Shown piece after piece: positions 1-64,000 of a stretch of 64,000 nt of DNA. Source of the DNA: Candidatus Eremiobacterota bacterium. GTDB taxonomy: Bacteria; Vulcanimicrobiota; Vulcanimicrobiia; Vulcanimicrobiales; Vulcanimicrobiaceae. The notes under the pieces are model-generated. The model made no database searches. It was not told the DNA's origin and saw only the letters and a list, made by a program, of their open reading frames with translations. The stretch spans positions 1 to 64,000 of the forward strand of contig JAFAKB010000014.1 in assembly GCA_019235885.1 (NCBI GenBank), written 5' to 3'. The translations under genes were made by a program, and so were the position numbers. Positions within the stretch are counted from its first letter, which is position 1. Each line of letters begins with the position of its first letter.

Positions 1-76
1 CACCGGGACGGGCTGGGGCGGCATGGCAGGCGTAAGCACGGGCTCTCCGTTCGGATGCGTCCGTTGCGCTCCTCTC

Positions 77-93
77 GGCGCACGTGGTGCGCC
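77..93. terminator. Short perfect hairpin, possible terminator
   Basis: Seven-base arms GGCGCAC and GTGCGCC enclose a GTG loop and are followed on the plus strand by TTT. It lies between the window edge and the stop of the minus-strand gene at 115. The T-run is short, so termination is only a possibility. Confidence 0.25.
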
Positions 94-114
94 TTTGCGG
101 AACGAAGTTTAACG

Positions 115-369
115 CTATGCTAAGTCGTGGAACGTGCGCTTCGGCGCGGTCTCCTCGCGCTCGAGATCGTCGAGGTAGTAATAGACGATCTTGCGGTCGT
201 CGAAGCCGACTTTGGCCAGCTCGCGGCCGCCGATCTCGACCACCTCGTGGATGTGGCCGGTCTGCCCGGCGTAGCGGTAGTTGACGTCGGTGTAGTCGGG
301 GTCGTCCGGCTTGGGGCGGGGGACGACCTTGGTCCCGCGCAGAGGGGTACGGTGACGATGCTCGCTCAA
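115..369 (-). CDS. Small SH3/KOW-like hypothetical protein
   Basis: An 84-residue reading frame from a TTG at 369. The central part (VNYRYAGQTGHIHEVV, then GRELAKVGFDD and IVYYYLDDLE) reads like a compact beta-barrel of the SH3/KOW type: alternating hydrophobic strands with a glycine-rich turn and an acidic end. It diverges from the carbonic anhydrase gene with only 39 bases between the starts, so the promoters must overlap. No ATG is available in frame near the conserved part; TTG is the nearest usable start and its ribosome-binding site is weak. I do not know the function. The protein-like composition argues against a mere shadow. Confidence 0.55.
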   Translation of the reverse strand: MSEHRHRTPLRGTKVVPRPKPDDPDYTDVNYRYAGQTGHIHEVVEIGGRELAKVGFDDRKIVYYYLDDLEREETAPKRTFHDLA

Positions 370-408
370 GATAGTGCCTCGAAGCACCCCGTTCTGCGGA
401 GGACCCGA

Positions 409-966
409 ATGATCATCGAATATCGCGGCAAGCGGCCGAAGGTCGCCGCCTCGGCGTTCGTCGCGCCGACGGCGGTGCTGATCGGCGACGTCGAGGTCGG
501 CGAGGAAGCCTCGATCTGGTTCGGGACCGTGATTCGCGGCGACAACGGGCCGATCCGCATCCACGCGCGCGCGAACGTGCAGGACAACTCGGTCGTGCAC
601 GTCAGCGAGAACTGCGAGACGGTGATCGAGGAAGACGTCACCGTCGGCCACTGCGCGATCCTGGAAGACTGCCGGATCGAGCGCGGCGCGCTGATCGGGA
701 CGAACGCGGTGGTGCTCAACGGCGCGAAGGTCGGCGAGCAGACCTTGATCGCGGCCGGGGCGGTCGTCGCACCCTACGCGCAGATCCCGCCGCGCGTCGT
801 CGCCGCCGGCGCGCCGGCGGTCGTGAAGAAACAGCTCGAGGGCGCGGCGGTCGGCTGGGTCGAGCACGCGGGCAAAGAGTACGTCGCGCTCTCGCGGTCG
901 TACTTGCGCCACGGGATCGGCGATCCGGAGATGCACGAGGTCGCCGAGACGAACGCCGCACCGTAG
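409..966 (+). CDS. Gamma-class carbonic anhydrase family protein
   Basis: A 185-residue left-handed beta-helix protein of the gamma-carbonic anhydrase/YrdA/PaaY family, expected to bind zinc in the cytoplasm as a trimer and interconvert CO2 and bicarbonate (or act as a related hexapeptide protein). The hexapeptide repeats run from about residue 10 to 140. Family landmarks are FGTVIRGDNGPI, NVQDNSVVH (first metal histidine) and EEDVTVGHCAI (second histidine region). The ATG at 409 follows a good GGAGG at 398-402; the reading frame is open further upstream but the homologous part begins here. The stop is two bases before the GTG of the next gene, so the two are probably one operon. Family assignment is firm; catalysis is not shown for many members. 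Confidence 0.9.
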   Translation: MIIEYRGKRPKVAASAFVAPTAVLIGDVEVGEEASIWFGTVIRGDNGPIRIHARANVQDNSVVHVSENCETVIEEDVTVGHCAILEDCRIERGALIGTNAVVLNGAKVGEQTLIAAGAVVAPYAQIPPRVVAAGAPAVVKKQLEGAAVGWVEHAGKEYVALSRSYLRHGIGDPEMHEVAETNAAP

Positions 967-968
967 CA

Positions 969-1940
969 GTGCTGCCGGGGATCCTGTGCGCGGCGGCGGT
1001 CGCCGCGCTCGCGTTCGTCTGCGCGCGCTTCGTGCCGCTGGTCGGCGCGCCGGTCTTCGCGATCGTCTTCGGCGTCGCGATTCGCACGCTGGCGCCGCTC
1101 CCCGTCGTGCTCCGGCCCGGGCTCGCGTTCTCGTCGCGGACGGTGCTGCAGACCGCGATCGTCGTCTCCGGCTTGACGCTTTCCATGGCGGTCGTCGTGC
1201 GCACCGGGCTCGGCACGCTTCCCGTCACGCTCGGCACCGTTGCGGTCGCGCTGGTCCTCGCGCCGCTCCTCGGCCGCATGCTGAAGCTGCGGAAAGCACT
1301 GCACACCCTGATCGGCGTCGGTACCGCGATCTGCGGCGCGTCCGCGATCGCCGCCGTCGCGACGGTGATCGAGCCCGACGAGTCGGAGATCGCGCTCGCG
1401 ATCGCGACGGTCTTCTTCTACAACGTCGTCGCCGTGCTGGTGTTCCCGCCGATCGGCCACGCGCTGCAGCTCTCGCAAAGCTCGTTCGGCTTGTGGGCGG
1501 GGACCGCGATTAACGACACCTCGTCGGTCGTCGCCGCCGGCTTCGCGTACGGCAAGGAAGCCGGCCAGTACGCGACGATCGTGAAGCTGACGCGCGCGAC
1601 GCTGGTCTTGCCGATCGTCGCCGCGCTCGCCCTCCAGCGCGCCCGCGCGGCGCGCACAGCGAGCCGCACGATCCCGTGGCGGCAGATCGTCCCCTGGTTC
1701 ATCGTGTGGTTCCTGTGCGCGGTGCTGGTGAACAGCACCGGGATCATTCCGCCCTCATCGCACGACGCGATCGCAACCGCGGCAATCTTCCTGATCAGCA
1801 CCGCGCTGGCCGCGATCGGCCTGCAAACGGAGCTCGCGTCGCTGCTGCGCACCGGCGCGGGCCCACTGCTGCTGGGGTTCTTGCTGTGGGTCGCGGTTGC
1901 GCTGTCGTCTCTGGCGCTTCAGCGCGCGCTGGGCCTGTAG
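969..1940 (+). CDS. YeiH/UPF0324 family membrane protein (putative sulfate exporter)
   Basis: A 323-residue polytopic inner-membrane protein with about ten hydrophobic segments. The signature GVGTAICGASAIAA near residue 117-130, followed by a helix with FFYNVVAVLVFPP and the loop GTAINDTSSVVAAG, identifies the YeiH/UPF0324 family, annotated as putative sulfate exporters. It starts with GTG two bases after the carbonic anhydrase stop, so co-translation is likely. A carbonic anhydrase next to an anion-carrier-like protein fits inorganic anion handling, but the substrate is not known from sequence. Confidence 0.85.
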   Translation: MLPGILCAAAVAALAFVCARFVPLVGAPVFAIVFGVAIRTLAPLPVVLRPGLAFSSRTVLQTAIVVSGLTLSMAVVVRTGLGTLPVTLGTVAVALVLAPLLGRMLKLRKALHTLIGVGTAICGASAIAAVATVIEPDESEIALAIATVFFYNVVAVLVFPPIGHALQLSQSSFGLWAGTAINDTSSVVAAGFAYGKEAGQYATIVKLTRATLVLPIVAALALQRARAARTASRTIPWRQIVPWFIVWFLCAVLVNSTGIIPPSSHDAIATAAIFLISTALAAIGLQTELASLLRTGAGPLLLGFLLWVAVALSSLALQRALGL

Positions 1941-1958
1941 CGGTTCGGGCCCGCTTCG

Positions 1959-2312
1959 TCAGCGCGCGAAGATCTCGATCGTGTAATGGTCCGGGTCGGT
2001 GACGAAGAGCGCGCGACCGCCGCCGTCGCGCGCGTACGTTGCCGTGCCGACGCGCTCCGCGATCGCGTCGAGAGTCGCGACGTCAGCGACCCGCAGCCCC
2101 AGCTCGAACTTCGCGCGCTCGGTCGGCGGCGCGTGCTCGAACACCAGCGTGAACTCGCCGAAGGAGATGCGGACCGCGTCGCCGCGCCGCACGACGTCTA
2201 TGCCGAGCACGTTGCGGTAGAAGCGCTCCGTCGCGTCGATGTCGGCGACGCCGAGCGTCAGCTGCGCCGGGACGATCGCGCTGGCCTGCACCGGGTTCTG
2301 CGCTCCGTCCAC
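1959..2312 (-). CDS. VOC (glyoxalase/bleomycin-resistance fold) protein
   Basis: A 117-residue single vicinal-oxygen-chelate domain. It has the two beta-alpha-beta-beta-beta halves, with LTLGVADIDATERFY opening the first and FVTDPDHYTIEIF closing the second; the Glu in YTIEIF is the usual last metal ligand. It starts six bases after the dnaB stop and is the last gene of the rpsR-rplI-lon-dnaB run. Substrate unknown. The small size fits a dimer with shared active sites. Confidence 0.8.
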   Translation of the reverse strand: MDGAQNPVQASAIVPAQLTLGVADIDATERFYRNVLGIDVVRRGDAVRISFGEFTLVFEHAPPTERAKFELGLRVADVATLDAIAERVGTATYARDGGGRALFVTDPDHYTIEIFAR

Positions 2313-2318
2313 GATCGG

Positions 2319-3689
2319 CTACGGGTTCGGGTAGTGCGACTCGTCGCCGTACGGCACGAACAGCGTGTGTTCCGGCTGGAATCGCAGCTTGACGGTACCA
2401 ACTTTGCCGTTCCGGTGCTTGGCGATGATCATCTCGGTCGAATCAGGATCCGGCGACGTCTCCTTGTTGTAGTACACGTCCCGGTACAAGAACGAAACAA
2501 TATCCGCTTCCTGCTCGATAGCCCCCGAATCGCGCAAGTCTGAGAGGAGCGGGCGTTTGTCGGCGCGGGTTTCGACGGCGCGGTTGAGCTGCGCGAGCGC
2601 GATGATCGGGCACTCGAGATCCTTGGCCGTCGCTTTGAGGATGCGGCAGATGTCGGAGAGCTCTTCGTTGCGGTTCACTTGGCGGCCGAGCGTCGCGGGG
2701 CGGACGAGCTGCAGGTAGTCGATGATCACCAACGACAAGCCGAACGCGGATTTCAAGCGGCGCAGGCGCGAGCGGATCTCCGTCACCGTCACGGCGCCGG
2801 AGTCGTCGAGATAGATCGGCAGCTCGTGGAGCACGCCCATCGCGTGACCGATCTTCTCCCAGTCGCGGTCGGCGATCGCGCCGCGCCGGAGCTTCGAGGC
2901 GTCCAGCTTCGCTTCCGAGGAGAGAAGGCGCTCGACCAGCTCCTGCTTCGTCATCTCGAGCGAAAACACGGCGATCGGGCGCTTCTCGTCCTTCGCCGCG
3001 GCGACGGCCATGTTCAGCGCGAGCGAGGTTTTGCCCATCGCGGGGCGCGCGGCCAGGATCACCAAATTTCCCGGCTGCCAGCCCGCGGTGTAGTCGTCGA
3101 TGTCGCGGAAGCCCGACGTCACACCGGTGCGGTCGCCCTTCTGCTCGTGCCGCCGCTCGAGCGCCTGGAAGACCGGAAGCAGCATCGAGGGCACCGTCGC
3201 GAACGCGTTGTGCTCGCTGCGGTTGCCGACTTCGTAGACGACCTGCTCGGCACGGTCGATCGCCGCCGGGACGTCGTCCTCCGACTCGTAGCCGAGCTGC
3301 GTGATCTGCGTCCCCGCGTGGATGAGCTGGCGCAGCGAAGACTTCTCGCGCACGATGCGCGCGTAGTACTCGGCCGACGCGGCCGTCGGCACGGTGTCCA
3401 TCAGCGAGTTGAGGTACGCCATCCCGCCGATCTTGTCGAGCATCCCGCGATTGCGGAGCTCCTCGGCCAGCGCGACCTTGTCGAGCGGCTCGCCGCGCTC
3501 GTAGAGCGCGTACAGCGCCAGATAGATCGACTCGTGCAGCGAGGCGTAGAAGTCGGACGGCTGCACGATCTCGCTGACCGTCGCCATCATCTCCTTGTCG
3601 ACCAGGACCGAGCCGAGCAGCGCCATCTCCGCCTCGAGGTTGCTCGGCGGGATGCGGTCGACGGGCGAGACGAACGGAGCGACGTTCAA
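2319..3689 (-). CDS. dnaB: Replicative DNA helicase DnaB
   Basis: A 456-residue hexameric 5'-3' replicative helicase. The N-terminal helical domain (about 15-115, starting PPSNLEAEMALLGSVL) binds primase; the C-terminal RecA-like domain has Walker A ARPAMGKT at about 214-221, the Walker B region LVIIDYLQLV near 325, and the motif LSDLRDSGAIEQEAD before the arginine finger. Length matches the family. No intein or other insertion. Its ATG overlaps the stop of the Lon-type protease gene (ATGA), which predicts translational coupling. dnaB downstream of rplI is a common bacterial order. Confidence 0.97.
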   Translation of the reverse strand: MNVAPFVSPVDRIPPSNLEAEMALLGSVLVDKEMMATVSEIVQPSDFYASLHESIYLALYALYERGEPLDKVALAEELRNRGMLDKIGGMAYLNSLMDTVPTAASAEYYARIVREKSSLRQLIHAGTQITQLGYESEDDVPAAIDRAEQVVYEVGNRSEHNAFATVPSMLLPVFQALERRHEQKGDRTGVTSGFRDIDDYTAGWQPGNLVILAARPAMGKTSLALNMAVAAAKDEKRPIAVFSLEMTKQELVERLLSSEAKLDASKLRRGAIADRDWEKIGHAMGVLHELPIYLDDSGAVTVTEIRSRLRRLKSAFGLSLVIIDYLQLVRPATLGRQVNRNEELSDICRILKATAKDLECPIIALAQLNRAVETRADKRPLLSDLRDSGAIEQEADIVSFLYRDVYYNKETSPDPDSTEMIIAKHRNGKVGTVKLRFQPEHTLFVPYGDESHYPNP

Positions 3690-5599
3690 CGTGAAGCTTT
3701 TCGTGATCTGCGTGCGCGAAGCGCCGGCGGCGCGGGGACGCGCAGGCCGAGTACGGCGAGCGCTTCCGCGACGTTTGCGACGGCGATCAGCTCGATTCCC
3801 TCGGGCGCAGCGTCAAGTTCGCGCGCGTTCTCGCGCGGAACGATAATCGCTCTCATCCCGGCCTGGCGCGCGGCGTACAATTTCTCCACAATTCCACCGA
3901 CTCCACGGACGCTGCCCGCGAGCGAGACTTCGCCGGTCACCGCCACGTCCTGCGGCAAGCCTTCGCGCGTGAGCGCGCTGTAGAGCGCCAGGAAAAACGC
4001 GAGCCCTGCCGACGGCCCGTCGATGTTTCCGCCGCCGACGACGTTGACGTGCAGGTCGTGGTCGGCCGGATCGATCCCGGCGACCGCGCGAATCACCGAG
4101 GCGGCGTTGAAGACCGCGTCGCGCGCCATCGTCCCGGCCGTGTCGTTGAAGCGCACCGTTCCCTTGCGCTCCTCGCGCGCCGGAAACGCCGCCGCCTCGA
4201 TCTCGACGATCGAGCCCACGTACTGCAGCACGCCCAGACCGTGCGCCTTCCCGACCTCCCGCACACGGCGCGCGCGCGCCGGCGTGTGCTGCACGATCCG
4301 GCCGGCCTGCACGACCTCGAGCACGTCTTCCTCGCGCACCGTCGCGCCGCGCGTCCCGCCGGCCCGCTCGAGCGCGTGGCCGTACGCGTCGGCGAGGATC
4401 TGCACCGCCTTGCGGCCTTCGATCGTGTACGAGGCGATCAGCTCGGCGACGCGCCGGACGGTCTTCGCGCCGAGCCGCTGCGCCGCTTCGCGGACGATCC
4501 GCGCGACCTGCGTCCCGGTGAGCGGCTCGAAGTACACCGCCGCGCAGCGCGAGCGGATCGCCGCGTCGATCGCCTCCGGATCGCGCGTCGTCGCGCCGAT
4601 CAGCACGAAGTCGGCCGGCGCGCCGTCGCGGAAGAGCTTCTTGACGTACGCGGGCACGTTCGGGTCGTGCTCGTCGTAGTACGACGACTCGAACGTGACG
4701 CGCTTGTCTTCCAAGACTTTCAGCAGCCGCGCCTGCATCGGCGGGTCCATCTCGCCGATCTCGTCGATGAAGAGCACGCCGCCGTGCGCCTTCGTCACCA
4801 GCCCCAGCTTCGGCTCGGGGACGGCGCCCTCGGCGAAGTCGCGCCGCGCGCCCTGGTAGATCGGGTCGTGGACGCTCCCCAGCAGCGGGTTCGTCGTCTC
4901 GCGCTGGTCGTAGCGCAGCGTCGTACCGGCGGCTTCGACGAACGGCGCGGCCGCGGCGAACGGCGCGTGCGGGCGCGCTTTGGCGAGCTCGAGCGCCAGC
5001 CGCGCGACGGTGGTCTTTCCGACGCCGGGCGGCCCGTACAGGATCACGTGCTGCGGGTACGGCGAGGCGAGCTTCGCGATCAGCGCCTTGACCGCGGCTT
5101 CCTGGCCGACGACCTGGTCGAGCGACTTCGGGCGCAGCACGTCGAGCGCCGCGCGCGCGAGCCCGCGCGCGTCGAGCGCTTCGAGGTCGTGCAGGCGCTG
5201 CTGCGTCGCCGGCGTCTCCGGGCCGCTCTCCTCGCGCAGCGCTTCCAGCTTCAGCTCGCGCAGAAACTCCTGGTGGCGCTGCACCATCTTGGCGTTGATC
5301 CGCGCCTCGATCTGGTCGCCGACGGTGCGGTGCGCGATGAGATCGGCGAGCCGGTCCTCGATCTCGCCGATCACCTTTTTGTATTGCGCTTTCGCCGGCC
5401 GCGTCTCGAGCGACGGGTCCTCGAAGACCAAACGCTGCAGCGCCAGCAGACGGTCGGGAATCGCCGGCGAGCGCATCTCTCTGAGCGTGTTCAGCTTGCC
5501 GGCGCGCATGACGACCTTCTCGGTGCCCAGTGCTTCCGTCAGAAGGTCGTAGAGCGCCACGATCTCACGGCGGAGCTTCTCGTCGGCGCTCATTCGCAT
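3686..5599 (-). CDS. Lon-family ATP-dependent protease (LonC-like)
   Basis: A 637-residue AAA+ serine protease. After a helical N-terminal region rich in charged residues (1-150, not the LON substrate-binding domain of classical LonA), the ATPase has Walker A GPPGVGKT at 189-196 and Walker B GVLFIDEIGEM near 274-284. The C-terminal Lon protease domain has the catalytic Ser530 in NIDGPSAG and Lys573 in GIVEKLYAA, 43 residues apart as in classical Lon. This architecture resembles the LonC/spore-Lon group rather than LonA. It sits between rplI and dnaB, overlapping dnaB by four bases. A second ATG two codons downstream is an equally possible start. Confidence 0.93.
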   Translation of the reverse strand: MRMSADEKLRREIVALYDLLTEALGTEKVVMRAGKLNTLREMRSPAIPDRLLALQRLVFEDPSLETRPAKAQYKKVIGEIEDRLADLIAHRTVGDQIEARINAKMVQRHQEFLRELKLEALREESGPETPATQQRLHDLEALDARGLARAALDVLRPKSLDQVVGQEAAVKALIAKLASPYPQHVILYGPPGVGKTTVARLALELAKARPHAPFAAAAPFVEAAGTTLRYDQRETTNPLLGSVHDPIYQGARRDFAEGAVPEPKLGLVTKAHGGVLFIDEIGEMDPPMQARLLKVLEDKRVTFESSYYDEHDPNVPAYVKKLFRDGAPADFVLIGATTRDPEAIDAAIRSRCAAVYFEPLTGTQVARIVREAAQRLGAKTVRRVAELIASYTIEGRKAVQILADAYGHALERAGGTRGATVREEDVLEVVQAGRIVQHTPARARRVREVGKAHGLGVLQYVGSIVEIEAAAFPAREERKGTVRFNDTAGTMARDAVFNAASVIRAVAGIDPADHDLHVNVVGGGNIDGPSAGLAFFLALYSALTREGLPQDVAVTGEVSLAGSVRGVGGIVEKLYAARQAGMRAIIVPRENARELDAAPEGIELIAVANVAEALAVLGLRVPAPPALRARRSRKASR

Positions 5600-5604
5600 C
5601 GCGA

Positions 5605-6054
5605 TTACTTCAGCGCGACGACCTGCACCGCGGACTTGGCGACGATGTTGTTGCCCAGACGAATCTCGACCGGGTACGTGCCGAGCGCCTTGATGCCGTC
5701 CTTCATCTCGATCTTGTGGCGGTCGATCGTGACGCCGAGCTGCTCGTGCAGCGCGTCGGCGACCTGCGCGTTGGTGACCGTCCCGAACAGCCGGCCGTTG
5801 CCGCCGGCCTTCGCGGCGACGCGGATCACCGCTTCCTCGAGCTGCGTTGCGACGTCCTGAGCGTTGGCGACCTCTTCGGCCTGCTTCCGCTTCTTGGCGC
5901 TCTGCTGCTGCTCGAGCTGCTTCATCGCGCCCGGCGTCGCAACGACCGCCAGCTTCTGCGGGAACAGATAGTTGTTCGCGTACCCGTCCTTGACGTCGAC
6001 GACCGAGCCGCGGGTGCCGAGCGGCTTGACGTCGCCGGTGAGAATGACCTTCAC
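5605..6054 (-). CDS. rplI: 50S ribosomal protein L9
   Basis: A 149-residue two-domain L9. The N-terminal rRNA-binding domain has the family pattern GTRGSVVDVKDGYANNYLFP, followed by a long connecting helix rich in Gln, Lys and Glu (about 40-75) and the C-terminal domain with NGRLFGTVTNAQVADAL. It begins ten bases after the rpsR stop. Upstream of the ATG is AAGGAG, a good ribosome-binding site. Confidence 0.97.
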   Translation of the reverse strand: MKVILTGDVKPLGTRGSVVDVKDGYANNYLFPQKLAVVATPGAMKQLEQQQSAKKRKQAEEVANAQDVATQLEEAVIRVAAKAGGNGRLFGTVTNAQVADALHEQLGVTIDRHKIEMKDGIKALGTYPVEIRLGNNIVAKSAVQVVALK

Positions 6055-6064
6055 TGCGGTCTCC

Positions 6065-6319
6065 TTACTGAACGACGAACGGGAGGATGGCGATGATGCG
6101 GGCGCGCTTCACGGCGCGCGTCAGCGCGCGCTGGTGCGAGGCGCAGTTGCCGGAGATGCGGCGCGGCAGGATCTTTCCGCGCTCGCTGATGTACTTGCGC
6201 AGGCGCGTGGTGTCTTTGTAGTCGAGGTCTTCGAGGCGTTCCGCGCAGAACGTGCAGACCTTGCGCTTGGGCCGGCGATCTTTTTTCGCCGCCGCGCGCT
6301 TGCCTTTGGGGGCAGGCAT
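6065..6319 (-). CDS. rpsR: 30S ribosomal protein S18
   Basis: An 84-residue S18 with a basic N-terminus ([12 protein letters not shown]), the KVCTFCAE segment and the conserved [14 protein letters not shown]. The open frame extends further upstream, but the S18 homology and the ATG at 6319 define the start. The Cys pair in VCTFC may bind zinc. The gene normally follows rpsF and ssb; neither is present upstream here, so it leads its own operon with rplI, the Lon-type protease and dnaB. Confidence 0.96.
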
Positions 6320-6353
6320 GATGGGTGACCTTTCGGTGATGTAGGTGGTTGAC

Positions 6354-6426
6354 GGCTCACGCGAGGTGAGCCCTACACACGTGGCGCCCGAAGGCGTCAC
6401 GACCCGGGCCGTCCGCAAAGACGGCC
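6354..6426 (-). promoter_or_regulatory. Structured 5' leader of the rpsR operon
   Basis: Two perfect hairpins lie in the untranslated leader: arms GGCTCAC/GTGAGCC (6354-6360 and 6366-6372) and arms GGCCGTC/GACGGCC (6407-6413 and 6420-6426). Ribosomal-protein leaders often carry autoregulatory structures, and S6:S18 binding sites are known for rpsF operons. I cannot say whether this is one. Confidence 0.35.
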
Positions 6427-6465
6427 GGAACTGCGAGCCCCGTTCCCGGGCGGGCAGCATCGGCG

Positions 6466-6474
6466 ATCATACCA
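6466..6474 (-). promoter_or_regulatory. Candidate extended -10 promoter of the rpsR operon
   Basis: Read on the minus strand the sequence is TGGTATGAT, an extended -10 element (TG-N-TATGAT) about 145 bases upstream of rpsR. There is no good -35 match. It would make a transcript beginning just before the two leader hairpins. Confidence 0.4.
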
Positions 6475-6534
6475 CGCCCGGTGCCCGAAAACTACCCCCG
6501 ATAGAGCGCCGCCGCAGCCTGGCCTGTTAGCAAG

Positions 6535-6684
6535 CTAGGCGCCCGTCTTCTTGTACCGCTCCTCGGCAGCCCGCAGAGCAGCCTCGTACCGCTGGGGCCA
6601 CGTGACGATTCCGACGACGATCCCGACGACGCTGGACACGCACATCCCGCCGAACAGCACGTAGAATATGATCCAATCTCTCAT
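6535..6684 (-). CDS. Small single-span membrane protein, 49 residues
   Basis: A 49-residue gene. It begins MRDWIIFYVLFGGM, continues as one long hydrophobic segment (about residues 4-29) and ends in a charged amphipathic tail with EERYKKTGA. Its ATG overlaps the stop of the upstream membrane-protein gene (ATGA), so the two are translationally coupled and probably act together. The length, clean hydrophobic helix and overlap support a real gene. Function unknown. Confidence 0.6.
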   Translation of the reverse strand: MRDWIIFYVLFGGMCVSSVVGIVVGIVTWPQRYEAALRAAEERYKKTGA

Positions 6685-7154
6685 CTCCGTTTTTCCTCTG
6701 CTTCCTGCACCGATCCGGCCGCCATGAACGGTATCTTATAAGACAGATACACAGTCAATACCCCAGCAAGAATTCGCAGGGTTAGCGTTTTCAACAGCTC
6801 ATTGACCGGCGCGCGCCCCACTTCAAGCGAGCCGTATGCCCACGCGCCGCCCAGCAATGCGCAAACGCCTGCAACCCCTGCGATGACTCTCATCGGGCCT
6901 TTCGATTTGCGGTCTTGGAACGCTTCAAATGCAGCGTTGCCGCCGATCACCATGAGGAAAAGATACAAATCGTTCGGGATCCAGTCGAAGCGGTTCGCCG
7001 GTTGCTGCAGCGCCGCGGCCAGGTGCGCGACGAACGGTGCCAAGCCGAGCAGCCAAACGGCAACGACATATTCGATGAGTCTGCGCATGAAGAATCGCAC
7101 AACGTCCCAGCCGAAGCGCAAGCGCGCTCCGCGTGCGGACCACCGGCTCCCCAT
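6681..7154 (-). CDS. Membrane protein of unknown function
   Basis: A 157-residue protein with four predicted membrane helices: around IEYVVAVWLLGLAPFVAHLA, LYLFLMVIGGNAAF, VIAGVAGVCALLGGAWAYG and LRILAGVLTVYLSYKIPF. The start at 7154 follows AAGGAGGTG with a nine-base spacing, much better than upstream alternatives. Its stop overlaps the ATG of the 49-residue membrane protein downstream. I do not recognise a family. The gene is somewhat less GC-rich than its neighbours. Confidence 0.65.
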   Translation of the reverse strand: MGSRWSARGARLRFGWDVVRFFMRRLIEYVVAVWLLGLAPFVAHLAAALQQPANRFDWIPNDLYLFLMVIGGNAAFEAFQDRKSKGPMRVIAGVAGVCALLGGAWAYGSLEVGRAPVNELLKTLTLRILAGVLTVYLSYKIPFMAAGSVQEAEEKRR

Positions 7155-7261
7155 GAGTCTTTGCACCTCCTTGCCTCGTGCGTGAGTGCACATCACGCGA
7201 AGGACGGGCTGCGCAAGGGGCCGAACCGCTAGGGCCTGCTTGATTCGGAGGGGTGGGCGTT

Positions 7262-8671
7262 ATGAGTGAGCTGACCGGACGCGTTCTCGACGCGCAGAGC
7301 CCCGGATGGGAAGCGGCACGGCATAACTTCAAAGCCGCGCTGGACTACGGCAAGCTGGTTCCGCGCTGCGTCGTCTTCTGCCAAGACGCGCAGGACGCGT
7401 GCAACGCGGTGCGGTTCGCGCGCGAGAACAAGCTGCCGCTGCGCGCGCGGTCAGGGCGGCACAGCTACGAAGGGTACTCGCTGGTGAACGACGGGGTGAT
7501 CGTCGACGTCAGCGACCTCGACATGATCCGCGTCGACGCCAAGGCGGGGACGGCGCGGCTCGGCGCGGGCGTCTACTGCATCGACCTGCACGAGCAGCTC
7601 TATGACGTCGGGCTGACGATCCCGGCGGCGAGCGGCGCGAGCGTCGGGTTCGCCGGGCTCGCGCTCGGCGGCGGTTTCGGCGTGACGTCGCGAAAGTACG
7701 GCTTGACCTGCGACAACGTGATCGGCGTCGAGCTCGTCAACGCCCAAGGCGAGCTGGTCTACGCGAGCGCTACGGAAAATCCCGATCTCTACTGGGCGCA
7801 CCGCGGCGGCGGCGGCGGCAACTTCGGCATCGTCACCGCGTTCGACGTCACCGTGAAACCGATCGGGCTGGTGGCCATCTGCAACATCACCTGGCAGTGG
7901 TCGAGCTTCCTGGCCGTCGTCGACGCCTTCCAGAAGTGGGGCCCGACCGCACCCGACAACCTCTCGGTGTTCTTGCGGCTCGCGGTCGGCGACACGCACG
8001 AGGACGGCGTCATCACGCTGTTCGGACAACTCACCCCGGACTCGCCGGCCGAGCTCGCGACGTTCAGCGCGCTGCTCGCGCCGATGCTCTCGGCCGCGCC
8101 GCCGACCGGCGTGCAGGTGCAGATGCTGCCGTACTCGGCCGCCGCGGCGTTCTTCGCGGGCGTCAACCCGCAGAAGCCGGAGTGGCTGATCAGCCCACAC
8201 AACGACACGCAGCTCTTCAAGAGCACCTCGGCGGTCGCGTACAAACCGTTCCCGCCCGAAGCGCTCCAGCTGCTCAAGGCCCGGATCGAGACCGCGCCGC
8301 TGCAGACGTTCTGGGACACCAACGAGCCGAGCATGATCCAGCTGCTCGCCGGCGGCGGCGCGCCCTCACGCGTCCCGATCGACGGGACCGCGGTGATGCA
8401 CCGCGACGCGGTCTTCGTCGTGCAGTACGACGCGTACTGGACCGACCCGGCCGACGAAGACGCGGCGGTCAGCTGGATCGAAGGCGTGCGCACCGCGATG
8501 CTGCCGTACGCCAACCACGCCTACGTGAACTACGTCGACCACTTCATCGAAGACTATCTCGACGCGTACTACGGGCCGAACTTGCCGAAGCTGGTCGAGG
8601 TGAAGGCCAAATACGACCCGGACAACTTCTTCAACTTCCCGCAGAGCATCCCGACGAAGCTGCCTCGATAA
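7262..8671 (+). CDS. FAD-binding oxidoreductase of the berberine-bridge (BBE) type
   Basis: A 469-residue flavoprotein. The N-terminal FAD_binding_4 (PCMH) domain has RSGRHSYEGYS, in which the His is the covalent FAD attachment site, and GLALGGGFGVTSRKYGLTCD. The C-terminal BBE segment ends with YYGPNLPKLVEVKAKYDPD and FFNFPQSIP. At the position where doubly linked enzymes have Cys (GTCP or GSC in relatives) this one reads GASVG, so a single histidyl link is expected. The ATG at 7262 has GGAGGGG at the right distance. The substrate could be a sugar, alkaloid or phenolic. A second member of the family is at 23746-25236. Confidence 0.88.
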   Translation: MSELTGRVLDAQSPGWEAARHNFKAALDYGKLVPRCVVFCQDAQDACNAVRFARENKLPLRARSGRHSYEGYSLVNDGVIVDVSDLDMIRVDAKAGTARLGAGVYCIDLHEQLYDVGLTIPAASGASVGFAGLALGGGFGVTSRKYGLTCDNVIGVELVNAQGELVYASATENPDLYWAHRGGGGGNFGIVTAFDVTVKPIGLVAICNITWQWSSFLAVVDAFQKWGPTAPDNLSVFLRLAVGDTHEDGVITLFGQLTPDSPAELATFSALLAPMLSAAPPTGVQVQMLPYSAAAAFFAGVNPQKPEWLISPHNDTQLFKSTSAVAYKPFPPEALQLLKARIETAPLQTFWDTNEPSMIQLLAGGGAPSRVPIDGTAVMHRDAVFVVQYDAYWTDPADEDAAVSWIEGVRTAMLPYANHAYVNYVDHFIEDYLDAYYGPNLPKLVEVKAKYDPDNFFNFPQSIPTKLPR

Positions 8672-8675
8672 CCGC

Positions 8676-8691
8676 GCCGCCGGCTGGCGGC
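8676..8691. terminator. GC hairpin between convergent genes
   Basis: Arms GCCGCC and GGCGGC around a GGCT loop lie between the convergent stops at 8671 and 8709. No T-tract is present, so it may act only as a roadblock or 3' end stabiliser. Confidence 0.25.
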
Positions 8692-8708
8692 GGCTTCACG
8701 ACGAACCG

Positions 8709-9539
8709 CTACCCGCAGGCCGCTTCGTGGTACTTGCGGCGCATCTCGGCGATGTCGACGCTCGGCGGCGGGATTCGTATGTCCATCTCGTCGAGCGTGT
8801 CGGCGACGATGCGCGCCACGGCGAAGTTGCGGAACCACTTGTGGTCGGCTGGGATCACGTACCACGGCGCGCGCTCGGTGCTGCAGCGCTCCAGCGCGTC
8901 CTCATATGCGTGCACGTAGTCGTCCCAGCAGGCGCGCTCGGCGTAGTCCGCCTCGCTGATCTTCCACCGCTTCTGCGGATCGGTGAGCCGCTGCTCGAAC
9001 CGGCGCAGCTGCTCTTCCTTGCTGATGTGCAGGAAGAACTTGACGATGCGCGTCCCCGACTGCGCGAGGTTCTTCTCGAACTCGTTGATCCGCTCGTAGC
9101 GCTTCGACCAGACGTCTTTCGGCACCAGCTCGTGCACCCGCACGACCAGCACGTCCTCGTAGTGCGAGCGGTTGAAGATGCCGACGTGGCCGTGCGCCGG
9201 CGTCAGCTTGTGCACGCGCCACAGAAAGTCGTGCGCCTGCTCTTCCGCCGTCGGCTCCTTGAACGCGTGCGCCGACGCGCCGAGCGGGTTCAGCCCGCTG
9301 AAGACGTGGCGCACGGTGCCGTCCTTGCCGCCCGCGTCCAGGCCCTGGAGCACCACCAGCAGCGCGCGCCGGTGCTCGGCGTAGAGCTTTTGCTGCAGAT
9401 CGCGCAACCGGTCGAGATCCTTATCGATCTTCGCCTTGACCTCGTCTTCGCAGTCGAACTGGCCGGTGTACGACGGATCGACCCGGTCGAGCCGCACCTT
9501 GCTTCCCGGCTCCACGACGAACTTCTTGCGATACTCCAC
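8709..9539 (-). CDS. Polyphosphate kinase 2 family protein
   Basis: A 276-residue cytoplasmic PPK2, which transfers phosphate between polyphosphate and nucleotides. Walker A is LQGLDAGGKDGT (about 65-75), the second P-loop-type motif is FNRSHYEDVLVVRVH, and the lid segment is DPQKRWKISEADYAER. The length and TGQF...DKDLDRLRDLQQKLYAE opening fit the short, single-domain PPK2 class used to charge nucleoside mono- or diphosphates; the exact class is not certain. Convergent with the FAD oxidoreductase gene. Confidence 0.92.
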   Translation of the reverse strand: MEYRKKFVVEPGSKVRLDRVDPSYTGQFDCEDEVKAKIDKDLDRLRDLQQKLYAEHRRALLVVLQGLDAGGKDGTVRHVFSGLNPLGASAHAFKEPTAEEQAHDFLWRVHKLTPAHGHVGIFNRSHYEDVLVVRVHELVPKDVWSKRYERINEFEKNLAQSGTRIVKFFLHISKEEQLRRFEQRLTDPQKRWKISEADYAERACWDDYVHAYEDALERCSTERAPWYVIPADHKWFRNFAVARIVADTLDEMDIRIPPPSVDIAEMRRKYHEAACG

Positions 9540-9614
9540 CCGAGGAACTTCCCGGCGCGTTCCGCGCGACCCCTATAGTACGACCTCGCTCATTCGCGCG
9601 CGCCGTCGTCCCAG

Positions 9615-11372
9615 GTGATGCACCGGCACCGCCGAACGGCGCGGCGCGTGACCGGTTTTCCGCGTGTTCGACCCGGCGTTCTTTTCGCGTGCGGCCTGCT
9701 GTTCGCCGCGGGCTGTTCCGCGGGCTCGCACGGCGCGGTGCCGGCACGCGCCTCGCTGCCATCGCCGTTGCCGGCACCGGGCGAAAAAGCTTCGGTGACC
9801 GTGACGGTCGCGATCCCGCGGCCGCCTGCGTCGCAACGACGGTTGCCGGCGGCGCGCGGGCGCGCGCCCGCGTACGTGTCCGCGGGGACCGAGTCGTTCA
9901 CGATCTCCGTCAACGGCGCGCTCGCGGACGAGGTCGACGTCGACCCGTCGGTCTCGTCGTGCTCGGCGCAAGCGCAGTCGATCGCGTGCTCGGCCCGGAT
10001 CGACGCGCCCGTCGGCGACGACACGTTCGCGCTCACGCTTTATGCGGGTTTCCACGCCAGCGGACCGGTGCTCTCGAGCGGAACGGCGGCGCAGACGGTG
10101 CAGCTCGGCGCAGGGAATGCGGTTGCGATCGTGCTGCACGGCGTCGTCACCTCGACGGTCGTCGCGCTGGCGAGCCCGCATCCGCAGATGGGGGCGCCCA
10201 GCACGACGGCGATGACGGTCACCGCTTACGACGCGGCGGGCGCGCCGATCACCGGAACCGCGTCGTACGCGACGCCGCTCACGCTCGTGAACTCCGACGC
10301 GTCGGGCGCGACCTCACTCTCCGCGACGACGCTCGCCGGTCCGAACGATCCGGCGCCGTCGCTGACGTACGACGGCGCGAGCTTCGTCAACGCGTCGATC
10401 ACCGCGAACGCCGGGCCGAAGACGCAGACGCTCGCCGGCGTGCTGCAGCCGGTGCTGCGCGCCGCGGAGTTCGCCGTTCCCTCGGGGAACGCGACGAACA
10501 GCCGTTTCGGAACCGGCAGCCTCGCCGTTGCCGGCGACGGCGCGATCTGGTTCATCGACGACACCGCGATCGGGCGCGTCACGACCGGCGGGTCCGTCAC
10601 CGAGCACGCACTCGGCGCGACGCCGTACGGGATCACGCTCGGCCCGGACGGTGCGCTGTGGTTCACCGAGTCGGGCCCCGCGGTCGCGCGGCTGACGACC
10701 GGCGGAACCTTGAGCACGTATCCGAGCGGAACGTTCGGCGAAGCGATCACCGCCGGACCGGACGGCAACGTGTGGTACTTCGCCTCGGTCACGCACGAAG
10801 CGCTGGTAAAGGTCACGCCGTCGGGGACGCAAACGACCGTCCCGCTCCAGTTTCCGAGCAGCAGCTCTTCCAGCCTCTTCCAGGCGTTGCTCGTGCTCGG
10901 ATCGGACGGCAACTTCTGGAGCGCCGACGGTCAGGGCGACGTCGCGCGAATCACGCCTTCGGGTGTGGTGACGCTCTTTCCGCTCCCGTCGTCGGTCAAT
11001 GGAACACCGATCGCGCTCGCGACCGCGGCCGACGGCGCGCTGTGGCTCGACACGAGCCTCGGTTCGGTCGCGCGCGTGACGACCGCCGGTACCGTCACCG
11101 CAACCTATGTGACGAACGTCTTTCAGACGGCGACGTTCCAGTTCGCGCAAGGCCCCGACGGCGCGTTCTGGTTTCCCGGCGGCGGCGGGAGCGACGCGGC
11201 GCGGATCGGCCGGATCGACGCCGCCGGCAACGCGGCGATCTTCCTGATCCCGAAGTCGGCGCCGGTGCCGCCGAGCTTCTTCGCGCCGCAACCGACCGGC
11301 TTCGTCGCCGGACCGGACGGCAATCTTTGGTACACGCGCGGCAGCAGCGTCGGGCGGGTCCAGCTCCACTAG
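9615..11372 (+). CDS. Secreted lipoprotein with Vgb-like beta-propeller
   Basis: About 585 residues. A basic N-terminus and hydrophobic stretch end in a lipobox (FAAGCSAG), so a lipoprotein. Residues 55-110 form a module with VTVTVAIPRPP and APAYVSAGTESFTISV that is shared with the gene at 11844. From about residue 290 come repeats typical of the streptogramin lyase (Vgb) propeller: PDGALWFTE, GPDGNVWYF, GSDGNFWSA, GPDGNLWYT, each with a G-x-D-G-x-x-W pattern. Such propellers are mostly not lyases; binding or scaffolding outside the cell is likely. GTG 9615 and ATG 9618 are both possible starts and neither has a strong ribosome-binding site. Confidence 0.8.
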   Translation: MMHRHRRTARRVTGFPRVRPGVLFACGLLFAAGCSAGSHGAVPARASLPSPLPAPGEKASVTVTVAIPRPPASQRRLPAARGRAPAYVSAGTESFTISVNGALADEVDVDPSVSSCSAQAQSIACSARIDAPVGDDTFALTLYAGFHASGPVLSSGTAAQTVQLGAGNAVAIVLHGVVTSTVVALASPHPQMGAPSTTAMTVTAYDAAGAPITGTASYATPLTLVNSDASGATSLSATTLAGPNDPAPSLTYDGASFVNASITANAGPKTQTLAGVLQPVLRAAEFAVPSGNATNSRFGTGSLAVAGDGAIWFIDDTAIGRVTTGGSVTEHALGATPYGITLGPDGALWFTESGPAVARLTTGGTLSTYPSGTFGEAITAGPDGNVWYFASVTHEALVKVTPSGTQTTVPLQFPSSSSSSLFQALLVLGSDGNFWSADGQGDVARITPSGVVTLFPLPSSVNGTPIALATAADGALWLDTSLGSVARVTTAGTVTATYVTNVFQTATFQFAQGPDGAFWFPGGGGSDAARIGRIDAAGNAAIFLIPKSAPVPPSFFAPQPTGFVAGPDGNLWYTRGSSVGRVQLH

Positions 11373-11391
11373 AGGAAACGGGAACCAAACG

Positions 11392-11847
11392 ATGAGAGTC
11401 ATGCTCGCCGCGCGCGTCGTCGCCGGGATGTTGATCGCCGGCGCGTGCGCGGCGTGCGGCGGTGGGGGAAGCTCGACGCCGCCGCCGCCACCGGTCGTGA
11501 CGCCGACGCCGGTGCCAACCGCCACGCCGACGCCGACTCCGGCTCCGACGCCCACCGCGTCCCCGACGCCGGCTCCGGCGCTCGTTCCATCCGCGTTGAG
11601 CTTCATCAACGTCGGGAGCGGCGCAGCGCAAAACGTCGCCGTCTCGGAGACGGGGTACAACGGAACGTTCACGGCGTCGTCGTCGAACTGCTCGGGGATC
11701 GTCTCGTTCTCCGCGGCGCCGTTCGCTTCGTCGATCCAGGTCACGCCGGTTGCGCCGGGCACGTGCGCGATCGCCATCAGCGACACGAACGGCGCTCACA
11801 CGGCGCTGCCCGTCAGCGTGACGACGACCACGGTCACCGGCTCGTGA
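11392..11847 (+). CDS. Small Pro/Thr-rich lipoprotein
   Basis: A 151-residue lipoprotein. The signal peptide ends in GACAACGGGG, followed by a long proline-threonine-alanine linker (about 28-65) and a small Ser/Thr-rich beta-sandwich-like domain with LSFINVGSGAAQNVAVSE and a Cys pair that could form a disulfide. It starts 19 bases after the upstream propeller gene and its stop overlaps the GTG of the next (GTGA). The domain resembles short Ig-like adhesion modules, but I cannot name a family. Confidence 0.65.
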   Translation: MRVMLAARVVAGMLIAGACAACGGGGSSTPPPPPVVTPTPVPTATPTPTPAPTPTASPTPAPALVPSALSFINVGSGAAQNVAVSETGYNGTFTASSSNCSGIVSFSAAPFASSIQVTPVAPGTCAIAISDTNGAHTALPVSVTTTTVTGS

Positions 11848-13556
11848 GCCGAGCCCGCGTTCGCAGCGCCGCGGCCGCCGCCGCGCTCGCGCTCTTGACC
11901 GCGTGCGGCTCCTCCGCGACACTTCCGGCGGTGCAGCAGCGCGCCTCGCAGCCCAGCGGCGCGAAGCAGACGGTAACGATCACGGTCGCGGTCCCGGCGC
12001 GCCCGACGCAGCAGCACGCGCGCCGTCCCGCGTACGTCTCGGCGGGGACCGCGTCGATGGCAGTCACCGTCGCGCCCGACGGCGGCACCACCGCGCCTCC
12101 GCTGATCGTGAACTGCGCGAGGCTCTGCAGTGCTTCGGTCGGCGTCGCGCCGGGGAACGTGACGATCACCGTCGCGCTGTACGACGACCTTTTCGGGCGC
12201 GGCAACCTGCTCTCGCGCGGGACGACGACGACGACGATCGTTGCGAACGTCGCGAACACCGTGAAGCTGACGTTCGATCCGGTCGTGCAGTTCTTCGGCT
12301 TCGGCAACTTCGTCGGCTCGTCGCTGCCGTTCGCGAGCGCGCTGGTGATCGGCCAGCCGGCGACCATTTCGAACGTTTTCTTGGCCGGCGACGCCGACGG
12401 CTACGTCATCGTCGGCCCGGGCGCGTACACCGACGCGAACGGCGCGCCGGTGACGTTTACGTTCACCAACGCCGGCAGCGGCCACACCTCGCTCGGCGTC
12501 ACCTCCGCGAGCGCGCCGGGCGCCGTTCCGTTGAGCTACGACGGACACGGCGTCGTCGGTACGATCGCGGTCTCCTCGTCGCTCGGGCAAACCTCCTACA
12601 GGTACGTGAGCACGCTGGCGCCCGAACAGGAGGATCTCACCAACGCGATGTGGCCGCAGGCGCTCGCGCTGGGCGCTGACGGCAACGTGTGGTTCGTCCT
12701 GACGGGCGTCGCGAAGATCTTCCGGCGCAACGGCGACGGGTCGATCAGCGCCTTCCCGCTGGTGGTCCCGAGCAGCGGCGGCTCGATCGGGCGCGCGCTG
12801 GTGCTCGCCGGCGACAACGCGTTGTGGGTTCCGTTCGGCAACCTCTACGAGCGCGTCACGGCGGCCGGCAGCGTCACCACGTATCCGATCCCGACGCCGC
12901 TCTCGTACTACTCGATCGACACGGCGACGCGCGATGCGAGCGGGAAGATCGTCTTCGCGACGTTGGACGGCAAGCTCGCCTCGATCGCGAACGACGGAAC
13001 CGTCACGCAGCTGACGGTTCCGAACGCGTCGGGCTTCGGCTTCGGAAGCCTGCTGCTCGGTTCCGATCACCGCGTGTGGTTCCTCGACCACGACGCGTAC
13101 GGCGGGACGACGCTGGTCGCATACGACGGCACGACGTTCACCCGCTATCCGACCGGCTCGCCCGCGGTTCAGCGCATTTTTGCCGGACCCGACGGAACGC
13201 TGTGGGTGCCGTGGGCCACCGCCAACTCGCTGGTGAAGTTCGACACGGCCGGCAACCGCTCGAGCGTCGCGCTCCCGGCGCCGGCCTGGTCGAGCTTCGG
13301 CGGGTCGCCGGACGTCGCGGCGGCGGCGCTCGACGGCAAGGGAAATTTCTATTTCGCCGATTCGGGCCAGAGCGGCATCGGCCGGATCGACGCCTCACTG
13401 CACGCCGTCGAATACCCCGTCTCGGCAGGGTCGCTCTACCCCGTCGCGATCGTCGTCGGGAGCGACGGCAAGCTGTACTACGGCGACTCCGGTCAGACCG
13501 GGGTGAACGGCCCGCAGTTCGGCGGCCTCGGCTCGGTCGACCCCGCGCTCTTCTAG
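11844..13556 (+). CDS. Secreted lipoprotein with beta-propeller repeats
   Basis: A 570-residue lipoprotein starting at GTG 11844, which overlaps the upstream stop. The frame is open much further upstream but the signal peptide (AAAAALALLTACGSS) begins here. Next comes the shared module QTVTITVAVPARPTQQ and RRPAYVSAGTASMAVTV, then an Ig-like region, then repeats such as GADGNVWFV, GPDGTLWVPW and GSDGKLYYGD, weaker than in the first propeller. A duplicated and diverged relative of the 9615 gene. Role unknown; likely an extracytoplasmic binding protein. Confidence 0.75.
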   Translation: MSRARVRSAAAAAALALLTACGSSATLPAVQQRASQPSGAKQTVTITVAVPARPTQQHARRPAYVSAGTASMAVTVAPDGGTTAPPLIVNCARLCSASVGVAPGNVTITVALYDDLFGRGNLLSRGTTTTTIVANVANTVKLTFDPVVQFFGFGNFVGSSLPFASALVIGQPATISNVFLAGDADGYVIVGPGAYTDANGAPVTFTFTNAGSGHTSLGVTSASAPGAVPLSYDGHGVVGTIAVSSSLGQTSYRYVSTLAPEQEDLTNAMWPQALALGADGNVWFVLTGVAKIFRRNGDGSISAFPLVVPSSGGSIGRALVLAGDNALWVPFGNLYERVTAAGSVTTYPIPTPLSYYSIDTATRDASGKIVFATLDGKLASIANDGTVTQLTVPNASGFGFGSLLLGSDHRVWFLDHDAYGGTTLVAYDGTTFTRYPTGSPAVQRIFAGPDGTLWVPWATANSLVKFDTAGNRSSVALPAPAWSSFGGSPDVAAAALDGKGNFYFADSGQSGIGRIDASLHAVEYPVSAGSLYPVAIVVGSDGKLYYGDSGQTGVNGPQFGGLGSVDPALF

Positions 13557-13608
13557 CGCCGAGCGCCCGCCACAGGTCGCCCTCCCGCCGGGTCGAAGCG
13601 CCCGCTCC

Positions 13609-16320
13609 ATGATCTCGTCGCCGCTCGTCGCGCCGAGACTGGTCGGCCGCGACGACGAGTGCGCCTTTTTGATGCGCCGTCTCGACGACGTTCTGCAGCG
13701 CGGCGCCGCCGCGCTCACGCTGGTCGAAGGCGATCCCGGAATGGGAAAGACGCGGCTGATCGCCGAGCTGCAGCGGCGCGCCGGCGAGCTGCACGCGCTC
13801 ACCATCTCGGCGTTCTCGCTCGAGCACGTGCGCGAGCCGTACGCGCCGTTCGCGCTCGCCGTCGCGCGCGCGATCGAAGCCGCGCCGCCGGCGCTGGCCG
13901 CCGAGCTGCGCGCGATCGCCGCCGCGCTCGACCCCGACGTCGCGCTGCACAAGGTGAAGCGGCTGCGCGCCGTCGCCGCCGCGCTGCGCGCGATCGCGCG
14001 CGAGCGCGCGGTCGCGATCTTCTTCGAGGACGTGCACTGGGCGGACCGCGCGTCGCTCGACCTGCTGGCGTTCTTCGCCGTGGAGCTCGCCGCGACGCCG
14101 CTGTTCGTGCTCGCCACCCAGCGGCCGGCCGAGATGCCGCCCGCGCTCGCCGGCGCGTTGCGCGTCGGCGCGCACACCGTGCGCCTCGGACCGCTCGCCG
14201 ACCGCGACGTCGCGACGCTGCTGCGCGAGACGCTGCGCCGCCACGGCAGCATCGGCGCCGACCGGCTGCGGCGGATCGTCGAGCTCGCCGGCGGCAACCC
14301 GCTCTTCGCGCTCGAGCTCTTGCGCAACGCGGTAGCGGGCGCCGCCGACGACGTCGCGCCGGCGATCGCGTACCCGATCGTGCAGCGCTGGGAGTCGCTC
14401 GACCGCGCGGCGCGCGAGATCCTCGTCGCGGCGGCGGCGACCGGCGAGATCGAGCCGGCGTTCGTCGCGCAAGCCGTCGCGCGAGACGTCGAGGACGTCG
14501 AGAACGCGCTCGAGCGCGCGCGCCGTTTTCAGCTCGTCGAGCTGGAGCGCGGTTCGGGGCGCTGGCGCTTTGCGCACGCGCTCACGCGCGCGGCGATCGA
14601 GGCGGAGCTCGCGCCGCGCCGCCGGCCGGCGATCCACCGCAAGATCGGCGAGCTGCTCGAAGCGCGCGGCGAGGGCGTGGAGCCGGCCCGGCTCGCCTAC
14701 CACTGGGGCTTCGCCGCCGACGGCGAGCGCGCCGCGCGCTACAACGAAGCCGCCGGTGACCGCGCCGTCGCGCTTCACGACTACGGCACCGCGCAGCGCT
14801 GCTTCGGCGCCGCGCTGCGCACCGCACCGGCGGACCCGGCGACGCGCGGCCGGCTCAACGAGAAGCTCGCCTCCGCCGCGCTGATCGAAGCGGCGTCGTC
14901 GCGCGCGGCCGAGCCGATCGAAGCGGCGCTGCGCGCGTACGAGGCGCTCGGCGACCGGCTCGGCGTCGCGCGCATGGAGATGCACCGCTCGCGGCGCGCG
15001 TGGTTCGACGAGGACGCCGCCGGCGCGCTCGCCGCCGCGGAACGCGCGCTCGCGGCGGCCGAGCCGTTCGGCCCCTCGGCGCAGCTCTTCGACGTGCGCG
15101 TCCGCCTCGCGCAGATCCACCAGATTCACGGCCGCGTCCCGGAGACGCGCCGCGAGCTCGACGCCGCCGGCGCGCTGCTCGAGTGCGCGACGGACGACGC
15201 GCGAATCCGTTTTCTGAACGCGCGCGCGATGTTTCGCGCCGACGCCTGGGAGATCGAGGGCTTTGTCGCCGACTACCGCGCGGCGATCGAGCTCGCGGAA
15301 CGGCTCGGGCACGTCGAGCTGCTCGTCAGCACGCAGAACAACTTCGCGCTGAACGCGCTGCTGACGGGCCGCCGCGATGAAGCGCTGCGCGCGCTCGAAG
15401 CCGGGATCGCGACCTCGTACGAGTTCGGGATGCGCTGGCACGTCTCGAACGATCTGCTCTCGCTCTCGCGCGTGCGCTACGTCTTCGGCGACCTCATGGG
15501 CGCGCGCCAAGCGCTGGCCGACGCGCTGGCGTCGGCGTACGAAGCGCGCCGGCTCGAAGTGTGGTCGGCCGGCTACGGCATCCCGATCGCGCTGGCGCTG
15601 AACGACGACGAGCTGCTCGCGCGTTGCGCGAGCCCCGGCGTCTTCGACGAAGCGCTGGCGAGCGGCGGGGTCTCGGAGATTGCGCTCGTCGGCTGCGCGT
15701 TCGCGGAACTGGCGCAGGCGCGCGGCGACGCCGTCGCGGCCGCCTCGGTGCTGGCGCGCGCGCTCGCCGCGCTGCGCGACGACGCGCGCCCGCTGCACCT
15801 GTGCGCTGCGGTCGCGCAGTTCGGGCGAGAAGACGATCTTGCGCGCGCCCGAGCGCTGCTCGATGCGCCGGCGCGCGACCGCTCGCGGGCCGCCGAGCGC
15901 GCGCTCTTCGACGCGTACGCCGCGCTGCGCAAGCGGCGGCGCGCCGAGGCGGCGCAGCTCGCGCTCGCCGCCGCCGAAACATACGGCGAGCTAAGCTGGG
16001 TCTTGCAGCAGGCGCGCGCGCTCGAGCTCGCCGGCCGCGAAGCGGACGCGCTGCGGATCTACCGCGGCGCCGGCGGCGTGCGCGACGCCGAACGGCTCGA
16101 GCGCACGGGGCGCGCCGCCGACCCGCTCGCGCCGCTGACGCCGCGCGAGCGCGAGATCGCCGGGCTCGTCCTCGCCGGGCGCTCGAACCGCGAGGCGGGC
16201 GCGTTGCTCGGGCTCAGCGAGCGGACGGTGGGGAACCACGTCCAGTCGATCTTCAACCGGCTCGGGATCGGCTCGCGCCGCGAGCTCGCCGAGCACGTCT
16301 CCGCCGTGCGCTCTGAGTAG
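13609..16320 (+). CDS. LuxR-family ATPase regulator (LAL type)
   Basis: A 903-residue regulator. The AAA-type module has Walker A EGDPGMGKT at about 40-48 and Walker B-like VAIFFEDVHWAD near 140. Helical TPR-like repeats fill about 340-820. The C-terminal GerE helix-turn-helix reads LTPREREIAGLVLAGRSN then LGLSERTVGNHVQSIFNRLG. Large ATP-binding LuxR regulators of this kind activate transcription in response to an inducer bound by the repeats. It may control the SnoaL-methyltransferase pair directly downstream, which would make a small specialised-metabolism locus; that is inference from position. Confidence 0.88.
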   Translation: MISSPLVAPRLVGRDDECAFLMRRLDDVLQRGAAALTLVEGDPGMGKTRLIAELQRRAGELHALTISAFSLEHVREPYAPFALAVARAIEAAPPALAAELRAIAAALDPDVALHKVKRLRAVAAALRAIARERAVAIFFEDVHWADRASLDLLAFFAVELAATPLFVLATQRPAEMPPALAGALRVGAHTVRLGPLADRDVATLLRETLRRHGSIGADRLRRIVELAGGNPLFALELLRNAVAGAADDVAPAIAYPIVQRWESLDRAAREILVAAAATGEIEPAFVAQAVARDVEDVENALERARRFQLVELERGSGRWRFAHALTRAAIEAELAPRRRPAIHRKIGELLEARGEGVEPARLAYHWGFAADGERAARYNEAAGDRAVALHDYGTAQRCFGAALRTAPADPATRGRLNEKLASAALIEAASSRAAEPIEAALRAYEALGDRLGVARMEMHRSRRAWFDEDAAGALAAAERALAAAEPFGPSAQLFDVRVRLAQIHQIHGRVPETRRELDAAGALLECATDDARIRFLNARAMFRADAWEIEGFVADYRAAIELAERLGHVELLVSTQNNFALNALLTGRRDEALRALEAGIATSYEFGMRWHVSNDLLSLSRVRYVFGDLMGARQALADALASAYEARRLEVWSAGYGIPIALALNDDELLARCASPGVFDEALASGGVSEIALVGCAFAELAQARGDAVAAASVLARALAALRDDARPLHLCAAVAQFGREDDLARARALLDAPARDRSRAAERALFDAYAALRKRRRAEAAQLALAAAETYGELSWVLQQARALELAGREADALRIYRGAGGVRDAERLERTGRAADPLAPLTPREREIAGLVLAGRSNREAGALLGLSERTVGNHVQSIFNRLGIGSRRELAEHVSAVRSE

Positions 16321-16428
16321 CGCGCGGCGCGGGGCTGAGTAGCGCGACTCTGTTCGCGCGCCGCCGGATGCCGTACCGTCGGACTGCGCGCGGGCGGCGC
16401 ACACCTTCACGCTTGAGGAGATTTCGAC

Positions 16429-16845
16429 ATGGTACGAGACGACGAGGCGGTCGCGCAGGTCCAGGCTGCCTACCAGGACTTCCAGCGCGGCGACATCGCC
16501 TCGCTGCTGTCCCGCTTCAGCGACGAGGTCACCTGGTACACGCCGGGCGAGGGCAGCGCGATCCCGTTCGCCGGACCGCGGCGCGGCAAGGCCGAAGTGG
16601 CGAAATTCTTCGAGAGCCTGGGCGCGACGATCGAGTTCCACGCGTTCGACGTCGACGAGTACGTCGCGCAAGGAAACGTCGTCGTGGCGCTCGGCCGCTG
16701 GGACGCGACGGTTCTCGGAACGGACGTTCGCATCGCCGATGGCTTTGCGATGGTGTTTCGCCTGCGCGAAGACAAGATCGCCGATTTCCGCGAGTACAGC
16801 GATTCCCGCCGGCTCGCCGAAGCGCTCGCCTCGCTGAAGAAATGA
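16429..16845 (+). CDS. SnoaL-like / NTF2-fold protein
   Basis: A 138-residue cone-shaped alpha+beta-barrel protein of the SnoaL/ketosteroid-isomerase superfamily. It has the N-terminal helix with VQAAYQDFQRGDIASLLSRF, WYTPGEGSAIPFAGPRRG and strands ending in FRLREDKIADFREYSD. A strong GAGGAG precedes the ATG. The stop overlaps the methyltransferase start (ATGA). Members are cyclases, isomerases or non-catalytic binders; the substrate is not deducible. Confidence 0.82.
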   Translation: MVRDDEAVAQVQAAYQDFQRGDIASLLSRFSDEVTWYTPGEGSAIPFAGPRRGKAEVAKFFESLGATIEFHAFDVDEYVAQGNVVVALGRWDATVLGTDVRIADGFAMVFRLREDKIADFREYSDSRRLAEALASLKK

Positions 16846-17882
16846 CCCGCGCCGTCGGCGGCGCGCCGGCGCGGGTGCCGCAAGCGCCGTCGCCGGCGGC
16901 GATTCTGGAGCTGCTCGCCGGCCGCTGGGTGTGCGGCGCGGTGGCGGCCGCGGCGCGGCTCGGCGTCGCCGACGCGCTGGCCAGCGGCGCCCGCTCGAGC
17001 GACGAGCTGGCCGTCGCGCTTTGCGCGCACGCGCCGTCGCTGCACCGGCTGCTGCGCGCGCTCGCGAGCCTGGGGCTGTTGCAAACGCTCGCCGACGGGC
17101 GTTTCGCGCTGACCTCGCTCGGTGAGTACCTGCGCAGCGACGTGCCCGGCTCGATGCTGCCGCTGGCGCAAATCTTCGCGTTGGAAGAGCACGGGACGTC
17201 GTGGACGACGCTCGCGTACAGCGTCGCGAGCGGCGAGTCGGCGTTCGAGCACCTCTACGGCCGCCCGCTGTGGGATTACCTCGACGGCGACGCCGAGCTG
17301 AACCGAACGTTCAGCGACGCGATGACCGCACTGATGTGGAGCGCGGCGCCGCAGATCGCCGAGCACCTCGCGCTCGACGAAGGATGCACGGTGGCCGACG
17401 TCGGCGGCGCGGCGGGGACGGTCCTTGCCGCGATCCTCGAACGCCATCCGCACGTGCGCGGAATCCTGTACGACCGGCCGGCGTCGATCGAGGCCGCGCG
17501 CCGGACCGCGCCGGCGATCGTGCTCGAGCGCGCGCAGCTCGTGGCCGGCGACTTCATGCGCAGCGTTCCGGCGGCCGACGTGCTGGTGCTTTCGCACGTT
17601 CTGCACGACTGGAGCGACGCCGACGCCGGAATGCTGCTCGCGAACTGCCGCCGCGCGCTGGCGCCGCACGGACGGCTCGTCGTATGGGAGTGCGTGATCG
17701 AGCCCGGCGACGCGCCGGACTTCGGCAAGCTCATGGACTTGGAGATGCTGGTGCTGACGTCGGGCCGCGAGCGCACGCGCGCCGAGTTCGCGCGGCTGTT
17801 CGCGCGCGCCGGGCTCGAGCTGGTCTCGGTGACGCCGCTCGCCGGCGGCGCGCTGCTTCAAGGCCGCTCATGCCGCAGGTAA
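16842..17882 (+). CDS. SAM-dependent O-methyltransferase (plant COMT-like family)
   Basis: A 346-residue methyltransferase. An N-terminal winged-helix dimerisation domain (about 15-100, LHRLLRALASLGLLQT) precedes the Rossmann domain with SAM motif VADVGGAAGTVLAAI and the catalytic-base region LSHVLHDWSDADA. This is the domain order of family-2 O-methyltransferases acting on phenolic or polyketide hydroxyls. It starts inside the stop of the SnoaL-like gene, so the two are coupled. Together with the LuxR-type regulator it suggests tailoring of a small aromatic compound. Confidence 0.88.
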   Translation: MTRAVGGAPARVPQAPSPAAILELLAGRWVCGAVAAAARLGVADALASGARSSDELAVALCAHAPSLHRLLRALASLGLLQTLADGRFALTSLGEYLRSDVPGSMLPLAQIFALEEHGTSWTTLAYSVASGESAFEHLYGRPLWDYLDGDAELNRTFSDAMTALMWSAAPQIAEHLALDEGCTVADVGGAAGTVLAAILERHPHVRGILYDRPASIEAARRTAPAIVLERAQLVAGDFMRSVPAADVLVLSHVLHDWSDADAGMLLANCRRALAPHGRLVVWECVIEPGDAPDFGKLMDLEMLVLTSGRERTRAEFARLFARAGLELVSVTPLAGGALLQGRSCRR

Positions 17883-17983
17883 TGTGCCCGGCGCCGCGTA
17901 CACGTACGCGCGTTTGCCGTTCGGCTCGCTGTTGCGCGAGTTTCGGCTCGAGAAACGCGTAACCACAACCCGCCCGCGGCGGT

Positions 17984-20911
17984 TCAGAACGTCGCGGGCG
18001 TGAACATGGACTCGACGTCGCGCTCGCCGCGGTGCTCGAAGCTCCCGTTGTGGTTCATCCAGTCGGGCCGCGGCGCGCCGAGCAGGAAGTGGTCGAAGAA
18101 CTCGTCGAGGTGGACGGTCCAGTAGTCCTTGTTCGGCTGCTTCGTCAGCCCGTGGCCTTCGCCGATGAAGGTGAACATGTAGGCTTCCTTGCCGGCCCGG
18201 CGCAGCGCGGTGAAGAACTCGATGCCTTGGCCGTACGGAACCGCGCCGTCCTGGTCGTCTTGAATGCGCAGGTACGGCGCGCGCACGCGGTTCACGAAGA
18301 ACAGCGGCGAGTTCTCGACGTACAGATCCGGCCGTCCCCACGGGGTCGCGCCGATGCGGCCTTGGCCGCGCTCGTAGTACGACTGCTGCACGTCACCCGT
18401 CTCCCAGAACCCGCCGTACAAGCTCGGCAGATCGGAGTCCGACGCGCCCGACTCGACGGCGCGGAAGATGTTCGTGTGGGTGACGAGCGCGTTCACCTCG
18501 TAGCCGCCGTAGCTGTGGCCTGCCATCCCGATCCGGTGCGGGTCGACGAAGCCCATCCCGACGACGCGCTTCACCGCCGAGCCGACGCAGTCGACCGCAC
18601 TGGCGGTGGTGTGGCCGATGCGGTACGTGATGTCGGGCTCGAGCACGACGTAACCGTGGTTGGCGTAGCGCGCGAGGTTCACGAGCGTTCCCGAGGCCGG
18701 CACGACGTAGGTGTGCAGCCCCGGCGTCATCTTCTCGTAGACGTAGACCAGCATCGGATACTTGCGGTGCAGGTCGAAGCCGTCCGGCGTGATGAGGATC
18801 GCGCGCAGCTTCTCCCCGCGCCCGTTGGTGTAGCCGATCAGCTTCGCATGCCCCCATGCGTACTGGGCGGACTGCGGGTTCGCGTCGCTCACGCGCGCCG
18901 CGCCGACCGGAATCGCCGCGGCGCGCCACAGATCGGGGAACTCGTCGAAACGCTGCTCGGTGAAGACGAGTCCGCCGCCGTCGCGCGCGCGGTACGGCAC
19001 GCCGATGCTCTTGTCGACCATCATCGTCGTGCGCGGCGCCTGCGGCTGCAGCGACGAGAGGGTTGCGAAGCCCCGCGCTTTGGTGCGGTCGTCGAGCACC
19101 GAGAGCAGCGGCTCGCGCTCGAACACCGGCCGGTCGGCGACGAACGCGCTCTCCGGCTCGTCGGTGTGCGGCCGCACGACGCGGTAGACGCGCTGCGCGG
19201 CGCGACCGGCTCCGCGCGTCAGCGGAACGGTTGAGCCGCCGTCGGGCGAGGCGCGCCAGACGTCGTAGCGGTCGTACACGAGCACCGCGGTGTCGCCGGG
19301 CGTCCAGCCGCCGCTGCCGTACGGCGGCGGCGGGGCGGGGTGGTCGTCGTCCTCGACCGCGGCGCGCACCGTGCGCGGATCGGTGATCCAGGCCTTGCGC
19401 CCGTCTCGCATGCGCAGCGTGTACCACGCGCGCCGGATCGGATCGTAGCCGAGCACGTACTTCCCGCCGGGCGAAAGCTCCGGCGGACCGCCTTCCACCT
19501 TGCGCGCGAGCAAGGTGCGCGCGCCGCTCGCGACGTCGACGCGGTAGAGGTCGTAGTAGTAGTCGTCGTACGTCACCAGCTTCGCGTACGGAACGTTGCT
19601 CACGCCGAGCGCGTACGGCGCATCTTTGGCGAGCGTGACGGCCGGAACGGCGGCGTCGGCGAGCTGGGTGAAACGCCGCGCGGCCACGTCGTACAGCGCG
19701 AGATACGTGCCGTGCTGCTTGTCCTCGGCTTCATGGCGCTGCTGCGTCGGCAGCTCGCCGTCGCGCCAGTACCAGAAGTCGAGGTCGACGCGCGCCGGCG
19801 CCGACGACGGGCGCGGGGTGGGAACGGCGGCCGTCCACACCGCGAGCCGTCTGCCGGCGGGGTCGAACTCCGGCGTGTGCGCGTCGCTCGCGAACGTGCG
19901 CGGCGGGACGCCGCGGGTCGCCGCGCCGAGCGCCTCGGTCACCTCGCCGGTGCGCACGTCGGCGACCATCAAACGGTACGGCGCGCGCGCGTTCTCGGCT
20001 TTCTTCACCTCTTCGTCGTAGGCGTCGGGGTCGCTGAGGTAGGCGATGCGCGCGCCGTCGCGCGAGAGCGCAAGCGCGGTGAGGTGCGCGGTGCCGTGCG
20101 CGAGCGTGCGATCCTGACCGCTCGCCGCGTCGCGCACGTGCACGCTCTCGTCGGCTTTGGTCTGCACGACGTACGCGACGCGCGAGCCGTCGGCGCTGAC
20201 CGCGTACGCGGAGACGTTCGCGATGCGCGTCGCGGCGCCCGGAGCGCCGAGCCGCTGAATCGCCAGCGACGTCGTCGCGTCCTTGCCCGGGCCTTTCGGC
20301 GCCGGTGCGGCTGACGAAGACGCGCGCGGTGACGCCGATCCGGCCGGATGCGGCGAGGGAGAGGGGATTGCCGACGGCCGTGCGGTGGGCGACGGCAACG
20401 GCGATGCGGACGGCGACGGCGAGGGTTCGAGCAGATACGCCAACATCGCGCCGTCCGCCGCCAGCGTGAACGAGCGAACGCGCTCGACGCTGGTCGCGCG
20501 CGCGTTCGCGACGTCGGAGACGTCGGCAAAGCCGAGACCGTCCTTCGGGCGCTGATCGTCGGGCTTGCCGGCCTTTACGGCGGCCTTGACGTCGGCGACC
20601 GGCGCGGCGATGCGGTACACGACGAACCGGCCGGCCGGCGTGAACTCCGGCGCGCGCCCGCGCGCGGCGCGGAACGTCGCGGTGCCGCCGAGATCGCGCA
20701 CGATCAGCTCGCCGTCGGCTTCGGCGGCGACTTGCGCGTACGCCAGCCGGCGGCCGTCACGCGAGAGGCGCACCTCGCTAATCTGCCGCCAGGCCGAGTA
20801 CGCGTGGTAGTCGAGCAGCTTTTTCGGCGCCGCCTCCGCCGGCGCGATCGGTGGCACGATCCCGCACGCGAACGCGACGAGCGTCAACCCGGCGACTCGA
20901 GCCCGCAGCAT
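17984..20911 (-). CDS. Secreted S9-family (prolyl oligopeptidase) serine peptidase
   Basis: A 975-residue exported peptidase. The signal peptide ends near PPIAPAEAAP. The N-terminal two thirds are a beta-propeller with a Ser/Pro-rich low-complexity loop (about 165-210). The C-terminal alpha/beta hydrolase has the nucleophile Ser800 in AGHSYGGYE, the acid near Asp888 in QDDQDGAVPYG and His920 in GEGHGL. The His usually seen at the start of HGxxD is Gln here. The gene is monocistronic; the SDR downstream in the same direction of reading lies upstream of it by only six bases (stop 20918, start 20911), so readthrough transcription is likely. Confidence 0.9.
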   Translation of the reverse strand: MLRARVAGLTLVAFACGIVPPIAPAEAAPKKLLDYHAYSAWRQISEVRLSRDGRRLAYAQVAAEADGELIVRDLGGTATFRAARGRAPEFTPAGRFVVYRIAAPVADVKAAVKAGKPDDQRPKDGLGFADVSDVANARATSVERVRSFTLAADGAMLAYLLEPSPSPSASPLPSPTARPSAIPSPSPHPAGSASPRASSSAAPAPKGPGKDATTSLAIQRLGAPGAATRIANVSAYAVSADGSRVAYVVQTKADESVHVRDAASGQDRTLAHGTAHLTALALSRDGARIAYLSDPDAYDEEVKKAENARAPYRLMVADVRTGEVTEALGAATRGVPPRTFASDAHTPEFDPAGRRLAVWTAAVPTPRPSSAPARVDLDFWYWRDGELPTQQRHEAEDKQHGTYLALYDVAARRFTQLADAAVPAVTLAKDAPYALGVSNVPYAKLVTYDDYYYDLYRVDVASGARTLLARKVEGGPPELSPGGKYVLGYDPIRRAWYTLRMRDGRKAWITDPRTVRAAVEDDDHPAPPPPYGSGGWTPGDTAVLVYDRYDVWRASPDGGSTVPLTRGAGRAAQRVYRVVRPHTDEPESAFVADRPVFEREPLLSVLDDRTKARGFATLSSLQPQAPRTTMMVDKSIGVPYRARDGGGLVFTEQRFDEFPDLWRAAAIPVGAARVSDANPQSAQYAWGHAKLIGYTNGRGEKLRAILITPDGFDLHRKYPMLVYVYEKMTPGLHTYVVPASGTLVNLARYANHGYVVLEPDITYRIGHTTASAVDCVGSAVKRVVGMGFVDPHRIGMAGHSYGGYEVNALVTHTNIFRAVESGASDSDLPSLYGGFWETGDVQQSYYERGQGRIGATPWGRPDLYVENSPLFFVNRVRAPYLRIQDDQDGAVPYGQGIEFFTALRRAGKEAYMFTFIGEGHGLTKQPNKDYWTVHLDEFFDHFLLGAPRPDWMNHNGSFEHRGERDVESMFTPATF

Positions 20912-20917
20912 TCCGCG

Positions 20918-21817
20918 TTATCGCTCGCCCGGCTCGTGCACTCCTCCGCACGCCGGCGGCGGTGCGGTCGCGGGCAGCTTCAGCGACGCGCGCAAGACGC
21001 GGTCGCGCAACCTCGGCGGGAGCAGCGCGACGATGCTCCCGGCGCGCGCGTTGCCGCCGACGACGTACCGCGCGCGCGGCTTGCGCGCCGTCAGCGCTTG
21101 CGCGATCGCGCGCGCGACCTGCTCGACCGGCATCCCGGCGCGCTCTTCGCGCACCGTCTGCGCGTAGACGGCGTCGATCTGCGCGCCGTAGCGCTCGCGC
21201 GCGCCCGGGCCGAGCCGCGCTTCGAGCTCCGCGCGCGCGTCGCGGCCTTTCTGCCAGATCGGCGTCTTCACCGAGCCGGGCTCGATCAGCGAAACGGCGA
21301 TCCCCGCCGGCGCCAGCTCGACGCGCAGCGCGTCCGCGAGCGCGCGCAACGCGAACTTCGAGGCGCTGTACGGCGCGATGAACGGGACCGCGAGCCGGCC
21401 CGAGATCGAGCCGACGAACACCAGCCGCCCGTAGGACGCGCGCAGCTGCGGCAGAAACGCCTGCGCGACCTCGAGCGCGCCGAACACGTTGACCTCGAAC
21501 TGGCGCCGCACTTCGCCGACTGGCAGAAACTCCAGCGGGCCCGCGACCGCGATCCCGGCGTTCGCGACGACGCCGCGCAACCGATAGCCGAGCTGCGCGA
21601 CGTGCGCCGCGGCCGCGTCGATCGTCGCGCGGTCGGTGACGTCGAGCCGCAGCGCGCGGACGTTCGCGTGCAGCGCATCGGCGCGCACCGCGTCGGCGTC
21701 GTTGCGCACGCCCGCGAACGCGACGAAGCCTTCTTGCGCGAGCAGCAGCGCCGCCGCCGCACCGATCCCGCTCGAGGCGCCGGTGACGACGACCGCCTGG
21801 CGCTGGGATGCGTTCAC
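20918..21817 (-). CDS. Short-chain dehydrogenase/reductase
   Basis: A 299-residue classical SDR with the NAD(P) motif VTGASSGIGAAA, the NAG motif VVANAGIAVAG, the catalytic Ser in FVGSISGR and YSASK with Tyr and Lys, and the IEPGSVKTPIW loop. It starts with GTG 21817 preceded by GAGGAGG and overlapping the stop of the second SDR. Substrate unknown; the long C-terminal tail after residue 230 is typical of membrane- or retinol-type SDRs. Confidence 0.9.
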   Translation of the reverse strand: MNASQRQAVVVTGASSGIGAAAALLLAQEGFVAFAGVRNDADAVRADALHANVRALRLDVTDRATIDAAAAHVAQLGYRLRGVVANAGIAVAGPLEFLPVGEVRRQFEVNVFGALEVAQAFLPQLRASYGRLVFVGSISGRLAVPFIAPYSASKFALRALADALRVELAPAGIAVSLIEPGSVKTPIWQKGRDARAELEARLGPGARERYGAQIDAVYAQTVREERAGMPVEQVARAIAQALTARKPRARYVVGGNARAGSIVALLPPRLRDRVLRASLKLPATAPPPACGGVHEPGER

Positions 21818-22626
21818 TTTTCTGCCTCCTCGCGCGCCGCGCGCGCGTCGCGGTTCAAGCGGCGCTGAATCCGCGCGTCGCCGAACACCCGGTCGGCCAG
21901 TTGCGGAAAGGCCTTGAACAAGAGCACCGGGAACCGGTAGTTGCCGGGCACGATGTGCTTGCGGCGCGGGCGGACGATCGCGGCCAGGATCGCGTCGGCG
22001 ACGATCTCCGGCCCGGGGAGGCCGTTCATCGCCGCGTTCATCGGCGTGCGCACGAAGCCCGGCTCGATCAGCGTGACGCCGATTCCATCGCTGCGCAGCT
22101 CGCGCCGCAGCGAGTCGTTCAACCCGCGCAGGCCGAACTTCGAGGCCGAGTAGATTCCCAGCACCGCGGCTTCGCCGGCGACCGAGCCGACGTTCACGAT
22201 CGAGCCGCTGCGCTGCGCTTTCATCACCGGCAGGACCGCGTGGATCGTGCGCGCGGCGCCCAGCAGGTTCACCGCCAGCACGCGCTCGATCTCTTCGTCG
22301 GTGCTCTCGGCGAAGGAGGGCGAGGAGCCGATTCCGGCCACGTTGACGAGCACGTCGATGCGGCGAAAGCGCACCAGCGCGCGCGCGACGAGCGCGTCGA
22401 CCTCGGCGCGGCGGGTGATGTCGGTCGGCACGACCACCACGCGCTCGCCGTACGGCGCGACCTCGCGCGCGAGCGCGTCGAGCAGCTCGTCCTGCAGCGC
22501 GGCGAGCACCAAGCTCCATCCCGCGCGCAGCAGCGCGCGCACGGTCGCGGAGCCGATCCCGCCCGACGCGCCGGCGACGATCGCGACCCGCTCGCGCGCC
22601 GCGGGCGGCGCGGCGCTTCGGCTCAA
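21814..22626 (-). CDS. Short-chain dehydrogenase/reductase
   Basis: A 270-residue SDR: cofactor motif VAGASGGIGSATV, VNVAGIGSSP, active-site Ser in VNVGSVAGEAA and YSASKFGLRG, then IEPGFVRTPM. The start is chosen as TTG 22626 because it overlaps the thymidine kinase stop (TTGA) and leads directly into the conserved first strand; no ATG is available between. Paralogous to the next SDR and adjacent, so probably an old tandem duplication. Confidence 0.88.
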   Translation of the reverse strand: MSRSAAPPAARERVAIVAGASGGIGSATVRALLRAGWSLVLAALQDELLDALAREVAPYGERVVVVPTDITRRAEVDALVARALVRFRRIDVLVNVAGIGSSPSFAESTDEEIERVLAVNLLGAARTIHAVLPVMKAQRSGSIVNVGSVAGEAAVLGIYSASKFGLRGLNDSLRRELRSDGIGVTLIEPGFVRTPMNAAMNGLPGPEIVADAILAAIVRPRRKHIVPGNYRFPVLLFKAFPQLADRVFGDARIQRRLNRDARAAREEAEK

Positions 22627-23195
22627 CGGAGCGCGTCCGCGTAGAAGCACGCGCCGCACTGCTGGATGTAGCGCGCGTCGCCTTCGATCGCGATCTGCGC
22701 GCCTTCGGTGATCCGCTTGCCGCGCTCGTCGATGCGCACGTTCATCGTCGCTTTCTTCCCGCACGCGCAGACCGTCTTGAGCTCCTCGACGCTGTCGGCG
22801 AGGGTGAGCAGATATGCCGATCCCGGAAACGGCTCGCCCAAGAAATCGCTGCGAATCCCGTAGCAGATCACCGGCACGCCGAGCACGTGCGCGACGCGGT
22901 GGAGCTGGCGAACTTGCTCCGGGGTCAGAAACTGCGCTTCGTCGACGAGCACGCAGGCCAGATCCTCACCGGCACCGGCGATCTCCGCGTAGAAATCGGT
23001 CGCGTCGTCGAACGTGGTCGCGCGGCGCCGCGGTCCGAGCCGCGAGGTGACGATCCCGACCCCGAAACGATCGTCGAGCGCGGAGGTGTAGATCCACACC
23101 GCCCGGCCGTGCTCGCCGTAGTTGTGCGCGACCTGCAGCAGCGCGGTCGACTTGCCGGCGTTCATCGCGGAGTACCGGAAATAGAGCTTCGCCAT
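22623..23195 (-). CDS. tdk: Thymidine kinase
   Basis: A 190-residue type II thymidine kinase, phosphorylating thymidine with ATP in the salvage pathway. Walker A is SAMNAGKSTALLQ, the DRFG loop is LDDRFGVG, the catalytic Glu lies in LVDEAQFLTPEQ, and the lasso zinc ligands are in TVCACGKKA and QQCGACFY. The C-x-C spacing of the first pair matches the Escherichia coli enzyme. The ATG at 23195 is where homology begins. It heads a run of three genes overlapping stop to start. Confidence 0.93.
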   Translation of the reverse strand: MAKLYFRYSAMNAGKSTALLQVAHNYGEHGRAVWIYTSALDDRFGVGIVTSRLGPRRRATTFDDATDFYAEIAGAGEDLACVLVDEAQFLTPEQVRQLHRVAHVLGVPVICYGIRSDFLGEPFPGSAYLLTLADSVEELKTVCACGKKATMNVRIDERGKRITEGAQIAIEGDARYIQQCGACFYADALR

Positions 23196-23253
23196 CCAGG
23201 ACCCCGCTGTTCGCCGAGGCGATCCGGGGCGCCCGCAGAAGAAGGCGCGCATC

Positions 23254-23706
23254 ATGACGCCGCTCGACCTCACCCAGCGGCCGCCGCGCTCGCCGCGCGC
23301 CGAGCTGGACGGCATCGCATTCCTGCCGCGCGCGATCGACAAGTGCCGCGCCGCGCTCCCGGGCGGGAACCTGGGCTCGTACATCAACCTCGACCCGGAG
23401 ATCGTGACCTGGAGCTCGCTCTTCTACCGCCGGCTGGGGATCACGCACGACGAGTTTCTCGCCGTCGTCGCCGCCGCCGGCTCCGAAGACGAGGTCGCCG
23501 CCTGGTTGCGCGAGCGGATCGACGACGCGAAGCTCGCGAAATGGCACGCGCAGCTGCTCGGAACGCGCTTGTGCGACATCCCCGAGGAGCTTCGAGCGCG
23601 CGTCCGCGCACGGCATCCGGCCGCGGCGGCGATGCCCGACACCGCGCTGATGATCGACATCTTCGACGCCGACGACGCGCAGCTCACCGGCGCCGGCCCG
23701 CGCTAA
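23254..23706 (+). CDS. DUF5069 domain protein
   Basis: A 150-residue protein with the opening PLDLTQRPPRSPRAELDG and LPRAIDKCRAALPGGN that mark the DUF5069 family. A helical C-terminal half contains WLRERIDDAKLAKWHAQL. Function is unknown. It diverges from thymidine kinase with 58 bases between the starts; an AGAAGG lies at the right distance from its ATG. Confidence 0.8.
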   Translation: MTPLDLTQRPPRSPRAELDGIAFLPRAIDKCRAALPGGNLGSYINLDPEIVTWSSLFYRRLGITHDEFLAVVAAAGSEDEVAAWLRERIDDAKLAKWHAQLLGTRLCDIPEELRARVRARHPAAAAMPDTALMIDIFDADDAQLTGAGPR

Positions 23707-23745
23707 CCGAACAAACGCAGATCACGTCCCGCTGGAGCAGCAGCG

Positions 23746-25236
23746 TTACGCCGAGCCGATCGACTGCTCGTGGTAGAACACGTTCAACGGGTCCCAGGCG
23801 TTTTTCACCGCGACCAGCTTCTTGTAGTTCTGCTTGTAGTACAGCGTCGGCCAGTCGACGAGATCGCTGTCGCAGTAGTTGACGAAGCAGCCGTCGGTGA
23901 CCGGTCCGTCGGCGACGGGGACGCCGCCGGTGCTCGCGTAGACGGAACGGTAGAAGTTGCGAATCCAGCTGAGGTTCACGTCGTCGTCTTCGGGCGAGGT
24001 CCAGTACGTCTGGTACTGCAGCTTGAGGATCGACGAGCGCTGCGCGACCGCGGTCGCGCCGGGCGGAACCGCGTTCACGGCGCCGCCGTACGAGTCGACC
24101 TGCAGCAGCGCTTGGGCGTTCTTGTAGCACTGGTCGCTCAACACGCTCCAGATCGCGCCGATCTGGTCGCCCGGGAACGGCTTGGTCATGTAGGCGGACT
24201 TGTACTTGCCGCGCTGGTTGGCGCCGGAGCCGTTCAGCGTCTGCGTCGCTTCGATCCACGGCATGCGGCGATACGGCCCGTCGTGCACGATCACGCCGCG
24301 GTGCGGCACCGCGAAGACCTGAGGCCCCGGTGCGCCGACGCCCTCCTGCACCGCGGCGAGAAACTTGTCGAGCAGCGAAACGTCCTCGCCGACGTATTGC
24401 GTCGTCAGCGCGATCTGGCCGTTCGCAAACGTCGAGAGGTGCAGCAGCGCGAACAGGTCTTCATATCGATCGCCCGGTGCGCTGTGCTGCGCGAAGAATT
24501 CGCCGTAGTTCTGAAGCAGCCGCGTGAACTGCGCCTGCGTGAACCCCGCCCAGTTCCACGCGACACTGCTGAGGTACGCGGTCTTCGGGGCTCGCGGCAG
24601 CTGCGGCGAGAACCAGTAGCGCGTCACGATACCAAAGTTTCCGCCGCCGCCACCCGTATGAGCCCAGAGCAGCTCGCTTTTCGCTCCATCCTCGTCGTCG
24701 CGGCGCGCGCGCACGAGCGAGGCCTTCCGGTTCGCGTCGACGCAGACGACTTCGACCGCCACAAGATGATCGACCGTGAGGCCGTGCTTGCGCGAGAGCA
24801 AGCCGTACCCGCCGCCGCAGATGTGTCCGCCCGCACCGACGGAGTAGCACGATCCGCCGGGAATCGTCACGCCGTACTCTTTGTAGAGCGCCGTGTAGAC
24901 GTTCCACAGCGTGCAGCCGCCTTCGACGCAGTACGCGCCGCCCATCGCCTCGTCGCGGTACACCTCGTGCATCGGGCTCAGATCGACGATCACGCCGTAA
25001 GGCGGATCGGTGACGAACCCTTCATAACAGTGCCCGCCGCCGCGCACGGTGACGCGCCGGTTCTGGTCGAGCGCTCGCTGCACCGCGGCGCGGACCTGCT
25101 CGGAATCGCCGCACAATTGGATCGCATCGGGCCGCCCGACCCAGCGCTGGTTGAACCCTGTTGACAGCGCTTCGTAGCGCGGATCGCCCGGCTTGACGGT
25201 CGCGCCGGGAAACTCGGCGCCGGAAACCTCACCCAT
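23746..25236 (-). CDS. FAD-binding oxidoreductase, BBE type, probably doubly linked FAD
   Basis: A 496-residue flavoprotein related to the one at 7262. The PCMH domain has VRGGGHCYEGF (FAD-linking His) and GGSCYSVGAGGHICGGGYG, where the Cys is in the position that forms the second, cysteinyl link; the C-terminal BBE motif is NYKKLVAVKNAWDPLNVF. The 7262 paralog lacks this Cys. No signal peptide. Doubly linked members oxidise oligosaccharides or bulky natural products. Monocistronic, with a divergent promoter shared with the 25366-26105 unit. Confidence 0.88.
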   Translation of the reverse strand: MGEVSGAEFPGATVKPGDPRYEALSTGFNQRWVGRPDAIQLCGDSEQVRAAVQRALDQNRRVTVRGGGHCYEGFVTDPPYGVIVDLSPMHEVYRDEAMGGAYCVEGGCTLWNVYTALYKEYGVTIPGGSCYSVGAGGHICGGGYGLLSRKHGLTVDHLVAVEVVCVDANRKASLVRARRDDEDGAKSELLWAHTGGGGGNFGIVTRYWFSPQLPRAPKTAYLSSVAWNWAGFTQAQFTRLLQNYGEFFAQHSAPGDRYEDLFALLHLSTFANGQIALTTQYVGEDVSLLDKFLAAVQEGVGAPGPQVFAVPHRGVIVHDGPYRRMPWIEATQTLNGSGANQRGKYKSAYMTKPFPGDQIGAIWSVLSDQCYKNAQALLQVDSYGGAVNAVPPGATAVAQRSSILKLQYQTYWTSPEDDDVNLSWIRNFYRSVYASTGGVPVADGPVTDGCFVNYCDSDLVDWPTLYYKQNYKKLVAVKNAWDPLNVFYHEQSIGSA

Positions 25237-25365
25237 GAAAACGGCCTCCTCGACTTGCCCGCGAAGCGCGCGGCGCCCGGCTGGGCTACGGGCAGACCGT
25301 CGCAGCGACCTGCACGGATCGCGGCGTGAACGCGATAATTCGCGGGAAGAAGCGTCGGGAAGACG

Positions 25366-25425
25366 ATGGTCAAAGTCCTCACGATCGGCGTGTACGGATC
25401 CTCGAAAGCGGAGGCCGCGCGGTAG
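25366..25425 (+). other. 19-codon reading frame coupled to the next gene
   Basis: ATG 25366 opens MVKVLTIGVYGSSKAEAAR and then hits TAG, whose last base is the first of the GTG start at 25425. The start of this peptide resembles the first strand of DUF488 proteins (V-x-T-I-G-x-Y-G), so it may be a truncated remnant; alternatively it is a leader peptide. It is too short to decide. Confidence 0.35.
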
Positions 25426-26105
25426 TGGCGCGCGCCGCCGCTGCCGCCAAGCAGCTTTCGCCTGGAGCGATGCGCTGCCGGCGCAAGTTCCTGCGCATCT
25501 TTCCGGGCGGCTTTCACGATCCGGACTACGTCGCGCTGGAGCGAGACTACAAGGTGAACGCGCACCGCGCGTGGCGCGACGTGCTCGGCCCGGAACGCTT
25601 CGCCGAGTTCCTGCGTGACGGAAAGTACGACGAGGTCGCCGCGCAAGCCGTGCGGATCGAGTCGCGCACGAACCTGCTCTTCTCGTTCGAGAAGATGGCG
25701 CTGCGCGACGCGGTCAAGCCGGCCGAGGGCGCGCGCGCGTTCGCGACCGGGCTCTACGAGCTGCTGTACGGCGAGGGAACGCAGGAGCGCAAGTTCGAGC
25801 GCTGGTGCGAGGTCGTCGGGGAGCTGCCGCGCCGGCAGACGCGCGTCCTCACCTGGCCGGTCGTGACCGTATTCGGCTTCATCGCCGAGCCAAAGACCCA
25901 CATGTATCTCAAGCCGACGGTGACGCGCGTCGCCGCGCGCAAGTACGGCTTCGAGTTCCACTACGAGTCACGGCCGCAGTGGCCGGTCTATGCCGACTAC
26001 CTGGAGCTCGCGGCGGCCGTGCGCCGCGACCAGAACGATCTGCGCCCGCGCGACATGATCGACGTCCAGTCCTTTCTTTGGATTCAAGGTTCGGACGAAT
26101 ACTAG
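25425..26105 (+). CDS. Conserved hypothetical protein
   Basis: About 226 residues. From residue 14 on it looks well conserved in style: MRCRRKFLRIFPGGF, LLFSFEKMALRDAVK, RFERW-like KFERWCEVVGELPRRQTRV, GFIAEPKTHMYLKPTV and the end RDMIDVQSFLWIQGSDEY. I have an impression of similar proteins in other high-GC bacteria, without a known function. The GTG at 25425 has GGAGG at the right distance and overlaps the upstream stop; ATG 25467 is an alternative start. No signal peptide or membrane helix. Confidence 0.7.
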   Translation: MARAAAAAKQLSPGAMRCRRKFLRIFPGGFHDPDYVALERDYKVNAHRAWRDVLGPERFAEFLRDGKYDEVAAQAVRIESRTNLLFSFEKMALRDAVKPAEGARAFATGLYELLYGEGTQERKFERWCEVVGELPRRQTRVLTWPVVTVFGFIAEPKTHMYLKPTVTRVAARKYGFEFHYESRPQWPVYADYLELAAAVRRDQNDLRPRDMIDVQSFLWIQGSDEY

Positions 26106-26132
26106 GCGGAAACGCAGGCGCTTCCCGGATAC

Positions 26133-26148
26133 TTGACACTAGTTGTCA
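26133..26148. promoter_or_regulatory. Possible operator/promoter upstream of VOC gene
   Basis: TTGACA at 26133 is followed by TTGTCA; the halves TGACA and TGTCA form a small inverted repeat around CTAGT. A consensus -35 embedded in an inverted repeat suggests repressor control, but no well-spaced -10 is visible (TATCAT at 26161 is 22 bases away). Confidence 0.3.
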
Positions 26149-26203
26149 TGTATCCCGGCGTATCATCGGTGCAACACTCGTTCACACCTGAGGAGCTCGC
26201 ACC

Positions 26204-26590
26204 ATGACTACTTCAACCGCCGCGCGGAACGGCGCCGCCGTCATCGGGATGGACCTGGCCGCGTACTACACCGGCGATCCGCAGCGCGCGATCGCGTTCT
26301 ACCGCGACGTCATCGGGATCACGCCGACCGAGATCGACGAGGAAGGGCGCGGCGCCGAGTTCACCCTCCCCGACGGCACGACGTTCGGTGTGTGGCGGCC
26401 GGACGAAGGACCGTTCGTCGGCGGCGCGGTGATGTTCGCCGTCGGCGACATCGACGCGGCGATCAAACAGCTCCGCGAGCGCAACGTCGCGATCAGCGAT
26501 CCGATGACGACGCCGGTCTGCCGGATGGCGTTCTGCCAAGACCCCGACGGAAACCCGATCATCATCCACCAGCGCAACGTGCGCGACTAG
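26204..26590 (+). CDS. VOC-family protein
   Basis: A 128-residue vicinal-oxygen-chelate protein. AAYYTGDPQRAIAFYRDVIG opens the first half and MAFCQDPDGNPIIIHQRN closes the second. The middle FGVWRPDEGPFVGGAVMFAV is typical of glyoxalase-like proteins that bind small ligands. A strong GAGGAG precedes the ATG. Its end overlaps the stop of the convergent lipoprotein gene by four bases. Confidence 0.85.
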   Translation: MTTSTAARNGAAVIGMDLAAYYTGDPQRAIAFYRDVIGITPTEIDEEGRGAEFTLPDGTTFGVWRPDEGPFVGGAVMFAVGDIDAAIKQLRERNVAISDPMTTPVCRMAFCQDPDGNPIIIHQRNVRD

Positions 26591-27159
26591 AACGGCAGGC
26601 GGCGCGGTGCGCGCAGCACCGACTGCGGATTGAGCGTCGCGACCGTCAGCGTGGGGCAGACGCCGTTCGGGCGCGTGTCGGCCAACAAGATCGTCGTCGC
26701 CCACGTGGCGACCAGCGGCAGGTTCGACGAGCCGTAGATTCCGGAGTAGCCGGGCGGCGGCGTCGGGACGTACGACGGCGCCGCCCCGCTGACATCGGCG
26801 AGCGGCGTCCCGATCTCGCCCTGCGTCAGTTGGTTCGCCGGGTTCGTCTGCCGCACGACGAGCGCCAAAAACGATCCAGGCGATTCGCCGGCCGGAACGG
26901 TCACGTACATTGTGCCGGCGTACGTTGACGGTGCCGTCCCGCCGCTCGGCGGAAACAGCAGCAGGGCTGGCACGCAGCCCGTCAGATCGGGTTGCGGCGG
27001 CGGCTGCGGCGGTTCGTCGGTCGGCGCGGGCGTCGCCGGACATGAGGTCGGATCGCTCGGATCGCCATAGCACGCGCTCGGATCGCCCCAGTTGATCCCG
27101 CATCCGGCACACGCCAACGACGAAACAACGAGCGCAACGAAGACGACCCATCGCACCAT
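26587..27159 (-). CDS. Hypothetical lipoprotein
   Basis: A 190-residue protein with signal peptide VRWVVFVALVVSSLACAGC, whose terminal Cys fits a lipobox, followed by a Cys- and Pro-rich linker (PAPTDEPPQPPPQP) and a beta-rich domain with YVTVPAGESPGSFLALVV. Probably anchored in the envelope. No family recognised. Confidence 0.65.
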   Translation of the reverse strand: MVRWVVFVALVVSSLACAGCGINWGDPSACYGDPSDPTSCPATPAPTDEPPQPPPQPDLTGCVPALLLFPPSGGTAPSTYAGTMYVTVPAGESPGSFLALVVRQTNPANQLTQGEIGTPLADVSGAAPSYVPTPPPGYSGIYGSSNLPLVATWATTILLADTRPNGVCPTLTVATLNPQSVLRAPRRLPF

Positions 27160-27271
27160 GCCCCAGCCCCCGCATCACGACGACGCAAAGCAAATCAGTT
27201 GTGCTACGACGGTAGCGAGCGTTGCTGGCAGCCCACTTCGGGCGCGCTGGGATTTTCCGAAGAGCGTTCTT

Positions 27272-29272
27272 TTAATTGCTTTCGTCGGTGAACTTCGCGT
27301 ACCAGTGAGTGCCGTCGCAGAACGGCTTGTTCTTCGAATGGCCGCAGCGGCACAGCGCGTAGTGCTCGCGCGAGGCGCCTTCGTTGAACGTCTCGCCACG
27401 GAGCTCGATCCCGCCCTGCACGTGGTACGGTCCGTCTTTCGAGACGTAGATCTGCGGTGCGCGCGTTTGGTCGTGGTACTCGACGCCGTTGCGCGTGCAG
27501 CTCAGCGCGCCGGACGGACAGGCAAGCACGATGTCGATCATCTCCTGCGCGCTCGCAGCGTTCGGGTCGATCCACGGCTCCTGCCCGTTCTTGAACACGG
27601 CCGGAAGATGGTCGCTGCAGTTGCCGGCATGGCAGCACGTCCCGCGGTTGTCGCGCAGCGTCACCTCGCGCCCGGCGTACTCGTCGATCCGGTCGGGAGT
27701 GCGCTCGGGCGATTTCGCGCTGCTGAAGCCGGCGTGCACGTGCGAGCCGTCGCAGAAGGGCTTCATCCGCGAGTGTCCGCAGCGGCACAGCGCCATCTCG
27801 GTCCGCACCGGGAGCGTCTCGCCCTTCGAATTGGTCAGCAGCGGCACGTTCGAGACGAGATACGGCCCGTTGTGCTCGGGCGCGATCGCGATGCCGGCAG
27901 ATCGTTCGAGCGCCTCGATCTCCGCGGCGATCCCGTCATACCCGGCGCGCGAGAGCGCGCCGATCCGCGCGCCGACGTCCTGCAGCGCAGCGGCCGCCTC
28001 TTCGATCTCGGGCGGCACCTCGAAGTGCGTGCGGATGAAGGCGGCCTTGCGCGCCATCTCGCCGAGCCGCTCCGCGAAGAAGATCCACGCCGACTCCTTG
28101 TGCGGGAGCAGATGGACGTCGCGGTTGAAGCCGAACCCGGGCCCGGCGGTTCGGCCGGGATACGCTTCGCCGGCCGGCATCTTCGTGAGCGCCTCGCCGA
28201 GCGGGCGCAAGACCGAGGCCATCATGCGCATCGTCCCGCGCGAGAGGATCTCCAGCTCCTGCTCCGACTCGTCGGTGTGCGCGAAGAAGCGCAGCAGCAT
28301 CAGCAGCATCGTGTCGTAGGCGACGTTGTAGAGGTCGGCGACGTTGTGCGTGAGCTCGTCGCCGATCAGCGCGCCGCCGCTGCCCTCGCCGTAGAAGTGG
28401 GTCATCGGGTTGGCGATCACCGGCCGCACCGGCTCGAACGGCGTTCCGCCGGCCCGAGCGCGCTCGAGCTCGTGCTCGTACTCGACGCGAATCGCGTCGA
28501 AGACGCAGAAGTGCGCGTCGGGATGGTCGGCGGTCGGCGCTTCGCCTTGCCGCACGATCATCTCGATCGCGCGCAGCGCGGAGTCGCGGTCGACGACTGC
28601 GGTCAGCGAGCCGTCGAGGTCGACGTAGCGCGCGTTCGCCTGCGCTTGCGGCGGCCCGATGAACAGCACGTCCTCCGGGATCGCTTGAAAACCGGTGCCG
28701 ATCTTGTGATAGAACTCGCCGACGGTGTCGAAGTCGACCGGGAACGGCTCGACCGCGCAGTGCGTCGGCATCACCTTCTCGGAGACGGTGCGCGGCACCA
28801 CGACGCGCGCGCGGATCTCGTCGTACGGCGCGCGGCGCTCGGGCCCCAGGACGCCCTCTTCCGGCATCTCGTAGCACACGAACCGCTCGATCAGCTCGTG
28901 CGAGAAGGGCTCCAGCGAGAGCGGGATGCGGAACGGAAACGCGTCGGGCGCGAGCGGAAAGTTCGTGCGCCGGAAGTGCGGTGCGCCGCCGACCGCGGTC
29001 AGCATGTTCGCGACCTGCGCGAGGTGCAGCATCTCCTCGATCGCGACGCCGGAGAGCTTCCGCTTCCAGCGGCGCACCGTCTCGGCCTGAGGTTCGGTGA
29101 GCCTGCCTTCGCACACGTCGCTCTTCAGCGAGTGCGCCGCGAACAGGTACACGCACGCGAGCCCGTGCTCCAGCTCCGAGGCTTGCGAGAGCAAATAGAT
29201 CAGCTCTTCGCGTGAGGTGACGGGGGCGATGTGCGAGCGGTCGAGCTCGATCGTCTGCTGCTCGGTAGCCAT
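27272..29272 (-). CDS. Ferritin-like domain fused to CDGSH and ferredoxin-type Fe-S modules
   Basis: A 666-residue multidomain protein. Residues about 10-230 are a ferritin-like four-helix domain of the VioB/iminophenylpyruvate dimer synthase type (ASELEHGLACVYLFAA, GVAIEEMLHLAQVANML supply Glu and His ligands). After a second helical region come CDGSH motif 1 (CRCGHSRMKPFCDGSH, near 505), an iron-sulfur segment with CCHAGNCSDHLP and ACPSGALSC resembling the divergent 4Fe-4S (Fer4_19) domain, and CDGSH motif 2 (CRCGHSKNKPFCDGTH, near 645). Likely a cytoplasmic iron or redox enzyme. No ribosome-binding site is obvious. Confidence 0.85.
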   Translation of the reverse strand: MATEQQTIELDRSHIAPVTSREELIYLLSQASELEHGLACVYLFAAHSLKSDVCEGRLTEPQAETVRRWKRKLSGVAIEEMLHLAQVANMLTAVGGAPHFRRTNFPLAPDAFPFRIPLSLEPFSHELIERFVCYEMPEEGVLGPERRAPYDEIRARVVVPRTVSEKVMPTHCAVEPFPVDFDTVGEFYHKIGTGFQAIPEDVLFIGPPQAQANARYVDLDGSLTAVVDRDSALRAIEMIVRQGEAPTADHPDAHFCVFDAIRVEYEHELERARAGGTPFEPVRPVIANPMTHFYGEGSGGALIGDELTHNVADLYNVAYDTMLLMLLRFFAHTDESEQELEILSRGTMRMMASVLRPLGEALTKMPAGEAYPGRTAGPGFGFNRDVHLLPHKESAWIFFAERLGEMARKAAFIRTHFEVPPEIEEAAAALQDVGARIGALSRAGYDGIAAEIEALERSAGIAIAPEHNGPYLVSNVPLLTNSKGETLPVRTEMALCRCGHSRMKPFCDGSHVHAGFSSAKSPERTPDRIDEYAGREVTLRDNRGTCCHAGNCSDHLPAVFKNGQEPWIDPNAASAQEMIDIVLACPSGALSCTRNGVEYHDQTRAPQIYVSKDGPYHVQGGIELRGETFNEGASREHYALCRCGHSKNKPFCDGTHWYAKFTDESN

Positions 29273-29298
29273 GGCCCGACGATGATAGCACCAAGCGA

Positions 29299-29322
29299 AA
29301 GCCCCGCGCGAGCGCGGGGCTT
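29299..29322 (-). terminator. Intrinsic terminator
   Basis: Perfect 11-base arms AAGCCCCGCGC and GCGCGGGGCTT separated by GA, flanked by T-rich sequence on both strands. It follows the stop of the COG4315-like lipoprotein gene (29334) and insulates it from the downstream ferritin/CDGSH gene. Confidence 0.75.
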
Positions 29323-29333
29323 GTCTTGTTCGA

Positions 29334-29846
29334 TCAGCAGTAGCCGTGGCAGCCTGGATCGCCCGGCGGCGGCGTCGCGGAACCCGCGGCCGCCGGTCGT
29401 GCGACGTGCCAGTGCCCGCCGAAGTCCGGGATGCCGTCGCCGTTCGTCTGATCCGGCCCGCTGTCGCCGGCGTACATGTAGAGCGGATGACCTTGGTACG
29501 CCCATTGCTGGCCGGCGCCGTCAGAGCGCGTGATCACCGTCATGTTGTCGGAGCCGACCGAACCGGCCTGCGCCGCGAAAATCGGCCAGATGCCGAGGCA
29601 TCCGCCCGTGCACGTTCCGCCGGTCGCGGTGTCGACGTCCAAGAAGTACAGCGTGCGGTGCGAGCTGGGATTCACCCACGCGTTGCTGCCCCCGGCCGCT
29701 TCCGAGAGCGGGAGATTTCCTTGCGCCGCCGGCGTCTGCGTCGGACCAGGTATAGGATTGGTTCCGCCTCCCGTGCTGCCGCCGCCGCCGCAGCCGGCCA
29801 CGAGAACGGCCGCCGCAAACAGCAATGCGGCGAGTCGCTTCTTCAT
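29334..29846 (-). CDS. COG4315-type lipoprotein
   Basis: A 170-residue lipoprotein. The signal peptide starts MKKRLAALLFAAAVLVAGC with the lipobox Cys, followed by a glycine-rich linker. The mature part has TLYFLDVDTATGG with CTGGCLGIWPIF, and QWAYQGHPLYMYAGD with GHWHVA, the pattern of the secreted repeat proteins of COG4315. GGAGGG lies correctly before the ATG at 29846. Function unknown; members are often found with stress or respiratory genes. Three direct repeats in 11-base phase lie upstream (29889-29923), and a strong terminator follows. Confidence 0.82.
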   Translation of the reverse strand: MKKRLAALLFAAAVLVAGCGGGGSTGGGTNPIPGPTQTPAAQGNLPLSEAAGGSNAWVNPSSHRTLYFLDVDTATGGTCTGGCLGIWPIFAAQAGSVGSDNMTVITRSDGAGQQWAYQGHPLYMYAGDSGPDQTNGDGIPDFGGHWHVARPAAAGSATPPPGDPGCHGYC

Positions 29847-29888
29847 GTTTCGAACCCTCCTCAGGTGCACCGAGCCTAAGCAGGAAAC

Positions 29889-29923
29889 ATGAAGCAACTC
29901 TGAGCCAAAGATGAAGCAAGTCT
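29889..29923 (-). promoter_or_regulatory. Three direct repeats in 11-bp phase (response-regulator-like site)
   Basis: ATGAAGCAA at 29889, CTGAGCCAA at 29900 and ATGAAGCAA at 29911 are spaced exactly 11 bases; the outer two are identical and also share the TCT that follows. The block ends 43-77 bases upstream of the lipoprotein start. OmpR/PhoB-type regulators bind such direct repeats. Confidence 0.5.
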
Positions 29924-29953
29924 AAAACGACGCGCTCCCCAACGGTGAACCCG

Positions 29954-30325
29954 CTAGTGCGGCATCTCTTCGTCGTCCAAGCCGAAGTAGTGGCCGAGCT
30001 CGTGGATCACCGTCTCGCGCACTTCGTGCACCGCTTCGTCGCGCGTGCGCGCGACGCGGTTGATCGGCCCGCGAAAGATTGCGATCTCGTCCGGAAGAAA
30101 CGGCTCGTCGTCGTACGAGCGCTCGGTGAGCGCGACGCCGCGGTAGATGCCGAGCAGCTCGGAGTCGTCGTCGTCTTCGAGGCTGTCCAGGTCGTCGGCG
30201 CTCGGCTCCTCTTCGACCGAGACGACCACGTTCTCGACCATGTCGGCGAACCGTTTCGGCAACGACGCCAGCGCTTCGCTCACCACCCGCTCGAACTCGG
30301 CGCGCGACAGCTCTCCGCGACCCAT
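29954..30325 (-). CDS. Zincin-like metallopeptidase family protein
   Basis: A 123-residue protein. The C-terminal [18 protein letters not shown] contains HExxH plus a third ligand region, the signature of the zincin-like PF06262 family; the middle has [15 protein letters not shown]. An acidic stretch ([13 protein letters not shown]) precedes it. The frame is open upstream, but homology starts at about ATG 30325. It diverges from the sialidase-like gene at 30427. Proteolytic activity is not established for the family. Confidence 0.85.
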
Positions 30326-30426
30326 CGGCCCCGCCTTCTGCTCCCGCCGAGCCGCTCCCGCAAACGGGGCGCGTGCCGCCGGCGGAGAAGCGTTCCGCCG
30401 TCTGCAGGGCCACATTCGAGGAGAGC

Positions 30427-31542
30427 ATGAGCAAGGTTCGAGTTCTGATCGGCACGCGCAAGGGCGCGTTCATCGCCACGGCCGACGGCAAGCGTGACGG
30501 CTGGCGCATCGACGGCCCGCACTTCGCGGGCTGGGAGATCTACCACCTCAAAGGCTCGCCGGCCGACCCGAACCGGCTCTACGCTTCGCAGAGCAGCGGA
30601 TGGTTCGGGCAGGTGATCCAGCGCTCCGACGACGGCGGCGCCACCTGGTCGCCGGTCGGCAACGAGTTCACGTACGCCGGCGTGCCGGGGACGCACCAGT
30701 GGTACGACGGCACGCCGCGGCCGTGGGAGTTCAAGCGCGTCTGGCATCTGGAGCCCTCGCACGGCGATCCGGACGACGTCTACGCCGGCGTCGAAGACGC
30801 CGCGCTGTTCCGCTCGACCGACGGCGGCACGAGCTGGACCGAGCTGCGCGGCCTGCGCGAGCACGGTTCGGGTCCGCAATGGCAGCCGGGTGCCGGCGGA
30901 ATGTGCTTGCACACGATCCTGCTCGACCCGCGCCAGAACGGACGCATCTTCGTCGCGATCTCGGCCGCCGGAGCGTTCCGCAGCGACGACGCCGGCGCGA
31001 CGTGGCGGCCGGTCAACCGCGGGCTGCGCTCGGCGCAGCTTCCCGACGAGGACGCCGAAGTCGGGCACTGCGTGCACCGCATCGCGCGCCATCCCTCGCG
31101 CCCCGACGTGCTCTTCATGCAGAAGCACTGGGACGTGATGCGCAGCGACGACGCGGGCGAGTCGTGGCGCGAGGTCAGCGGAAACTTGCCGAGCGACTTC
31201 GGCTTTCCGATCGACGTGCACGCGCACGAGCCCGAGACGATCTACGTGGTGCCGATCAAGAGCGACTCCGAGCACTTCGTCCCCGACGCGAAGCTGCGCG
31301 TCTACCGCAGCCGGACCGGCGGCGAGGAGTGGGAAGCGCTCAGCGACGGGTTGCCGCAGCGCGACTGCTACGTGAACGTGCTGCGCGACGCGATGGCCGT
31401 CGACTCGCTCGACCCGTGCGGCGTGTACTTCGGCACGACCGGCGGCCAGGTGTACGCCTCGGCCAACGCGGGCGATGCGTGGACGGCGATCGCGCGCGAT
31501 CTCCCGGCCGTGCTTTCGGTCGAAGCACAAACGCTGCCGTGA
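30427..31542 (+). CDS. Sialidase/BNR-type beta-propeller protein
   Basis: A 371-residue propeller with Asp-box (BNR) repeats [44 protein letters not shown] and the last [11 protein letters not shown]. No signal peptide, so cytoplasmic; this family is widely mis-annotated as exo-alpha-sialidase. A GGAG precedes the ATG. Thirteen bases downstream lies a MoaD-like ubiquitin-fold gene; the pairing of these two genes recurs in other bacteria in my experience, suggesting a shared unknown task. Confidence 0.85.
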
Positions 31543-31555
31543 CGGAGTCACCGTC

Positions 31556-31855
31556 GTGGTGATCCGCGTCGTCTTGCCGGCGCATCTCAAAACGCTCGCG
31601 CAAGCGAACGGCGAGGTGCAGCTCGAGGCCGGCGAACGCCCCACGCAACGCACCGTCCTCGACGCGCTCGAGGCGCGCTACCCGGTGCTGCGCGGAACGA
31701 TTCGCGACCACCACACGCAGCGGCGGCGCCCGTTCGTGCGGTTCTTCGCCTGCGCGCACGACCTCTCGCACGAGCTTCCCGATGCGCCGCTCCCCGACGC
31801 CGTCGCCACCGGCGCCGAACCGTACTTGATCGTCGGCGCGATGGCGGGCGGCTGA
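31556..31855 (+). CDS. MoaD/ThiS-like ubiquitin-fold protein
   Basis: A 99-residue beta-grasp protein: [14 protein letters not shown] first strand, [15 protein letters not shown] helix, FVRFFA strand, and the C-terminal GAMAGG ending in the di-glycine tail typical of sulfur carriers. GTG 31556 has GGAG eight bases upstream; a second GTG follows directly. It is co-transcribed with the BNR propeller gene. Its E1 partner is not in the window. Confidence 0.8.
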
Positions 31856-31869
31856 CGCCTGCCGCTACG

Positions 31870-32712
31870 TCAGGGCGAGGATGAAGGGCGCGGTGACGGC
31901 GGCTGGATCGCCGGCGGAAAGATGTTCGTTCCGGGCGGGAAGATGACGCTGAAGAGCGAGCGCGCCTGCTTGTACCCGGCGGGAACTTGGAAGCTCGTGA
32001 GCGGCGGAACCGTGCGCGTGAGGTCGTCGACCGCGTAGTTCAGCTTCGCGCTGAACGGCAACGTGCCCGGCTCCAGCGAGACGTCGAGCGTGATCGGAAA
32101 GGCCGCGAACTCGTCGGCGAGCTGCGTGCTCGCGGTGACGTGCGAGCTCGCCTGATCGCCTTTCTTGCGCACCTGCAGATCGAAGGCGAGCCCCGTCGTC
32201 GGGAGACCGGCGGTGGTCGTGTGGCCAGTGAGCTTCAGCGAGACGTCGAGGACCTCGAGCTGCGCGAACGGCGATGTGCCGCGCCGCGCCGGGCCCGGCG
32301 TCGCCGTCGGCCGTGCGCTCGCGCGCGGCGTCGGCGACGCGCTCCCGCCCAAACGTGGGAGAAATGGCTGCGTGCGGTACAGCTTCGTCGCGGTGCTCCA
32401 CACCGTGAGCGTGTTGGCACGGCGGTCGATGACGACGGTCGCGGTGAGCGGCGGGAGCGGAAACGCGTCGCTCTTCACCGACAGCACGTCGACGCGCGTC
32501 AAGCTGGTGCGCTGCGCGAGCCCGAGCCGTACCTCGCCGGCGTACGTCGTCCCCTGCGCGAGGACGGTCACGTTCGCGTGCGCGTGCGCCGAAAAGGCGA
32601 TCGGCGTCGCGGCCGGTGACGGCGCGGGCGTCGCCGTTTGCGCGCCGGCCGTGCCGGCGCCGAGCGCAGCGGAGAATAACGCGAGGACCGCGGCGCGCTG
32701 GACGAGCCTCAT
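31870..32712 (-). CDS. Secreted hypothetical protein
   Basis: A 280-residue exported protein. The signal peptide ends at AALGAGTAGAQ. It carries two proline/threonine/alanine linkers (after the signal peptide and near residue 130) and beta-strand-rich regions (VRLGLAQRTSLTRVDVLSVK, LDVSLEPGTLPFSAKLNYA). It resembles outer-membrane lipoprotein carrier-like folds only superficially. It is the last gene of the DGPF-sigma unit, 24 bases after the sigma factor stop, and may be a target of it. Start chosen at ATG 32712, eight bases after GGAG. Confidence 0.6.
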   Translation of the reverse strand: MRLVQRAAVLALFSAALGAGTAGAQTATPAPSPAATPIAFSAHAHANVTVLAQGTTYAGEVRLGLAQRTSLTRVDVLSVKSDAFPLPPLTATVVIDRRANTLTVWSTATKLYRTQPFLPRLGGSASPTPRASARPTATPGPARRGTSPFAQLEVLDVSLKLTGHTTTAGLPTTGLAFDLQVRKKGDQASSHVTASTQLADEFAAFPITLDVSLEPGTLPFSAKLNYAVDDLTRTVPPLTSFQVPAGYKQARSLFSVIFPPGTNIFPPAIQPPSPRPSSSP

Positions 32713-32736
32713 CACCGTGGCTCCGTTGGCCGCGGC

Positions 32737-33999
32737 TCAGCTCGGGACCTGGGCGGCCGCGCGCGCCAGCAGCAGCTCGCGCTCGCGCGCGTTGCGCGTC
32801 AGCGCCGCGGCGCGCTCGAACTCGGCGCGCGCTTCGGCCGAGCGCCCGAGCTTCTCCAGCAGATCGCCGCGCACGCTCGGGAGCAGGTGATACGTCTTGA
32901 GCGACGGCTCCGCACGCAGCGCGTCGGCCAGTTCCAGACCGGCCTCGGGACCGAACGCCATTCCGACCGCAACCGCGCGGTTCAGCTCGACGACCGGCGA
33001 GGGCGCGAGCTGCGCGAGCGCGTCGTACAGCGCGGCGATGCGCGCCCAGTCGGTCTCGGCGAACGTCTTCGCGCGCGCGTGGCACGCGGCGATCGCCGCC
33101 TGCAACGCGTACGGTCCGAGCGCGCCGCCGAGCTGCTCGGCGCGCTCGAGCGCGGCGAGCCCGCGCCGGATCAGCAGCCGGTCCCAGCGCGCGCGGTCTT
33201 GGTCCGACAAGCGCACCGGCTCGCCGGTCGGACGGAGCCGCGCGTGCGCGCGCGAAGCTTGAATCTCCATGAGCGCGACGAGCCCGTGCACTTCCGGCTC
33301 GCGCGGGACGAGCTGGGCGAGGACGCGGCCGAGGCGCAGCGCGTCCTCGCACAACGCCGGCCGCATCCAGTCCTCGCCGGCCGTCGCCGCGTAGCCCTCG
33401 TTGAAGATCAGGTAGAGCACCTCGAGCACGGACGACAGACGCGCGGCGAGCTCCGCCCCCCGCGGCACTTCGAACGGAACGCGCGCTTCGGCCAAGGTTC
33501 GTTTCGCGCGCACGATCCGCTGCGCGATCGCCGGCGCGGCGACCAGAAACGCGCGCGCGATCTCCTCCGTCGTCAAGCCGCCGAGCAGCCGCAGCGTCAG
33601 CGCGACCCGCGCGTCCTTCGAGAGAACCGGATGGCAGGCGATCAGCATCAATCGCAAGAGATCGTCGCCGACGTCGTCGTCGATGGCAGCCTCGAAATCG
33701 GGAGCGCTCAGCTCGTGCGCCACCAGCTCGCGGGCGAGCTCTTCGTGCTTGCGCTCGAGCATCGGGCCGCGACGCAGCAGGTCGATCGCGCGGTGCTTCG
33801 CGGTCGCCATCAGCCAAGCGCCGGGGTTGTTCGGTATTCCGGCCTGGGGCCAGCGCTCAAGCGCCGCGACGAGCGCGTCCTGCGCGAGGTCCTCGGCGAC
33901 GCCGACGTCGCGCACGATGCGCGCGAGGCCGGCGATCAGCTTCGGCGACTCGATCCGCCACACCGCGTCGATCGCGCGGTGCGCGTCGAACTCGATCAC
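32737..33999 (-). CDS. ECF sigma factor with C-terminal TPR-like extension (ECF42-like)
   Basis: A 420-residue sigma-70-family protein. Region 2 is at about 10-80 (GVAEDLAQDALVAALERWP, WLMATAKHRAIDLLRR); region 4 at 120-170 (LTLRLLGGLTTEEIARAFLV). The long C-terminal extension (about 185-420) with VLYLIFNEGYAATAGEDW and LAALERAEQLGG is typical of ECF42, in which the extension replaces an anti-sigma factor in controlling activity. ECF42 genes sit next to DGPF (YCII-related) genes, as here: the DGPF gene ends 15 bases upstream. Confidence 0.9.
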   Translation of the reverse strand: MIEFDAHRAIDAVWRIESPKLIAGLARIVRDVGVAEDLAQDALVAALERWPQAGIPNNPGAWLMATAKHRAIDLLRRGPMLERKHEELARELVAHELSAPDFEAAIDDDVGDDLLRLMLIACHPVLSKDARVALTLRLLGGLTTEEIARAFLVAAPAIAQRIVRAKRTLAEARVPFEVPRGAELAARLSSVLEVLYLIFNEGYAATAGEDWMRPALCEDALRLGRVLAQLVPREPEVHGLVALMEIQASRAHARLRPTGEPVRLSDQDRARWDRLLIRRGLAALERAEQLGGALGPYALQAAIAACHARAKTFAETDWARIAALYDALAQLAPSPVVELNRAVAVGMAFGPEAGLELADALRAEPSLKTYHLLPSVRGDLLEKLGRSAEARAEFERAAALTRNARERELLLARAAAQVPS

Positions 34000-34014
34000 A
34001 GCGCTCCGGCGCGG

Positions 34015-34446
34015 TCAGGACTGCGCGTTGCGCACCTTCTCGCGGAACTCGGACTCGTTGCGCAGCGCTTCGTTGTCGGCCGGGATGCCTGCCTCGACGA
34101 AGTCCGACACCTCGAAGACTTGGCGGATCTCGATCTCTGAGCCGCCGTCGAACGGCGCGCGCTTGAACCACTCGATCGCTTCTTCTTTCGACTTCGCTTG
34201 GATCAGCCAGTAGCCGGCGACGAGCTCTTTGGTTTCGGCGAAGGGGCCGTCCGTGACGGTGCGCTTCTCGCCGTCGAACTTGATCCGCGCGCCCTTCGAG
34301 CTCGCGTGCAGCCCGTTTCCGTCGAGCATCACGCCGGCGTTCACCAGTTCCTCGTTGAACCGGCCCATCGCGTTGAGCAGCTCTTCGCTGGGCAACTCGC
34401 CGGCTTCAGACTCGGCGCTCGCCTTGACAATCACCATGAATCGCAT
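34015..34446 (-). CDS. YCII-related DGPF-domain protein
   Basis: A 143-residue ferredoxin-like-fold protein with RFMVIVKASAESEAGE, the family motif TVTDGPFAETKELV, and YWLIQAKSKEEAIEWFKR. AAGGAGAG sits seven bases before the ATG. DGPF genes accompany ECF42 sigma factors and are usually their targets; their biochemical activity is not known. Confidence 0.9.
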   Translation of the reverse strand: MRFMVIVKASAESEAGELPSEELLNAMGRFNEELVNAGVMLDGNGLHASSKGARIKFDGEKRTVTDGPFAETKELVAGYWLIQAKSKEEAIEWFKRAPFDGGSEIEIRQVFEVSDFVEAGIPADNEALRNESEFREKVRNAQS

Positions 34447-34505
34447 TGTAGACTCTCCTTCTACCTACGCGTCGAACGAGCATCGGCCGGATCGACATCC
34501 GGCGC

Positions 34506-35924
34506 TCATTGATTGTCCGGCGGTTCGACGAAGGGCGGCGGGTTCGACGAGCAGCCGTCGGGATGACCGACCGGCGGGGTCGTCGGCTGCGGCGGCGCGT
34601 CGGTGACGCCGAACTCGAGCGGGTAGAACGAGCCGCCGTCGGTCATCGTGATCGTGGTGGTCGCCCCGGTCGTCTGCGCGGGAAGCTGGTAGCTCGCGAT
34701 GCGGTACGGCTGCGGGAGGCGCGCGCAGCCCAGCTCCTTCAGCTGGCCGTCGACGAAGAAGCTGCTGCGCACCGGCCCGCCGAGCGGCTTTTCGTAGAGG
34801 TAGACGAGCTGCGCCGCGTCGGTCGGGTTGACGAGCGTGAACGTGATGCGGTGGACGACGCCGTAGTCGCCGTAGTCGCGGCCGTCGTCGCTGGGGTCGA
34901 GGTTGCGCGGCGTCGTCGCACGGCCGCCGTACTGCGCGCTCGCCGGCGGGCCGCCGGCAGTATAGGTTTCCGCGATCGCTCCGTACCCACGCAGATCGAA
35001 CGTGCCGTGACGGCGGTGACCGTCGTACGGCAAGCGCGGCGCGCCCAGATACGCCTCCGGACGGCTTCCCGCCGGCGAAGCGACGACCGAGATGCCCACG
35101 GCGCCGCCGGCGAGGACATGCACGTCGGCGGTTCCGGCGACGACTTCGCCGTGCAGCAGCAGCGCATGGCGCAGCACGAACGGCCGGCCCGGCACGACGT
35201 CGACGACGATTCCCTCGCCGCTCAGCCGTTGCTGCAGGTAGTCGCGCGTGACCGCGTGGCCGACGCTCATCACGTCGAGGTCCGGCCCCGCGCCGGAGTC
35301 GGTCAGCTCCACGCGCGACGGCGTCGCCGCGGTGAGCACGACGTCGAGATCGCGCGGTGCGCCGACGTCGGAGTGATAGTAGTAGAGCCGCGCCGGCCGC
35401 TCGGCGCTGACGCTTCCGCGAAACACGACGCCCTCGCCGTTCACGTACTCCGGATCGTCGCTCAAGTACAACACCGCCGGCGGTTGCGCAGCGACCGGCA
35501 CGTTGGTGAGCGCGACGGTCGTAACGCCGCTGACCGGCGCGCTGTCTGCGTCGCCGGTGATCGTCACCGTGACGTTGACCGCGGCGCGCGTCCCCGCCGC
35601 GAGCGGAAAGAGCGGCCACGGAACGATCGGCCCGTACACGATCGACGCGCCGGGCCGCAGCGTCGGCCGAATCTGGCGGTTCAGCGCCTTGCGAATTTCC
35701 AAGTCGAGGAACGCCGGATCGGCCGCCGGCGAGCCCGTCACGTCGAGCGCGAGGGTGGCCGGAACGACGCCGGCCGGCGGCAGCGGCGCCGCCGGAGCCG
35801 GGACCGGAGCCGGCGGCGGCGTCTCGTACGACTGCGCCGCGGCGGCGCTGCCGGCGGAGAGCAGCGCGACGATCAGGAACGCAGCAAAACGCTTGCTCGA
35901 CTTCTTATGCGGTGGCGACTCCAT
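34506..35924 (-). CDS. Secreted DUF4139-like protein
   Basis: A 472-residue exported protein. The start at 35924 gives a basic start (ESPPHKKSSKR) and signal peptide AAFLIVALLSAGSAAAAQ, then a proline-rich linker. The second half is beta-rich with RLYYYHSDVGAPRDLDVVL, FTLVNPTDAAQLVYLYEKPL and FYPLEFGV, in the style of DUF4139 proteins of the envelope. No ribosome-binding site is evident, so the start is uncertain. Positions 35925-36118 between it and phosphoketolase contain no gene I can support. Confidence 0.6.
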   Translation of the reverse strand: MESPPHKKSSKRFAAFLIVALLSAGSAAAAQSYETPPPAPVPAPAAPLPPAGVVPATLALDVTGSPAADPAFLDLEIRKALNRQIRPTLRPGASIVYGPIVPWPLFPLAAGTRAAVNVTVTITGDADSAPVSGVTTVALTNVPVAAQPPAVLYLSDDPEYVNGEGVVFRGSVSAERPARLYYYHSDVGAPRDLDVVLTAATPSRVELTDSGAGPDLDVMSVGHAVTRDYLQQRLSGEGIVVDVVPGRPFVLRHALLLHGEVVAGTADVHVLAGGAVGISVVASPAGSRPEAYLGAPRLPYDGHRRHGTFDLRGYGAIAETYTAGGPPASAQYGGRATTPRNLDPSDDGRDYGDYGVVHRITFTLVNPTDAAQLVYLYEKPLGGPVRSSFFVDGQLKELGCARLPQPYRIASYQLPAQTTGATTTITMTDGGSFYPLEFGVTDAPPQPTTPPVGHPDGCSSNPPPFVEPPDNQ

Positions 35925-36118
35925 TCGCGCGCGGCGTTCTGCACGGGCCGCGGATATCCCGGCCTTCAACCGAACGGCGGGTCCTGCAGGCAGTCGCTGA
36001 AGGCAGCTCGGCGCTCTGATGGTTGTCTGTGCCAATCGTCGTGATGCCAAACTCAACGTTACTCAGCGCTTGGACTGAGCGAGAAGGTCATCCCAAGAGT
36101 CAGGCGGATTCGCGGCGA

Positions 36119-38515
36119 TCAAACGTTGCGAAAAGATCGCCAGCGCCAGCCGGCGACTTCGGGGAGATCGGCGCCGTGTTCACGGATGTAGACGGCGTGC
36201 CGTGCCAGCGCTTCGTCGCAATAGGTGCGGGCGGTTTCGGGGGCCCGGAATTCGGTCGCCTCTTCGGCGCGGCGCAACGCCTCGAGCGCGAGATGGTAGC
36301 GGCTTACGCGGTTGAGGACGACCATGTCGAACGGCGTCGTCGTCGTTCCTTCTTCGACGTAACCGCGGACGTGAAAGCGGTATGCCATCCGGCGGCGGTA
36401 GATCAGCTCGTGCACGGTGCGCGGATAGCCGTGGTACGCGAAGACGACCGGTCGATCGGCCGTGAACAGCGCGGTGAAGCGCAGATCGCTCAGGCCCCGC
36501 GGATGCGCGTCCGGCGGCGCCAGCGCAAGCAGATCGATCACGTTGACGACCCGCACGCGCAGCGACGGTGCGAGCTCCCGCAGCAGCTCCGCAGCGGCGA
36601 GCGTCTCGAGCGCCATGACGTCGCCGGCACAGGCTAGGACGACGTGCGGATCTTCGTCGTCTGCTGCCCACGCCCAGCGGCTCGCTCCGGCGGCACACTC
36701 CGCGCGTGCTTCGTCGACCGCCAGCCATTGCGGCGCCTCTTGCTTCGGCGCGACGACGACGTTGATGCGGTTGGTGCTGGCCAGCACGTGCTCCATGGTG
36801 CACAGCAACGTGTTGGCGTCCGGCGGAAAGTAAACGCGCACGGCTTCGGGCTTCTTGTTGAGCACCGTGTTGACGAAACCGGGGCCTTGATGCGAGTAGC
36901 CGTTGTGCTCCTGGCGCCACACGTGCGAGGTGAGCAAGAAGTTCAATCCCGAGAGCGGCCTGCGCCACGGCGTCTCGCGCGCCATCTTCAGCCACTTCGC
37001 GTACTGCGCGACCATCGAGTCGACGATCGGGACGAACCCCTCGTATGAAGCGAAAATGCCGTGACGGCCGGAGAGCACGTAGCCTTCCATCCAGCCTTCG
37101 CAGGTGTGCTCGCTGAGCATCTCCATCACGCGCCCGTCGGGTGCGAGCGACTCGTCGGTCGCGACGCGTGACAATCCCCACGCCCGCGCGGTGACCGCGA
37201 AGACGCCGTCGAGCCTGTTCGACGCCGTCTCGTCCGGCGAGAAGAGCCGGAAGTTGGCGTTGTGCGCGTTCGCGCGGAAGACGTCGGCGAGCCAGCCGCC
37301 GAGCCGGTGCGTCGCGGAATCGGTGACCGTTCCCGGCAGCGCGCAGACGTCGGCGTGCGGCTCGAGCGGCGGCAAGATCAGCGGAATGCGCCGTGTGCCG
37401 CCGTTGGCCCGCGTGCTGCGCCCGATCGAACGAGGATGCGGTGGCAGACATTCGAGGACGTCGTACGCAGGCCGGCCCGCTTCGTCGAACAGCTCGTCGG
37501 GGCGGTACGAACGCAACCAGCGCTCGACCGCGAGGCAGTGCTCCGCGTTGCCGGCCGGGTCCGAGATCGGGATCCCGTGCGAACGCGGCGTGTCGACGAT
37601 CTGTTTGCCGTCGAGCGCACGCGGCCCGGTCATTCCTTTCGGCGAGCGCAGCACCAAAACGGGCGGTGCCGGGATAGCCGCGCAGCGCTGCGCCGCGGCG
37701 CGGCGCTCCACCAAGCGGTCATGCGCGGCGTCGAACGCGCGCCATACGGCGGCGTGCAGCTCGTCGGCGCGTTCGTGCTCGTCGACGCGAACGACGAACG
37801 GCTCGTACCCGAGCCCGCAAAGATAGGCGCGCAGCGCGTCGTCGGGCACGCGCGCCAAGACCGCCGGACCGGAAAGCTTGTAGCCGTTCAAATGGAGAAT
37901 CGGCAGCACGGCGCCCGCCGTCGCCGGATCGACGAAGACGTGCGAGAGCCAAGACGCGGCGAGCGGACCCGTCTCGGCTTCGCCGTCACCGATCACGCAC
38001 GCGACGAGCAGCTCCGGATCGTCGAGCGCGGCGCCGTACGCGTGCGAGAGCGCGTAACCGAGCTCGCCCCCTTCATGCAGCGCGCCCGGCGTGTGCGCGG
38101 TGAGATGGCTCGGCAACCCGCCGGGCCAGGAGAACTCGCGCGCGAGCGTCTGCGCACCGTCCTCGTCGCGCGCGAACCGCGGGTCGAGCTCGCCGAGCGT
38201 CCCTTCGAGGAACAGGTTCGCATAGATCGCCGGCGCCCCGTGACCGGGGCCGACGATCAGCAGCGCGTCGAGCTCGCGGTCGCGCACCAGCCGGTTGAGA
38301 TGCGCGTAGATCAAGTTCAGCCCCGGTTGCGTACCCCAATGGCCGAGGACGCGCGTCTTGCAATCGGATGCTTCGAGCGGCCGCCGCAGCAGCACGTTGT
38401 CGCGCAAGTAGAGCTGCGCGGCACCGAGATAGTTCGCCGTCCGCCAATACCGGTCGAGCGCGGCAAGCTGCTCGGAGCCGGTGAGGCGCGCGGATTCGCT
38501 CGTCGCGGTTCCCAT
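36119..38515 (-). CDS. xfp: Xylulose-5-phosphate/fructose-6-phosphate phosphoketolase
   Basis: A 798-residue thiamine-diphosphate enzyme that cleaves xylulose 5-phosphate or fructose 6-phosphate with phosphate to acetyl phosphate plus an aldose phosphate. It has VGPGHGAPAIYANLFLEG, the ThDP motif starting GDGEAETGPLAASW and reaching LHLNGYKLSGP, and the second domain with FRLFSPDETASNRLDGVF and LTSHVWRQEHNGYSHQGPG. Full family length. It lies 64 bases downstream of ackA in the same orientation, so acetyl phosphate made here can go to acetate and ATP. The intergenic gap carries three half-sites of the proposed regulon motif. Confidence 0.96.
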   Translation of the reverse strand: MGTATSESARLTGSEQLAALDRYWRTANYLGAAQLYLRDNVLLRRPLEASDCKTRVLGHWGTQPGLNLIYAHLNRLVRDRELDALLIVGPGHGAPAIYANLFLEGTLGELDPRFARDEDGAQTLAREFSWPGGLPSHLTAHTPGALHEGGELGYALSHAYGAALDDPELLVACVIGDGEAETGPLAASWLSHVFVDPATAGAVLPILHLNGYKLSGPAVLARVPDDALRAYLCGLGYEPFVVRVDEHERADELHAAVWRAFDAAHDRLVERRAAAQRCAAIPAPPVLVLRSPKGMTGPRALDGKQIVDTPRSHGIPISDPAGNAEHCLAVERWLRSYRPDELFDEAGRPAYDVLECLPPHPRSIGRSTRANGGTRRIPLILPPLEPHADVCALPGTVTDSATHRLGGWLADVFRANAHNANFRLFSPDETASNRLDGVFAVTARAWGLSRVATDESLAPDGRVMEMLSEHTCEGWMEGYVLSGRHGIFASYEGFVPIVDSMVAQYAKWLKMARETPWRRPLSGLNFLLTSHVWRQEHNGYSHQGPGFVNTVLNKKPEAVRVYFPPDANTLLCTMEHVLASTNRINVVVAPKQEAPQWLAVDEARAECAAGASRWAWAADDEDPHVVLACAGDVMALETLAAAELLRELAPSLRVRVVNVIDLLALAPPDAHPRGLSDLRFTALFTADRPVVFAYHGYPRTVHELIYRRRMAYRFHVRGYVEEGTTTTPFDMVVLNRVSRYHLALEALRRAEEATEFRAPETARTYCDEALARHAVYIREHGADLPEVAGWRWRSFRNV

Positions 38516-38537
38516 GGCACTACCGTACGGCCGCCCT

Positions 38538-38565
38538 GCGAACGGCCTGCGAAGGCGCCGTTCAC
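38538..38565. promoter_or_regulatory. 11-bp-phased half-sites between ackA and xfp
   Basis: GCGAACG at 38538 and GCGAAGG at 38549 are 11 bases apart on the plus strand; CGTTCAC (the same heptamer inverted) follows at 38559. The block is 23-50 bases upstream of the xfp start. It belongs to the motif set described for the stress/energy regulon. Confidence 0.5.
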
Positions 38566-38579
38566 ACGGCGTTCCGCAC

Positions 38580-39665
38580 TCAGCTCGAGCCGAACGCAGC
38601 GCGCGCGAGCTGCCAGCCTTCGCGCGCCTCGACGACGTAGACCGCGACGCGAGAGCGGCTCTCAGAGATTCGGCCTTCGCCGGCGAGCGCAGCGTTGTGC
38701 GCCTCGTCGATCAGCGCGCCCGCGGCCGCCGCACCCTGCGCGCCGGCGGTGCGAACGCTCGCCGCGCGTTCGCCGATTCCGCCGGTGAACGCGATCAGAT
38801 CAACGCCGCCCAGCACGCCGGTCATCGCGCCGATCCCGGCGCGCAGCCGCCACCCCAGCACGTCGAGCGCGAGCCGCGCGTCGCGGTCCTCGCCCGCGGC
38901 GAGCAGCTCGCGCACGTCGCCGCTGCGCGCCGAGATCCCGAGCAGTCCGGATCGACGTTCCAGCATCTCCTCCAACTCGCCGGCGGTCATCCCGCCGCGC
39001 AGGAGGTGCAAGATCAGACCCGGATCGACCGAGCCGCTGCGCGTCGCCATCGGCAACCCTTCGAGCGGGGTGTAGCCCATGGTCGTGTCGACGCTCGCGC
39101 CGCCGCGGATCGCGCACAGCGACGAGCCGCCGCCCAGATGCGCCGTCACGACGCGCGCGTGCGAGAGATCGATCCCGGCCAGCGCGCAAGCGCGATGCGC
39201 GGCGTACTCGTGGCTCAAACCGTGGTAGCCGAGACGGCGCAGGCCGGCGCGGGTGAGCTCGCGCGGGAGCGCGTACGTCGTCGCTGCTTCGGGCATCGTG
39301 CGGTGGAACGCTCCGTCGGCGACGGCGAGCTGCCGCAACCGCGGACGCAGGCGGCGCAGGACGGCGACGGCGCGCAACGCGCGCGGGTCGTGAAGCGGCG
39401 CCTCGCCGGCGGCGCCGGCGAGCTGCGCCGCGGCGTCGCCGACGAGCTCCAGCACCGGCGGCGAACCGTCGGGAAGCCGCACGAAGCGGTGCGCGATAAC
39501 GTCGACGTCTTCGCGCAACATCGCCTCTAGTGCCGCGTCCGTCTCGGTGCTCTGCAACGCGCATCCAGGCGCCGGCGGTTCGGCGAGCGGGGCCAGCGGC
39601 GCGGAGAGATCGTACCGCTCGAGCTTCAGGCTGGTCGAGCCGGCGTTGACGGTGAGAACGCGCAG
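38580..39665 (-). CDS. ackA: Acetate kinase with non-standard (CTG) start
   Basis: 361 residues if begun at CTG 39665. The essential N-terminal strand and phosphate loop read RVLTVNAGSTSLKLERYDL, and no ATG, GTG or TTG precedes it in frame nearby; a TTG start at 39557 would delete that motif. Other family signatures are all present: IAHRFVRLPDG, GYHGLSHEYAAHRA, AHLGGGSSLCAI, ATRSGSVDPG and FTGGIGERAASVR. It is shorter than the usual ~400 residues, with a compressed region after residue 30. It interconverts acetyl phosphate and ADP with acetate and ATP. The CTG lies 11 bases after the stop of the H-box gene. Confidence 0.88.
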   Translation of the reverse strand: MRVLTVNAGSTSLKLERYDLSAPLAPLAEPPAPGCALQSTETDAALEAMLREDVDVIAHRFVRLPDGSPPVLELVGDAAAQLAGAAGEAPLHDPRALRAVAVLRRLRPRLRQLAVADGAFHRTMPEAATTYALPRELTRAGLRRLGYHGLSHEYAAHRACALAGIDLSHARVVTAHLGGGSSLCAIRGGASVDTTMGYTPLEGLPMATRSGSVDPGLILHLLRGGMTAGELEEMLERRSGLLGISARSGDVRELLAAGEDRDARLALDVLGWRLRAGIGAMTGVLGGVDLIAFTGGIGERAASVRTAGAQGAAAAGALIDEAHNAALAGEGRISESRSRVAVYVVEAREGWQLARAAFGSS

Positions 39666-39676
39666 CGTTTGGGCGC

Positions 39677-39850
39677 TCAGCGCGGTTCGCCGCGCGGCAG
39701 CTCGCCCAGCAGCGCCTCGACGCGCTCCAGCGCGCCGAGCACCGTCCCGAGCCGTTCCGGCGTCGGTTCGAGCACGCCGTCGCGGAACGCTTCGACGTTC
39801 GCGACCGCGACCGCGAGCTCGTTGCGAATCTCGTGCACGAGGCTGCTCAC
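39677..39850 (-). CDS. 57-residue stand-alone HisKA (H-box) fragment
   Basis: A short gene from GTG 39850, overlapping the response-regulator stop (GTGA), to TGA 39677. It reads SSLVHEIRNELAVAVANVEA, the phospho-acceptor helix of a histidine kinase with HEIRN around the expected His7, followed by a second helix (PERLGTVLGALERVEALLGE). There is no catalytic ATPase domain after it: acetate kinase begins 11 bases later. Either the kinase has been truncated to its dimerisation half, or this is a small phosphotransfer or dimerisation partner of the regulator. The overlap and intact frame argue for a maintained gene. Confidence 0.7.
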   Translation of the reverse strand: MSSLVHEIRNELAVAVANVEAFRDGVLEPTPERLGTVLGALERVEALLGELPRGEPR

Positions 39851-40554
39851 GAGGGCACGACCATCTTGTAGCCGACGCCGAACACCGTGATGATGTAGCG
39901 CGGGCTGCCGGAATCCGGTTCGATCCGCGCGCGCAGGTTCGCGATGTGGCGGTCCAGCGTGCGGTCGAAGACGTCGCCGTCGGCGCTGACGTGTTCGAGA
40001 AGCTGGTCGCGCGTGAGCGTCTGCCCGACGTGCGCGGCGAGGACGTCGAGAATTTTGAACTGCGTCGGCGTGAGCGTGACCAGTTTGCCTTCGACGCGCA
40101 CTTCGTGCGCGACCGGATCGATCGCGATCCCGCCGACGCGGCGTTCGCGCGAAACCGCCGAGCCGTCGCGCTGCTCGGTGCGGCGCAGCACGCTCTTCAC
40201 GCGCGCGACGACCTCGCGCGGGCTGAACGGCTTGCCGACGTAGTCGTCGGCGCCGAGCTCGAGGCCGACGACCCGGTCCACCTCGTCGACGCGGCCGGTC
40301 AGCATGATGATCGGAACGTCGCGGACCGCGCGCATCCGGCGCAGCACCTCGGTTCCCGGTAACCCCGGCAAGTTGATGTCGAGCAGGACGAGGTCCGGAC
40401 GGTGCTGCTCGAAGCGCTCGAGCGCGGTCGGCCCGTCGTTCGCGCGCACGACGGTAAAGCCGTCGTCGTGAAGATAGCTCTCCAGCACGTCGACCAACGC
40501 CGGCTCGTCGTCGACGAGCAACACGGTGCGCGCGGCGCTCGTGGTCACCATCAC
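39847..40554 (-). CDS. OmpR/PhoB-family response regulator
   Basis: A 235-residue regulator. The receiver domain (about 10-125) has acidic pair DD at 15-16 (VLLVDDEP), phospho-acceptor Asp59 in PDLVLLDINLPG, Thr in IIMLTGRVD and Lys108 in DDYVGKPFSP. The C-terminal winged helix (about 140-235) has LTPTQFKILDVLAAH, LTRDQLLEHV, DRTLDRHIANLRARIE and YIITVFGVGYKMV. It leads the H-box-ackA-xfp operon, and the adjacent divergent promoter has two tandem motif pairs in 11-base phase, the spacing expected for this family. Confidence 0.94.
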   Translation of the reverse strand: MMVTTSAARTVLLVDDEPALVDVLESYLHDDGFTVVRANDGPTALERFEQHRPDLVLLDINLPGLPGTEVLRRMRAVRDVPIIMLTGRVDEVDRVVGLELGADDYVGKPFSPREVVARVKSVLRRTEQRDGSAVSRERRVGGIAIDPVAHEVRVEGKLVTLTPTQFKILDVLAAHVGQTLTRDQLLEHVSADGDVFDRTLDRHIANLRARIEPDSGSPRYIITVFGVGYKMVVPS

Positions 40555-40608
40555 CGCTTCCCCACGGCGGGGCTGGGGTTCCTGTGCGCCTCGCTTCAGC
40601 CGCGGCCT

Positions 40609-40672
40609 CCTTCACGTGCGCCCGTGAACGACTCGCGAAGAACTCCGAGCCGGACCTTCACGAGCCCGTCAC
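40609..40672. promoter_or_regulatory. Cluster of 11-bp-phased sites in the regulator/usp divergent promoter
   Basis: On the plus strand GTGAACG (40624) and GCGAAGA (40635) are 11 apart. On the opposite strand CCTTCAC (40655) and CCGTCAC (40666) are also 11 apart, and a further CCTTCAC is at 40609. The block lies between the response regulator (starts 40554, minus) and a universal stress protein (starts 40697, plus), so it could control both. Confidence 0.6.
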
Positions 40673-40696
40673 ACGGAGTTGGCATGCTCTCCGCAA

Positions 40697-41533
40697 ATGA
40701 CACCCGTGTTCCGGCACATCACCGTCCCCGTCGACGGCTCGACGAGCTCGCAGCGTGGCGTCACGTTCGCGATCGAGCTGGCCCGCGACGGCGGCCGGCT
40801 CTCGTTCTGCAGCGTCGTCGACGCAGCGGCCGTCCTGGCGCCCGCGGCTCACGGCGTCGCGGTCGATCCCGGCCCGCTGCTCGAAGTCCTTGACGAGGAC
40901 GCGGCGATCTTCTGCGGCAACGCCCATGACGATGCCGCGGCGCACGGGCTGGAGTCGGACTGCCGGGTGCTGCACGGCTCGTGCATCGCCGAGATCGACG
41001 AGTTCGCCGGGTGCAACGGGTCCGATGCGATCGTCGTCGGAACCCACGGCCGGACCGGGCTTTCGCGCGCGATCTTGGGAAGCATCGCCGAAGGACTGAT
41101 CCGGCGCGCCGATCTTCCGGTCGTCTCGGTTCACGAGGACGACGAGATGCGAACGGGACCGATCGCCGTCGCGATCGACGACTCGCCGGCGGCGCAGGCC
41201 GCACTCGAGGTTGCGATCGGCATGGCCGGCGCGCGCGCGATGGCGCTGCAGCTGATCCACGTCTTCGACGGTGCGCCGAACTCCCTGCCCATCAACACAG
41301 TGCTCGAGGCCGCGACCAAGTACGCGCGCGCGTGCGGCGTCGCCGCCGAGCTGGCCGTGCACGAAGGCCTTCCGGCCGGCGAGCTTCTGCGCGCCATCGA
41401 CGCGCACGAGTGCTGCATGATCGTCATGGGCACGCACGGGCGCTCGGCGATCGGGCGCCTCGTCCTCGGCAGCGTCGCGGCCGCGGTCGTCGAGCGCGCG
41501 CGCATCCCGGTCGTCACGGTGCGGTGCGCGTAG
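40697..41533 (+). CDS. Tandem universal stress protein
   Basis: 278 residues, two UspA domains. Domain 1 starts RHITVPVDGSTSSQRG and ends with the ATP-binding loop VVGTHGRTGLSRAILGSIAE; domain 2 has IAVAIDDSPAAQAALE and VMGTHGRSAIGRLVLGSVA. Both G-x2-G-x9-G(S) motifs are intact, so nucleotide binding is expected. The ATG 40697 is chosen at the start of homology; a TTG six codons earlier is possible. Its stop shares a base with the GTG of the cytochrome c gene. Divergent from the response regulator. Confidence 0.9.
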   Translation: MTPVFRHITVPVDGSTSSQRGVTFAIELARDGGRLSFCSVVDAAAVLAPAAHGVAVDPGPLLEVLDEDAAIFCGNAHDDAAAHGLESDCRVLHGSCIAEIDEFAGCNGSDAIVVGTHGRTGLSRAILGSIAEGLIRRADLPVVSVHEDDEMRTGPIAVAIDDSPAAQAALEVAIGMAGARAMALQLIHVFDGAPNSLPINTVLEAATKYARACGVAAELAVHEGLPAGELLRAIDAHECCMIVMGTHGRSAIGRLVLGSVAAAVVERARIPVVTVRCA

Positions 41534-42054
41534 TGAAGAAAACGGTAACCGCCGTCGCTCTGCTGCTTTCGCTCTCTTCTCTTCCCGCTCTCATCCTCGG
41601 CGCCCCGGGCGCGACGCGCGCTGCCGCGTCGCGCGCCGATGCCGGGGCAGTCGTGCGCGGGCGGTATCTCGTGTTGATCGGAAACTGCAACGACTGCCAC
41701 ACGCCGGGCTGGCGCGACTCCGACGGGACGCTGCCGCAGTCGCAGTGGCTCACCGGTAACCGCATCGGCTTTCGCGGCGCGTGGGGGACAAGCTACCCGG
41801 CGAACCTGCGGCTCGAGTTTCAGATGCTAGGCGAAGACCAGTGGGCGATCGCGATCCGCACCCGCGGCGGGCACCCGCCGATGCCCTGGCACGACTTGCG
41901 CGTGCTCACGCCCGCCGATCGGCACGCAATCTATGCGTTCATCAAGAGTCTCGGGGGTGCCGGCGTACCAGCGCCAGCGGCGCTCCCGCCTTGGCGCGAG
42001 CCCGCGACGCCGTATATCGAGACGCGCCCGCGCAATCCGTCCTCGGCGAGTTGA
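41533..42054 (+). CDS. Exported monoheme cytochrome c
   Basis: A 173-residue periplasmic cytochrome. The signal peptide (KKTVTAVALLLSLSSLPALI) is followed by GRYLVLIGNCNDCHTPGW with the C-x-x-C-H heme site, and GGHPPMPWHDLRVL, where the Met is the likely sixth ligand. The end HAIYAFIKSLGG is typical of small class I cytochromes. GTG 41533 overlaps the TAG of the stress-protein gene, so the two are coupled: an electron carrier expressed with a stress protein. Confidence 0.88.
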   Translation: MKKTVTAVALLLSLSSLPALILGAPGATRAAASRADAGAVVRGRYLVLIGNCNDCHTPGWRDSDGTLPQSQWLTGNRIGFRGAWGTSYPANLRLEFQMLGEDQWAIAIRTRGGHPPMPWHDLRVLTPADRHAIYAFIKSLGGAGVPAPAALPPWREPATPYIETRPRNPSSAS

Positions 42055-42063
42055 CGACGACGA

Positions 42064-42987
42064 TTATGGTGAGCTCCTGGGCGCAGGAACGGGCTGTTGG
42101 ACGCGGACGGTCATGACCGGCAACGGCGCGTCGCGAATCAACCCTTCGGCGACGCTGCCGTAGACGAAGCGGCCGAGCGCGTTGCGGCCGTGCGTTCCGA
42201 CCGCGACGAAGCGCGCGTGGACCCGAGCCGCGACGGCGAGCGTCTCCGCGACGGGATCGCCTTCGCACATCTGGCTCGTGAACGGGACGTTCTCGACGCG
42301 CACGCGGTCGGCGATTCCCACGAGCTGGTCGGACGTCTGGGCCATCGCGCGGCGCCGAGCGATCGGTGGATCGTAGCCCGGATACTCACCGATCCGGTCC
42401 AGATCGTAGTCGTCGAAAACGTGCACGAGATGCAAGGCGCACTGCTCCGAGCGCGCCAGCGACAGCGCCGTGCGCAGGGCCGCGAGCGACGGCTTCGATA
42501 CGTCGACCGCCACGACGATCGGGCCTAGCGCCGCAACCGTGGCATCGGCGCGCACGGTGAACACGGGCACGTGCGCGCTGCGGACCATGGCGCTCGCGAC
42601 GCTGCCCAGCATGACGCGCGCCGCGCCGCGGCGGCCGTGCGTGCCGACGACGATCGCGTCGGCGCCGTTGCGCTCCGCGAACTCGCGGAGTGCGTCGGGC
42701 GCGCTCCCCTCCATGATCGAGCTGCTCGCGTCGACGCCGTGGGCGGCGGCGCGGGCCGTGGCCTCGAGGCAGAACCCACCGGCCTCCTCCTTCAGCGCGG
42801 CGAGCATCCCGCCGACGTCGATCGGCGCGCCTCCCGCGGCGTGGGCATACGCCGGCACGGGGTCGACCACGGTGCAGAACGAGATGCGGGCGGCTTCGCG
42901 CGCAGCGAGGGTCAGCGCGAACGCGGTGGCTCGCCGCGAAGGCGCCGACCCGTCGACCGCGACGACGACGTGCTTCAAGGTCCCCAT
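42064..42987 (-). CDS. Tandem universal stress protein
   Basis: 307 residues with two UspA domains: KHVVVAVDGSAPSRRATAFA and VVGTHGRRGAARVMLGSVAS in the first, GPIVVAVDVSKPSLAALRTA and AVGTHGRNALGRFVYGSVAE in the second. ATP-binding glycines are intact in both. Convergent with the cytochrome c gene (nine bases apart). Three phased heptamers lie 23-51 bases upstream of its start. Confidence 0.9.
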   Translation of the reverse strand: MGTLKHVVVAVDGSAPSRRATAFALTLAAREAARISFCTVVDPVPAYAHAAGGAPIDVGGMLAALKEEAGGFCLEATARAAAHGVDASSSIMEGSAPDALREFAERNGADAIVVGTHGRRGAARVMLGSVASAMVRSAHVPVFTVRADATVAALGPIVVAVDVSKPSLAALRTALSLARSEQCALHLVHVFDDYDLDRIGEYPGYDPPIARRRAMAQTSDQLVGIADRVRVENVPFTSQMCEGDPVAETLAVAARVHARFVAVGTHGRNALGRFVYGSVAEGLIRDAPLPVMTVRVQQPVPAPRSSP

Positions 42988-42996
42988 GCCTGCACG

Positions 42997-43302
42997 CTAG
43001 CGCGCCGGTGCGAACGGCCCGTGAACGAGACGTGAAGGCATCGCCGCCGAGCTCGTGTCGAACGGCATCGTCCCTCTGGGCGGGATCTCGACCGTCGGCT
43101 CCATCATGTCGACGAGGCGGCGTTCCGTGTACGGATGGCCGGAGTCGTGCACTACGCCAAGCATCTCGCGGTTGTGCTCCAGCGTCTCGAGGATCATTCG
43201 CCGCACGCCGCGTTCGGAGAGCGCGCGCACGACACGGTCATCTCCTTCGGCGGCGGGGCGGATGCGGATCGCGTACTCGGAGGTTGCGGCCGAACCGGTC
43301 AT
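42997..43302 (-). pseudogene. Probable remnant of a GNAT acetyltransferase
   Basis: A 101-residue frame. IRIRPAAEGDDRVVRALSE looks like the first strand and helix of a GNAT domain, and it then runs directly into RRMILETLEHNREMLGVVHD and SGHP, which reads like the late beta-alpha part of the same fold (the ENxxML...SGF segment). The acetyl-CoA-binding middle (Q/RxxGxG/A) is missing, consistent with an internal deletion. Protein acetyltransferases of this type accompany stress-protein clusters. The last part of the frame overlaps the phased regulatory repeats, another sign that it is decaying. It could still be a short real protein. Confidence 0.5.
43010..43038. promoter_or_regulatory. Three phased heptamers upstream of a usp gene
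   Basis: GCGAACG at 43010, GTGAACG at 43021 and GTGAAGG at 43032: three consecutive heptamers with exact 11-base period, the clearest example of the motif. They lie just upstream of the stress protein that starts at 42987 on the minus strand. Confidence 0.6.
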
Positions 43303-43318
43303 GAGCCGAGCCTGGCAC

Positions 43319-43363
43319 GCGAACGTGAACGGCTCGCGAAGAAGCCCTTCACGCGACGATCAC
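43319..43363. promoter_or_regulatory. Phased heptamers upstream of a usp gene
   Basis: Plus strand: GTGAACG at 43325 and GCGAAGA at 43336, plus an overlapping GCGAACG at 43319. Opposite strand: CCTTCAC at 43346 and CGATCAC at 43357. Both pairs are 11 bases apart, and a forward pair followed by an inverted pair is the same arrangement as at 40624-40672. The block ends 23 bases before the ATG at 43386. Confidence 0.6.
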
Positions 43364-43385
43364 ACCGGCCCGGGATGCTACGCGT

Positions 43386-44321
43386 ATGGACGTGTTCTCG
43401 CGCATGCTCGTCGCCGTGGACGGCTCCGGTCCTTCGGACGCCGCCGTCCGGCTGTCGCTTCAGATCGGCAGCGGCCCGGAAGGCGCGCTGCGCTTCGTCT
43501 CGGTCTTCGACCCGCACGATGTGGGGGCGCTCGCCGCTGCGCAGCAGGCATGCCGGGATGCGTTGGATGACGCGTGCAGGTCGGCGCGCGAGGGTTCGGC
43601 CGGCGCGAGCGCAACGATGCGCACCGGGAATCCGGTCGACGAGATCCTCGCCGAAGCCGACGGCTGGAACGCCACCTGCGTCGTCGTCGGAACGCACGCG
43701 CGCAGCGGATTGCCGCACGCGTTCTTCGGAAGCTGCGCCGAGGGCGTGTTGCGCTACAGCGCCCGGCCGGTGCTCGTGGCGCGCGACGGAGTGGCCCCGC
43801 GATCCGGGACGTTCGAGCGCGTGCTCTGCGCGTACGACGGTTCGGCCGCCGCGCGCCGCGCGTTCGAAGCCGTCGCCGCGTTCGCCGCCGCGCGCCGCAT
43901 CGAGGTGCATCTGCTCTCGGTCGTTCAGCTCGATAATCTGTACGCGACCGGGTACGAGCGCGACGGCTTCGATCCCGACGGTTCGATTCGCAGTATCTAC
44001 GACGAGGCGCGGCGCGCGCTCAAGGTGCTCGCGGCGGGTCCTGCGTCGAGCGGTGTTTGCGTCGCGCTGCACGTCGGCGGCGGCGCCGACGTAGCGGCAG
44101 TGATCGGCGCCAGCGCGGCCGCGTACCGCTGCGGGCTGATCGCGATGGGAACCCACGGGCGCCGCGGGATCACGCGAGCTCTTCTCGGCAGCACCGCGGA
44201 AAGCGTCATTCGCGGCGGAGCCGCGCCGGTGCTGGCGCTGCACGAGCGTGTCGCTGTGCCGATGCCCAGCCTCGTTCCTGATGTGAAGAACGCAGCCTTC
44301 ACGGAGCTGTCCCAGCGATGA
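43386..44321 (+). CDS. Tandem universal stress protein
   Basis: 311 residues with two UspA domains: MLVAVDGSGPSDAAVRLS and VVGTHARSGLPHAFFGSCAE in the first, VLCAYDGSAAARRAFEAV and AMGTHGRRGITRALLGSTAE in the second. In domain 1 the loop reads GTHARSG instead of GTHGRxG, a mild change in the nucleotide-binding motif. Third member of the local group; the paralogs are clearly diverged, not recent copies. Confidence 0.9.
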   Translation: MDVFSRMLVAVDGSGPSDAAVRLSLQIGSGPEGALRFVSVFDPHDVGALAAAQQACRDALDDACRSAREGSAGASATMRTGNPVDEILAEADGWNATCVVVGTHARSGLPHAFFGSCAEGVLRYSARPVLVARDGVAPRSGTFERVLCAYDGSAAARRAFEAVAAFAAARRIEVHLLSVVQLDNLYATGYERDGFDPDGSIRSIYDEARRALKVLAAGPASSGVCVALHVGGGADVAAVIGASAAAYRCGLIAMGTHGRRGITRALLGSTAESVIRGGAAPVLALHERVAVPMPSLVPDVKNAAFTELSQR

Positions 44322-44363
44322 CTACCTTGAGCGATCGCGCCGGGAGCGTGACGTCGCGCCCGA

Positions 44364-45275
44364 TCAGCTCTGCGCGACCAGGACCGGCTTGAAGTCGTAG
44401 AGTCTTGCTCCGGTCCGCGCGAACGTGGTGAGGCGCTGCATGTGTGCGCGTGCTTCGTTTCCGTCGCCGACGATGACGACGATCGCGGCCGACGAGCGCG
44501 CGATTCCGACCGCGTTGAGCCGCACCGGCACGATCCCTTCCACGGGGTGCCGAAGCGTGAAGTGCAGGGCCGCGTCTTGCGGATCGTACAGTGTTCGACG
44601 GTTCCAATGGAACATGAACCGTTCGTCGCCGGCGAACCGTCTGAATACCGAAAAGGCGCCCGTTTCGCCGCGCGCCATCTGCATGCGCAACGCGCCGCAC
44701 GCGAACGCCGCGAGATCGTCCCAGTCGTCGAAGCGGCTCCCTACGGACGGGTCGGCGAAGGTCCAGTCGACGATCGACCTCCCGGACGCGCTCGCGCCGG
44801 AGCGGATCCCCAGCAGGCGGCGCCACGTCTCGGTGGAGGCAAGAGTCGCGAGTCCGCCGTCGAGCACGGCGAGCGCGCATGCGTCCGCGCCGAGCATCAG
44901 CGCGTCGAGGGCTTCACGCTGCTCGGCGCAGGTGCGCCCGCTCGGGGGCTCGAGGAGCGCGAGAAGAAACGTCCGCTCCGTTTCGGTCATCCGGAATACG
45001 TCGGCGATCGCGTTGGCGAAGCGAGGTGAGACGTGGTGCGCCGTGCCCAGCTCGAAGGCGGTGTACCAGCCGACCGAGACGTCGGCCAGCTCCGCCACTT
45101 CCTCGCGTCGCAAACCGCGCACGCGTCGCAGACCGCGCGACGGTAGCCCGACGTCTCCGGGCCTCAGGCGGCTACGGCACGCGCGCAGAAAACGGCCCAG
45201 CTCCTCACGTCTCCAATCATCGTGCGCCGATTCGGGGCTGCACCGCGAACCGTCGAGATCGAGTTCCCACGCCAT
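44364..45275 (-). CDS. MmyB-like helix-turn-helix regulator
   Basis: A 303-residue regulator. The N-terminal helix-turn-helix (about 25-100) contains RVRGLRREEVAELADVSVGW and YTAFELG, the XRE-like form found in MmyB-type regulators; the remainder is a PAS-like ligand-binding domain (MmyB_LBD) with FRRFAGDERFMFHWNRRTLY and FTLRHPVEGIVPVRL. Such domains can bind fatty-acid-like ligands. The last residues VLVAQS are nearly repeated at the right edge of the window. Three phased motif copies lie upstream of its start. Confidence 0.88.
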   Translation of the reverse strand: MAWELDLDGSRCSPESAHDDWRREELGRFLRACRSRLRPGDVGLPSRGLRRVRGLRREEVAELADVSVGWYTAFELGTAHHVSPRFANAIADVFRMTETERTFLLALLEPPSGRTCAEQREALDALMLGADACALAVLDGGLATLASTETWRRLLGIRSGASASGRSIVDWTFADPSVGSRFDDWDDLAAFACGALRMQMARGETGAFSVFRRFAGDERFMFHWNRRTLYDPQDAALHFTLRHPVEGIVPVRLNAVGIARSSAAIVVIVGDGNEARAHMQRLTTFARTGARLYDFKPVLVAQS

Positions 45276-45297
45276 GCCGGAAGCGTAGGAGCTAGGT

Positions 45298-45346
45298 GAG
45301 AACGCGCTGCGAACGCCCGGTGCACGACGGCTCCGTCCGCGTTCAC
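45298..45346. promoter_or_regulatory. Phased heptamers upstream of the MmyB-like regulator
   Basis: GAGAACG (45298), GCGAACG (45309) and GTGCACG (45320) follow each other at 11-base intervals; an inverted CGTTCAC is at 45340. The block starts 23 bases upstream of the regulator's ATG, the same distance as for the usp genes at 42987 and 43386 and for xfp. Confidence 0.5.
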
Positions 45347-45386
45347 GGGCGGCGGGCGAGCGACCGCCCGCCGCAGCGCCTTCGGA

Positions 45387-45956
45387 CTAGTTGTAGAATA
45401 CCGGCTGGTAATCGTACGGGTAGAGCGGGTAGTCCCAGCCGATGCTGTCGTCCCGAACGGCATCGCGGGAGCGCCGGAACACGATGCCGCCCATCCGGCC
45501 CATCGTCGTGTCGACCGGCGAGGTCCAGTCCTCGGAAACCTCGGCCAGCACCGCCGACTGACCCGCTGCCATCGTAAAGCCCGCCTGCCGCGCAAACTCC
45601 TCGTGCTCGTCGGCCTTGACCACGTCCGCCGTGCCGCCGATCAGCGCGCCCGTCGCGGCACCGACCCCGGCACCGGCCGCAGCGGTCGCGCCGGCGGCCG
45701 CGGCGGTCGCGCCGGCGGCAGCGCCGACGGGCCCCGCGAGCGCGCCGAGCAGCGCGCCGAGCCCGATGCCGGCCGCGGTCCGCAGCCCCGGATATGTCTC
45801 CTTCGTCGCCACGTCGATCAAACCGTACTTGTCCCGATGGATGACGGCCGCGCCGTGAACGGTGATGTCGCCTCGGTCGTTGAGCTTCCACAGCTCATGG
45901 AGCCCGTCGAACGCCTTTGCGTCGGACTCGAACGTGATCGCGATGTAGTTTTCCAT
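45387..45956 (-). CDS. DUF1269-like membrane-associated protein
   Basis: A 189-residue protein with YIAITFESDAKAFDGLHELW at the start and an Ala/Gly-rich hydrophobic hairpin (about 60-110, GIGLGALLGALAGPVGAAAG and following) typical of DUF1269 proteins, then an acidic C-terminal domain with SAVLAEVSEDW. These are thought to sit in membranes and appear under stress; biochemical role unknown. Confidence 0.75.
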   Translation of the reverse strand: MENYIAITFESDAKAFDGLHELWKLNDRGDITVHGAAVIHRDKYGLIDVATKETYPGLRTAAGIGLGALLGALAGPVGAAAGATAAAAGATAAAGAGVGAATGALIGGTADVVKADEHEEFARQAGFTMAAGQSAVLAEVSEDWTSPVDTTMGRMGGIVFRRSRDAVRDDSIGWDYPLYPYDYQPVFYN

Positions 45957-46107
45957 TGTCCTTTCCCTCGGGTGAAACCGATGCGCCGATCATACGCGGC
46001 TCGCGGGCGCGGTTCCATCTAGTGACAGTGGATGGAAGCGCGAGCGTGCGCGTGAGAGACTGGTGGCGGAGGCACTGGCCTCTTGGAAACCACGAAGGGA
46101 GAATACC

Positions 46108-46488
46108 GTGAGCACCGTGATCGACGACCGGCTGCAGCATGCGCGCGCGCAAGCCCAGCAGCCCCACGAGAAGCTCGAGGCCGCTCGCCACAAGACGGTC
46201 GAACAGATGCGCGCCGACCTGTCCGCCGCCAGCACCAAGGCCCACGAGCTCAGCACGTCGGTAAGAGCGATGGCGGAAGCCGACCGAACCGAAGCCAAGG
46301 ACAAGCTCCTTGCGGCGGCCGACTCGCTGCGGGACGCCGCCGAGACCGCGCGGACGGCCGCGGACGAGAAGCGCGAGGAAACGAAAGCAGGCGCCCAGGC
46401 AGCGCTCGGCAAGGCACGCGAAGCGCTGCACAAACTGAGCGAGACGATTGCCGCCCAGCGCCGCGAGGCGAAGGCGGAGAAGGTCTAG
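46108..46488 (+). CDS. Alpha-helical Ala/Glu/Lys-rich small protein
   Basis: A 126-residue, almost wholly helical, highly charged protein (AARHKTVEQMRADLSAASTK, AKDKLLAAADSLRDAAETA) with no hydrophobic core, like LEA or apolipoprotein-type stress proteins. GTG 46108 follows AGGGAG. It lies just upstream of an HdeD-like gene (four bases between stop and start) and is probably co-transcribed. No specific family assigned. Confidence 0.65.
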   Translation: MSTVIDDRLQHARAQAQQPHEKLEAARHKTVEQMRADLSAASTKAHELSTSVRAMAEADRTEAKDKLLAAADSLRDAAETARTAADEKREETKAGAQAALGKAREALHKLSETIAAQRREAKAEKV

Positions 46489-46492
46489 CCGG

Positions 46493-47059
46493 GTGAACGC
46501 GATGCTAGAAACGATCTCGAGCCGCTGGTGGCTCATGCTCGTGCGCGGGATCGCCGGGGTCCTGTTCGCGATCGCGGCGGTGATATGGCCGCAGATCACG
46601 CTGCCCGTGCTGACCACGCTGTTCGGCGTCTATGCCCTCGTCGACGGCGTGTTCGCCCTAGCTGCTGCGACCAGTCCGTTGGCAGCCGGCCGCTGGTGGG
46701 CGCTGCTGATCGAAGGGATCCTCGGCATCGTCGTCGCGTTCCTCGTCTTCACGGAACCGGCGATGAGCCAAGCGGCGTTCGTCATCGCCGTCGGCCTCTG
46801 GTCGCTGTTCACCGGAGTCCTCGAGATCATCGCCGGGATCCAGCTGCGCGACATCGTCGAGAACGAGTGGATGTACGTGGTCGCCGGGATCGTTTCGATC
46901 CTGTTCGGCGTCCTGGTGCTGCGGTACCCGGTAGCAGGGGCGATCGGCGTGGTGTGGCTCTTCGCCGGCTATGCCTTCATCTTCGGAGTGCTCGCAATCG
47001 CGTTGAGCTATCGGCTGCAGCAGTTGCACAGCAAACTGCAACAAGCTCACCCCGCGTAG
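46493..47059 (+). CDS. HdeD-family membrane protein
   Basis: 188 residues with six membrane helices, including WLMLVRGIAGVLFAIAAVIW, TTLFGVYALVDGVFALAA and AGIVSILFGVLVLRYPVAGA, the repeated pattern of the HdeD (acid-resistance) family. GTG 46493 has GGAGAAGG at a suitable distance; ATG 46502 is an alternative. The C-terminal tail is basic and polar. Role in the bacterial envelope under stress is inferred from the family. Confidence 0.85.
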   Translation: MNAMLETISSRWWLMLVRGIAGVLFAIAAVIWPQITLPVLTTLFGVYALVDGVFALAAATSPLAAGRWWALLIEGILGIVVAFLVFTEPAMSQAAFVIAVGLWSLFTGVLEIIAGIQLRDIVENEWMYVVAGIVSILFGVLVLRYPVAGAIGVVWLFAGYAFIFGVLAIALSYRLQQLHSKLQQAHPA

Positions 47060-47087
47060 CTCAAGCTTCGGCGACGGACGGCGCTCA

Positions 47088-47111
47088 GCGTCCCGGCGAA
47101 AGCCGGGACGC
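47088..47111. terminator. Strong hairpin between convergent genes
   Basis: Perfect 10-base arms GCGTCCCGGC and GCCGGGACGC with a GAAA tetraloop, between the HdeD-like stop (47059) and the toxin stop (47133). No T-tract. It may be a Rho-independent-like roadblock or a REP-type element shared by both transcripts. Confidence 0.5.
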
Positions 47112-47132
47112 CTCAGCGTGGTCCGGAGAGAC

Positions 47133-47570
47133 CTACCGCTTGCGGCGACGAGCGCGAACCGGCGCCGGCGGATCGGGCGCGCGCAGCGCGGCTTCTGCTT
47201 GTTGCGCCGCGACCAGCCCGTCGAAAGCGTCGCGCCGGTCGCGCACACGTTTTGTCATCGGTTCCGACCGGGTGGCGTGCGGCATCACGCTCACCACGAT
47301 CACCTGCTGGTGTAGGTCGACCGCGTAGTAGAGCCGATCGCCGCCGGAGATCTCGTACTCCCAAAAGGGCTTGTTGTGCTTGCCCTTCAGCGGGAATTGC
47401 CGCGTCCCGTAGACGTCGAGCGGGTGCTCTGAGAGCCGCTCGTATACGCCCTTCATCGCCTTCGGCAACTTCCGAACGAAGGTGTCCCACTCGCCCTTCG
47501 CTGCGGCCGACGACGCGACGAGACGGTATCGTCCGGTGCGCCAGCCGCGAAGCGGTTCGATCGGAATCAC
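47133..47570 (-). CDS. RelE/ParE-like toxin
   Basis: A 145-residue protein. SAAAKGEWDTFVRKLPKAMK, YERLSEHPLDVYGTRQFPLK and FWEYEISGGDRLYYAVDL follow the RelE/ParE order of two helices and an antiparallel sheet, with the last strand VIVVSVMPHATR. A basic tail follows. GTG start three bases after the upstream antitoxin stop. RelE-type toxins cleave mRNA in the ribosome, ParE-type hit gyrase; which one applies is not clear. Confidence 0.75.
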   Translation of the reverse strand: MIPIEPLRGWRTGRYRLVASSAAAKGEWDTFVRKLPKAMKGVYERLSEHPLDVYGTRQFPLKGKHNKPFWEYEISGGDRLYYAVDLHQQVIVVSVMPHATRSEPMTKRVRDRRDAFDGLVAAQQAEAALRAPDPPAPVRARRRKR

Positions 47571-47573
47571 GGA

Positions 47574-48053
47574 CTACGGCTGACCTTCCAGCAAGATCGA
47601 TCGCTCGCGTTCGAGCCGTTCGCGCAGCTCACGGTCCCGCAGGACCATCGCACTGCGGCGCCACTGCTCGACGACGTCTGTTACGTCGGATGCCGGCCGG
47701 TCACCGCCCACAACGCGGTCGTACGCGTCCTGCAGCTCCGCGAGGAAGTCGACCAAATCATCGTTATCGAACTCCCGCGCCCACTCCAGTTCGAGCGGGT
47801 ACGCGATCTGAGTACGCTCATCGTCGGGGCGATCGAGGCGAGTAACGACGTAGCGCGCAGCGCCGACTAGCAGCTTCGCGAGCTCATAGGTCGCGAACAT
47901 CCGTCGCGCCAGCGCATGGTTCACCAGCGCGATGTCGTCCTTCTGCTCGCGACGGATCACCACCGGGCGCTCGCTCGCCGTATCCAGCACGTCCTTCGTG
48001 CGCTTTTGGAGGTCGGTCGTCGACCGGATCTCCCCATCCAAAACCAGTGGCAT
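47574..48053 (-). CDS. Phd-like antitoxin with C-terminal extension
   Basis: A 159-residue partner of the RelE-like toxin. The N-terminus (GEIRSTTDLQKRTKDVLDTA and PVVIRREQKDDIALVNHALA) looks like a Phd/YefM DNA-binding and dimerisation domain. A long helical extension (from about 60) would wrap the toxin. ATG 48053 is preceded by AGGGAG; the ATG two codons upstream sits too close to it. Antitoxin first, toxin second, as usual. Confidence 0.75.
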   Translation of the reverse strand: MPLVLDGEIRSTTDLQKRTKDVLDTASERPVVIRREQKDDIALVNHALARRMFATYELAKLLVGAARYVVTRLDRPDDERTQIAYPLELEWAREFDNDDLVDFLAELQDAYDRVVGGDRPASDVTDVVEQWRRSAMVLRDRELRERLERERSILLEGQP

Positions 48054-48401
48054 GCGCATCTCCCTACGGCTATAGACGTGGATATACCTCCATATGGTTC
48101 CACGCTTTAGCGTAGATCGGCGCCGCGACCGCGAAAGCTTAATCAAGCCCTCCGGTCGCCATCGGAACGGCTACCTTAATAGCCAATACAGGCCCTTGCG
48201 TCATCGGCGCCGAACGGCGGCGAGCAACACCTATATGAGCAAAGACATGCCGGTTCTTTTTGAAGGCCGGCTGGCTATTCGCATATGCGAATCGAAGAGT
48301 GGCAACACGACTGCCGACGTTGTCATGTCGTTTATGCAGATGCTTCATCCCATGACGCATATCGGCAAAGCCACCGCAGCCCCCCCACGACCAAAGGAAC
48401 T
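48054..48401. other. Gene-free, less GC-rich interval
   Basis: Upstream of the antitoxin and downstream of the AlbA_2 gene. AT-rich patches (around 48073-48096) could hold the antitoxin promoter. I see no coding region I can support; the short frames on both strands have no family features. Confidence 0.4.
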
Positions 48402-49937
48402 TCAATCAGGCAGCTGACTGACGCCGGACGTGCTGAGCAAGAGCTTGTCTTTCGGCGCTGTAGCTCGAATGCGATCCGCCAAGCCAAACTGATCCAGGAA
48501 GCCAAAGAGCTTTTGTTCAGAAAAATGGTAATCGTCCACGAACTCCTCAGAAACCCAGAGCAGCCGGCGGCCATCGTTCAGATCGATTGCGAACACGAAG
48601 CAGCCTCGATTGAAATCCTCGCGCGGTGCCGATACCGGGGCTAGTAATGTGTCCCGCATGTACGCTCGAAGTGAGGTCAATGTCGCTGTATCGGCGTCGG
48701 GCTCAACTGTCGCTTCTTCGTCAGAGGAAAAGGGAACGTCTCGGGCAGCGTAGCCGAAGAATGAATAGATTTGTGTTGCTAGTCTGAACGCTAGATTCCG
48801 GCAGAGGATAGGGCGCCCGAGCTCGAACGGCTCGAGCATCGTCATGCCAACGCTGGTTTGATCTAAAAGATCATGTGCGCTGGCGATTTGCGCATTATAC
48901 CAAATGCTTCCACCCTCACCTAGAGGAAGCCTCAGCTTTGTATCGTTCGCTACTACGACAGGAACTAACAATACCTTAGTTGGTCGAGCGCATGCCGCCA
49001 GATCTGCCAGCATATATGCAAAACTGACGCAGTATTCGACAAGCGCGTTCGGATAGAGCCGTGGAGCGACCATGAAGTCTCTCTCATCTTGCGTCCAGCA
49101 GAGAATCTCATCTACCAACTTCACGAAGACGAGATCCCCCGACGGCGTGATTGTAGTCAAACTAGCCGAACCATAAGGCTGCTCCCATACGCCACGCCGC
49201 TGAACCACATCAAACCCGGGATGCGCTACAAGCCATCCGCCATTGCGATAATACAGCGGTTCTCGAAAAGCGCGCATCGCGTCGTCTTCCGAAATCGAAT
49301 CGTAATTGCCATCGTTTGCGGAGATCAATGCGAGCGTTGGCTCGCCGCGACCTTTGATTCTGCCCACTGTTTCATCGAGAAAACCTTTTGCGCCTTGGGA
49401 AATTTCCGTTCTCCCTAGTGTGCTTTCAATGACTGCTTTGGGGGTCTGATAGGGAGCGAACTCGGCTACTTCGTGCTTGTCGCGAAATGCTTGTTCAATT
49501 TCCTCATAACGCATCCGTTCAGACGTTGCATCATAGCGATTATAAAAGTCTGTTTTCTTGTCGGCCGAAATCATATGGGGCGGATTCTGTGGCGCGATCC
49601 GAGTAATGACCAGGTCCTTGCCGTCTACCGTTAACGGGACGACTTCAAAAACTGGACGTGGCGTAAGCCCATCACGGAGGCGTTGACGAACGCTGTCTGC
49701 GACATCGTGGACTCGATCGACGTGCCTGATACCGGACGCAGCATGGCTGTCGTCCTCCTCAACGCCGATGAGAATGAAACCACCGCCGAAGTTCGCCATT
49801 GCGCACGCAGCTTTTAGTAGATCGGTATCGACAGTAGCCTTATATTCGAGGGCGTTTTCCTCAGCGACGCGGCGCGTGATTAGCTCGCGGATGTCGTCTG
49901 CCGTTACATCGCGTGCGAAAGCGCGATCTGTAATCAC
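48402..49937 (-). CDS. AlbA_2 (Schlafen-like) domain protein, probable defence or island gene
   Basis: 511 residues. The N-terminal domain has AEENALEYKATVDTDLLKAA and CAMANFGGGFILIGVEEDD, then VVPLTVDGKDLVITRIAP and the end of the domain near NRYDATSERMRYEEI: the AlbA_2 fold (formerly AAA_4), which binds nucleic acid. The C-terminal 350 residues are unfamiliar. GTG 49937 follows GGAG. The gene is markedly less GC-rich than the surrounding chromosome and diverges from an Mrr_N-type putative nuclease; together they look acquired. Confidence 0.8.
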   Translation of the reverse strand: MITDRAFARDVTADDIRELITRRVAEENALEYKATVDTDLLKAACAMANFGGGFILIGVEEDDSHAASGIRHVDRVHDVADSVRQRLRDGLTPRPVFEVVPLTVDGKDLVITRIAPQNPPHMISADKKTDFYNRYDATSERMRYEEIEQAFRDKHEVAEFAPYQTPKAVIESTLGRTEISQGAKGFLDETVGRIKGRGEPTLALISANDGNYDSISEDDAMRAFREPLYYRNGGWLVAHPGFDVVQRRGVWEQPYGSASLTTITPSGDLVFVKLVDEILCWTQDERDFMVAPRLYPNALVEYCVSFAYMLADLAACARPTKVLLVPVVVANDTKLRLPLGEGGSIWYNAQIASAHDLLDQTSVGMTMLEPFELGRPILCRNLAFRLATQIYSFFGYAARDVPFSSDEEATVEPDADTATLTSLRAYMRDTLLAPVSAPREDFNRGCFVFAIDLNDGRRLLWVSEEFVDDYHFSEQKLFGFLDQFGLADRIRATAPKDKLLLSTSGVSQLPD

Positions 49938-50040
49938 GTACGTGTCTCCTTGCGGTCGCCCGTGTCGATGCCAATGGTGCGCAGCTCGCCGAGTCGCCGA
50001 CAATATCGAACGCTTGTTCGCTTCTGGGCGGGGTGTTCCC

Positions 50041-50061
50041 CTGATCGTGGGGCGTGATCAG
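50041..50061. promoter_or_regulatory. Inverted repeat in the divergent island promoter
   Basis: CTGATC and GATCAG are separated by nine bases in the 147-base gap between the two divergent island genes. It could be an operator; support is weak. Confidence 0.25.
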
Positions 50062-50084
50062 CGTGAGACCGAAATGGCAGACTC

Positions 50085-51056
50085 ATGGCCGTTCCCAAGT
50101 TTGACGCTCTCATGTCGCCTTTGCTCCAGGTCGCGGCCGATGGCAAAGAGCATCGTCTTAACGATATCGTGCCGCTAATCGCCGACGAGCTGAACCTTTC
50201 GCAAGCCGATCGCACTGAGCAAATGCAATCCGGTCAACCACGATTTCGCAATCGCGTGTATTGGGCGAAGCTCTACTTGAGCCAGGCAGGGGCTATCGAC
50301 ACCATCCGCCCGGGCGTGTTCGTCATTACTGATCGTGGGCGGACTCTTCTTTCGAATGGATCAGATCGAGTCACCGTGGACGACTTGAACGCCTTCCCGG
50401 AGTTTCGGGCATTCCGTGCGAAAGTAGGGACGGGTACGCATAGGGTACGCAGAGTCGACAAAGATGTTGCCGTTGCAGTTCCTGAGGACAGCGTCGATGA
50501 GCAAGAAGACGAATCAACCACACGGACTGAAGTTCGTGAGTCTCATCAGATCCAAGCGTTGCTTGCTGAAATCGGTTACAGAATGGGCATGCAGATTTGG
50601 TTGCCGAAGGGCGATCGTGCAGCCGTGCTAGGCGAATGGCCAGGCGATCATGCTGAGCCCGTGGAGCGTCTGCCGTTAAACTACGACGAAGTGACGTTGA
50701 GGACCATCGAGCAGATCGATGTACTATGGCTAAAGGGCAGAGCAATCCGGCGCGCATTCGAGGTCGAGCACACGACCGCCGTATATTCGGGCATTCTTCG
50801 AATGGCTGACCTGTTAGCGCTGCAACCCAACATGGATATTAAACTTCATATAGTGGCTCCTATCGCCCGGAAAAGTAAAGTCTTTCAGGAATTGCGTCGG
50901 CCAGTATTCTCGCTTCTTGAGCGCGGGCCACTATCGGAGTATTGCACCTTTCTTTCGTATGATAGTGTCCGTGACTTGCGAGAGCAGCCGCTATTAGCTC
51001 ATCTGAATGACGCGGTGCTGGACGAGTATGCTCAGGAAGCGGAGGAATCGCTTTGA
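50085..51056 (+). CDS. Mrr_N winged-helix protein with PD-(D/E)xK-like C-terminus
   Basis: 323 residues. The N-terminal 95 residues match the Mrr N-terminal domain: LMSPLLQVAADGKEHRLNDI, RFRNRVYWAKLYLSQAGAID and RPGVFVITDRGRTLL. An acidic linker follows, then a domain with EQIDVLWLKG and RRAFEVEHTTAVYSG, an E-x-E strand next to an Asp that fits a restriction-endonuclease-like fold, and RMADLLALQPNMDI. Likely a DNA nuclease or DNA-binding partner of the divergent AlbA_2 gene. Base use is unlike the neighbouring housekeeping genes. No methylase gene is nearby, so a classical restriction-modification pair is not indicated. Confidence 0.78.
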   Translation: MAVPKFDALMSPLLQVAADGKEHRLNDIVPLIADELNLSQADRTEQMQSGQPRFRNRVYWAKLYLSQAGAIDTIRPGVFVITDRGRTLLSNGSDRVTVDDLNAFPEFRAFRAKVGTGTHRVRRVDKDVAVAVPEDSVDEQEDESTTRTEVRESHQIQALLAEIGYRMGMQIWLPKGDRAAVLGEWPGDHAEPVERLPLNYDEVTLRTIEQIDVLWLKGRAIRRAFEVEHTTAVYSGILRMADLLALQPNMDIKLHIVAPIARKSKVFQELRRPVFSLLERGPLSEYCTFLSYDSVRDLREQPLLAHLNDAVLDEYAQEAEESL

Positions 51057-51224
51057 TTTTTCGCCCGAGCCAACTCGCCGTTGAGGATGGGATCCTAGCC
51101 GCGTCCGTCGACGCGCGCACGGCTGCAATTTATCGATCGCCTTAGCCGCAGTAGTTTGGCTCCTTTAACCACCGGCTTGGTTCAGGCTTTTGCCAAAGCG
51201 CCACGGTTGTAGTAATCTGTCGGC

Positions 51225-51434
51225 ATGGCCAGAGGTCCCATCGACGATCACAGTAGCTCAGCGATTTGTGATGCCGCGCAGCGGCGACAACGACGCACGC
51301 ACCTTCGTAAACTCGTCGATTTGACGCAGCGATACGGATTATACGAACGTGATGAAGAGGCGATGCAGAGTCTCGCGAGAATTCGAAACGCTGATCGGCG
51401 CGGAATGGAATCGGAGACCAAAGAAGAACCGTGA
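51225..51434 (+). CDS. Small basic hypothetical protein
   Basis: 69 residues, basic and helical (AAQRRQRRTHLRKLVDLTQR then EEAMQSLARIRNADRR). It lies on the island side of the XRE gene in less GC-rich DNA. The composition is protein-like but there is no recognised domain and no clear ribosome-binding site. Positions 51057-51224 hold no other feature I can support. Confidence 0.4.
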   Translation: MARGPIDDHSSSAICDAAQRRQRRTHLRKLVDLTQRYGLYERDEEAMQSLARIRNADRRGMESETKEEP

Positions 51435-51584
51435 ACGATGGAGCGGGAGCGGCCGGGACCCACTTGGACGGGTTCGAATCTTGTTGGGACTCTTTGCGCT
51501 GCTGTAGCCTCCTAACGGGAAGAACTCCGCTGTTCGAAGAGCCGAAGGTGCAGACGAGCGTGCGCCGGCGAGCGCACGGGGGCG

Positions 51585-51956
51585 TCAATCTGATTCCGCT
51601 GCCTGTCGTGACGGGCGGCGGCCGCTGGCATCACAGGCCCTACTGCGGCTTTGATGATGACGCCGTGGCACGCAGGCTTGTGTGGAGCAGCTGTGGTCGC
51701 CGCATACGAGCTGGCAAAGAGGCACGCCGAGGGCTGCTGCGAGCGCCGGTAGGACGCGCTTGTCGGCAGGTTTTCCGGATTCGAGCTGTCGGATCGTGCC
51801 GGCGAGGACGTTGGCTTCTCTTGCCAGATCGTAGATGCTGTAGCCGCGTGCGATGCGAAGACGGAAGATCCGCGCCGATAGCGCCTCTACTGGTGCGACT
51901 CTGCGGTGGCCGTTCCAACGAATCGGCTTGGGTGGCGGCGAATGCTTCGTAATCAT
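51585..51956 (-). CDS. XRE-family helix-turn-helix regulator
   Basis: 123 residues. The helix-turn-helix is RIFRLRIARGYSIYDLAREA and TIRQLESGKPADKRVLPALA, a clear Cro/C1-type domain ending in LGVPLCQLVCG; the C-terminal tail is Arg/Ser/Ala-rich and of low complexity. The ATG 51956 overlaps the upstream stop (ATGA), so it is coupled to the preceding small gene. Located behind a promoter with a LexA-type box. Confidence 0.75.
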   Translation of the reverse strand: MITKHSPPPKPIRWNGHRRVAPVEALSARIFRLRIARGYSIYDLAREANVLAGTIRQLESGKPADKRVLPALAAALGVPLCQLVCGDHSCSTQACVPRRHHQSRSRACDASGRRPSRQAAESD

Positions 51957-52243
51957 CGCTTCGCCTTGCTGCAATAGAAGGCAACTTCGAGCGCGTAGCT
52001 GATCGAGGCGCGCAGGCAGACGCAGGCGAAGCGCACGTCGGATGCGCGCGCTGCATCGGCTGCCGTGAAGCGGAAGCCGCCGTTCGACTCGTCGGCGCCG
52101 GCGTCGATGCCGTGGTCTTGCAGGAAGCGGACGACGATCTCGGCATTGAAGTCGTTGACCTGCACGAGGCCGGCCATGTTCTGGTGTTGCTCGTCCGTCA
52201 CGTCGGCGATCGACGAGTAGAACTCGGTGAGTGACGCCATCAT
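51953..52243 (-). CDS. Small hypothetical protein upstream of XRE regulator
   Basis: 96 residues from ATG 52243 (or up to 134 from ATG 52357). Sequence: SLTEFYSSIADVTDEQHQNM, FNAEIVVRFLQDHGIDAGAD, FACVCLRASISYALEVAFYC. Mixed alpha/beta with Cys residues near the end. No family recognised. The possible N-terminal extension is Ser/Arg/Pro-rich and does not look conserved, so I prefer the shorter form, though the ribosome-binding site (gggtgat) is poor. It is the first gene behind the LexA-box promoter. Confidence 0.5.
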   Translation of the reverse strand: MMASLTEFYSSIADVTDEQHQNMAGLVQVNDFNAEIVVRFLQDHGIDAGADESNGGFRFTAADAARASDVRFACVCLRASISYALEVAFYCSKAKR

Positions 52244-52366
52244 GCGATCACCCAGCGGTGATGATGAAACGAGCGGCGATCGGCTCTCGAAAGGCCGCGC
52301 CGAGGGCTCGACGTCAATGCGTCGAACACGCAGATTGTCATTCGATGGTAACCTCATCGGGTGACG

Positions 52367-52410
52367 GGCTCGGCCGGTGGTGACACACCGGTCGGGCCGC
52401 TTTGTTTTGT
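52367..52410 (+). terminator. Thirteen-pair hairpin followed by T-tract
   Basis: Arms 52367-52379 and 52386-52398 form 13 pairs (two wobble) around a six-base loop, and TTTGTTTTGT follows at 52401. On the plus strand this is a textbook intrinsic terminator. On the minus strand it forms a hairpin in the leader of the small gene that starts at 52357 or 52243. Which plus-strand transcript it ends is unclear. Confidence 0.6.
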
Positions 52411-52437
52411 AATACGCGAAGTTTTTCGCTCGTAAAA

Positions 52438-52467
52438 ATTATAGCACGAACATGCGTTCGGCATCAA
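52438..52467 (-). promoter_or_regulatory. Promoter with LexA (SOS) box in the spacer
   Basis: Read on the minus strand: TTGATG (-35, 52467-52462), an 18-base spacer, TATAAT (-10, 52443-52438). Inside the spacer is CGAACATGCGTTCG (52447-52460), a perfect match to CGAACRNRYGTTYG, the LexA site of Gram-positive bacteria. Binding there would block the promoter until DNA damage. Confidence 0.6.
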
Positions 52468-52624
52468 TGTCGCCGCGAAAGTTTTCCAACGCGCTTCGGC
52501 GGCGCGCGCTAAGACTACACCACTTCAGCAACGGAAACGCCAGGCGGAATCTGCGCGCGAGCGGACACGACGATCACCATCGGTCCCCAGGCCATCGTCC
52601 GCCCGCGAGGCGGCGACGCGCATG

Positions 52625-53092
52625 TTACGAGATGCCGTTCGCCGACGTCTTGGAGCGCGTCAGCTCGGCGACGATGCGGCGCAGGAAGTCGCGCGCGGAC
52701 GCCTCGGCGATCCGCTTGCCGACCGCGGCGTCGAACAGGGCGCCGGCGCCGCGTCCGGGCGGGTCGTAGGTGCCGTCGAGGCGGACGAGGACCGTTCGCC
52801 CGTCTTCGCTCAGATCGGAGCTCACGACGGCGCGCAGCGCAGGCAGCGCCGAGCGCGCCGCCGGCTCCCACGAGACGATCACGACGTCGTTCAAGCGGGA
52901 CTCGTCGAGCGCGCGAGCGATGCCGCAGCGGACGTCGTACTGCGCCTCCAGCGCCGCGCTCGTCCCGAGGCGCAGCGGGACCCGGACTCTGAGCATGCTC
53001 CCTCGGCACACGTCGCGAATCGCTCGCTCGAGCGCACCCGGCTCGGCCACGGCGGTGCCCGGCAGCAGATCTTCGACGACCACGCGGGTCAT
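52625..53092 (-). CDS. SRPBCC-like protein, paralog of the 63448 gene
   Basis: 155 residues from ATG 53092 (ATG 53101 or 53104 also possible). Strand-rich with LNDVVIVSWEPAA, VLVRLDGTYDPPGRGAGALF and DAAVGKRIAEASARDFLRRI. The tail YxPPxGxxGxxFDxxVGxRIA is also found in the protein at 63448-63963, so they are paralogs, related in fold to polyketide-cyclase/START-like proteins. Divergent from the hybrid kinase, 66 bases between starts, suggesting co-regulation. Function unknown. Confidence 0.65.
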   Translation of the reverse strand: MTRVVVEDLLPGTAVAEPGALERAIRDVCRGSMLRVRVPLRLGTSAALEAQYDVRCGIARALDESRLNDVVIVSWEPAARSALPALRAVVSSDLSEDGRTVLVRLDGTYDPPGRGAGALFDAAVGKRIAEASARDFLRRIVAELTRSKTSANGIS

Positions 53093-53158
53093 GGGATGCA
53101 TCATCGCGGCCGCGAGAGAATATCTCGTGAAGTCCGCGTTCACACCCGGGAGGTGTCC

Positions 53159-55417
53159 GTGAGAGACCTTCGCCAGGTGGTCGCCGCCGCCCCGATCGCG
53201 ATCGTGGTCGCCGACGGAGCCGGCCGCATTCTCCTCGCCAACGATCAGGGCGAGCGTCTCTTCGGATACGATGCGAACGAGCTGCTGGGGCGGCCGGTCG
53301 AGATGCTCGTCCCCGAACGGTTTCGCGACGCGCATCCGATCTTGCGCGGCGGTTACGCGGAATCGCCCGAGTCGCGCCCGATGGGCGCGGGACGCGACCT
53401 CTACGGTTTGCGCAAGGACGGAACCGAGGTCCCGATCGAGATCGGTCTGAACCCGGTCGAGACCGACGACGGCCGCGTGACCCTCGCGGCGATCGTCGAC
53501 ATCACCGAGCGCAAGCGCAGTGAGGAGCACCTGCGGCGGATCGTCGACGCCTCGCCGTACGCGATGCTGGTCGTCGACACGGCGGGCACCATCACGCTGA
53601 TCAACGCGCAGACCTCGGCGCTGTTCGGCTACGAGCCCGAGGAGCTGCTGGGCGCACCTGTCGAGACGCTGATCCCGGCGCGCTTCCGCGCCGGCCACGG
53701 GCTGCTGCGGCACGAGTACGCGCAGACATCCTCCACCCGCCCGATGGGAGCGGGACGCGATCTCTTCGCGCTGCGCAAGGACGGCGCCGAGATCCCGGTC
53801 GAGATCGGGCTGAGCCCGCTCAGCACGCCGAAGGGCGACTTCGTCCTGGCCTCCGTCGTCGACATCACCGAGCGGAAGAACGCTGAGGAGATGCGGCTCC
53901 AGCGCGACCGCGCGATCGACGCCTCGAAGATCAAGTCGCAGTTCGTCGCGACGATGAGCCACGAGCTGCGCACGCCGCTGAACGCGATCATCGGCTCGGC
54001 CGAGCTGCTCGGAACGACGACGCTCGACGACCGTCAGCGCGCGTTCGTCGGCTCGATCGAGGAGTCGGCTGAGGCGCTCCTGGCGATCATCAGCAGCATC
54101 CTCGACCTCTCGAAGATCGAGGCCGGGAAGGTAGAGCTCGGCGCGCACGAGTTCGACCTCGAAGCGCTGGTCGAGGCGTCGGCGGGCGTGCTGGCGCAGC
54201 ACGTCAAGCAGAAGGGTCTGCGGCTGTACACGTTCGTCGACCCGTCGATCCCGCCGATCGTGCGCGGCGACGCCGATCGCCTGCGCCAGATTCTCCTGAA
54301 CTTGTTGGCGAATGCGCTCAAGTTCACCGAGCGCGGACAAATCGTGCTGCGGGCGCTGCCGCTCGAGACCTCGGTACGGCACGCGACGGTGCGCTTCGAG
54401 GTCGAGGACACCGGGATCGGGATCGCACCCGACGTGATCCCGCAGCTCTTCGAGCCGTTCGTGCAGGCCGACAGCTCGTCGTCGCGGCGCTACGGCGGGA
54501 CCGGCCTAGGGCTCTCGATCTCGAAGCGTCTCGTCGAGCTGATGGGCGGCACGATCGGCGTGAACAGCGAGCCCGACCGCGGCTCGACCTTCTGGTTCAC
54601 GGCGCGCTTCGCGCGCGCGAGCGCCGCGGTGCCGACGCGCCGCGTGTACGGCGTCCGCGCGCTGATCGTCACCAGCGACGCCGAGCTCGCCGACACGCTT
54701 TCGCGCTACGCCGAGGCATGGGGGATTCCGGCGGCGCACGCGCGCGGCACCGCTGGAATCGCGGAGGCGATGCTCGCCCATCGCGGGACGCAAGAGGACT
54801 GCATCGTCCTGGCCGACGTCGACAGCGTCGAGACGGAAGCGCTCGTCGCCGCGCTGCGCGACCACGGGATCGCCGAGGAGGCGATCGTCGCGATCGGCGG
54901 CGAGGAGCGCGTCGCGAAGCCGATCCGGCAAGCGGTGCTCTTCGACCGGATCGTCTCGGCGCTCGGGCACACGGACGACGAACCGGGCGCGGCGCCGGTC
55001 CCCGCGGAGACCGTCCCGGCCGGGAAGGTGCTGGTCGCCGAGGACAATGCGAGCCTGCAAGAGATTCTTCAGGAACAGTTCGCTCGGCTCGGGGTTCCCG
55101 TGACGATCGTCTCCGACGGCGCCCGCGCGATCGAGGCGCTCGCGCGCGAACCGTATGCGCTCGTTTTCATGGACGTCCACATGCCGAACGTCGACGGCTT
55201 CGCGGCGACGCGCGCGGTGCGCATGAGCGAGCGCGGCACCGGGACGCACGTCCCGATCGTCGCGATGACCGCGAACGCGTTCAAGGAAGACCGCGAGGCG
55301 TGCCTCGCCGCCGGGATGGACGACTACCTCTCCAAACCGATGCGCATCAACGACCTTCGTACGATGATCGAACGGTGGATGGGCGACGCCACGCGCGTAC
55401 CCGGTCCTGTGCACTGA
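53159..55417 (+). CDS. Hybrid sensor histidine kinase (PAS-PAS-HisKA-HATPase-REC-REC)
   Basis: 752 residues, cytoplasmic, no membrane segment. Two PAS domains (about 5-120 and 125-240) share [15 protein letters not shown] and [15 protein letters not shown]. HisKA has His268 in [14 protein letters not shown]; HATPase has NLLANALKF (N-box), [10 protein letters not shown] and [14 protein letters not shown] first receiver-like domain (about 498-605) looks degenerate: no clear acidic pair, though Asp553 and Lys587 may remain. The second receiver (622-740) is complete: EDN at 628-630, Asp672 in VFMDVHMPN, Lys726 in YLSKPM. GTG 53159 follows GGGAGG. Confidence 0.92.
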
Positions 55418-55558
55418 ACAGCGTCGGCGACGAGCTGCGCGCGAATCCCGAGCGCATCGAAGCGGCGAGCTTCGGCGAGGGGCAGTCTCCTTGCTGGGCT
55501 GGGTGAGCCGTCACAGGGCAGGAAAGGCGGTTCGCTTCGCCCTAACTAGGCGCTCCTA

Positions 55559-56692
55559 ATGCGAATGTTAGGAGAGCCTCACTGGATCGGCGTCTCCGCG
55601 CTTATGCTGCTCCTGGCAGCTCTTTCCGCACCCCGGCCGGTCGTGGCGCTACCCATTTTCGCGCGTCAGTACCAGGTGTCGTGCGCGAAGTGCCATTCCG
55701 TCATCCCGCACCTCAATGAATTCGGGGCCGCCTTCCTGGCCAGCGGCTATCGCATTCCGGGTCTGCAGCCCGGCCCGGCGTTCCCGCTCGCCACGAAAGT
55801 GAACCTCAGCGATTCGAGCCAAAACCAGGGGAACGGCCCCGACGGCGCAGGCCTCCCGAAGGCAATCGTCGACGAGGTTGAGCTCTTCACCGCGGGCGCG
55901 ATCGGCTCACGTGGGAGTTATCTCGTCGAGCAGTACGCACTCGACGGCGGAATGCCCGGCTCAACGCGCGACGCGTGGGTGATGGATCGCGTCAATCCAT
56001 GGCCGGCGCGCATCCCCCTGTACGTCCAGGCCGGATCGTTCACGCTTCCGCTCCCAGTCGATCCGGAAACGTTCCGCGACACCGCCCAGCACTACACGAT
56101 CTACGACCAAACCGTAGGGACGAATCCGTTCAAGTTCTTCGATCCGAAGATCGGCGTTCACGTGAGCGCCGGCGATCCGTTGCACGGCTTCAGCGGTCAG
56201 TTCTTCGCGGGACCCGGCCACGACCGGCAAAGCGGAATCGCGTCGACGGGGATCGACACCATGGCATATGCGCAAGAGTCGATGGGGCTCCTGACGCTCG
56301 CGGCGTACCGCTATAACGGCACGCGGCCGACACCGTACGGTCCAAAGGATGAATTTCGACGCACCGGCGTCGGGCTCATGTGGAATCAATGGGGACGGTT
56401 CTCGAGCGAGACGGTGCTGCAGAACGGGTGGGACAGCAACTGCGTCGGTGGGCTTTTCGGCTGTTCGTCGAGCGGCGGTTTCACGCAGCTGCGCTATCAA
56501 TTCAATCGAAGGCTCTACGTCGGCGGGCGGTACGAGGGAACGGCCGACTCGACCGGTGGGTTCGCGCGCGACACGGTGTTTCTGCTCGGCTGGGGACCGT
56601 CCGAACATTCCCGATTTACGATCGAGGACATAATTCAGCATGTTCCGCAGACGACACATACGATGAACTTCCAGTTCACGTTCGCCGAATGA
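55559..56692 (+). CDS. Outer-membrane-type protein with N-terminal heme-c site
   Basis: 377 residues. A signal peptide ends near SAPRPVVALP, then RQYQVSCAKCHSVIPHLNEF carries one C-x-x-C-H, followed by beta-strand-rich sequence with alternating aromatic residues (GGRYEGTADSTGGFARDTVF; ends NFQFTFAE with a C-terminal aromatic), as in porins. So a porin-like barrel with a covalent heme on its periplasmic face, possibly for electron transfer. ATG 55565 is an alternative start. Its stop overlaps the next ATG (ATGA). Confidence 0.75.
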   Translation: MRMLGEPHWIGVSALMLLLAALSAPRPVVALPIFARQYQVSCAKCHSVIPHLNEFGAAFLASGYRIPGLQPGPAFPLATKVNLSDSSQNQGNGPDGAGLPKAIVDEVELFTAGAIGSRGSYLVEQYALDGGMPGSTRDAWVMDRVNPWPARIPLYVQAGSFTLPLPVDPETFRDTAQHYTIYDQTVGTNPFKFFDPKIGVHVSAGDPLHGFSGQFFAGPGHDRQSGIASTGIDTMAYAQESMGLLTLAAYRYNGTRPTPYGPKDEFRRTGVGLMWNQWGRFSSETVLQNGWDSNCVGGLFGCSSSGGFTQLRYQFNRRLYVGGRYEGTADSTGGFARDTVFLLGWGPSEHSRFTIEDIIQHVPQTTHTMNFQFTFAE

Positions 56693-57246
56693 GGCGCACG
56701 TCAATCGTCGCCGTCGCGCTCGTTGCGGCGATCTCTTCCACCGCACTCGCGCAGGCAGCGGAGCAGCGCGCGATCGACCCTGCAAAGTCGAAGGCGCAAT
56801 TCTCGATCCAGCACATCTTCGTCGAGCACGTCACCGGGACGATCCCGATCCAGAGTGGCGTCGTGGACCTCCCCGCGGGGTCGGTAATTCCCGTCAGGGC
56901 AACCGCCGTGCTCGACGCGACGAAATTCAATACGGGCGATTCGGACCGCGACGGTTCGCTGACGAGCCCTGACTACTTCGACACGAAGAAGTTTCCGACG
57001 TGGACGTTCACGAGTACCAAGATCACGCCGACCGGGCCTGGGTCGTTCGGTATGGATGGGGTGCTCACGATGCACGGGGTGACGCAGCCCGAACATCTCG
57101 ACGTCACGGTTCGCGGCGACGCCGGCCATCCGGTCTATCGCGCGGTCGGGCACATCGATCGTCGGACATGGGAGATGAAGGGCACGCGCCTCGACCCGGT
57201 CATCGGCAACGTCGCCGACGTCACGCTTGACATCGTCTTGAAATGA
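56689..57246 (+). CDS. YceI-family periplasmic protein
   Basis: 185 residues: signal peptide ending AISSTALAQAAE, then the lipocalin-like YceI fold with AIDPAKSKAQFSIQHIFVEH, TAVLDATKFNTGDSDRD, SLTSPDYFDTKKFPTWTF and VLTMHGVTQPEHLDV. YceI proteins bind isoprenoid or ubiquinone-like lipids. Translationally coupled to the heme-porin gene, which supports a link to electron transport. Confidence 0.92.
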   Translation: MRRTSIVAVALVAAISSTALAQAAEQRAIDPAKSKAQFSIQHIFVEHVTGTIPIQSGVVDLPAGSVIPVRATAVLDATKFNTGDSDRDGSLTSPDYFDTKKFPTWTFTSTKITPTGPGSFGMDGVLTMHGVTQPEHLDVTVRGDAGHPVYRAVGHIDRRTWEMKGTRLDPVIGNVADVTLDIVLK

Positions 57247-57277
57247 CGCGACAGCCCCGTTCGATTCTGGAGTGCGC

Positions 57278-58324
57278 TCACAGCGACGTGAGGTAACCCA
57301 GCAACGCCTCTCGTTCGCGGGTTGAAAGCCGGGCGAACGCCGCCGCCGAATCGGCGGCTTGTCCGCCGTGCAGCGCGATCGCTTCGCGCAGCGAGCGCGC
57401 CGCACCATCGTGCAAGTACGGCGGTCCGGTCGAGGCGACGCCCCACAGCGGCGCCGTCCGAAACTCGCGCGCGGTGGCCGCGCCGTCGCGCAGCTCCGCG
57501 GCCCGCGCTCCCATGTCGTGCAGCAGCAGATCGGTGTACGGTGCGATCGTCGTCCCGCTCAGTTGCGGCTCAGGCGCGAAGCGTCCCAAAGCCAACCCCA
57601 TGCGATGGCAATCGGCGCAGCGCAGCGTCTCGAACACCGCGCGTCCGGGCGCAACACCGGTTCGCTCGGCCTGCGGCGGGGCGGCGAGCCGCTGCAGGAA
57701 CGCCGTGATCGCCGCGACGTCGCGCGCCTCGTCGCCTGCGGGGACGCCGAGCTCGCCGGGAAACGCGCCGGCGACGAAGGCCCGCACCGCGGGCGACGTC
57801 GCTTTCCACCCGAACCGTCCGATCCGCGCATCCCGGAGCCGCGCGATGCGGCCGCGATGCCGCGGTGTGCGCTGCGCTTCGTCCGCGGCGACGCGCTCGA
57901 GCTCGGCGTCCGAAACCGCTTCGAGCAAGCCGATCCCGTAGAGCGGCGGCGGGATTCGCACGAACCGCCGCGCCGGCGGCCGGCGCCGGACCGGGAACCC
58001 GTGCACGAGCACGTACCGCTGAAACGTGGCCGCGCGGTCGGCCGCAGAGCGCTTGATCACGAAGTCGCCGGCGAGGACTTGTGAACCGCCGGCGGTCGGG
58101 AGAAAGTGGCACTCGCTGCAAAAGCTCGCGTTGAACGCGCCGCGGATCTGCGCTCTGCGGTCGGCGGAGAAGGCCAATGCTCCCGCGCGCGCGAGCTCGT
58201 CGTTTCCGAGCACCTCGCCGAAGCGCGCACCGCGGTAGCCGGAAGCGTCGCGGTTCTGGAGCGCCTCCGAGCCGAGCGCAAGCATGATGAGCGCCGCCGC
58301 CGCGACGCAGGCGCGAGCCGACAA
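57278..58324 (-). CDS. Diheme cytochrome c oxidoreductase (DHOR-like)
   Basis: 348 residues. TTG 58324 has GGAGG nine bases upstream and opens a signal peptide (ARACVAAAALIMLALGSEA). Two heme sites: FNASFCSECHFLPTAGG in the first half and LRCADCHRMGLALG in the second, with TAPLWGVASTGPPYLHDGAA typical of di-heme peroxidase/thiol oxidase-like DHOR proteins. The open frame continues upstream as unlikely Arg-rich sequence. Third gene after cupredoxin and the MetA-like barrel, 64 bases from the latter. Confidence 0.88.
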   Translation of the reverse strand: MSARACVAAAALIMLALGSEALQNRDASGYRGARFGEVLGNDELARAGALAFSADRRAQIRGAFNASFCSECHFLPTAGGSQVLAGDFVIKRSAADRAATFQRYVLVHGFPVRRRPPARRFVRIPPPLYGIGLLEAVSDAELERVAADEAQRTPRHRGRIARLRDARIGRFGWKATSPAVRAFVAGAFPGELGVPAGDEARDVAAITAFLQRLAAPPQAERTGVAPGRAVFETLRCADCHRMGLALGRFAPEPQLSGTTIAPYTDLLLHDMGARAAELRDGAATAREFRTAPLWGVASTGPPYLHDGAARSLREAIALHGGQAADSAAAFARLSTREREALLGYLTSL

Positions 58325-58388
58325 TGCGGTACTCCTCCGAGGGTGCCCGGCTACCCCTCGGAGGAGCGCTGCAAACGCCCGTCTCGAG

Positions 58389-59243
58389 CTAAGGCCGTGT
58401 TGCCGGTTGCGCCGGCTTCGTTTCGGGTGCCGCGCTGATCTTGGGAACCTCGCCTGCCTTCGGACCCCAGGTCCAGTAGAGCGCGAAGTAGCCGATCGCG
58501 TGGCTCTCACCCGAGATGGTGTGGCCGATGCTGAAGAGAACGTTGAAGTTGTCGTTCGGCTTGAGGTAGCCGCCGGTGTTGACGTACGTCGAGTGGCGGC
58601 CGCCGAGCGTCGTCGGCCCGTTGTAGAACACTTCGGTGCCGAGCGTCAGCTTGTCGCTGAAATCGCGCTGGACGAGCCAGCCGGCAAAACCGTAGTTCGC
58701 CATCCCCGGGGCCTTGTTGATCGCGGTCCCGCCGCCGCCGTACGTCGTCCACTTGCCGTACGACTTCTGGATCCAGATCGGCAAGCGATACCACGTGCGC
58801 CCGTTGCCCAGTCCTTTCGCGGCGTCGCCGGTCGCGAGCTCCGCCATCGGGAAGATCCCGATCTGCGGACGTCCGTTGGTCTCTTGCACGAAGCGGTACT
58901 TGATCCCGAACTCGGCGTCGCCGATGCCGTTGGCGAACGGTCCGCCGAGCGGCGACGAGCTCGCGTACGGGACGACGAAGTGGATGTGGACGTTGGGGAG
59001 CGCGCCGGTGTTGAACTCGATCGCGGGACCGGTGCCGGAGTGTCCGCCGGCGTTGCGGTCGGTCGTCCCGAAGATGTAGCGCTCACTGTGCTTGAAGTCG
59101 ATGGGCGCCGGATCGTCGGTGAGGAACGGCGGCCCGGCCAGCGCGTGCGACGCGAGCGCCGGGAGGAGCGCCAGCGACAGCGCGCCGGCGAGCACCCAGC
59201 GCAGAGCGCCGCGCACGCGACGCCCGCGCTGAACATGAGTCAT
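58389..59243 (-). CDS. Outer-membrane beta-barrel of the MetA-pathway (PF13557) type
   Basis: 284 residues. A signal peptide ends at ASHALAGPPF, then FLTDDPAPIDFKHSERYIF, PNVHIHFVVPYASSS, GIGDAEFGIKYRFVQETNGR, GIFPMAELATGDAAKGLGNG and GKWTTYGGGGTAINKAPG, a pattern I know from the Phenol_MetA_deg-like barrels. Small-solute or metal export role unproven. Its ATG overlaps the cupredoxin stop. Confidence 0.82.
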   Translation of the reverse strand: MTHVQRGRRVRGALRWVLAGALSLALLPALASHALAGPPFLTDDPAPIDFKHSERYIFGTTDRNAGGHSGTGPAIEFNTGALPNVHIHFVVPYASSSPLGGPFANGIGDAEFGIKYRFVQETNGRPQIGIFPMAELATGDAAKGLGNGRTWYRLPIWIQKSYGKWTTYGGGGTAINKAPGMANYGFAGWLVQRDFSDKLTLGTEVFYNGPTTLGGRHSTYVNTGGYLKPNDNFNVLFSIGHTISGESHAIGYFALYWTWGPKAGEVPKISAAPETKPAQPATRP

Positions 59244-59722
59244 AGCACGATGATGTCTCCCGACATAAAGCCCTCTTTGCCGGGGCCTCCGAAGCCGGCA
59301 CCCATCGCCCAGTAGCCGTGTCCGGCGTCGCACGGCAGCTTGCAGTACCAGCGGTACGTGCCTTTCTTCGCGGCCGTGAACGTGAACGTCGAGGTCACCG
59401 GCGTGACGGTCTGGTCGGCGTTCTCGTGACCGCCTTTGATCGTCGCGTCAAGGTTGAGCTCCGGGCAGGTGATCGTGTGCGCGCCTTCGTCGTAGTTGAC
59501 GGCGGTGACGGTCATCGGGACGCCGGCGTGGACGACGAAGTTCGCCGGAACGACGGTGTCGTGCGGCTTTCCGTCGGGTCCTTTGATCCCTTGCGTCCCG
59601 CGGAAGACGTACATCTCCAGCTTGTCGCCGGCCGCCGCTTCGACGCGCCGAACGGCGGTCGTAACGAGCGGAGCGGCGGCCAGGAGCGCGGCTCCCGAAA
59701 GGATCGCGCGGCGAGTGGTCAT
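59240..59722 (-). CDS. Tat-exported cupredoxin
   Basis: 160 residues. TTRRAILSGAALLAAAP is a Tat-like signal with twin Arg. The copper ligands can be read as the His in GAHTITC, the Cys in YRWYCKLPCDAGHG, the His in the same stretch and the Met in GYWAMG. It resembles the plastocyanin/CuA-like proteins found next to terminal oxidases. First gene of the cupredoxin-barrel-diheme operon. Phased half-sites lie upstream (59771). Confidence 0.85.
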   Translation of the reverse strand: MTTRRAILSGAALLAAAPLVTTAVRRVEAAAGDKLEMYVFRGTQGIKGPDGKPHDTVVPANFVVHAGVPMTVTAVNYDEGAHTITCPELNLDATIKGGHENADQTVTPVTSTFTFTAAKKGTYRWYCKLPCDAGHGYWAMGAGFGGPGKEGFMSGDIIVL

Positions 59723-59770
59723 GGACGTCCTCCTAAGAAGTGCTGTGTGAGTCCATCCTGGACCGTCGAG

Positions 59771-59788
59771 ACGAAGGACTCGTGAAAG
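59771..59788. promoter_or_regulatory. Phased pair upstream of the cupredoxin operon
   Basis: ACGAAGG at 59771 and GTGAAAG at 59782 are 11 bases apart, 49-66 bases upstream of the cupredoxin start on the minus strand. Both halves deviate at one or two positions from the best copies. A similar pair (GCGAAGC 59841, GTGAATC 59852) lies inside the end of the PPOX gene and may be chance. Confidence 0.35.
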
Positions 59789-59824
59789 CCGAGGACACGA
59801 AAAATTCTCAGGATCTTCGCCGCT

Positions 59825-60292
59825 TCAGCCGGCGGTGCGTGCGAAGCGCCCGTGAATCTGTTCGATCCGGATACGGTATGCGATCCCCGGCGCGCGGAGC
59901 CGCTCGACGTACGTGCGGCGCGCGGAGTCCGAGGAACCGTCGGCGATTGCAATCGTGCGCAGTCGTTCACCGATGCGGAATACGGCGTCGACTGCCGATT
60001 CGCCGCGCAGCTCCGCAAAGTGCCCGATCGCCACGACGGACTCCCAGTTCGCCGCGTCGCGCACGCGGTCGACCTCGACGCAGACGCGGGGGTGGTGGCG
60101 CATCGCTTCCAGCTTGGCGCCGTCGGCGGTATAGCCCAAGAACGATATGCCGTCGTACGCGTACGTAACGGGGACGATGTACGGATAGCCACGCCGATCG
60201 ACGTAGCCGATGCGCGCGATGAATTCTTCGCGCAGCAGCTCCTCAATCTCGTTCCGGCCGAGTTTTCCGGTCTCGGTGGTGACCGTTCGCAC
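59825..60292 (-). CDS. Pyridoxamine 5'-phosphate oxidase-like flavin-binding protein
   Basis: 155 residues: IEELLREEFIARIGYVDRRG and YPYIVPVTYAYDGISFLGYT, then HHPRVCVEVDRVRDAANWES, a split-barrel FMN-binding domain of the PPOX superfamily. No PdxH-specific motifs, so a general flavin or F420-type reductase or a heme-binding relative. Such proteins accompany universal stress proteins in dormancy-type regulons. Two phased half-site pairs lie 23-60 bases upstream. Confidence 0.85.
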   Translation of the reverse strand: MRTVTTETGKLGRNEIEELLREEFIARIGYVDRRGYPYIVPVTYAYDGISFLGYTADGAKLEAMRHHPRVCVEVDRVRDAANWESVVAIGHFAELRGESAVDAVFRIGERLRTIAIADGSSDSARRTYVERLRAPGIAYRIRIEQIHGRFARTAG

Positions 60293-60314
60293 GCTGCAAG
60301 GGTACGCCGCAGGG

Positions 60315-60352
60315 GTGAAGGGCTCGTGAAGGCCCCTTCCGAGGTCGTTCGT
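60315..60352. promoter_or_regulatory. Phased pairs upstream of the PPOX gene
   Basis: GTGAAGG at 60315 and GTGAAGG at 60326 (identical, 11 apart) are followed on the opposite strand by CCTTCCG at 60335 and CGTTCGT at 60346 (11 apart). Forward pair then inverted pair, as upstream of the usp genes. The first lies 23 bases from the PPOX start. Confidence 0.55.
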
Positions 60353-60370
60353 ATCCCACTCGTGGTCGCC

Positions 60371-60400
60371 GGTGTGAACGGACGTTCACACCGCGTTCAC
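60371..60400. promoter_or_regulatory. Perfect inverted repeat plus phased copy upstream of the oxidase operon
   Basis: GGTGTGAACG and CGTTCACACC form a perfect 10-base inverted repeat separated by GA (60371-60392). CGTTCAC occurs at 60383 and again at 60394, 11 bases apart. It lies about 35-64 bases upstream of the ba3 oxidase subunit IIa gene. Confidence 0.55.
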
Positions 60401-60434
60401 CGGTACGGCACGCGCGCTCGCTAGGATTGCGCGC

Positions 60435-60551
60435 ATGGACAAAGCACCGAACGAGCCGCTTCCGGCGACGCTTACTTTCGTCTTCGCGCTCGGCGCGTTG
60501 ATCGCGGTCGGGTGGGTCGCGATGTACGTGCTGCTTCGCGCGAGGTGGTGA
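60435..60551 (+). CDS. ba3-type cytochrome c oxidase subunit IIa
   Basis: A 38-residue gene: a short polar start (MDKAPNEPLPATLT) then one membrane helix (FVFALGALIAVGWVAMYVLL) and RARW. Size, single helix and position two bases before subunit II match subunit IIa of Thermus ba3 oxidase (34 residues, also opening with a short polar peptide). First gene of the IIa-II-I operon. Confidence 0.75.
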   Translation: MDKAPNEPLPATLTFVFALGALIAVGWVAMYVLLRARW

Positions 60552-60553
60552 CG

Positions 60554-61021
60554 ATGCACATCCACCCTCAGGAGCGCCTCTGGATGGCGTTCGGGACGGC
60601 AATCCTCGTGTTTTTCGCCGCGGTGGTGACGACCTCCGCGATCGTCGACGGTTTCGTGCCGCCGAGCCGCATACAGAGCATCGATCCGACCAAAGTGGCG
60701 CAGACGCCTCCCTTCGACCGCCCCGGCCTGCACAAGGTCGCCGACCGCGCGTACGAGGCGTACTACGTCGCGCGCGTCTTCTCGTTCAACCCGGCGGAGA
60801 TCCGCATCCCCGTAGGGTCGCGCGTCACGTTCTACGTCACGAGCGCCGACGTCGAGCATGGCTTCAGCATCCCGGAAACCGGCGTAAACACGATGGTGAC
60901 GCCGGGCTGGGTCAGCAGCGTCTCGCACACGTTCAACCGGCGCGGTACGTTTCTGCTCGTTTGCAATGAGTACTGCGGCGCGAGCCATCACAACATGGCC
61001 GCCAAGGTGACGGTGGAATGA
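60554..61021 (+). CDS. Cytochrome c oxidase subunit II (ba3-type)
   Basis: 155 residues with one N-terminal membrane helix (WMAFGTAILVFFAAVVTTSA) and a periplasmic CuA domain. CuA ligands: His in ADVEHGFSI and Cys-x3-Cys-x3-His-x2-Met in CNEYCGASHHNM, with Glu in CNEYC. Only one helix, as in ba3/B-type oxidases, rather than two. ATG 60554 is chosen at the start of homology. Its stop overlaps the subunit I start. Confidence 0.94.
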   Translation: MHIHPQERLWMAFGTAILVFFAAVVTTSAIVDGFVPPSRIQSIDPTKVAQTPPFDRPGLHKVADRAYEAYYVARVFSFNPAEIRIPVGSRVTFYVTSADVEHGFSIPETGVNTMVTPGWVSSVSHTFNRRGTFLLVCNEYCGASHHNMAAKVTVE

Positions 61022-62715
61022 TGGCCTCGACGATTCAGGTTCCGACGACGCCAAATGCTCCGGGCGGCGCGCCGGAAAGCCTTGCGCTGTCGCGGGCGGG
61101 CGGAGACCTGCTCGTTCTCACCCACGTTTACACTGCGACCGCCGTGCTTGGACTCGGCGCGCTGTTCGGGCTACTGCAGGCGTTATCGCGCGCGAACCTC
61201 ATCGTGCTGCCCGCCGGCTTCGACTACTACCGTATGCTGACGGCGCACGGCGTGCTCATGGCGCTCGTGTTCACGACGTTCTTCATCACCGGGCTCTTCA
61301 CGTTCGCCGTGTACCGCGCCATCCCGCGGGTGCGTTCCTTGCGGCTGGGCTGGATCGGGTACGTCGTGATGCTTGTCGGCACGACCATGGCCGCGGTCGC
61401 GATCCTGGATGGCAGCGCCAGTGTCCTCTACACGTTCTACGCGCCGCTCAAGGCGAGCCCGCTCTTCTATTTCGGCGCGACGATCCTGGTGCTCGGCACC
61501 TGGACGGTGGGCGCGGACATCTTCCTCAACGTGGCCTGGTACAAGCGTGAACGGCCGAACGAGCGGATTCCGCTGCCGGCCTTCATGGCGACCTGCACGA
61601 TGATCATGTGGGTCATCGCAACGCTCGGCGTCGTGGCGGAGATGGCGTTGCTGATTCCGTGGTCGCTCGGCTGGACCAGCGGCATCGACGTCGGCCTCAC
61701 GAGAATGTTCTTCTGGTATTTCGGCCACCCGCTGGTCTACTTCTGGATCATGGGCGCCTATACGATATGGTACACCGTCGTCCCAACGACGTACAAGGGT
61801 ACGGTGTTCAGCGATGGCCTGACGCGACTGGTCTTTCTGATGCTGCTCCTGCTTTCGACGCCGGTCGGGCTGCACCACCAGTACCTTGATCCCGGCGTAG
61901 CCGCCGGCTGGAAGTGGCTGCACGCGATGACGACGTACTGCGTCGTGATCCCCTCGTTCATGACGGCGTTCGCAATTTTCGCCAGCTTTGAGCTCGGCGC
62001 GCGCAACGCCGGCGTGCGCGGCTTCTTCAACGTCGTGCGGTGGTTGCCGTGGAAGAACCCGGTCTTCGCCGGGCCGGCGCTCGGGATGATCTTGTTCATC
62101 TTCGGCGGCTTCGGCGGGATCGTGAACAACTCGTACTCGATGGACGTGCTCGTGCACAACACGATGTGGATCGTCGGGCACTTCCACATCACGGTCGGCG
62201 GCCCGGTCGCGCTGACGTTCGTGGCGGCCTCGTACGGCCTGATCCCGGCACTCACCGGGCGCAAGCTCTTCGCGCCTCGGCTGGCGCTCGTGCAGGTCTA
62301 CACGTGGTTCGTCGGGATGTCGATCATGTCGATCGCAATGCACTGGGCCGGACTGCTCGGCTCTCCGCGGCGTACCGCGGACGTCACGTACTTCGGCGCT
62401 CAGGGAGCGGCGACGTGGCACACCGCATCGCTGTGGGCTGCCGTAGGCGGGACCATCCTCGCGGCCTCCGTCCTGATGTTCATCGTCGTGGCGACGGGTA
62501 CGTACTTCGCAAACCAGCCGGCCGAGTCGAAGCCGCAGTTCGACTTTGCGCCCGCGCGTGCGGGCGACGACGCCGTCGCTACGCCTGCCGTCCTCGATCG
62601 TCTCGGCCGCTGGGGACTCATAGCGATCGCGCTAGCGCTCCTTGCCTACGCCGGACCCGTCATCCAACAAATCGAAGCGCACGCGTACCTCGCGCCCGGC
62701 ATGCGGACGTGGTAG
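61018..62715 (+). CDS. Cytochrome c oxidase subunit I (ba3/B-type)
   Basis: 565 residues, about 12-13 membrane helices. Heme and CuB ligands: TAHGVLMALVFTTFF (low-spin heme His), WYFGHPLVYFWIM (His and cross-linked Tyr), LHHQYLDPG (two His), GHFHITVGG (two His). Subunit I and II lengths and the preceding IIa gene place it in the B (ba3) family of proton-pumping oxidases with high oxygen affinity. Last bases overlap the SCO gene by seven. Confidence 0.96.
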   Translation: MMASTIQVPTTPNAPGGAPESLALSRAGGDLLVLTHVYTATAVLGLGALFGLLQALSRANLIVLPAGFDYYRMLTAHGVLMALVFTTFFITGLFTFAVYRAIPRVRSLRLGWIGYVVMLVGTTMAAVAILDGSASVLYTFYAPLKASPLFYFGATILVLGTWTVGADIFLNVAWYKRERPNERIPLPAFMATCTMIMWVIATLGVVAEMALLIPWSLGWTSGIDVGLTRMFFWYFGHPLVYFWIMGAYTIWYTVVPTTYKGTVFSDGLTRLVFLMLLLLSTPVGLHHQYLDPGVAAGWKWLHAMTTYCVVIPSFMTAFAIFASFELGARNAGVRGFFNVVRWLPWKNPVFAGPALGMILFIFGGFGGIVNNSYSMDVLVHNTMWIVGHFHITVGGPVALTFVAASYGLIPALTGRKLFAPRLALVQVYTWFVGMSIMSIAMHWAGLLGSPRRTADVTYFGAQGAATWHTASLWAAVGGTILAASVLMFIVVATGTYFANQPAESKPQFDFAPARAGDDAVATPAVLDRLGRWGLIAIALALLAYAGPVIQQIEAHAYLAPGMRTW

Positions 62716-63437
62716 CCGGCCCGCCGCCGCCCGCGATCGCCGTGCGCGCAACGGCGCCGGCGCCACGCGCTTACGTGCCGGTGTTGCACGAAGGCGACGC
62801 GGTGCCGGACGCCGCGCTGGTTGACCAGCGCGGCCGGCCGTTCTCGTTCGAGAAGACCGGCGGCCGCGTGTCGATCGTCTCGTTCATTTACACGCGCTGC
62901 GCAGACGCGCGAATGTGCCCGCTCGTCTCCGCGAAGTTCGCGCGCATCCAGCGCGAGCTGCGCGGTGCGCCGATCCGCCTGGTCGAAGTGACGCTCGATC
63001 CCGCATTCGATACGCGCGCGGTGCTCGCGCGGTACGGGGCGCGATACGGCGCTGATCCGGCGATCTGGACGCTGGTTACCGGCGAACCCGGAACCGTTGG
63101 GACTGTCGCGGAGCGGTTCGGAATCGTCATCGACCGCCCGCTGCCCTCACTCGTCGTCCACACCGAGGCGGCGATCGTTCTCGACGGCCGGGGCCGCATC
63201 GCGAAGGTTCTCGACGGCGCCGACTGGGCTCCGGAGGATGTGCTTTCGGTCGCGCGCGAGACGGCCGGCGCCGATACGAACCTCGTACGGCGTCTTCGCC
63301 TTTGGCTGGGCAGCTCGGCCAGCGCGCTGTGCGGCGCAAGCAAAACCGGCCCGATCACGGTGAGCGGAGCGCTCGCGTTGTTGCTTGCGTTCAGCGCCGC
63401 CTTCGGAACGCTGGTCCGGAAGTCGTTGGCGCGCTAA
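62709..63437 (+). CDS. SCO1/SenC-type copper chaperone
   Basis: 242 residues from GTG 62709, which overlaps the oxidase stop. Thioredoxin-like fold with SFIYTRCADARMCPLVSAKF: the two Cys are separated by five residues, as in the CPLPxxCP variants, and the distant His is in SLVVHTEAAIVLDG. A C-terminal membrane anchor (ITVSGALALLLAFSAAFGTL) is unusual, most SCO proteins being N-terminally anchored, and no signal peptide is evident at this start. Assembly of the CuA centre of the neighbouring oxidase is the likely task. Confidence 0.85.
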   Translation: MVAGPPPPAIAVRATAPAPRAYVPVLHEGDAVPDAALVDQRGRPFSFEKTGGRVSIVSFIYTRCADARMCPLVSAKFARIQRELRGAPIRLVEVTLDPAFDTRAVLARYGARYGADPAIWTLVTGEPGTVGTVAERFGIVIDRPLPSLVVHTEAAIVLDGRGRIAKVLDGADWAPEDVLSVARETAGADTNLVRRLRLWLGSSASALCGASKTGPITVSGALALLLAFSAAFGTLVRKSLAR

Positions 63438-63447
63438 CCGCGCGCCG

Positions 63448-63963
63448 CTAGGCCTTGTGCTTTGCGGCTTCGGTCTGCTCGTGCGCGGCGCGCAACTCGG
63501 CGCCCACGCCCTCCAGCAGCGCGCCGAGGGTCGCGTGCGCGATGCGGCGGCCGACGACGTCGTCGAAGAATTTGCCGGCGATGCCGGCCGGCGGCTCGTA
63601 CCGGCCGCTGAGCTCGAGCACGCACTCGCCGTAGTCCTCGCCGGCGCGCAGGGTCAGCGTGCCGTCAAAACCCGGCGTCGGGAGGCCGCGCTGGGTTTGG
63701 CCGGCATCCCACGTGATCCCGTACCGCGAGGTGAAGTTCGCCGTCCCGGGGATGCGCTTCGTCGTCGCGGTGACGTCGCGGACGATCGCGCGTCCTTCCC
63801 CCATCGGCGCGACCAGCGTCAGCGCGCAGTGGCCACCGGCTGCGCCGTGCGCGAGCCCGAGCCGGCGTTCGAACGCGCCGAAAGCTTGCACGTACGGCGC
63901 TTCGATGTAGATCCGCTCGCGAACCGAGGACAGCTGACCGAGCATACCGGACATCGTGCGCAC
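63448..63963 (-). CDS. SRPBCC-like protein, CoxG-type
   Basis: 171 residues from GTG 63963, which overlaps the stop of the next minus-strand gene (TAGTG). START/SRPBCC layout: ERIYIEAPYVQAFGAFERRL, CVLELSGRYEPPAGIAGKFF, DDVVGRRIAHATLGALLEGV. It shares the tail motif with 52625-53092. Convergent with the oxidase-SCO operon. Confidence 0.7.
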   Translation of the reverse strand: MRTMSGMLGQLSSVRERIYIEAPYVQAFGAFERRLGLAHGAAGGHCALTLVAPMGEGRAIVRDVTATTKRIPGTANFTSRYGITWDAGQTQRGLPTPGFDGTLTLRAGEDYGECVLELSGRYEPPAGIAGKFFDDVVGRRIAHATLGALLEGVGAELRAAHEQTEAAKHKA

Positions 63964-64000
63964 TAGCTCTGCGCGACCAGGATGCGCTTAAGCTCGGCGA
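63963..64000 (-). CDS. C-terminal end of a probable MmyB-like regulator (partial)
   Basis: Only the last 11-12 codons are in the window: AELKRILVAQS then TAG. The MmyB-like regulator at 44364-45275 ends FKPVLVAQS, and the two 3' ends match closely at the DNA level too. So a paralog of that regulator probably lies to the right, coupled to the SRPBCC-like gene by a TAGTG overlap. Confidence 0.45.
   Translation of the reverse strand, partial: AELKRILVAQS

Follow-up and report, generated by a model that had tools for sequence, protein, structure and literature searches.

The gene at 27272-29272 (minus strand) of the window, by which we mean the whole 64,000-nucleotide stretch of Candidatus Eremiobacterota DNA analysed here, encodes a single chain that joins a ferritin-like domain to two CDGSH domains and a Fer4_19 domain. 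This fusion is a conserved protein family and not a chimera. We propose that its members act as cytosolic multidomain oxidoreductases, in which an Fe-S relay would feed a diiron centre reactive with O2, peroxide or NO, a reading that on balance we consider somewhat probable. Three lines of evidence bear on it: the conservation of putative metal ligands, the repeated fusion of the same modules, and a set of relatives in which a truncated globin accompanies or replaces the ferritin-like core.

Gene and predicted protein

The open reading frame begins with ATG and contains no internal stops; its source is a draft genome of 105 contigs, 95% complete. The product of 666 aa (73.5 kDa), in which no signal peptide or transmembrane segment is evident (the highest 19-residue Kyte-Doolittle mean is 1.14), is predicted to be soluble. 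The initial annotation, made from the DNA letters, had described a ferritin-like domain followed by two CDGSH motifs on either side of a Fer4_19-like segment, with all metal-binding residues intact. Pfam searches agree: PF12902 and two zf-CDGSH domains are matched well over the curated cut-offs, Fer4_19, likewise far above its own, lies between the latter two, and the six putative diiron positions and both 3Cys-1His sites are present. A full-length AlphaFold2 model (pLDDT 76.8, pTM 0.78), computed from 23 sequences with two plasmid-record rows of the alignment left out, predicts a helical N-terminal half up to about residue 459 and then three small beta-rich domains.

Ferritin-like domain and putative diiron site

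The PF12902 match covers residues 28-262 (28487..29191, minus strand; E 4.5e-37, 128.5-131.6 bits against a curated cut-off of 22.3). The originally assigned residues 10-230 come close to this, but the similarity to VioB continues to about residue 415. A diiron bundle requires the pattern Glu, ExxH, Glu, Glu, His, and the candidate ligands here are E35, E80, H83, E135, E244 and H254, which we infer to converge in space. Across 46 aligned ferritin-like domains, E35, H83 and E135 are invariant and E80, E244 and H254 are retained in 44; all six are kept together in 44 of the 46, and few positions of the domain are as strongly conserved. The same six ligands occur in Chloroflexota proteins of 450-490 aa in which PF12902 stands alone, and in a paralogue in the window's own genome (G000:C29:11426-12070); unlike the window protein, none of these has Fe-S domains.

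Between the ferritin-like domain and the Fe-S part lies a helical extension, residues 263-458 (27899..28486, minus strand), shared with VioB to about residue 415. The model places helices at 306-330, 337-364, 392-416, 421-440 and 442-459. Parts of this extension accompany the Fe-S domains even in relatives that have no ferritin core.

The CDGSH-Fer4_19-CDGSH triplet

Both CDGSH domains (PF09360, two stretches, E 1.2e-34) carry a predicted [2Fe-2S] ligand set: C496, C498, C507 and H511 in the first (residues 468-511; 27740..27871, minus strand), and C641, C643, C652 and H656 in the second (residues 613-657; 27302..27436, minus strand). The class II pattern C-x-C-x8-C-D-G-(S/T)-x0-H thus occurs twice, and none of the 23 close family members lacks a residue of either 3Cys-1His site.

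The Fer4_19 domain between them (PF06902, E 1.1e-18, 67.5 bits against a cut-off of 24) spans residues 532-594 (27491..27679, minus strand) and has a CXX?XXC(X)nCP motif with conserved C546, H548, C552 and C585-P586. Just three cysteines (C546, C552 and C585) are conserved, the second-Cys position being occupied by A, S, F or Y. H548 is invariant within the family, at a non-canonical spacing, and the cluster loop is poorly predicted in the AlphaFold2 model. Ferredoxins with a CXX?XXC(X)nCP motif and a non-Cys residue at this position were isolated, where tested, as [3Fe-4S] proteins (PMC6237146). Since only three cysteines are conserved and the ferredoxins of this motif behave in this way, Fer4_19 probably holds a [3Fe-4S] cluster rather than a [4Fe-4S] one. 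The earlier label of "4Fe-4S", which followed from the Pfam name alone, is doubtful for a protein whose second-Cys position holds no cysteine.

Triplets of the same domain order also exist by themselves. These stand-alone CDGSH class II proteins (about 240 aa, with a central Fer4_19) are found at 35-40% identity in Chloroflexota and in the window's phylum; they have neither a ferritin-like domain nor a globin and form a separate branch of the triplet tree.

Family distribution and independent fusions

The phylum was represented by 149 genomes, of which 31 gave a match; most of the strongest matches run the length of the protein without a break in frame. Twenty-two relatives align across the full domain order at 52-75% identity (mean column identity 73%). 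The survey of proteins with this architecture that had been suggested at the outset finds the entire order in two dozen genomes, and a chance or chimeric open reading frame is ruled out by the 22 close relatives that preserve it. The gene is accessory, being absent from most genomes of the phylum. Relatives come from Candidatus Eremiobacterota records, with one (61% identity) in a Ktedonobacteraceae (Chloroflexota) record, and remoter fusions in plasmid-collection records of Asticcacaulis, Nonomuraea and Streptomyces. In two genomes the gene is split across several frames (L066:5516-7292:- in G028, and L069 in G060), which may reflect pseudogenes or assembly errors. Of separate note, a Nostoc plasmid (L045:4932-9821:+) carries a radical SAM gene between two PF12902-type ferritin-like genes.

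Trees of the ferritin-like domain and of the triplet indicate that PF12902 was joined to CDGSH/Fer4_19 modules at least three times independently: in the main clade, in the two Chloroflexota proteins L111 and L112, and in the actinobacterial proteins L042 and L043. The ferritin-like domain of L111 and L112 was joined anew, since it falls in the stand-alone Chloroflexota branch (AU p=0.006). For the actinobacterial fusions, the ferritin tree shows a grouping with short PF12902 proteins, and in the triplet tree their nearest relatives are stand-alone triplets (AU p=2.3e-7). When two modules have been joined repeatedly, this is usually a sign of direct functional partnership, and these fusions accordingly argue for a direct functional link between the ferritin-like and Fe-S halves.

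Globin-bearing relatives

A group II truncated globin is joined to the same Fe-S triplet in seven relatives. Four of these, Chloroflexota proteins of 917-1213 aa, run in the order ferritin-like, CDGSH, Fer4_19, CDGSH and C-terminal truncated globin (L109:7317-10097:+; L110:7740-10490:+; L112:2187-5528:+; L111:12615-16253:-). Pfam recognises Bac_globin in three of the four, and the globin of L111 was recognised by alignment. The other three (607-676 aa; L064:7895-9715:-, L065:1648-3507:- and L108:6558-8585:+) combine triplet and globin with no ferritin core, and two of them belong to the window's phylum. The globin of the larger relatives matches the group II truncated haemoglobins 5D1V, 2BMM, 1UX8 and 1NGK; the window protein itself has no globin.

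Losses of ligands, of the ferritin core and of the globin proximal His all fall among these proteins. Diiron ligands are lost in only two of the 46 ferritin domains, those of the globin-bearing L109 and L110, and at the same three positions in both (E80R, E244T/R and H254R/S). In L111 and L112 the ferritin domain is intact, with all six ligands. The globin proximal His is kept in six of the seven relatives and is gone from L111, which retains its diiron ligands. L112 appears to keep both the diiron and the globin site, but in its first CDGSH domain Cys replaces the His ligand. One genome (G149) encodes a window-type protein together with a globin-type paralogue whose diiron ligands are broken. 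Because the losses are distributed in this way, the sequences suggest that globin and diiron centre are alternative sites served by one relay, a pattern that was noticed post hoc rather than predicted, in a small sample of seven proteins reflecting perhaps four or five evolutionary events.

Wider sampling of two Chloroflexota classes and of plasmids yielded no more full-length globin fusions. A conserved extension of about 75 aa follows the globin in L108-L112, L064 and L065 (HIKPLFR..DR.SM..AFDLWSY..V...A.AI..R...GTMPCDGAW) and has no Pfam match; stand-alone globins of 263-274 aa in Ktedonobacterales-like genomes share this C-terminal extension.

Gene neighbourhood

The annotated neighbours in the window encode a Lipoprotein_15 protein, Zincin_1, a glyoxalase, an FAD/BBE oxidase, an ECF sigma factor and a YCII protein, and three further neighbours have no Pfam match. 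Among the loci compared, neighbours vary from one to the next; there is no conserved gene cluster and no operon partner that would point to a reductase or a substrate, and an operon-based assignment of function was rejected on this ground. The Lipoprotein_15 gene (PF03640; 29337-29897:-) lies 64 bp upstream on the same strand, and its recurrence at other loci was not seen. A DUF6596 ECF sigma factor gene and a YCII-family gene occur near the fusion both in the window (32737-34446) and at the Asticcacaulis homologue (L041:4162-5734), probably by coincidence, as the gene clusters hold no second sigma-factor case. A TMEM175-family channel gene adjoins or lies near the fusion in four genomes (L047:6754-7344:+; L048:6933-7523:-; L052:456-1046:+; L066:4892-5497:-), where such genes number only about three per genome; the adjacency may reflect shared ancestry in one family. 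A Streptomyces plasmid match also covers a truncated globin and a TMEM175 gene. Since only TMEM175 recurs, and in few genomes, genomic context does not decide between the readings discussed below.

Proposed mechanism and alternatives

We suggest a plausible mechanism for the family. The sequences themselves show the domains and their order, the conserved ligand residues, the repeated fusions and the globin/diiron pattern; which metals are bound, the types of cluster, the way electrons flow, and the oxidant and substrate are inferred. The N-terminal VioB-type ferritin-like bundle would hold a non-haem diiron centre whose reaction partner is a small oxidant (O2, peroxide or NO); an organic substrate may be oxidised in the process. 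The CDGSH [2Fe-2S], Fer4_19 (probably [3Fe-4S]) and CDGSH [2Fe-2S] centres would form a built-in electron relay that is reduced by an external reductase or by reduced flavin and in turn reduces the diiron site. In the globin-bearing relatives, the same relay would serve the truncated globin instead of, or rarely alongside, the diiron site. A precedent for electron transfer by a CDGSH protein is mitoNEET, which passes electrons from FMNH2 to O2 (PMC9490426). A diiron-type site coupled to Fe-S electron transfer, as was first proposed, is the best explanation of the conserved ligands, the repeated fusions and the globin swap. More broadly, these proteins could form a class of modular enzymes: a single three-cluster relay would power heads that react with O2, NO or peroxide and can be exchanged for one another, either a VioB-type diiron bundle or a truncated globin, and the whole would work as a soluble oxidase or gas-detoxification system complete in itself. 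We put forward this wider view tentatively, as possible but short of probable.

Electron transfer need not be the only task of a CDGSH domain, because such domains can also transfer whole clusters. In a reading centred on iron trafficking or Fe-S repair, the ferritin-like domain would oxidise and hold Fe while complete [2Fe-2S] clusters are given up or taken on by the CDGSH domains, with no catalytic turnover. A ferritin-like fold is able to handle iron, and a 2018 survey discusses cluster transfer as a role of CDGSH (NEET) proteins (PMC5859297). Storage of iron, which the initial annotation had included among the possible roles, is not borne out by the fold. In a Foldseek search against the PDB, the only significant solved match to the ferritin-like domain is 3HL1 (E 4.9e-7), the PF12902 protein CC_0557 of Caulobacter vibrioides, with which a profile search agrees (2.8e-6); it is a single domain at about 20% identity and has no Fe-S module. 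Dps and ferritin storage cages give far poorer matches, at E values of about 0.2 to 1 and over little of the query. The replacement of the ferritin core by a globin on the same triplet, together with the loss of diiron ligands, also fits electron delivery to gas-binding sites and not storage, and no iron-uptake or Fe-S-assembly genes are among the neighbours examined. We therefore regard iron trafficking as unlikely.

We are similarly doubtful of a role in specialised metabolism, in which the protein would carry out an oxidative coupling like that of VioB, RebD and StaD, or another substrate oxidation, and the Fe-S relay would serve it as a private ferredoxin. Its N-terminal 415 residues or so are homologous to VioB, one of these iminophenyl-pyruvate dimer synthases (TIGR04492), so the VioB-type character given to the domain at first holds as family resemblance. 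Membership of the VioB equivalog itself was rejected: the profile score of 101.7 bits is about one-tenth of the curated cut-off (1250) and comes from two partial stretches only. The profile aligns at residues 225-415, and the best stretch matches profile positions 792-973. The rest of VioB is not matched, the Fe-S triplet is an addition, and no vioA/rebO-type tryptophan oxidase or tailoring gene was recognised among the annotated neighbours. PF12902 genes do adjoin a GMC oxidoreductase gene in Methylobacterium and lodA/lodB in fungi (PMC4417212), and [3Fe-4S] ferredoxins with a CXX?XXC(X)nCP motif have a supporting role in secondary metabolism (PMC6237146). An FAD/BBE oxidase gene also lies nearby in the window (23746-25236), but it does not recur at other loci, where a conserved gene cluster is likewise missing.

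Conceivably the Pfam name misleads, given how few PF12902 proteins have been characterised, and a metal-free structural helical bundle sits on a CDGSH/Fer4_19 protein of the ordinary kind, the two halves sharing no chemistry. This is very improbable when the ligand residues are among the most conserved of the domain and independent fusions argue for coupling.

Relation to earlier work and significance

A catalogue of 2018 (Fig. 2 of PMC5859297) already lists both associations seen in the window protein, that of CDGSH with a Ferritin-like domain and that of CDGSH with Fer4_19. In the text examined, that catalogue gives no function, ligand analysis, test of independent fusion or globin variant. 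In the open-access literature we found no characterised member of, or functional work on, the PF12902/Fer4_19/CDGSH architecture, and no publication joining CDGSH with a truncated hemoglobin; nor did we find literature on the combination of a ferritin-like domain, the CDGSH-Fer4_19-CDGSH triplet and a truncated globin. The window protein is therefore an uncharacterised variant of a listed architecture, to which the globin swap and the independent fusions add interest.

Most work on CDGSH (NEET) proteins concerns mitochondria, where it is disputed which partner they naturally exchange electrons with. If our reading is right, the present family would place CDGSH domains covalently beside a candidate electron acceptor, one that is swapped for a globin in relatives, and would thereby allow a direct test of what CDGSH domains reduce. 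It would also indicate a likely cluster type for Fer4_19 and a possible function for PF12902 proteins outside bisindole biosynthesis.
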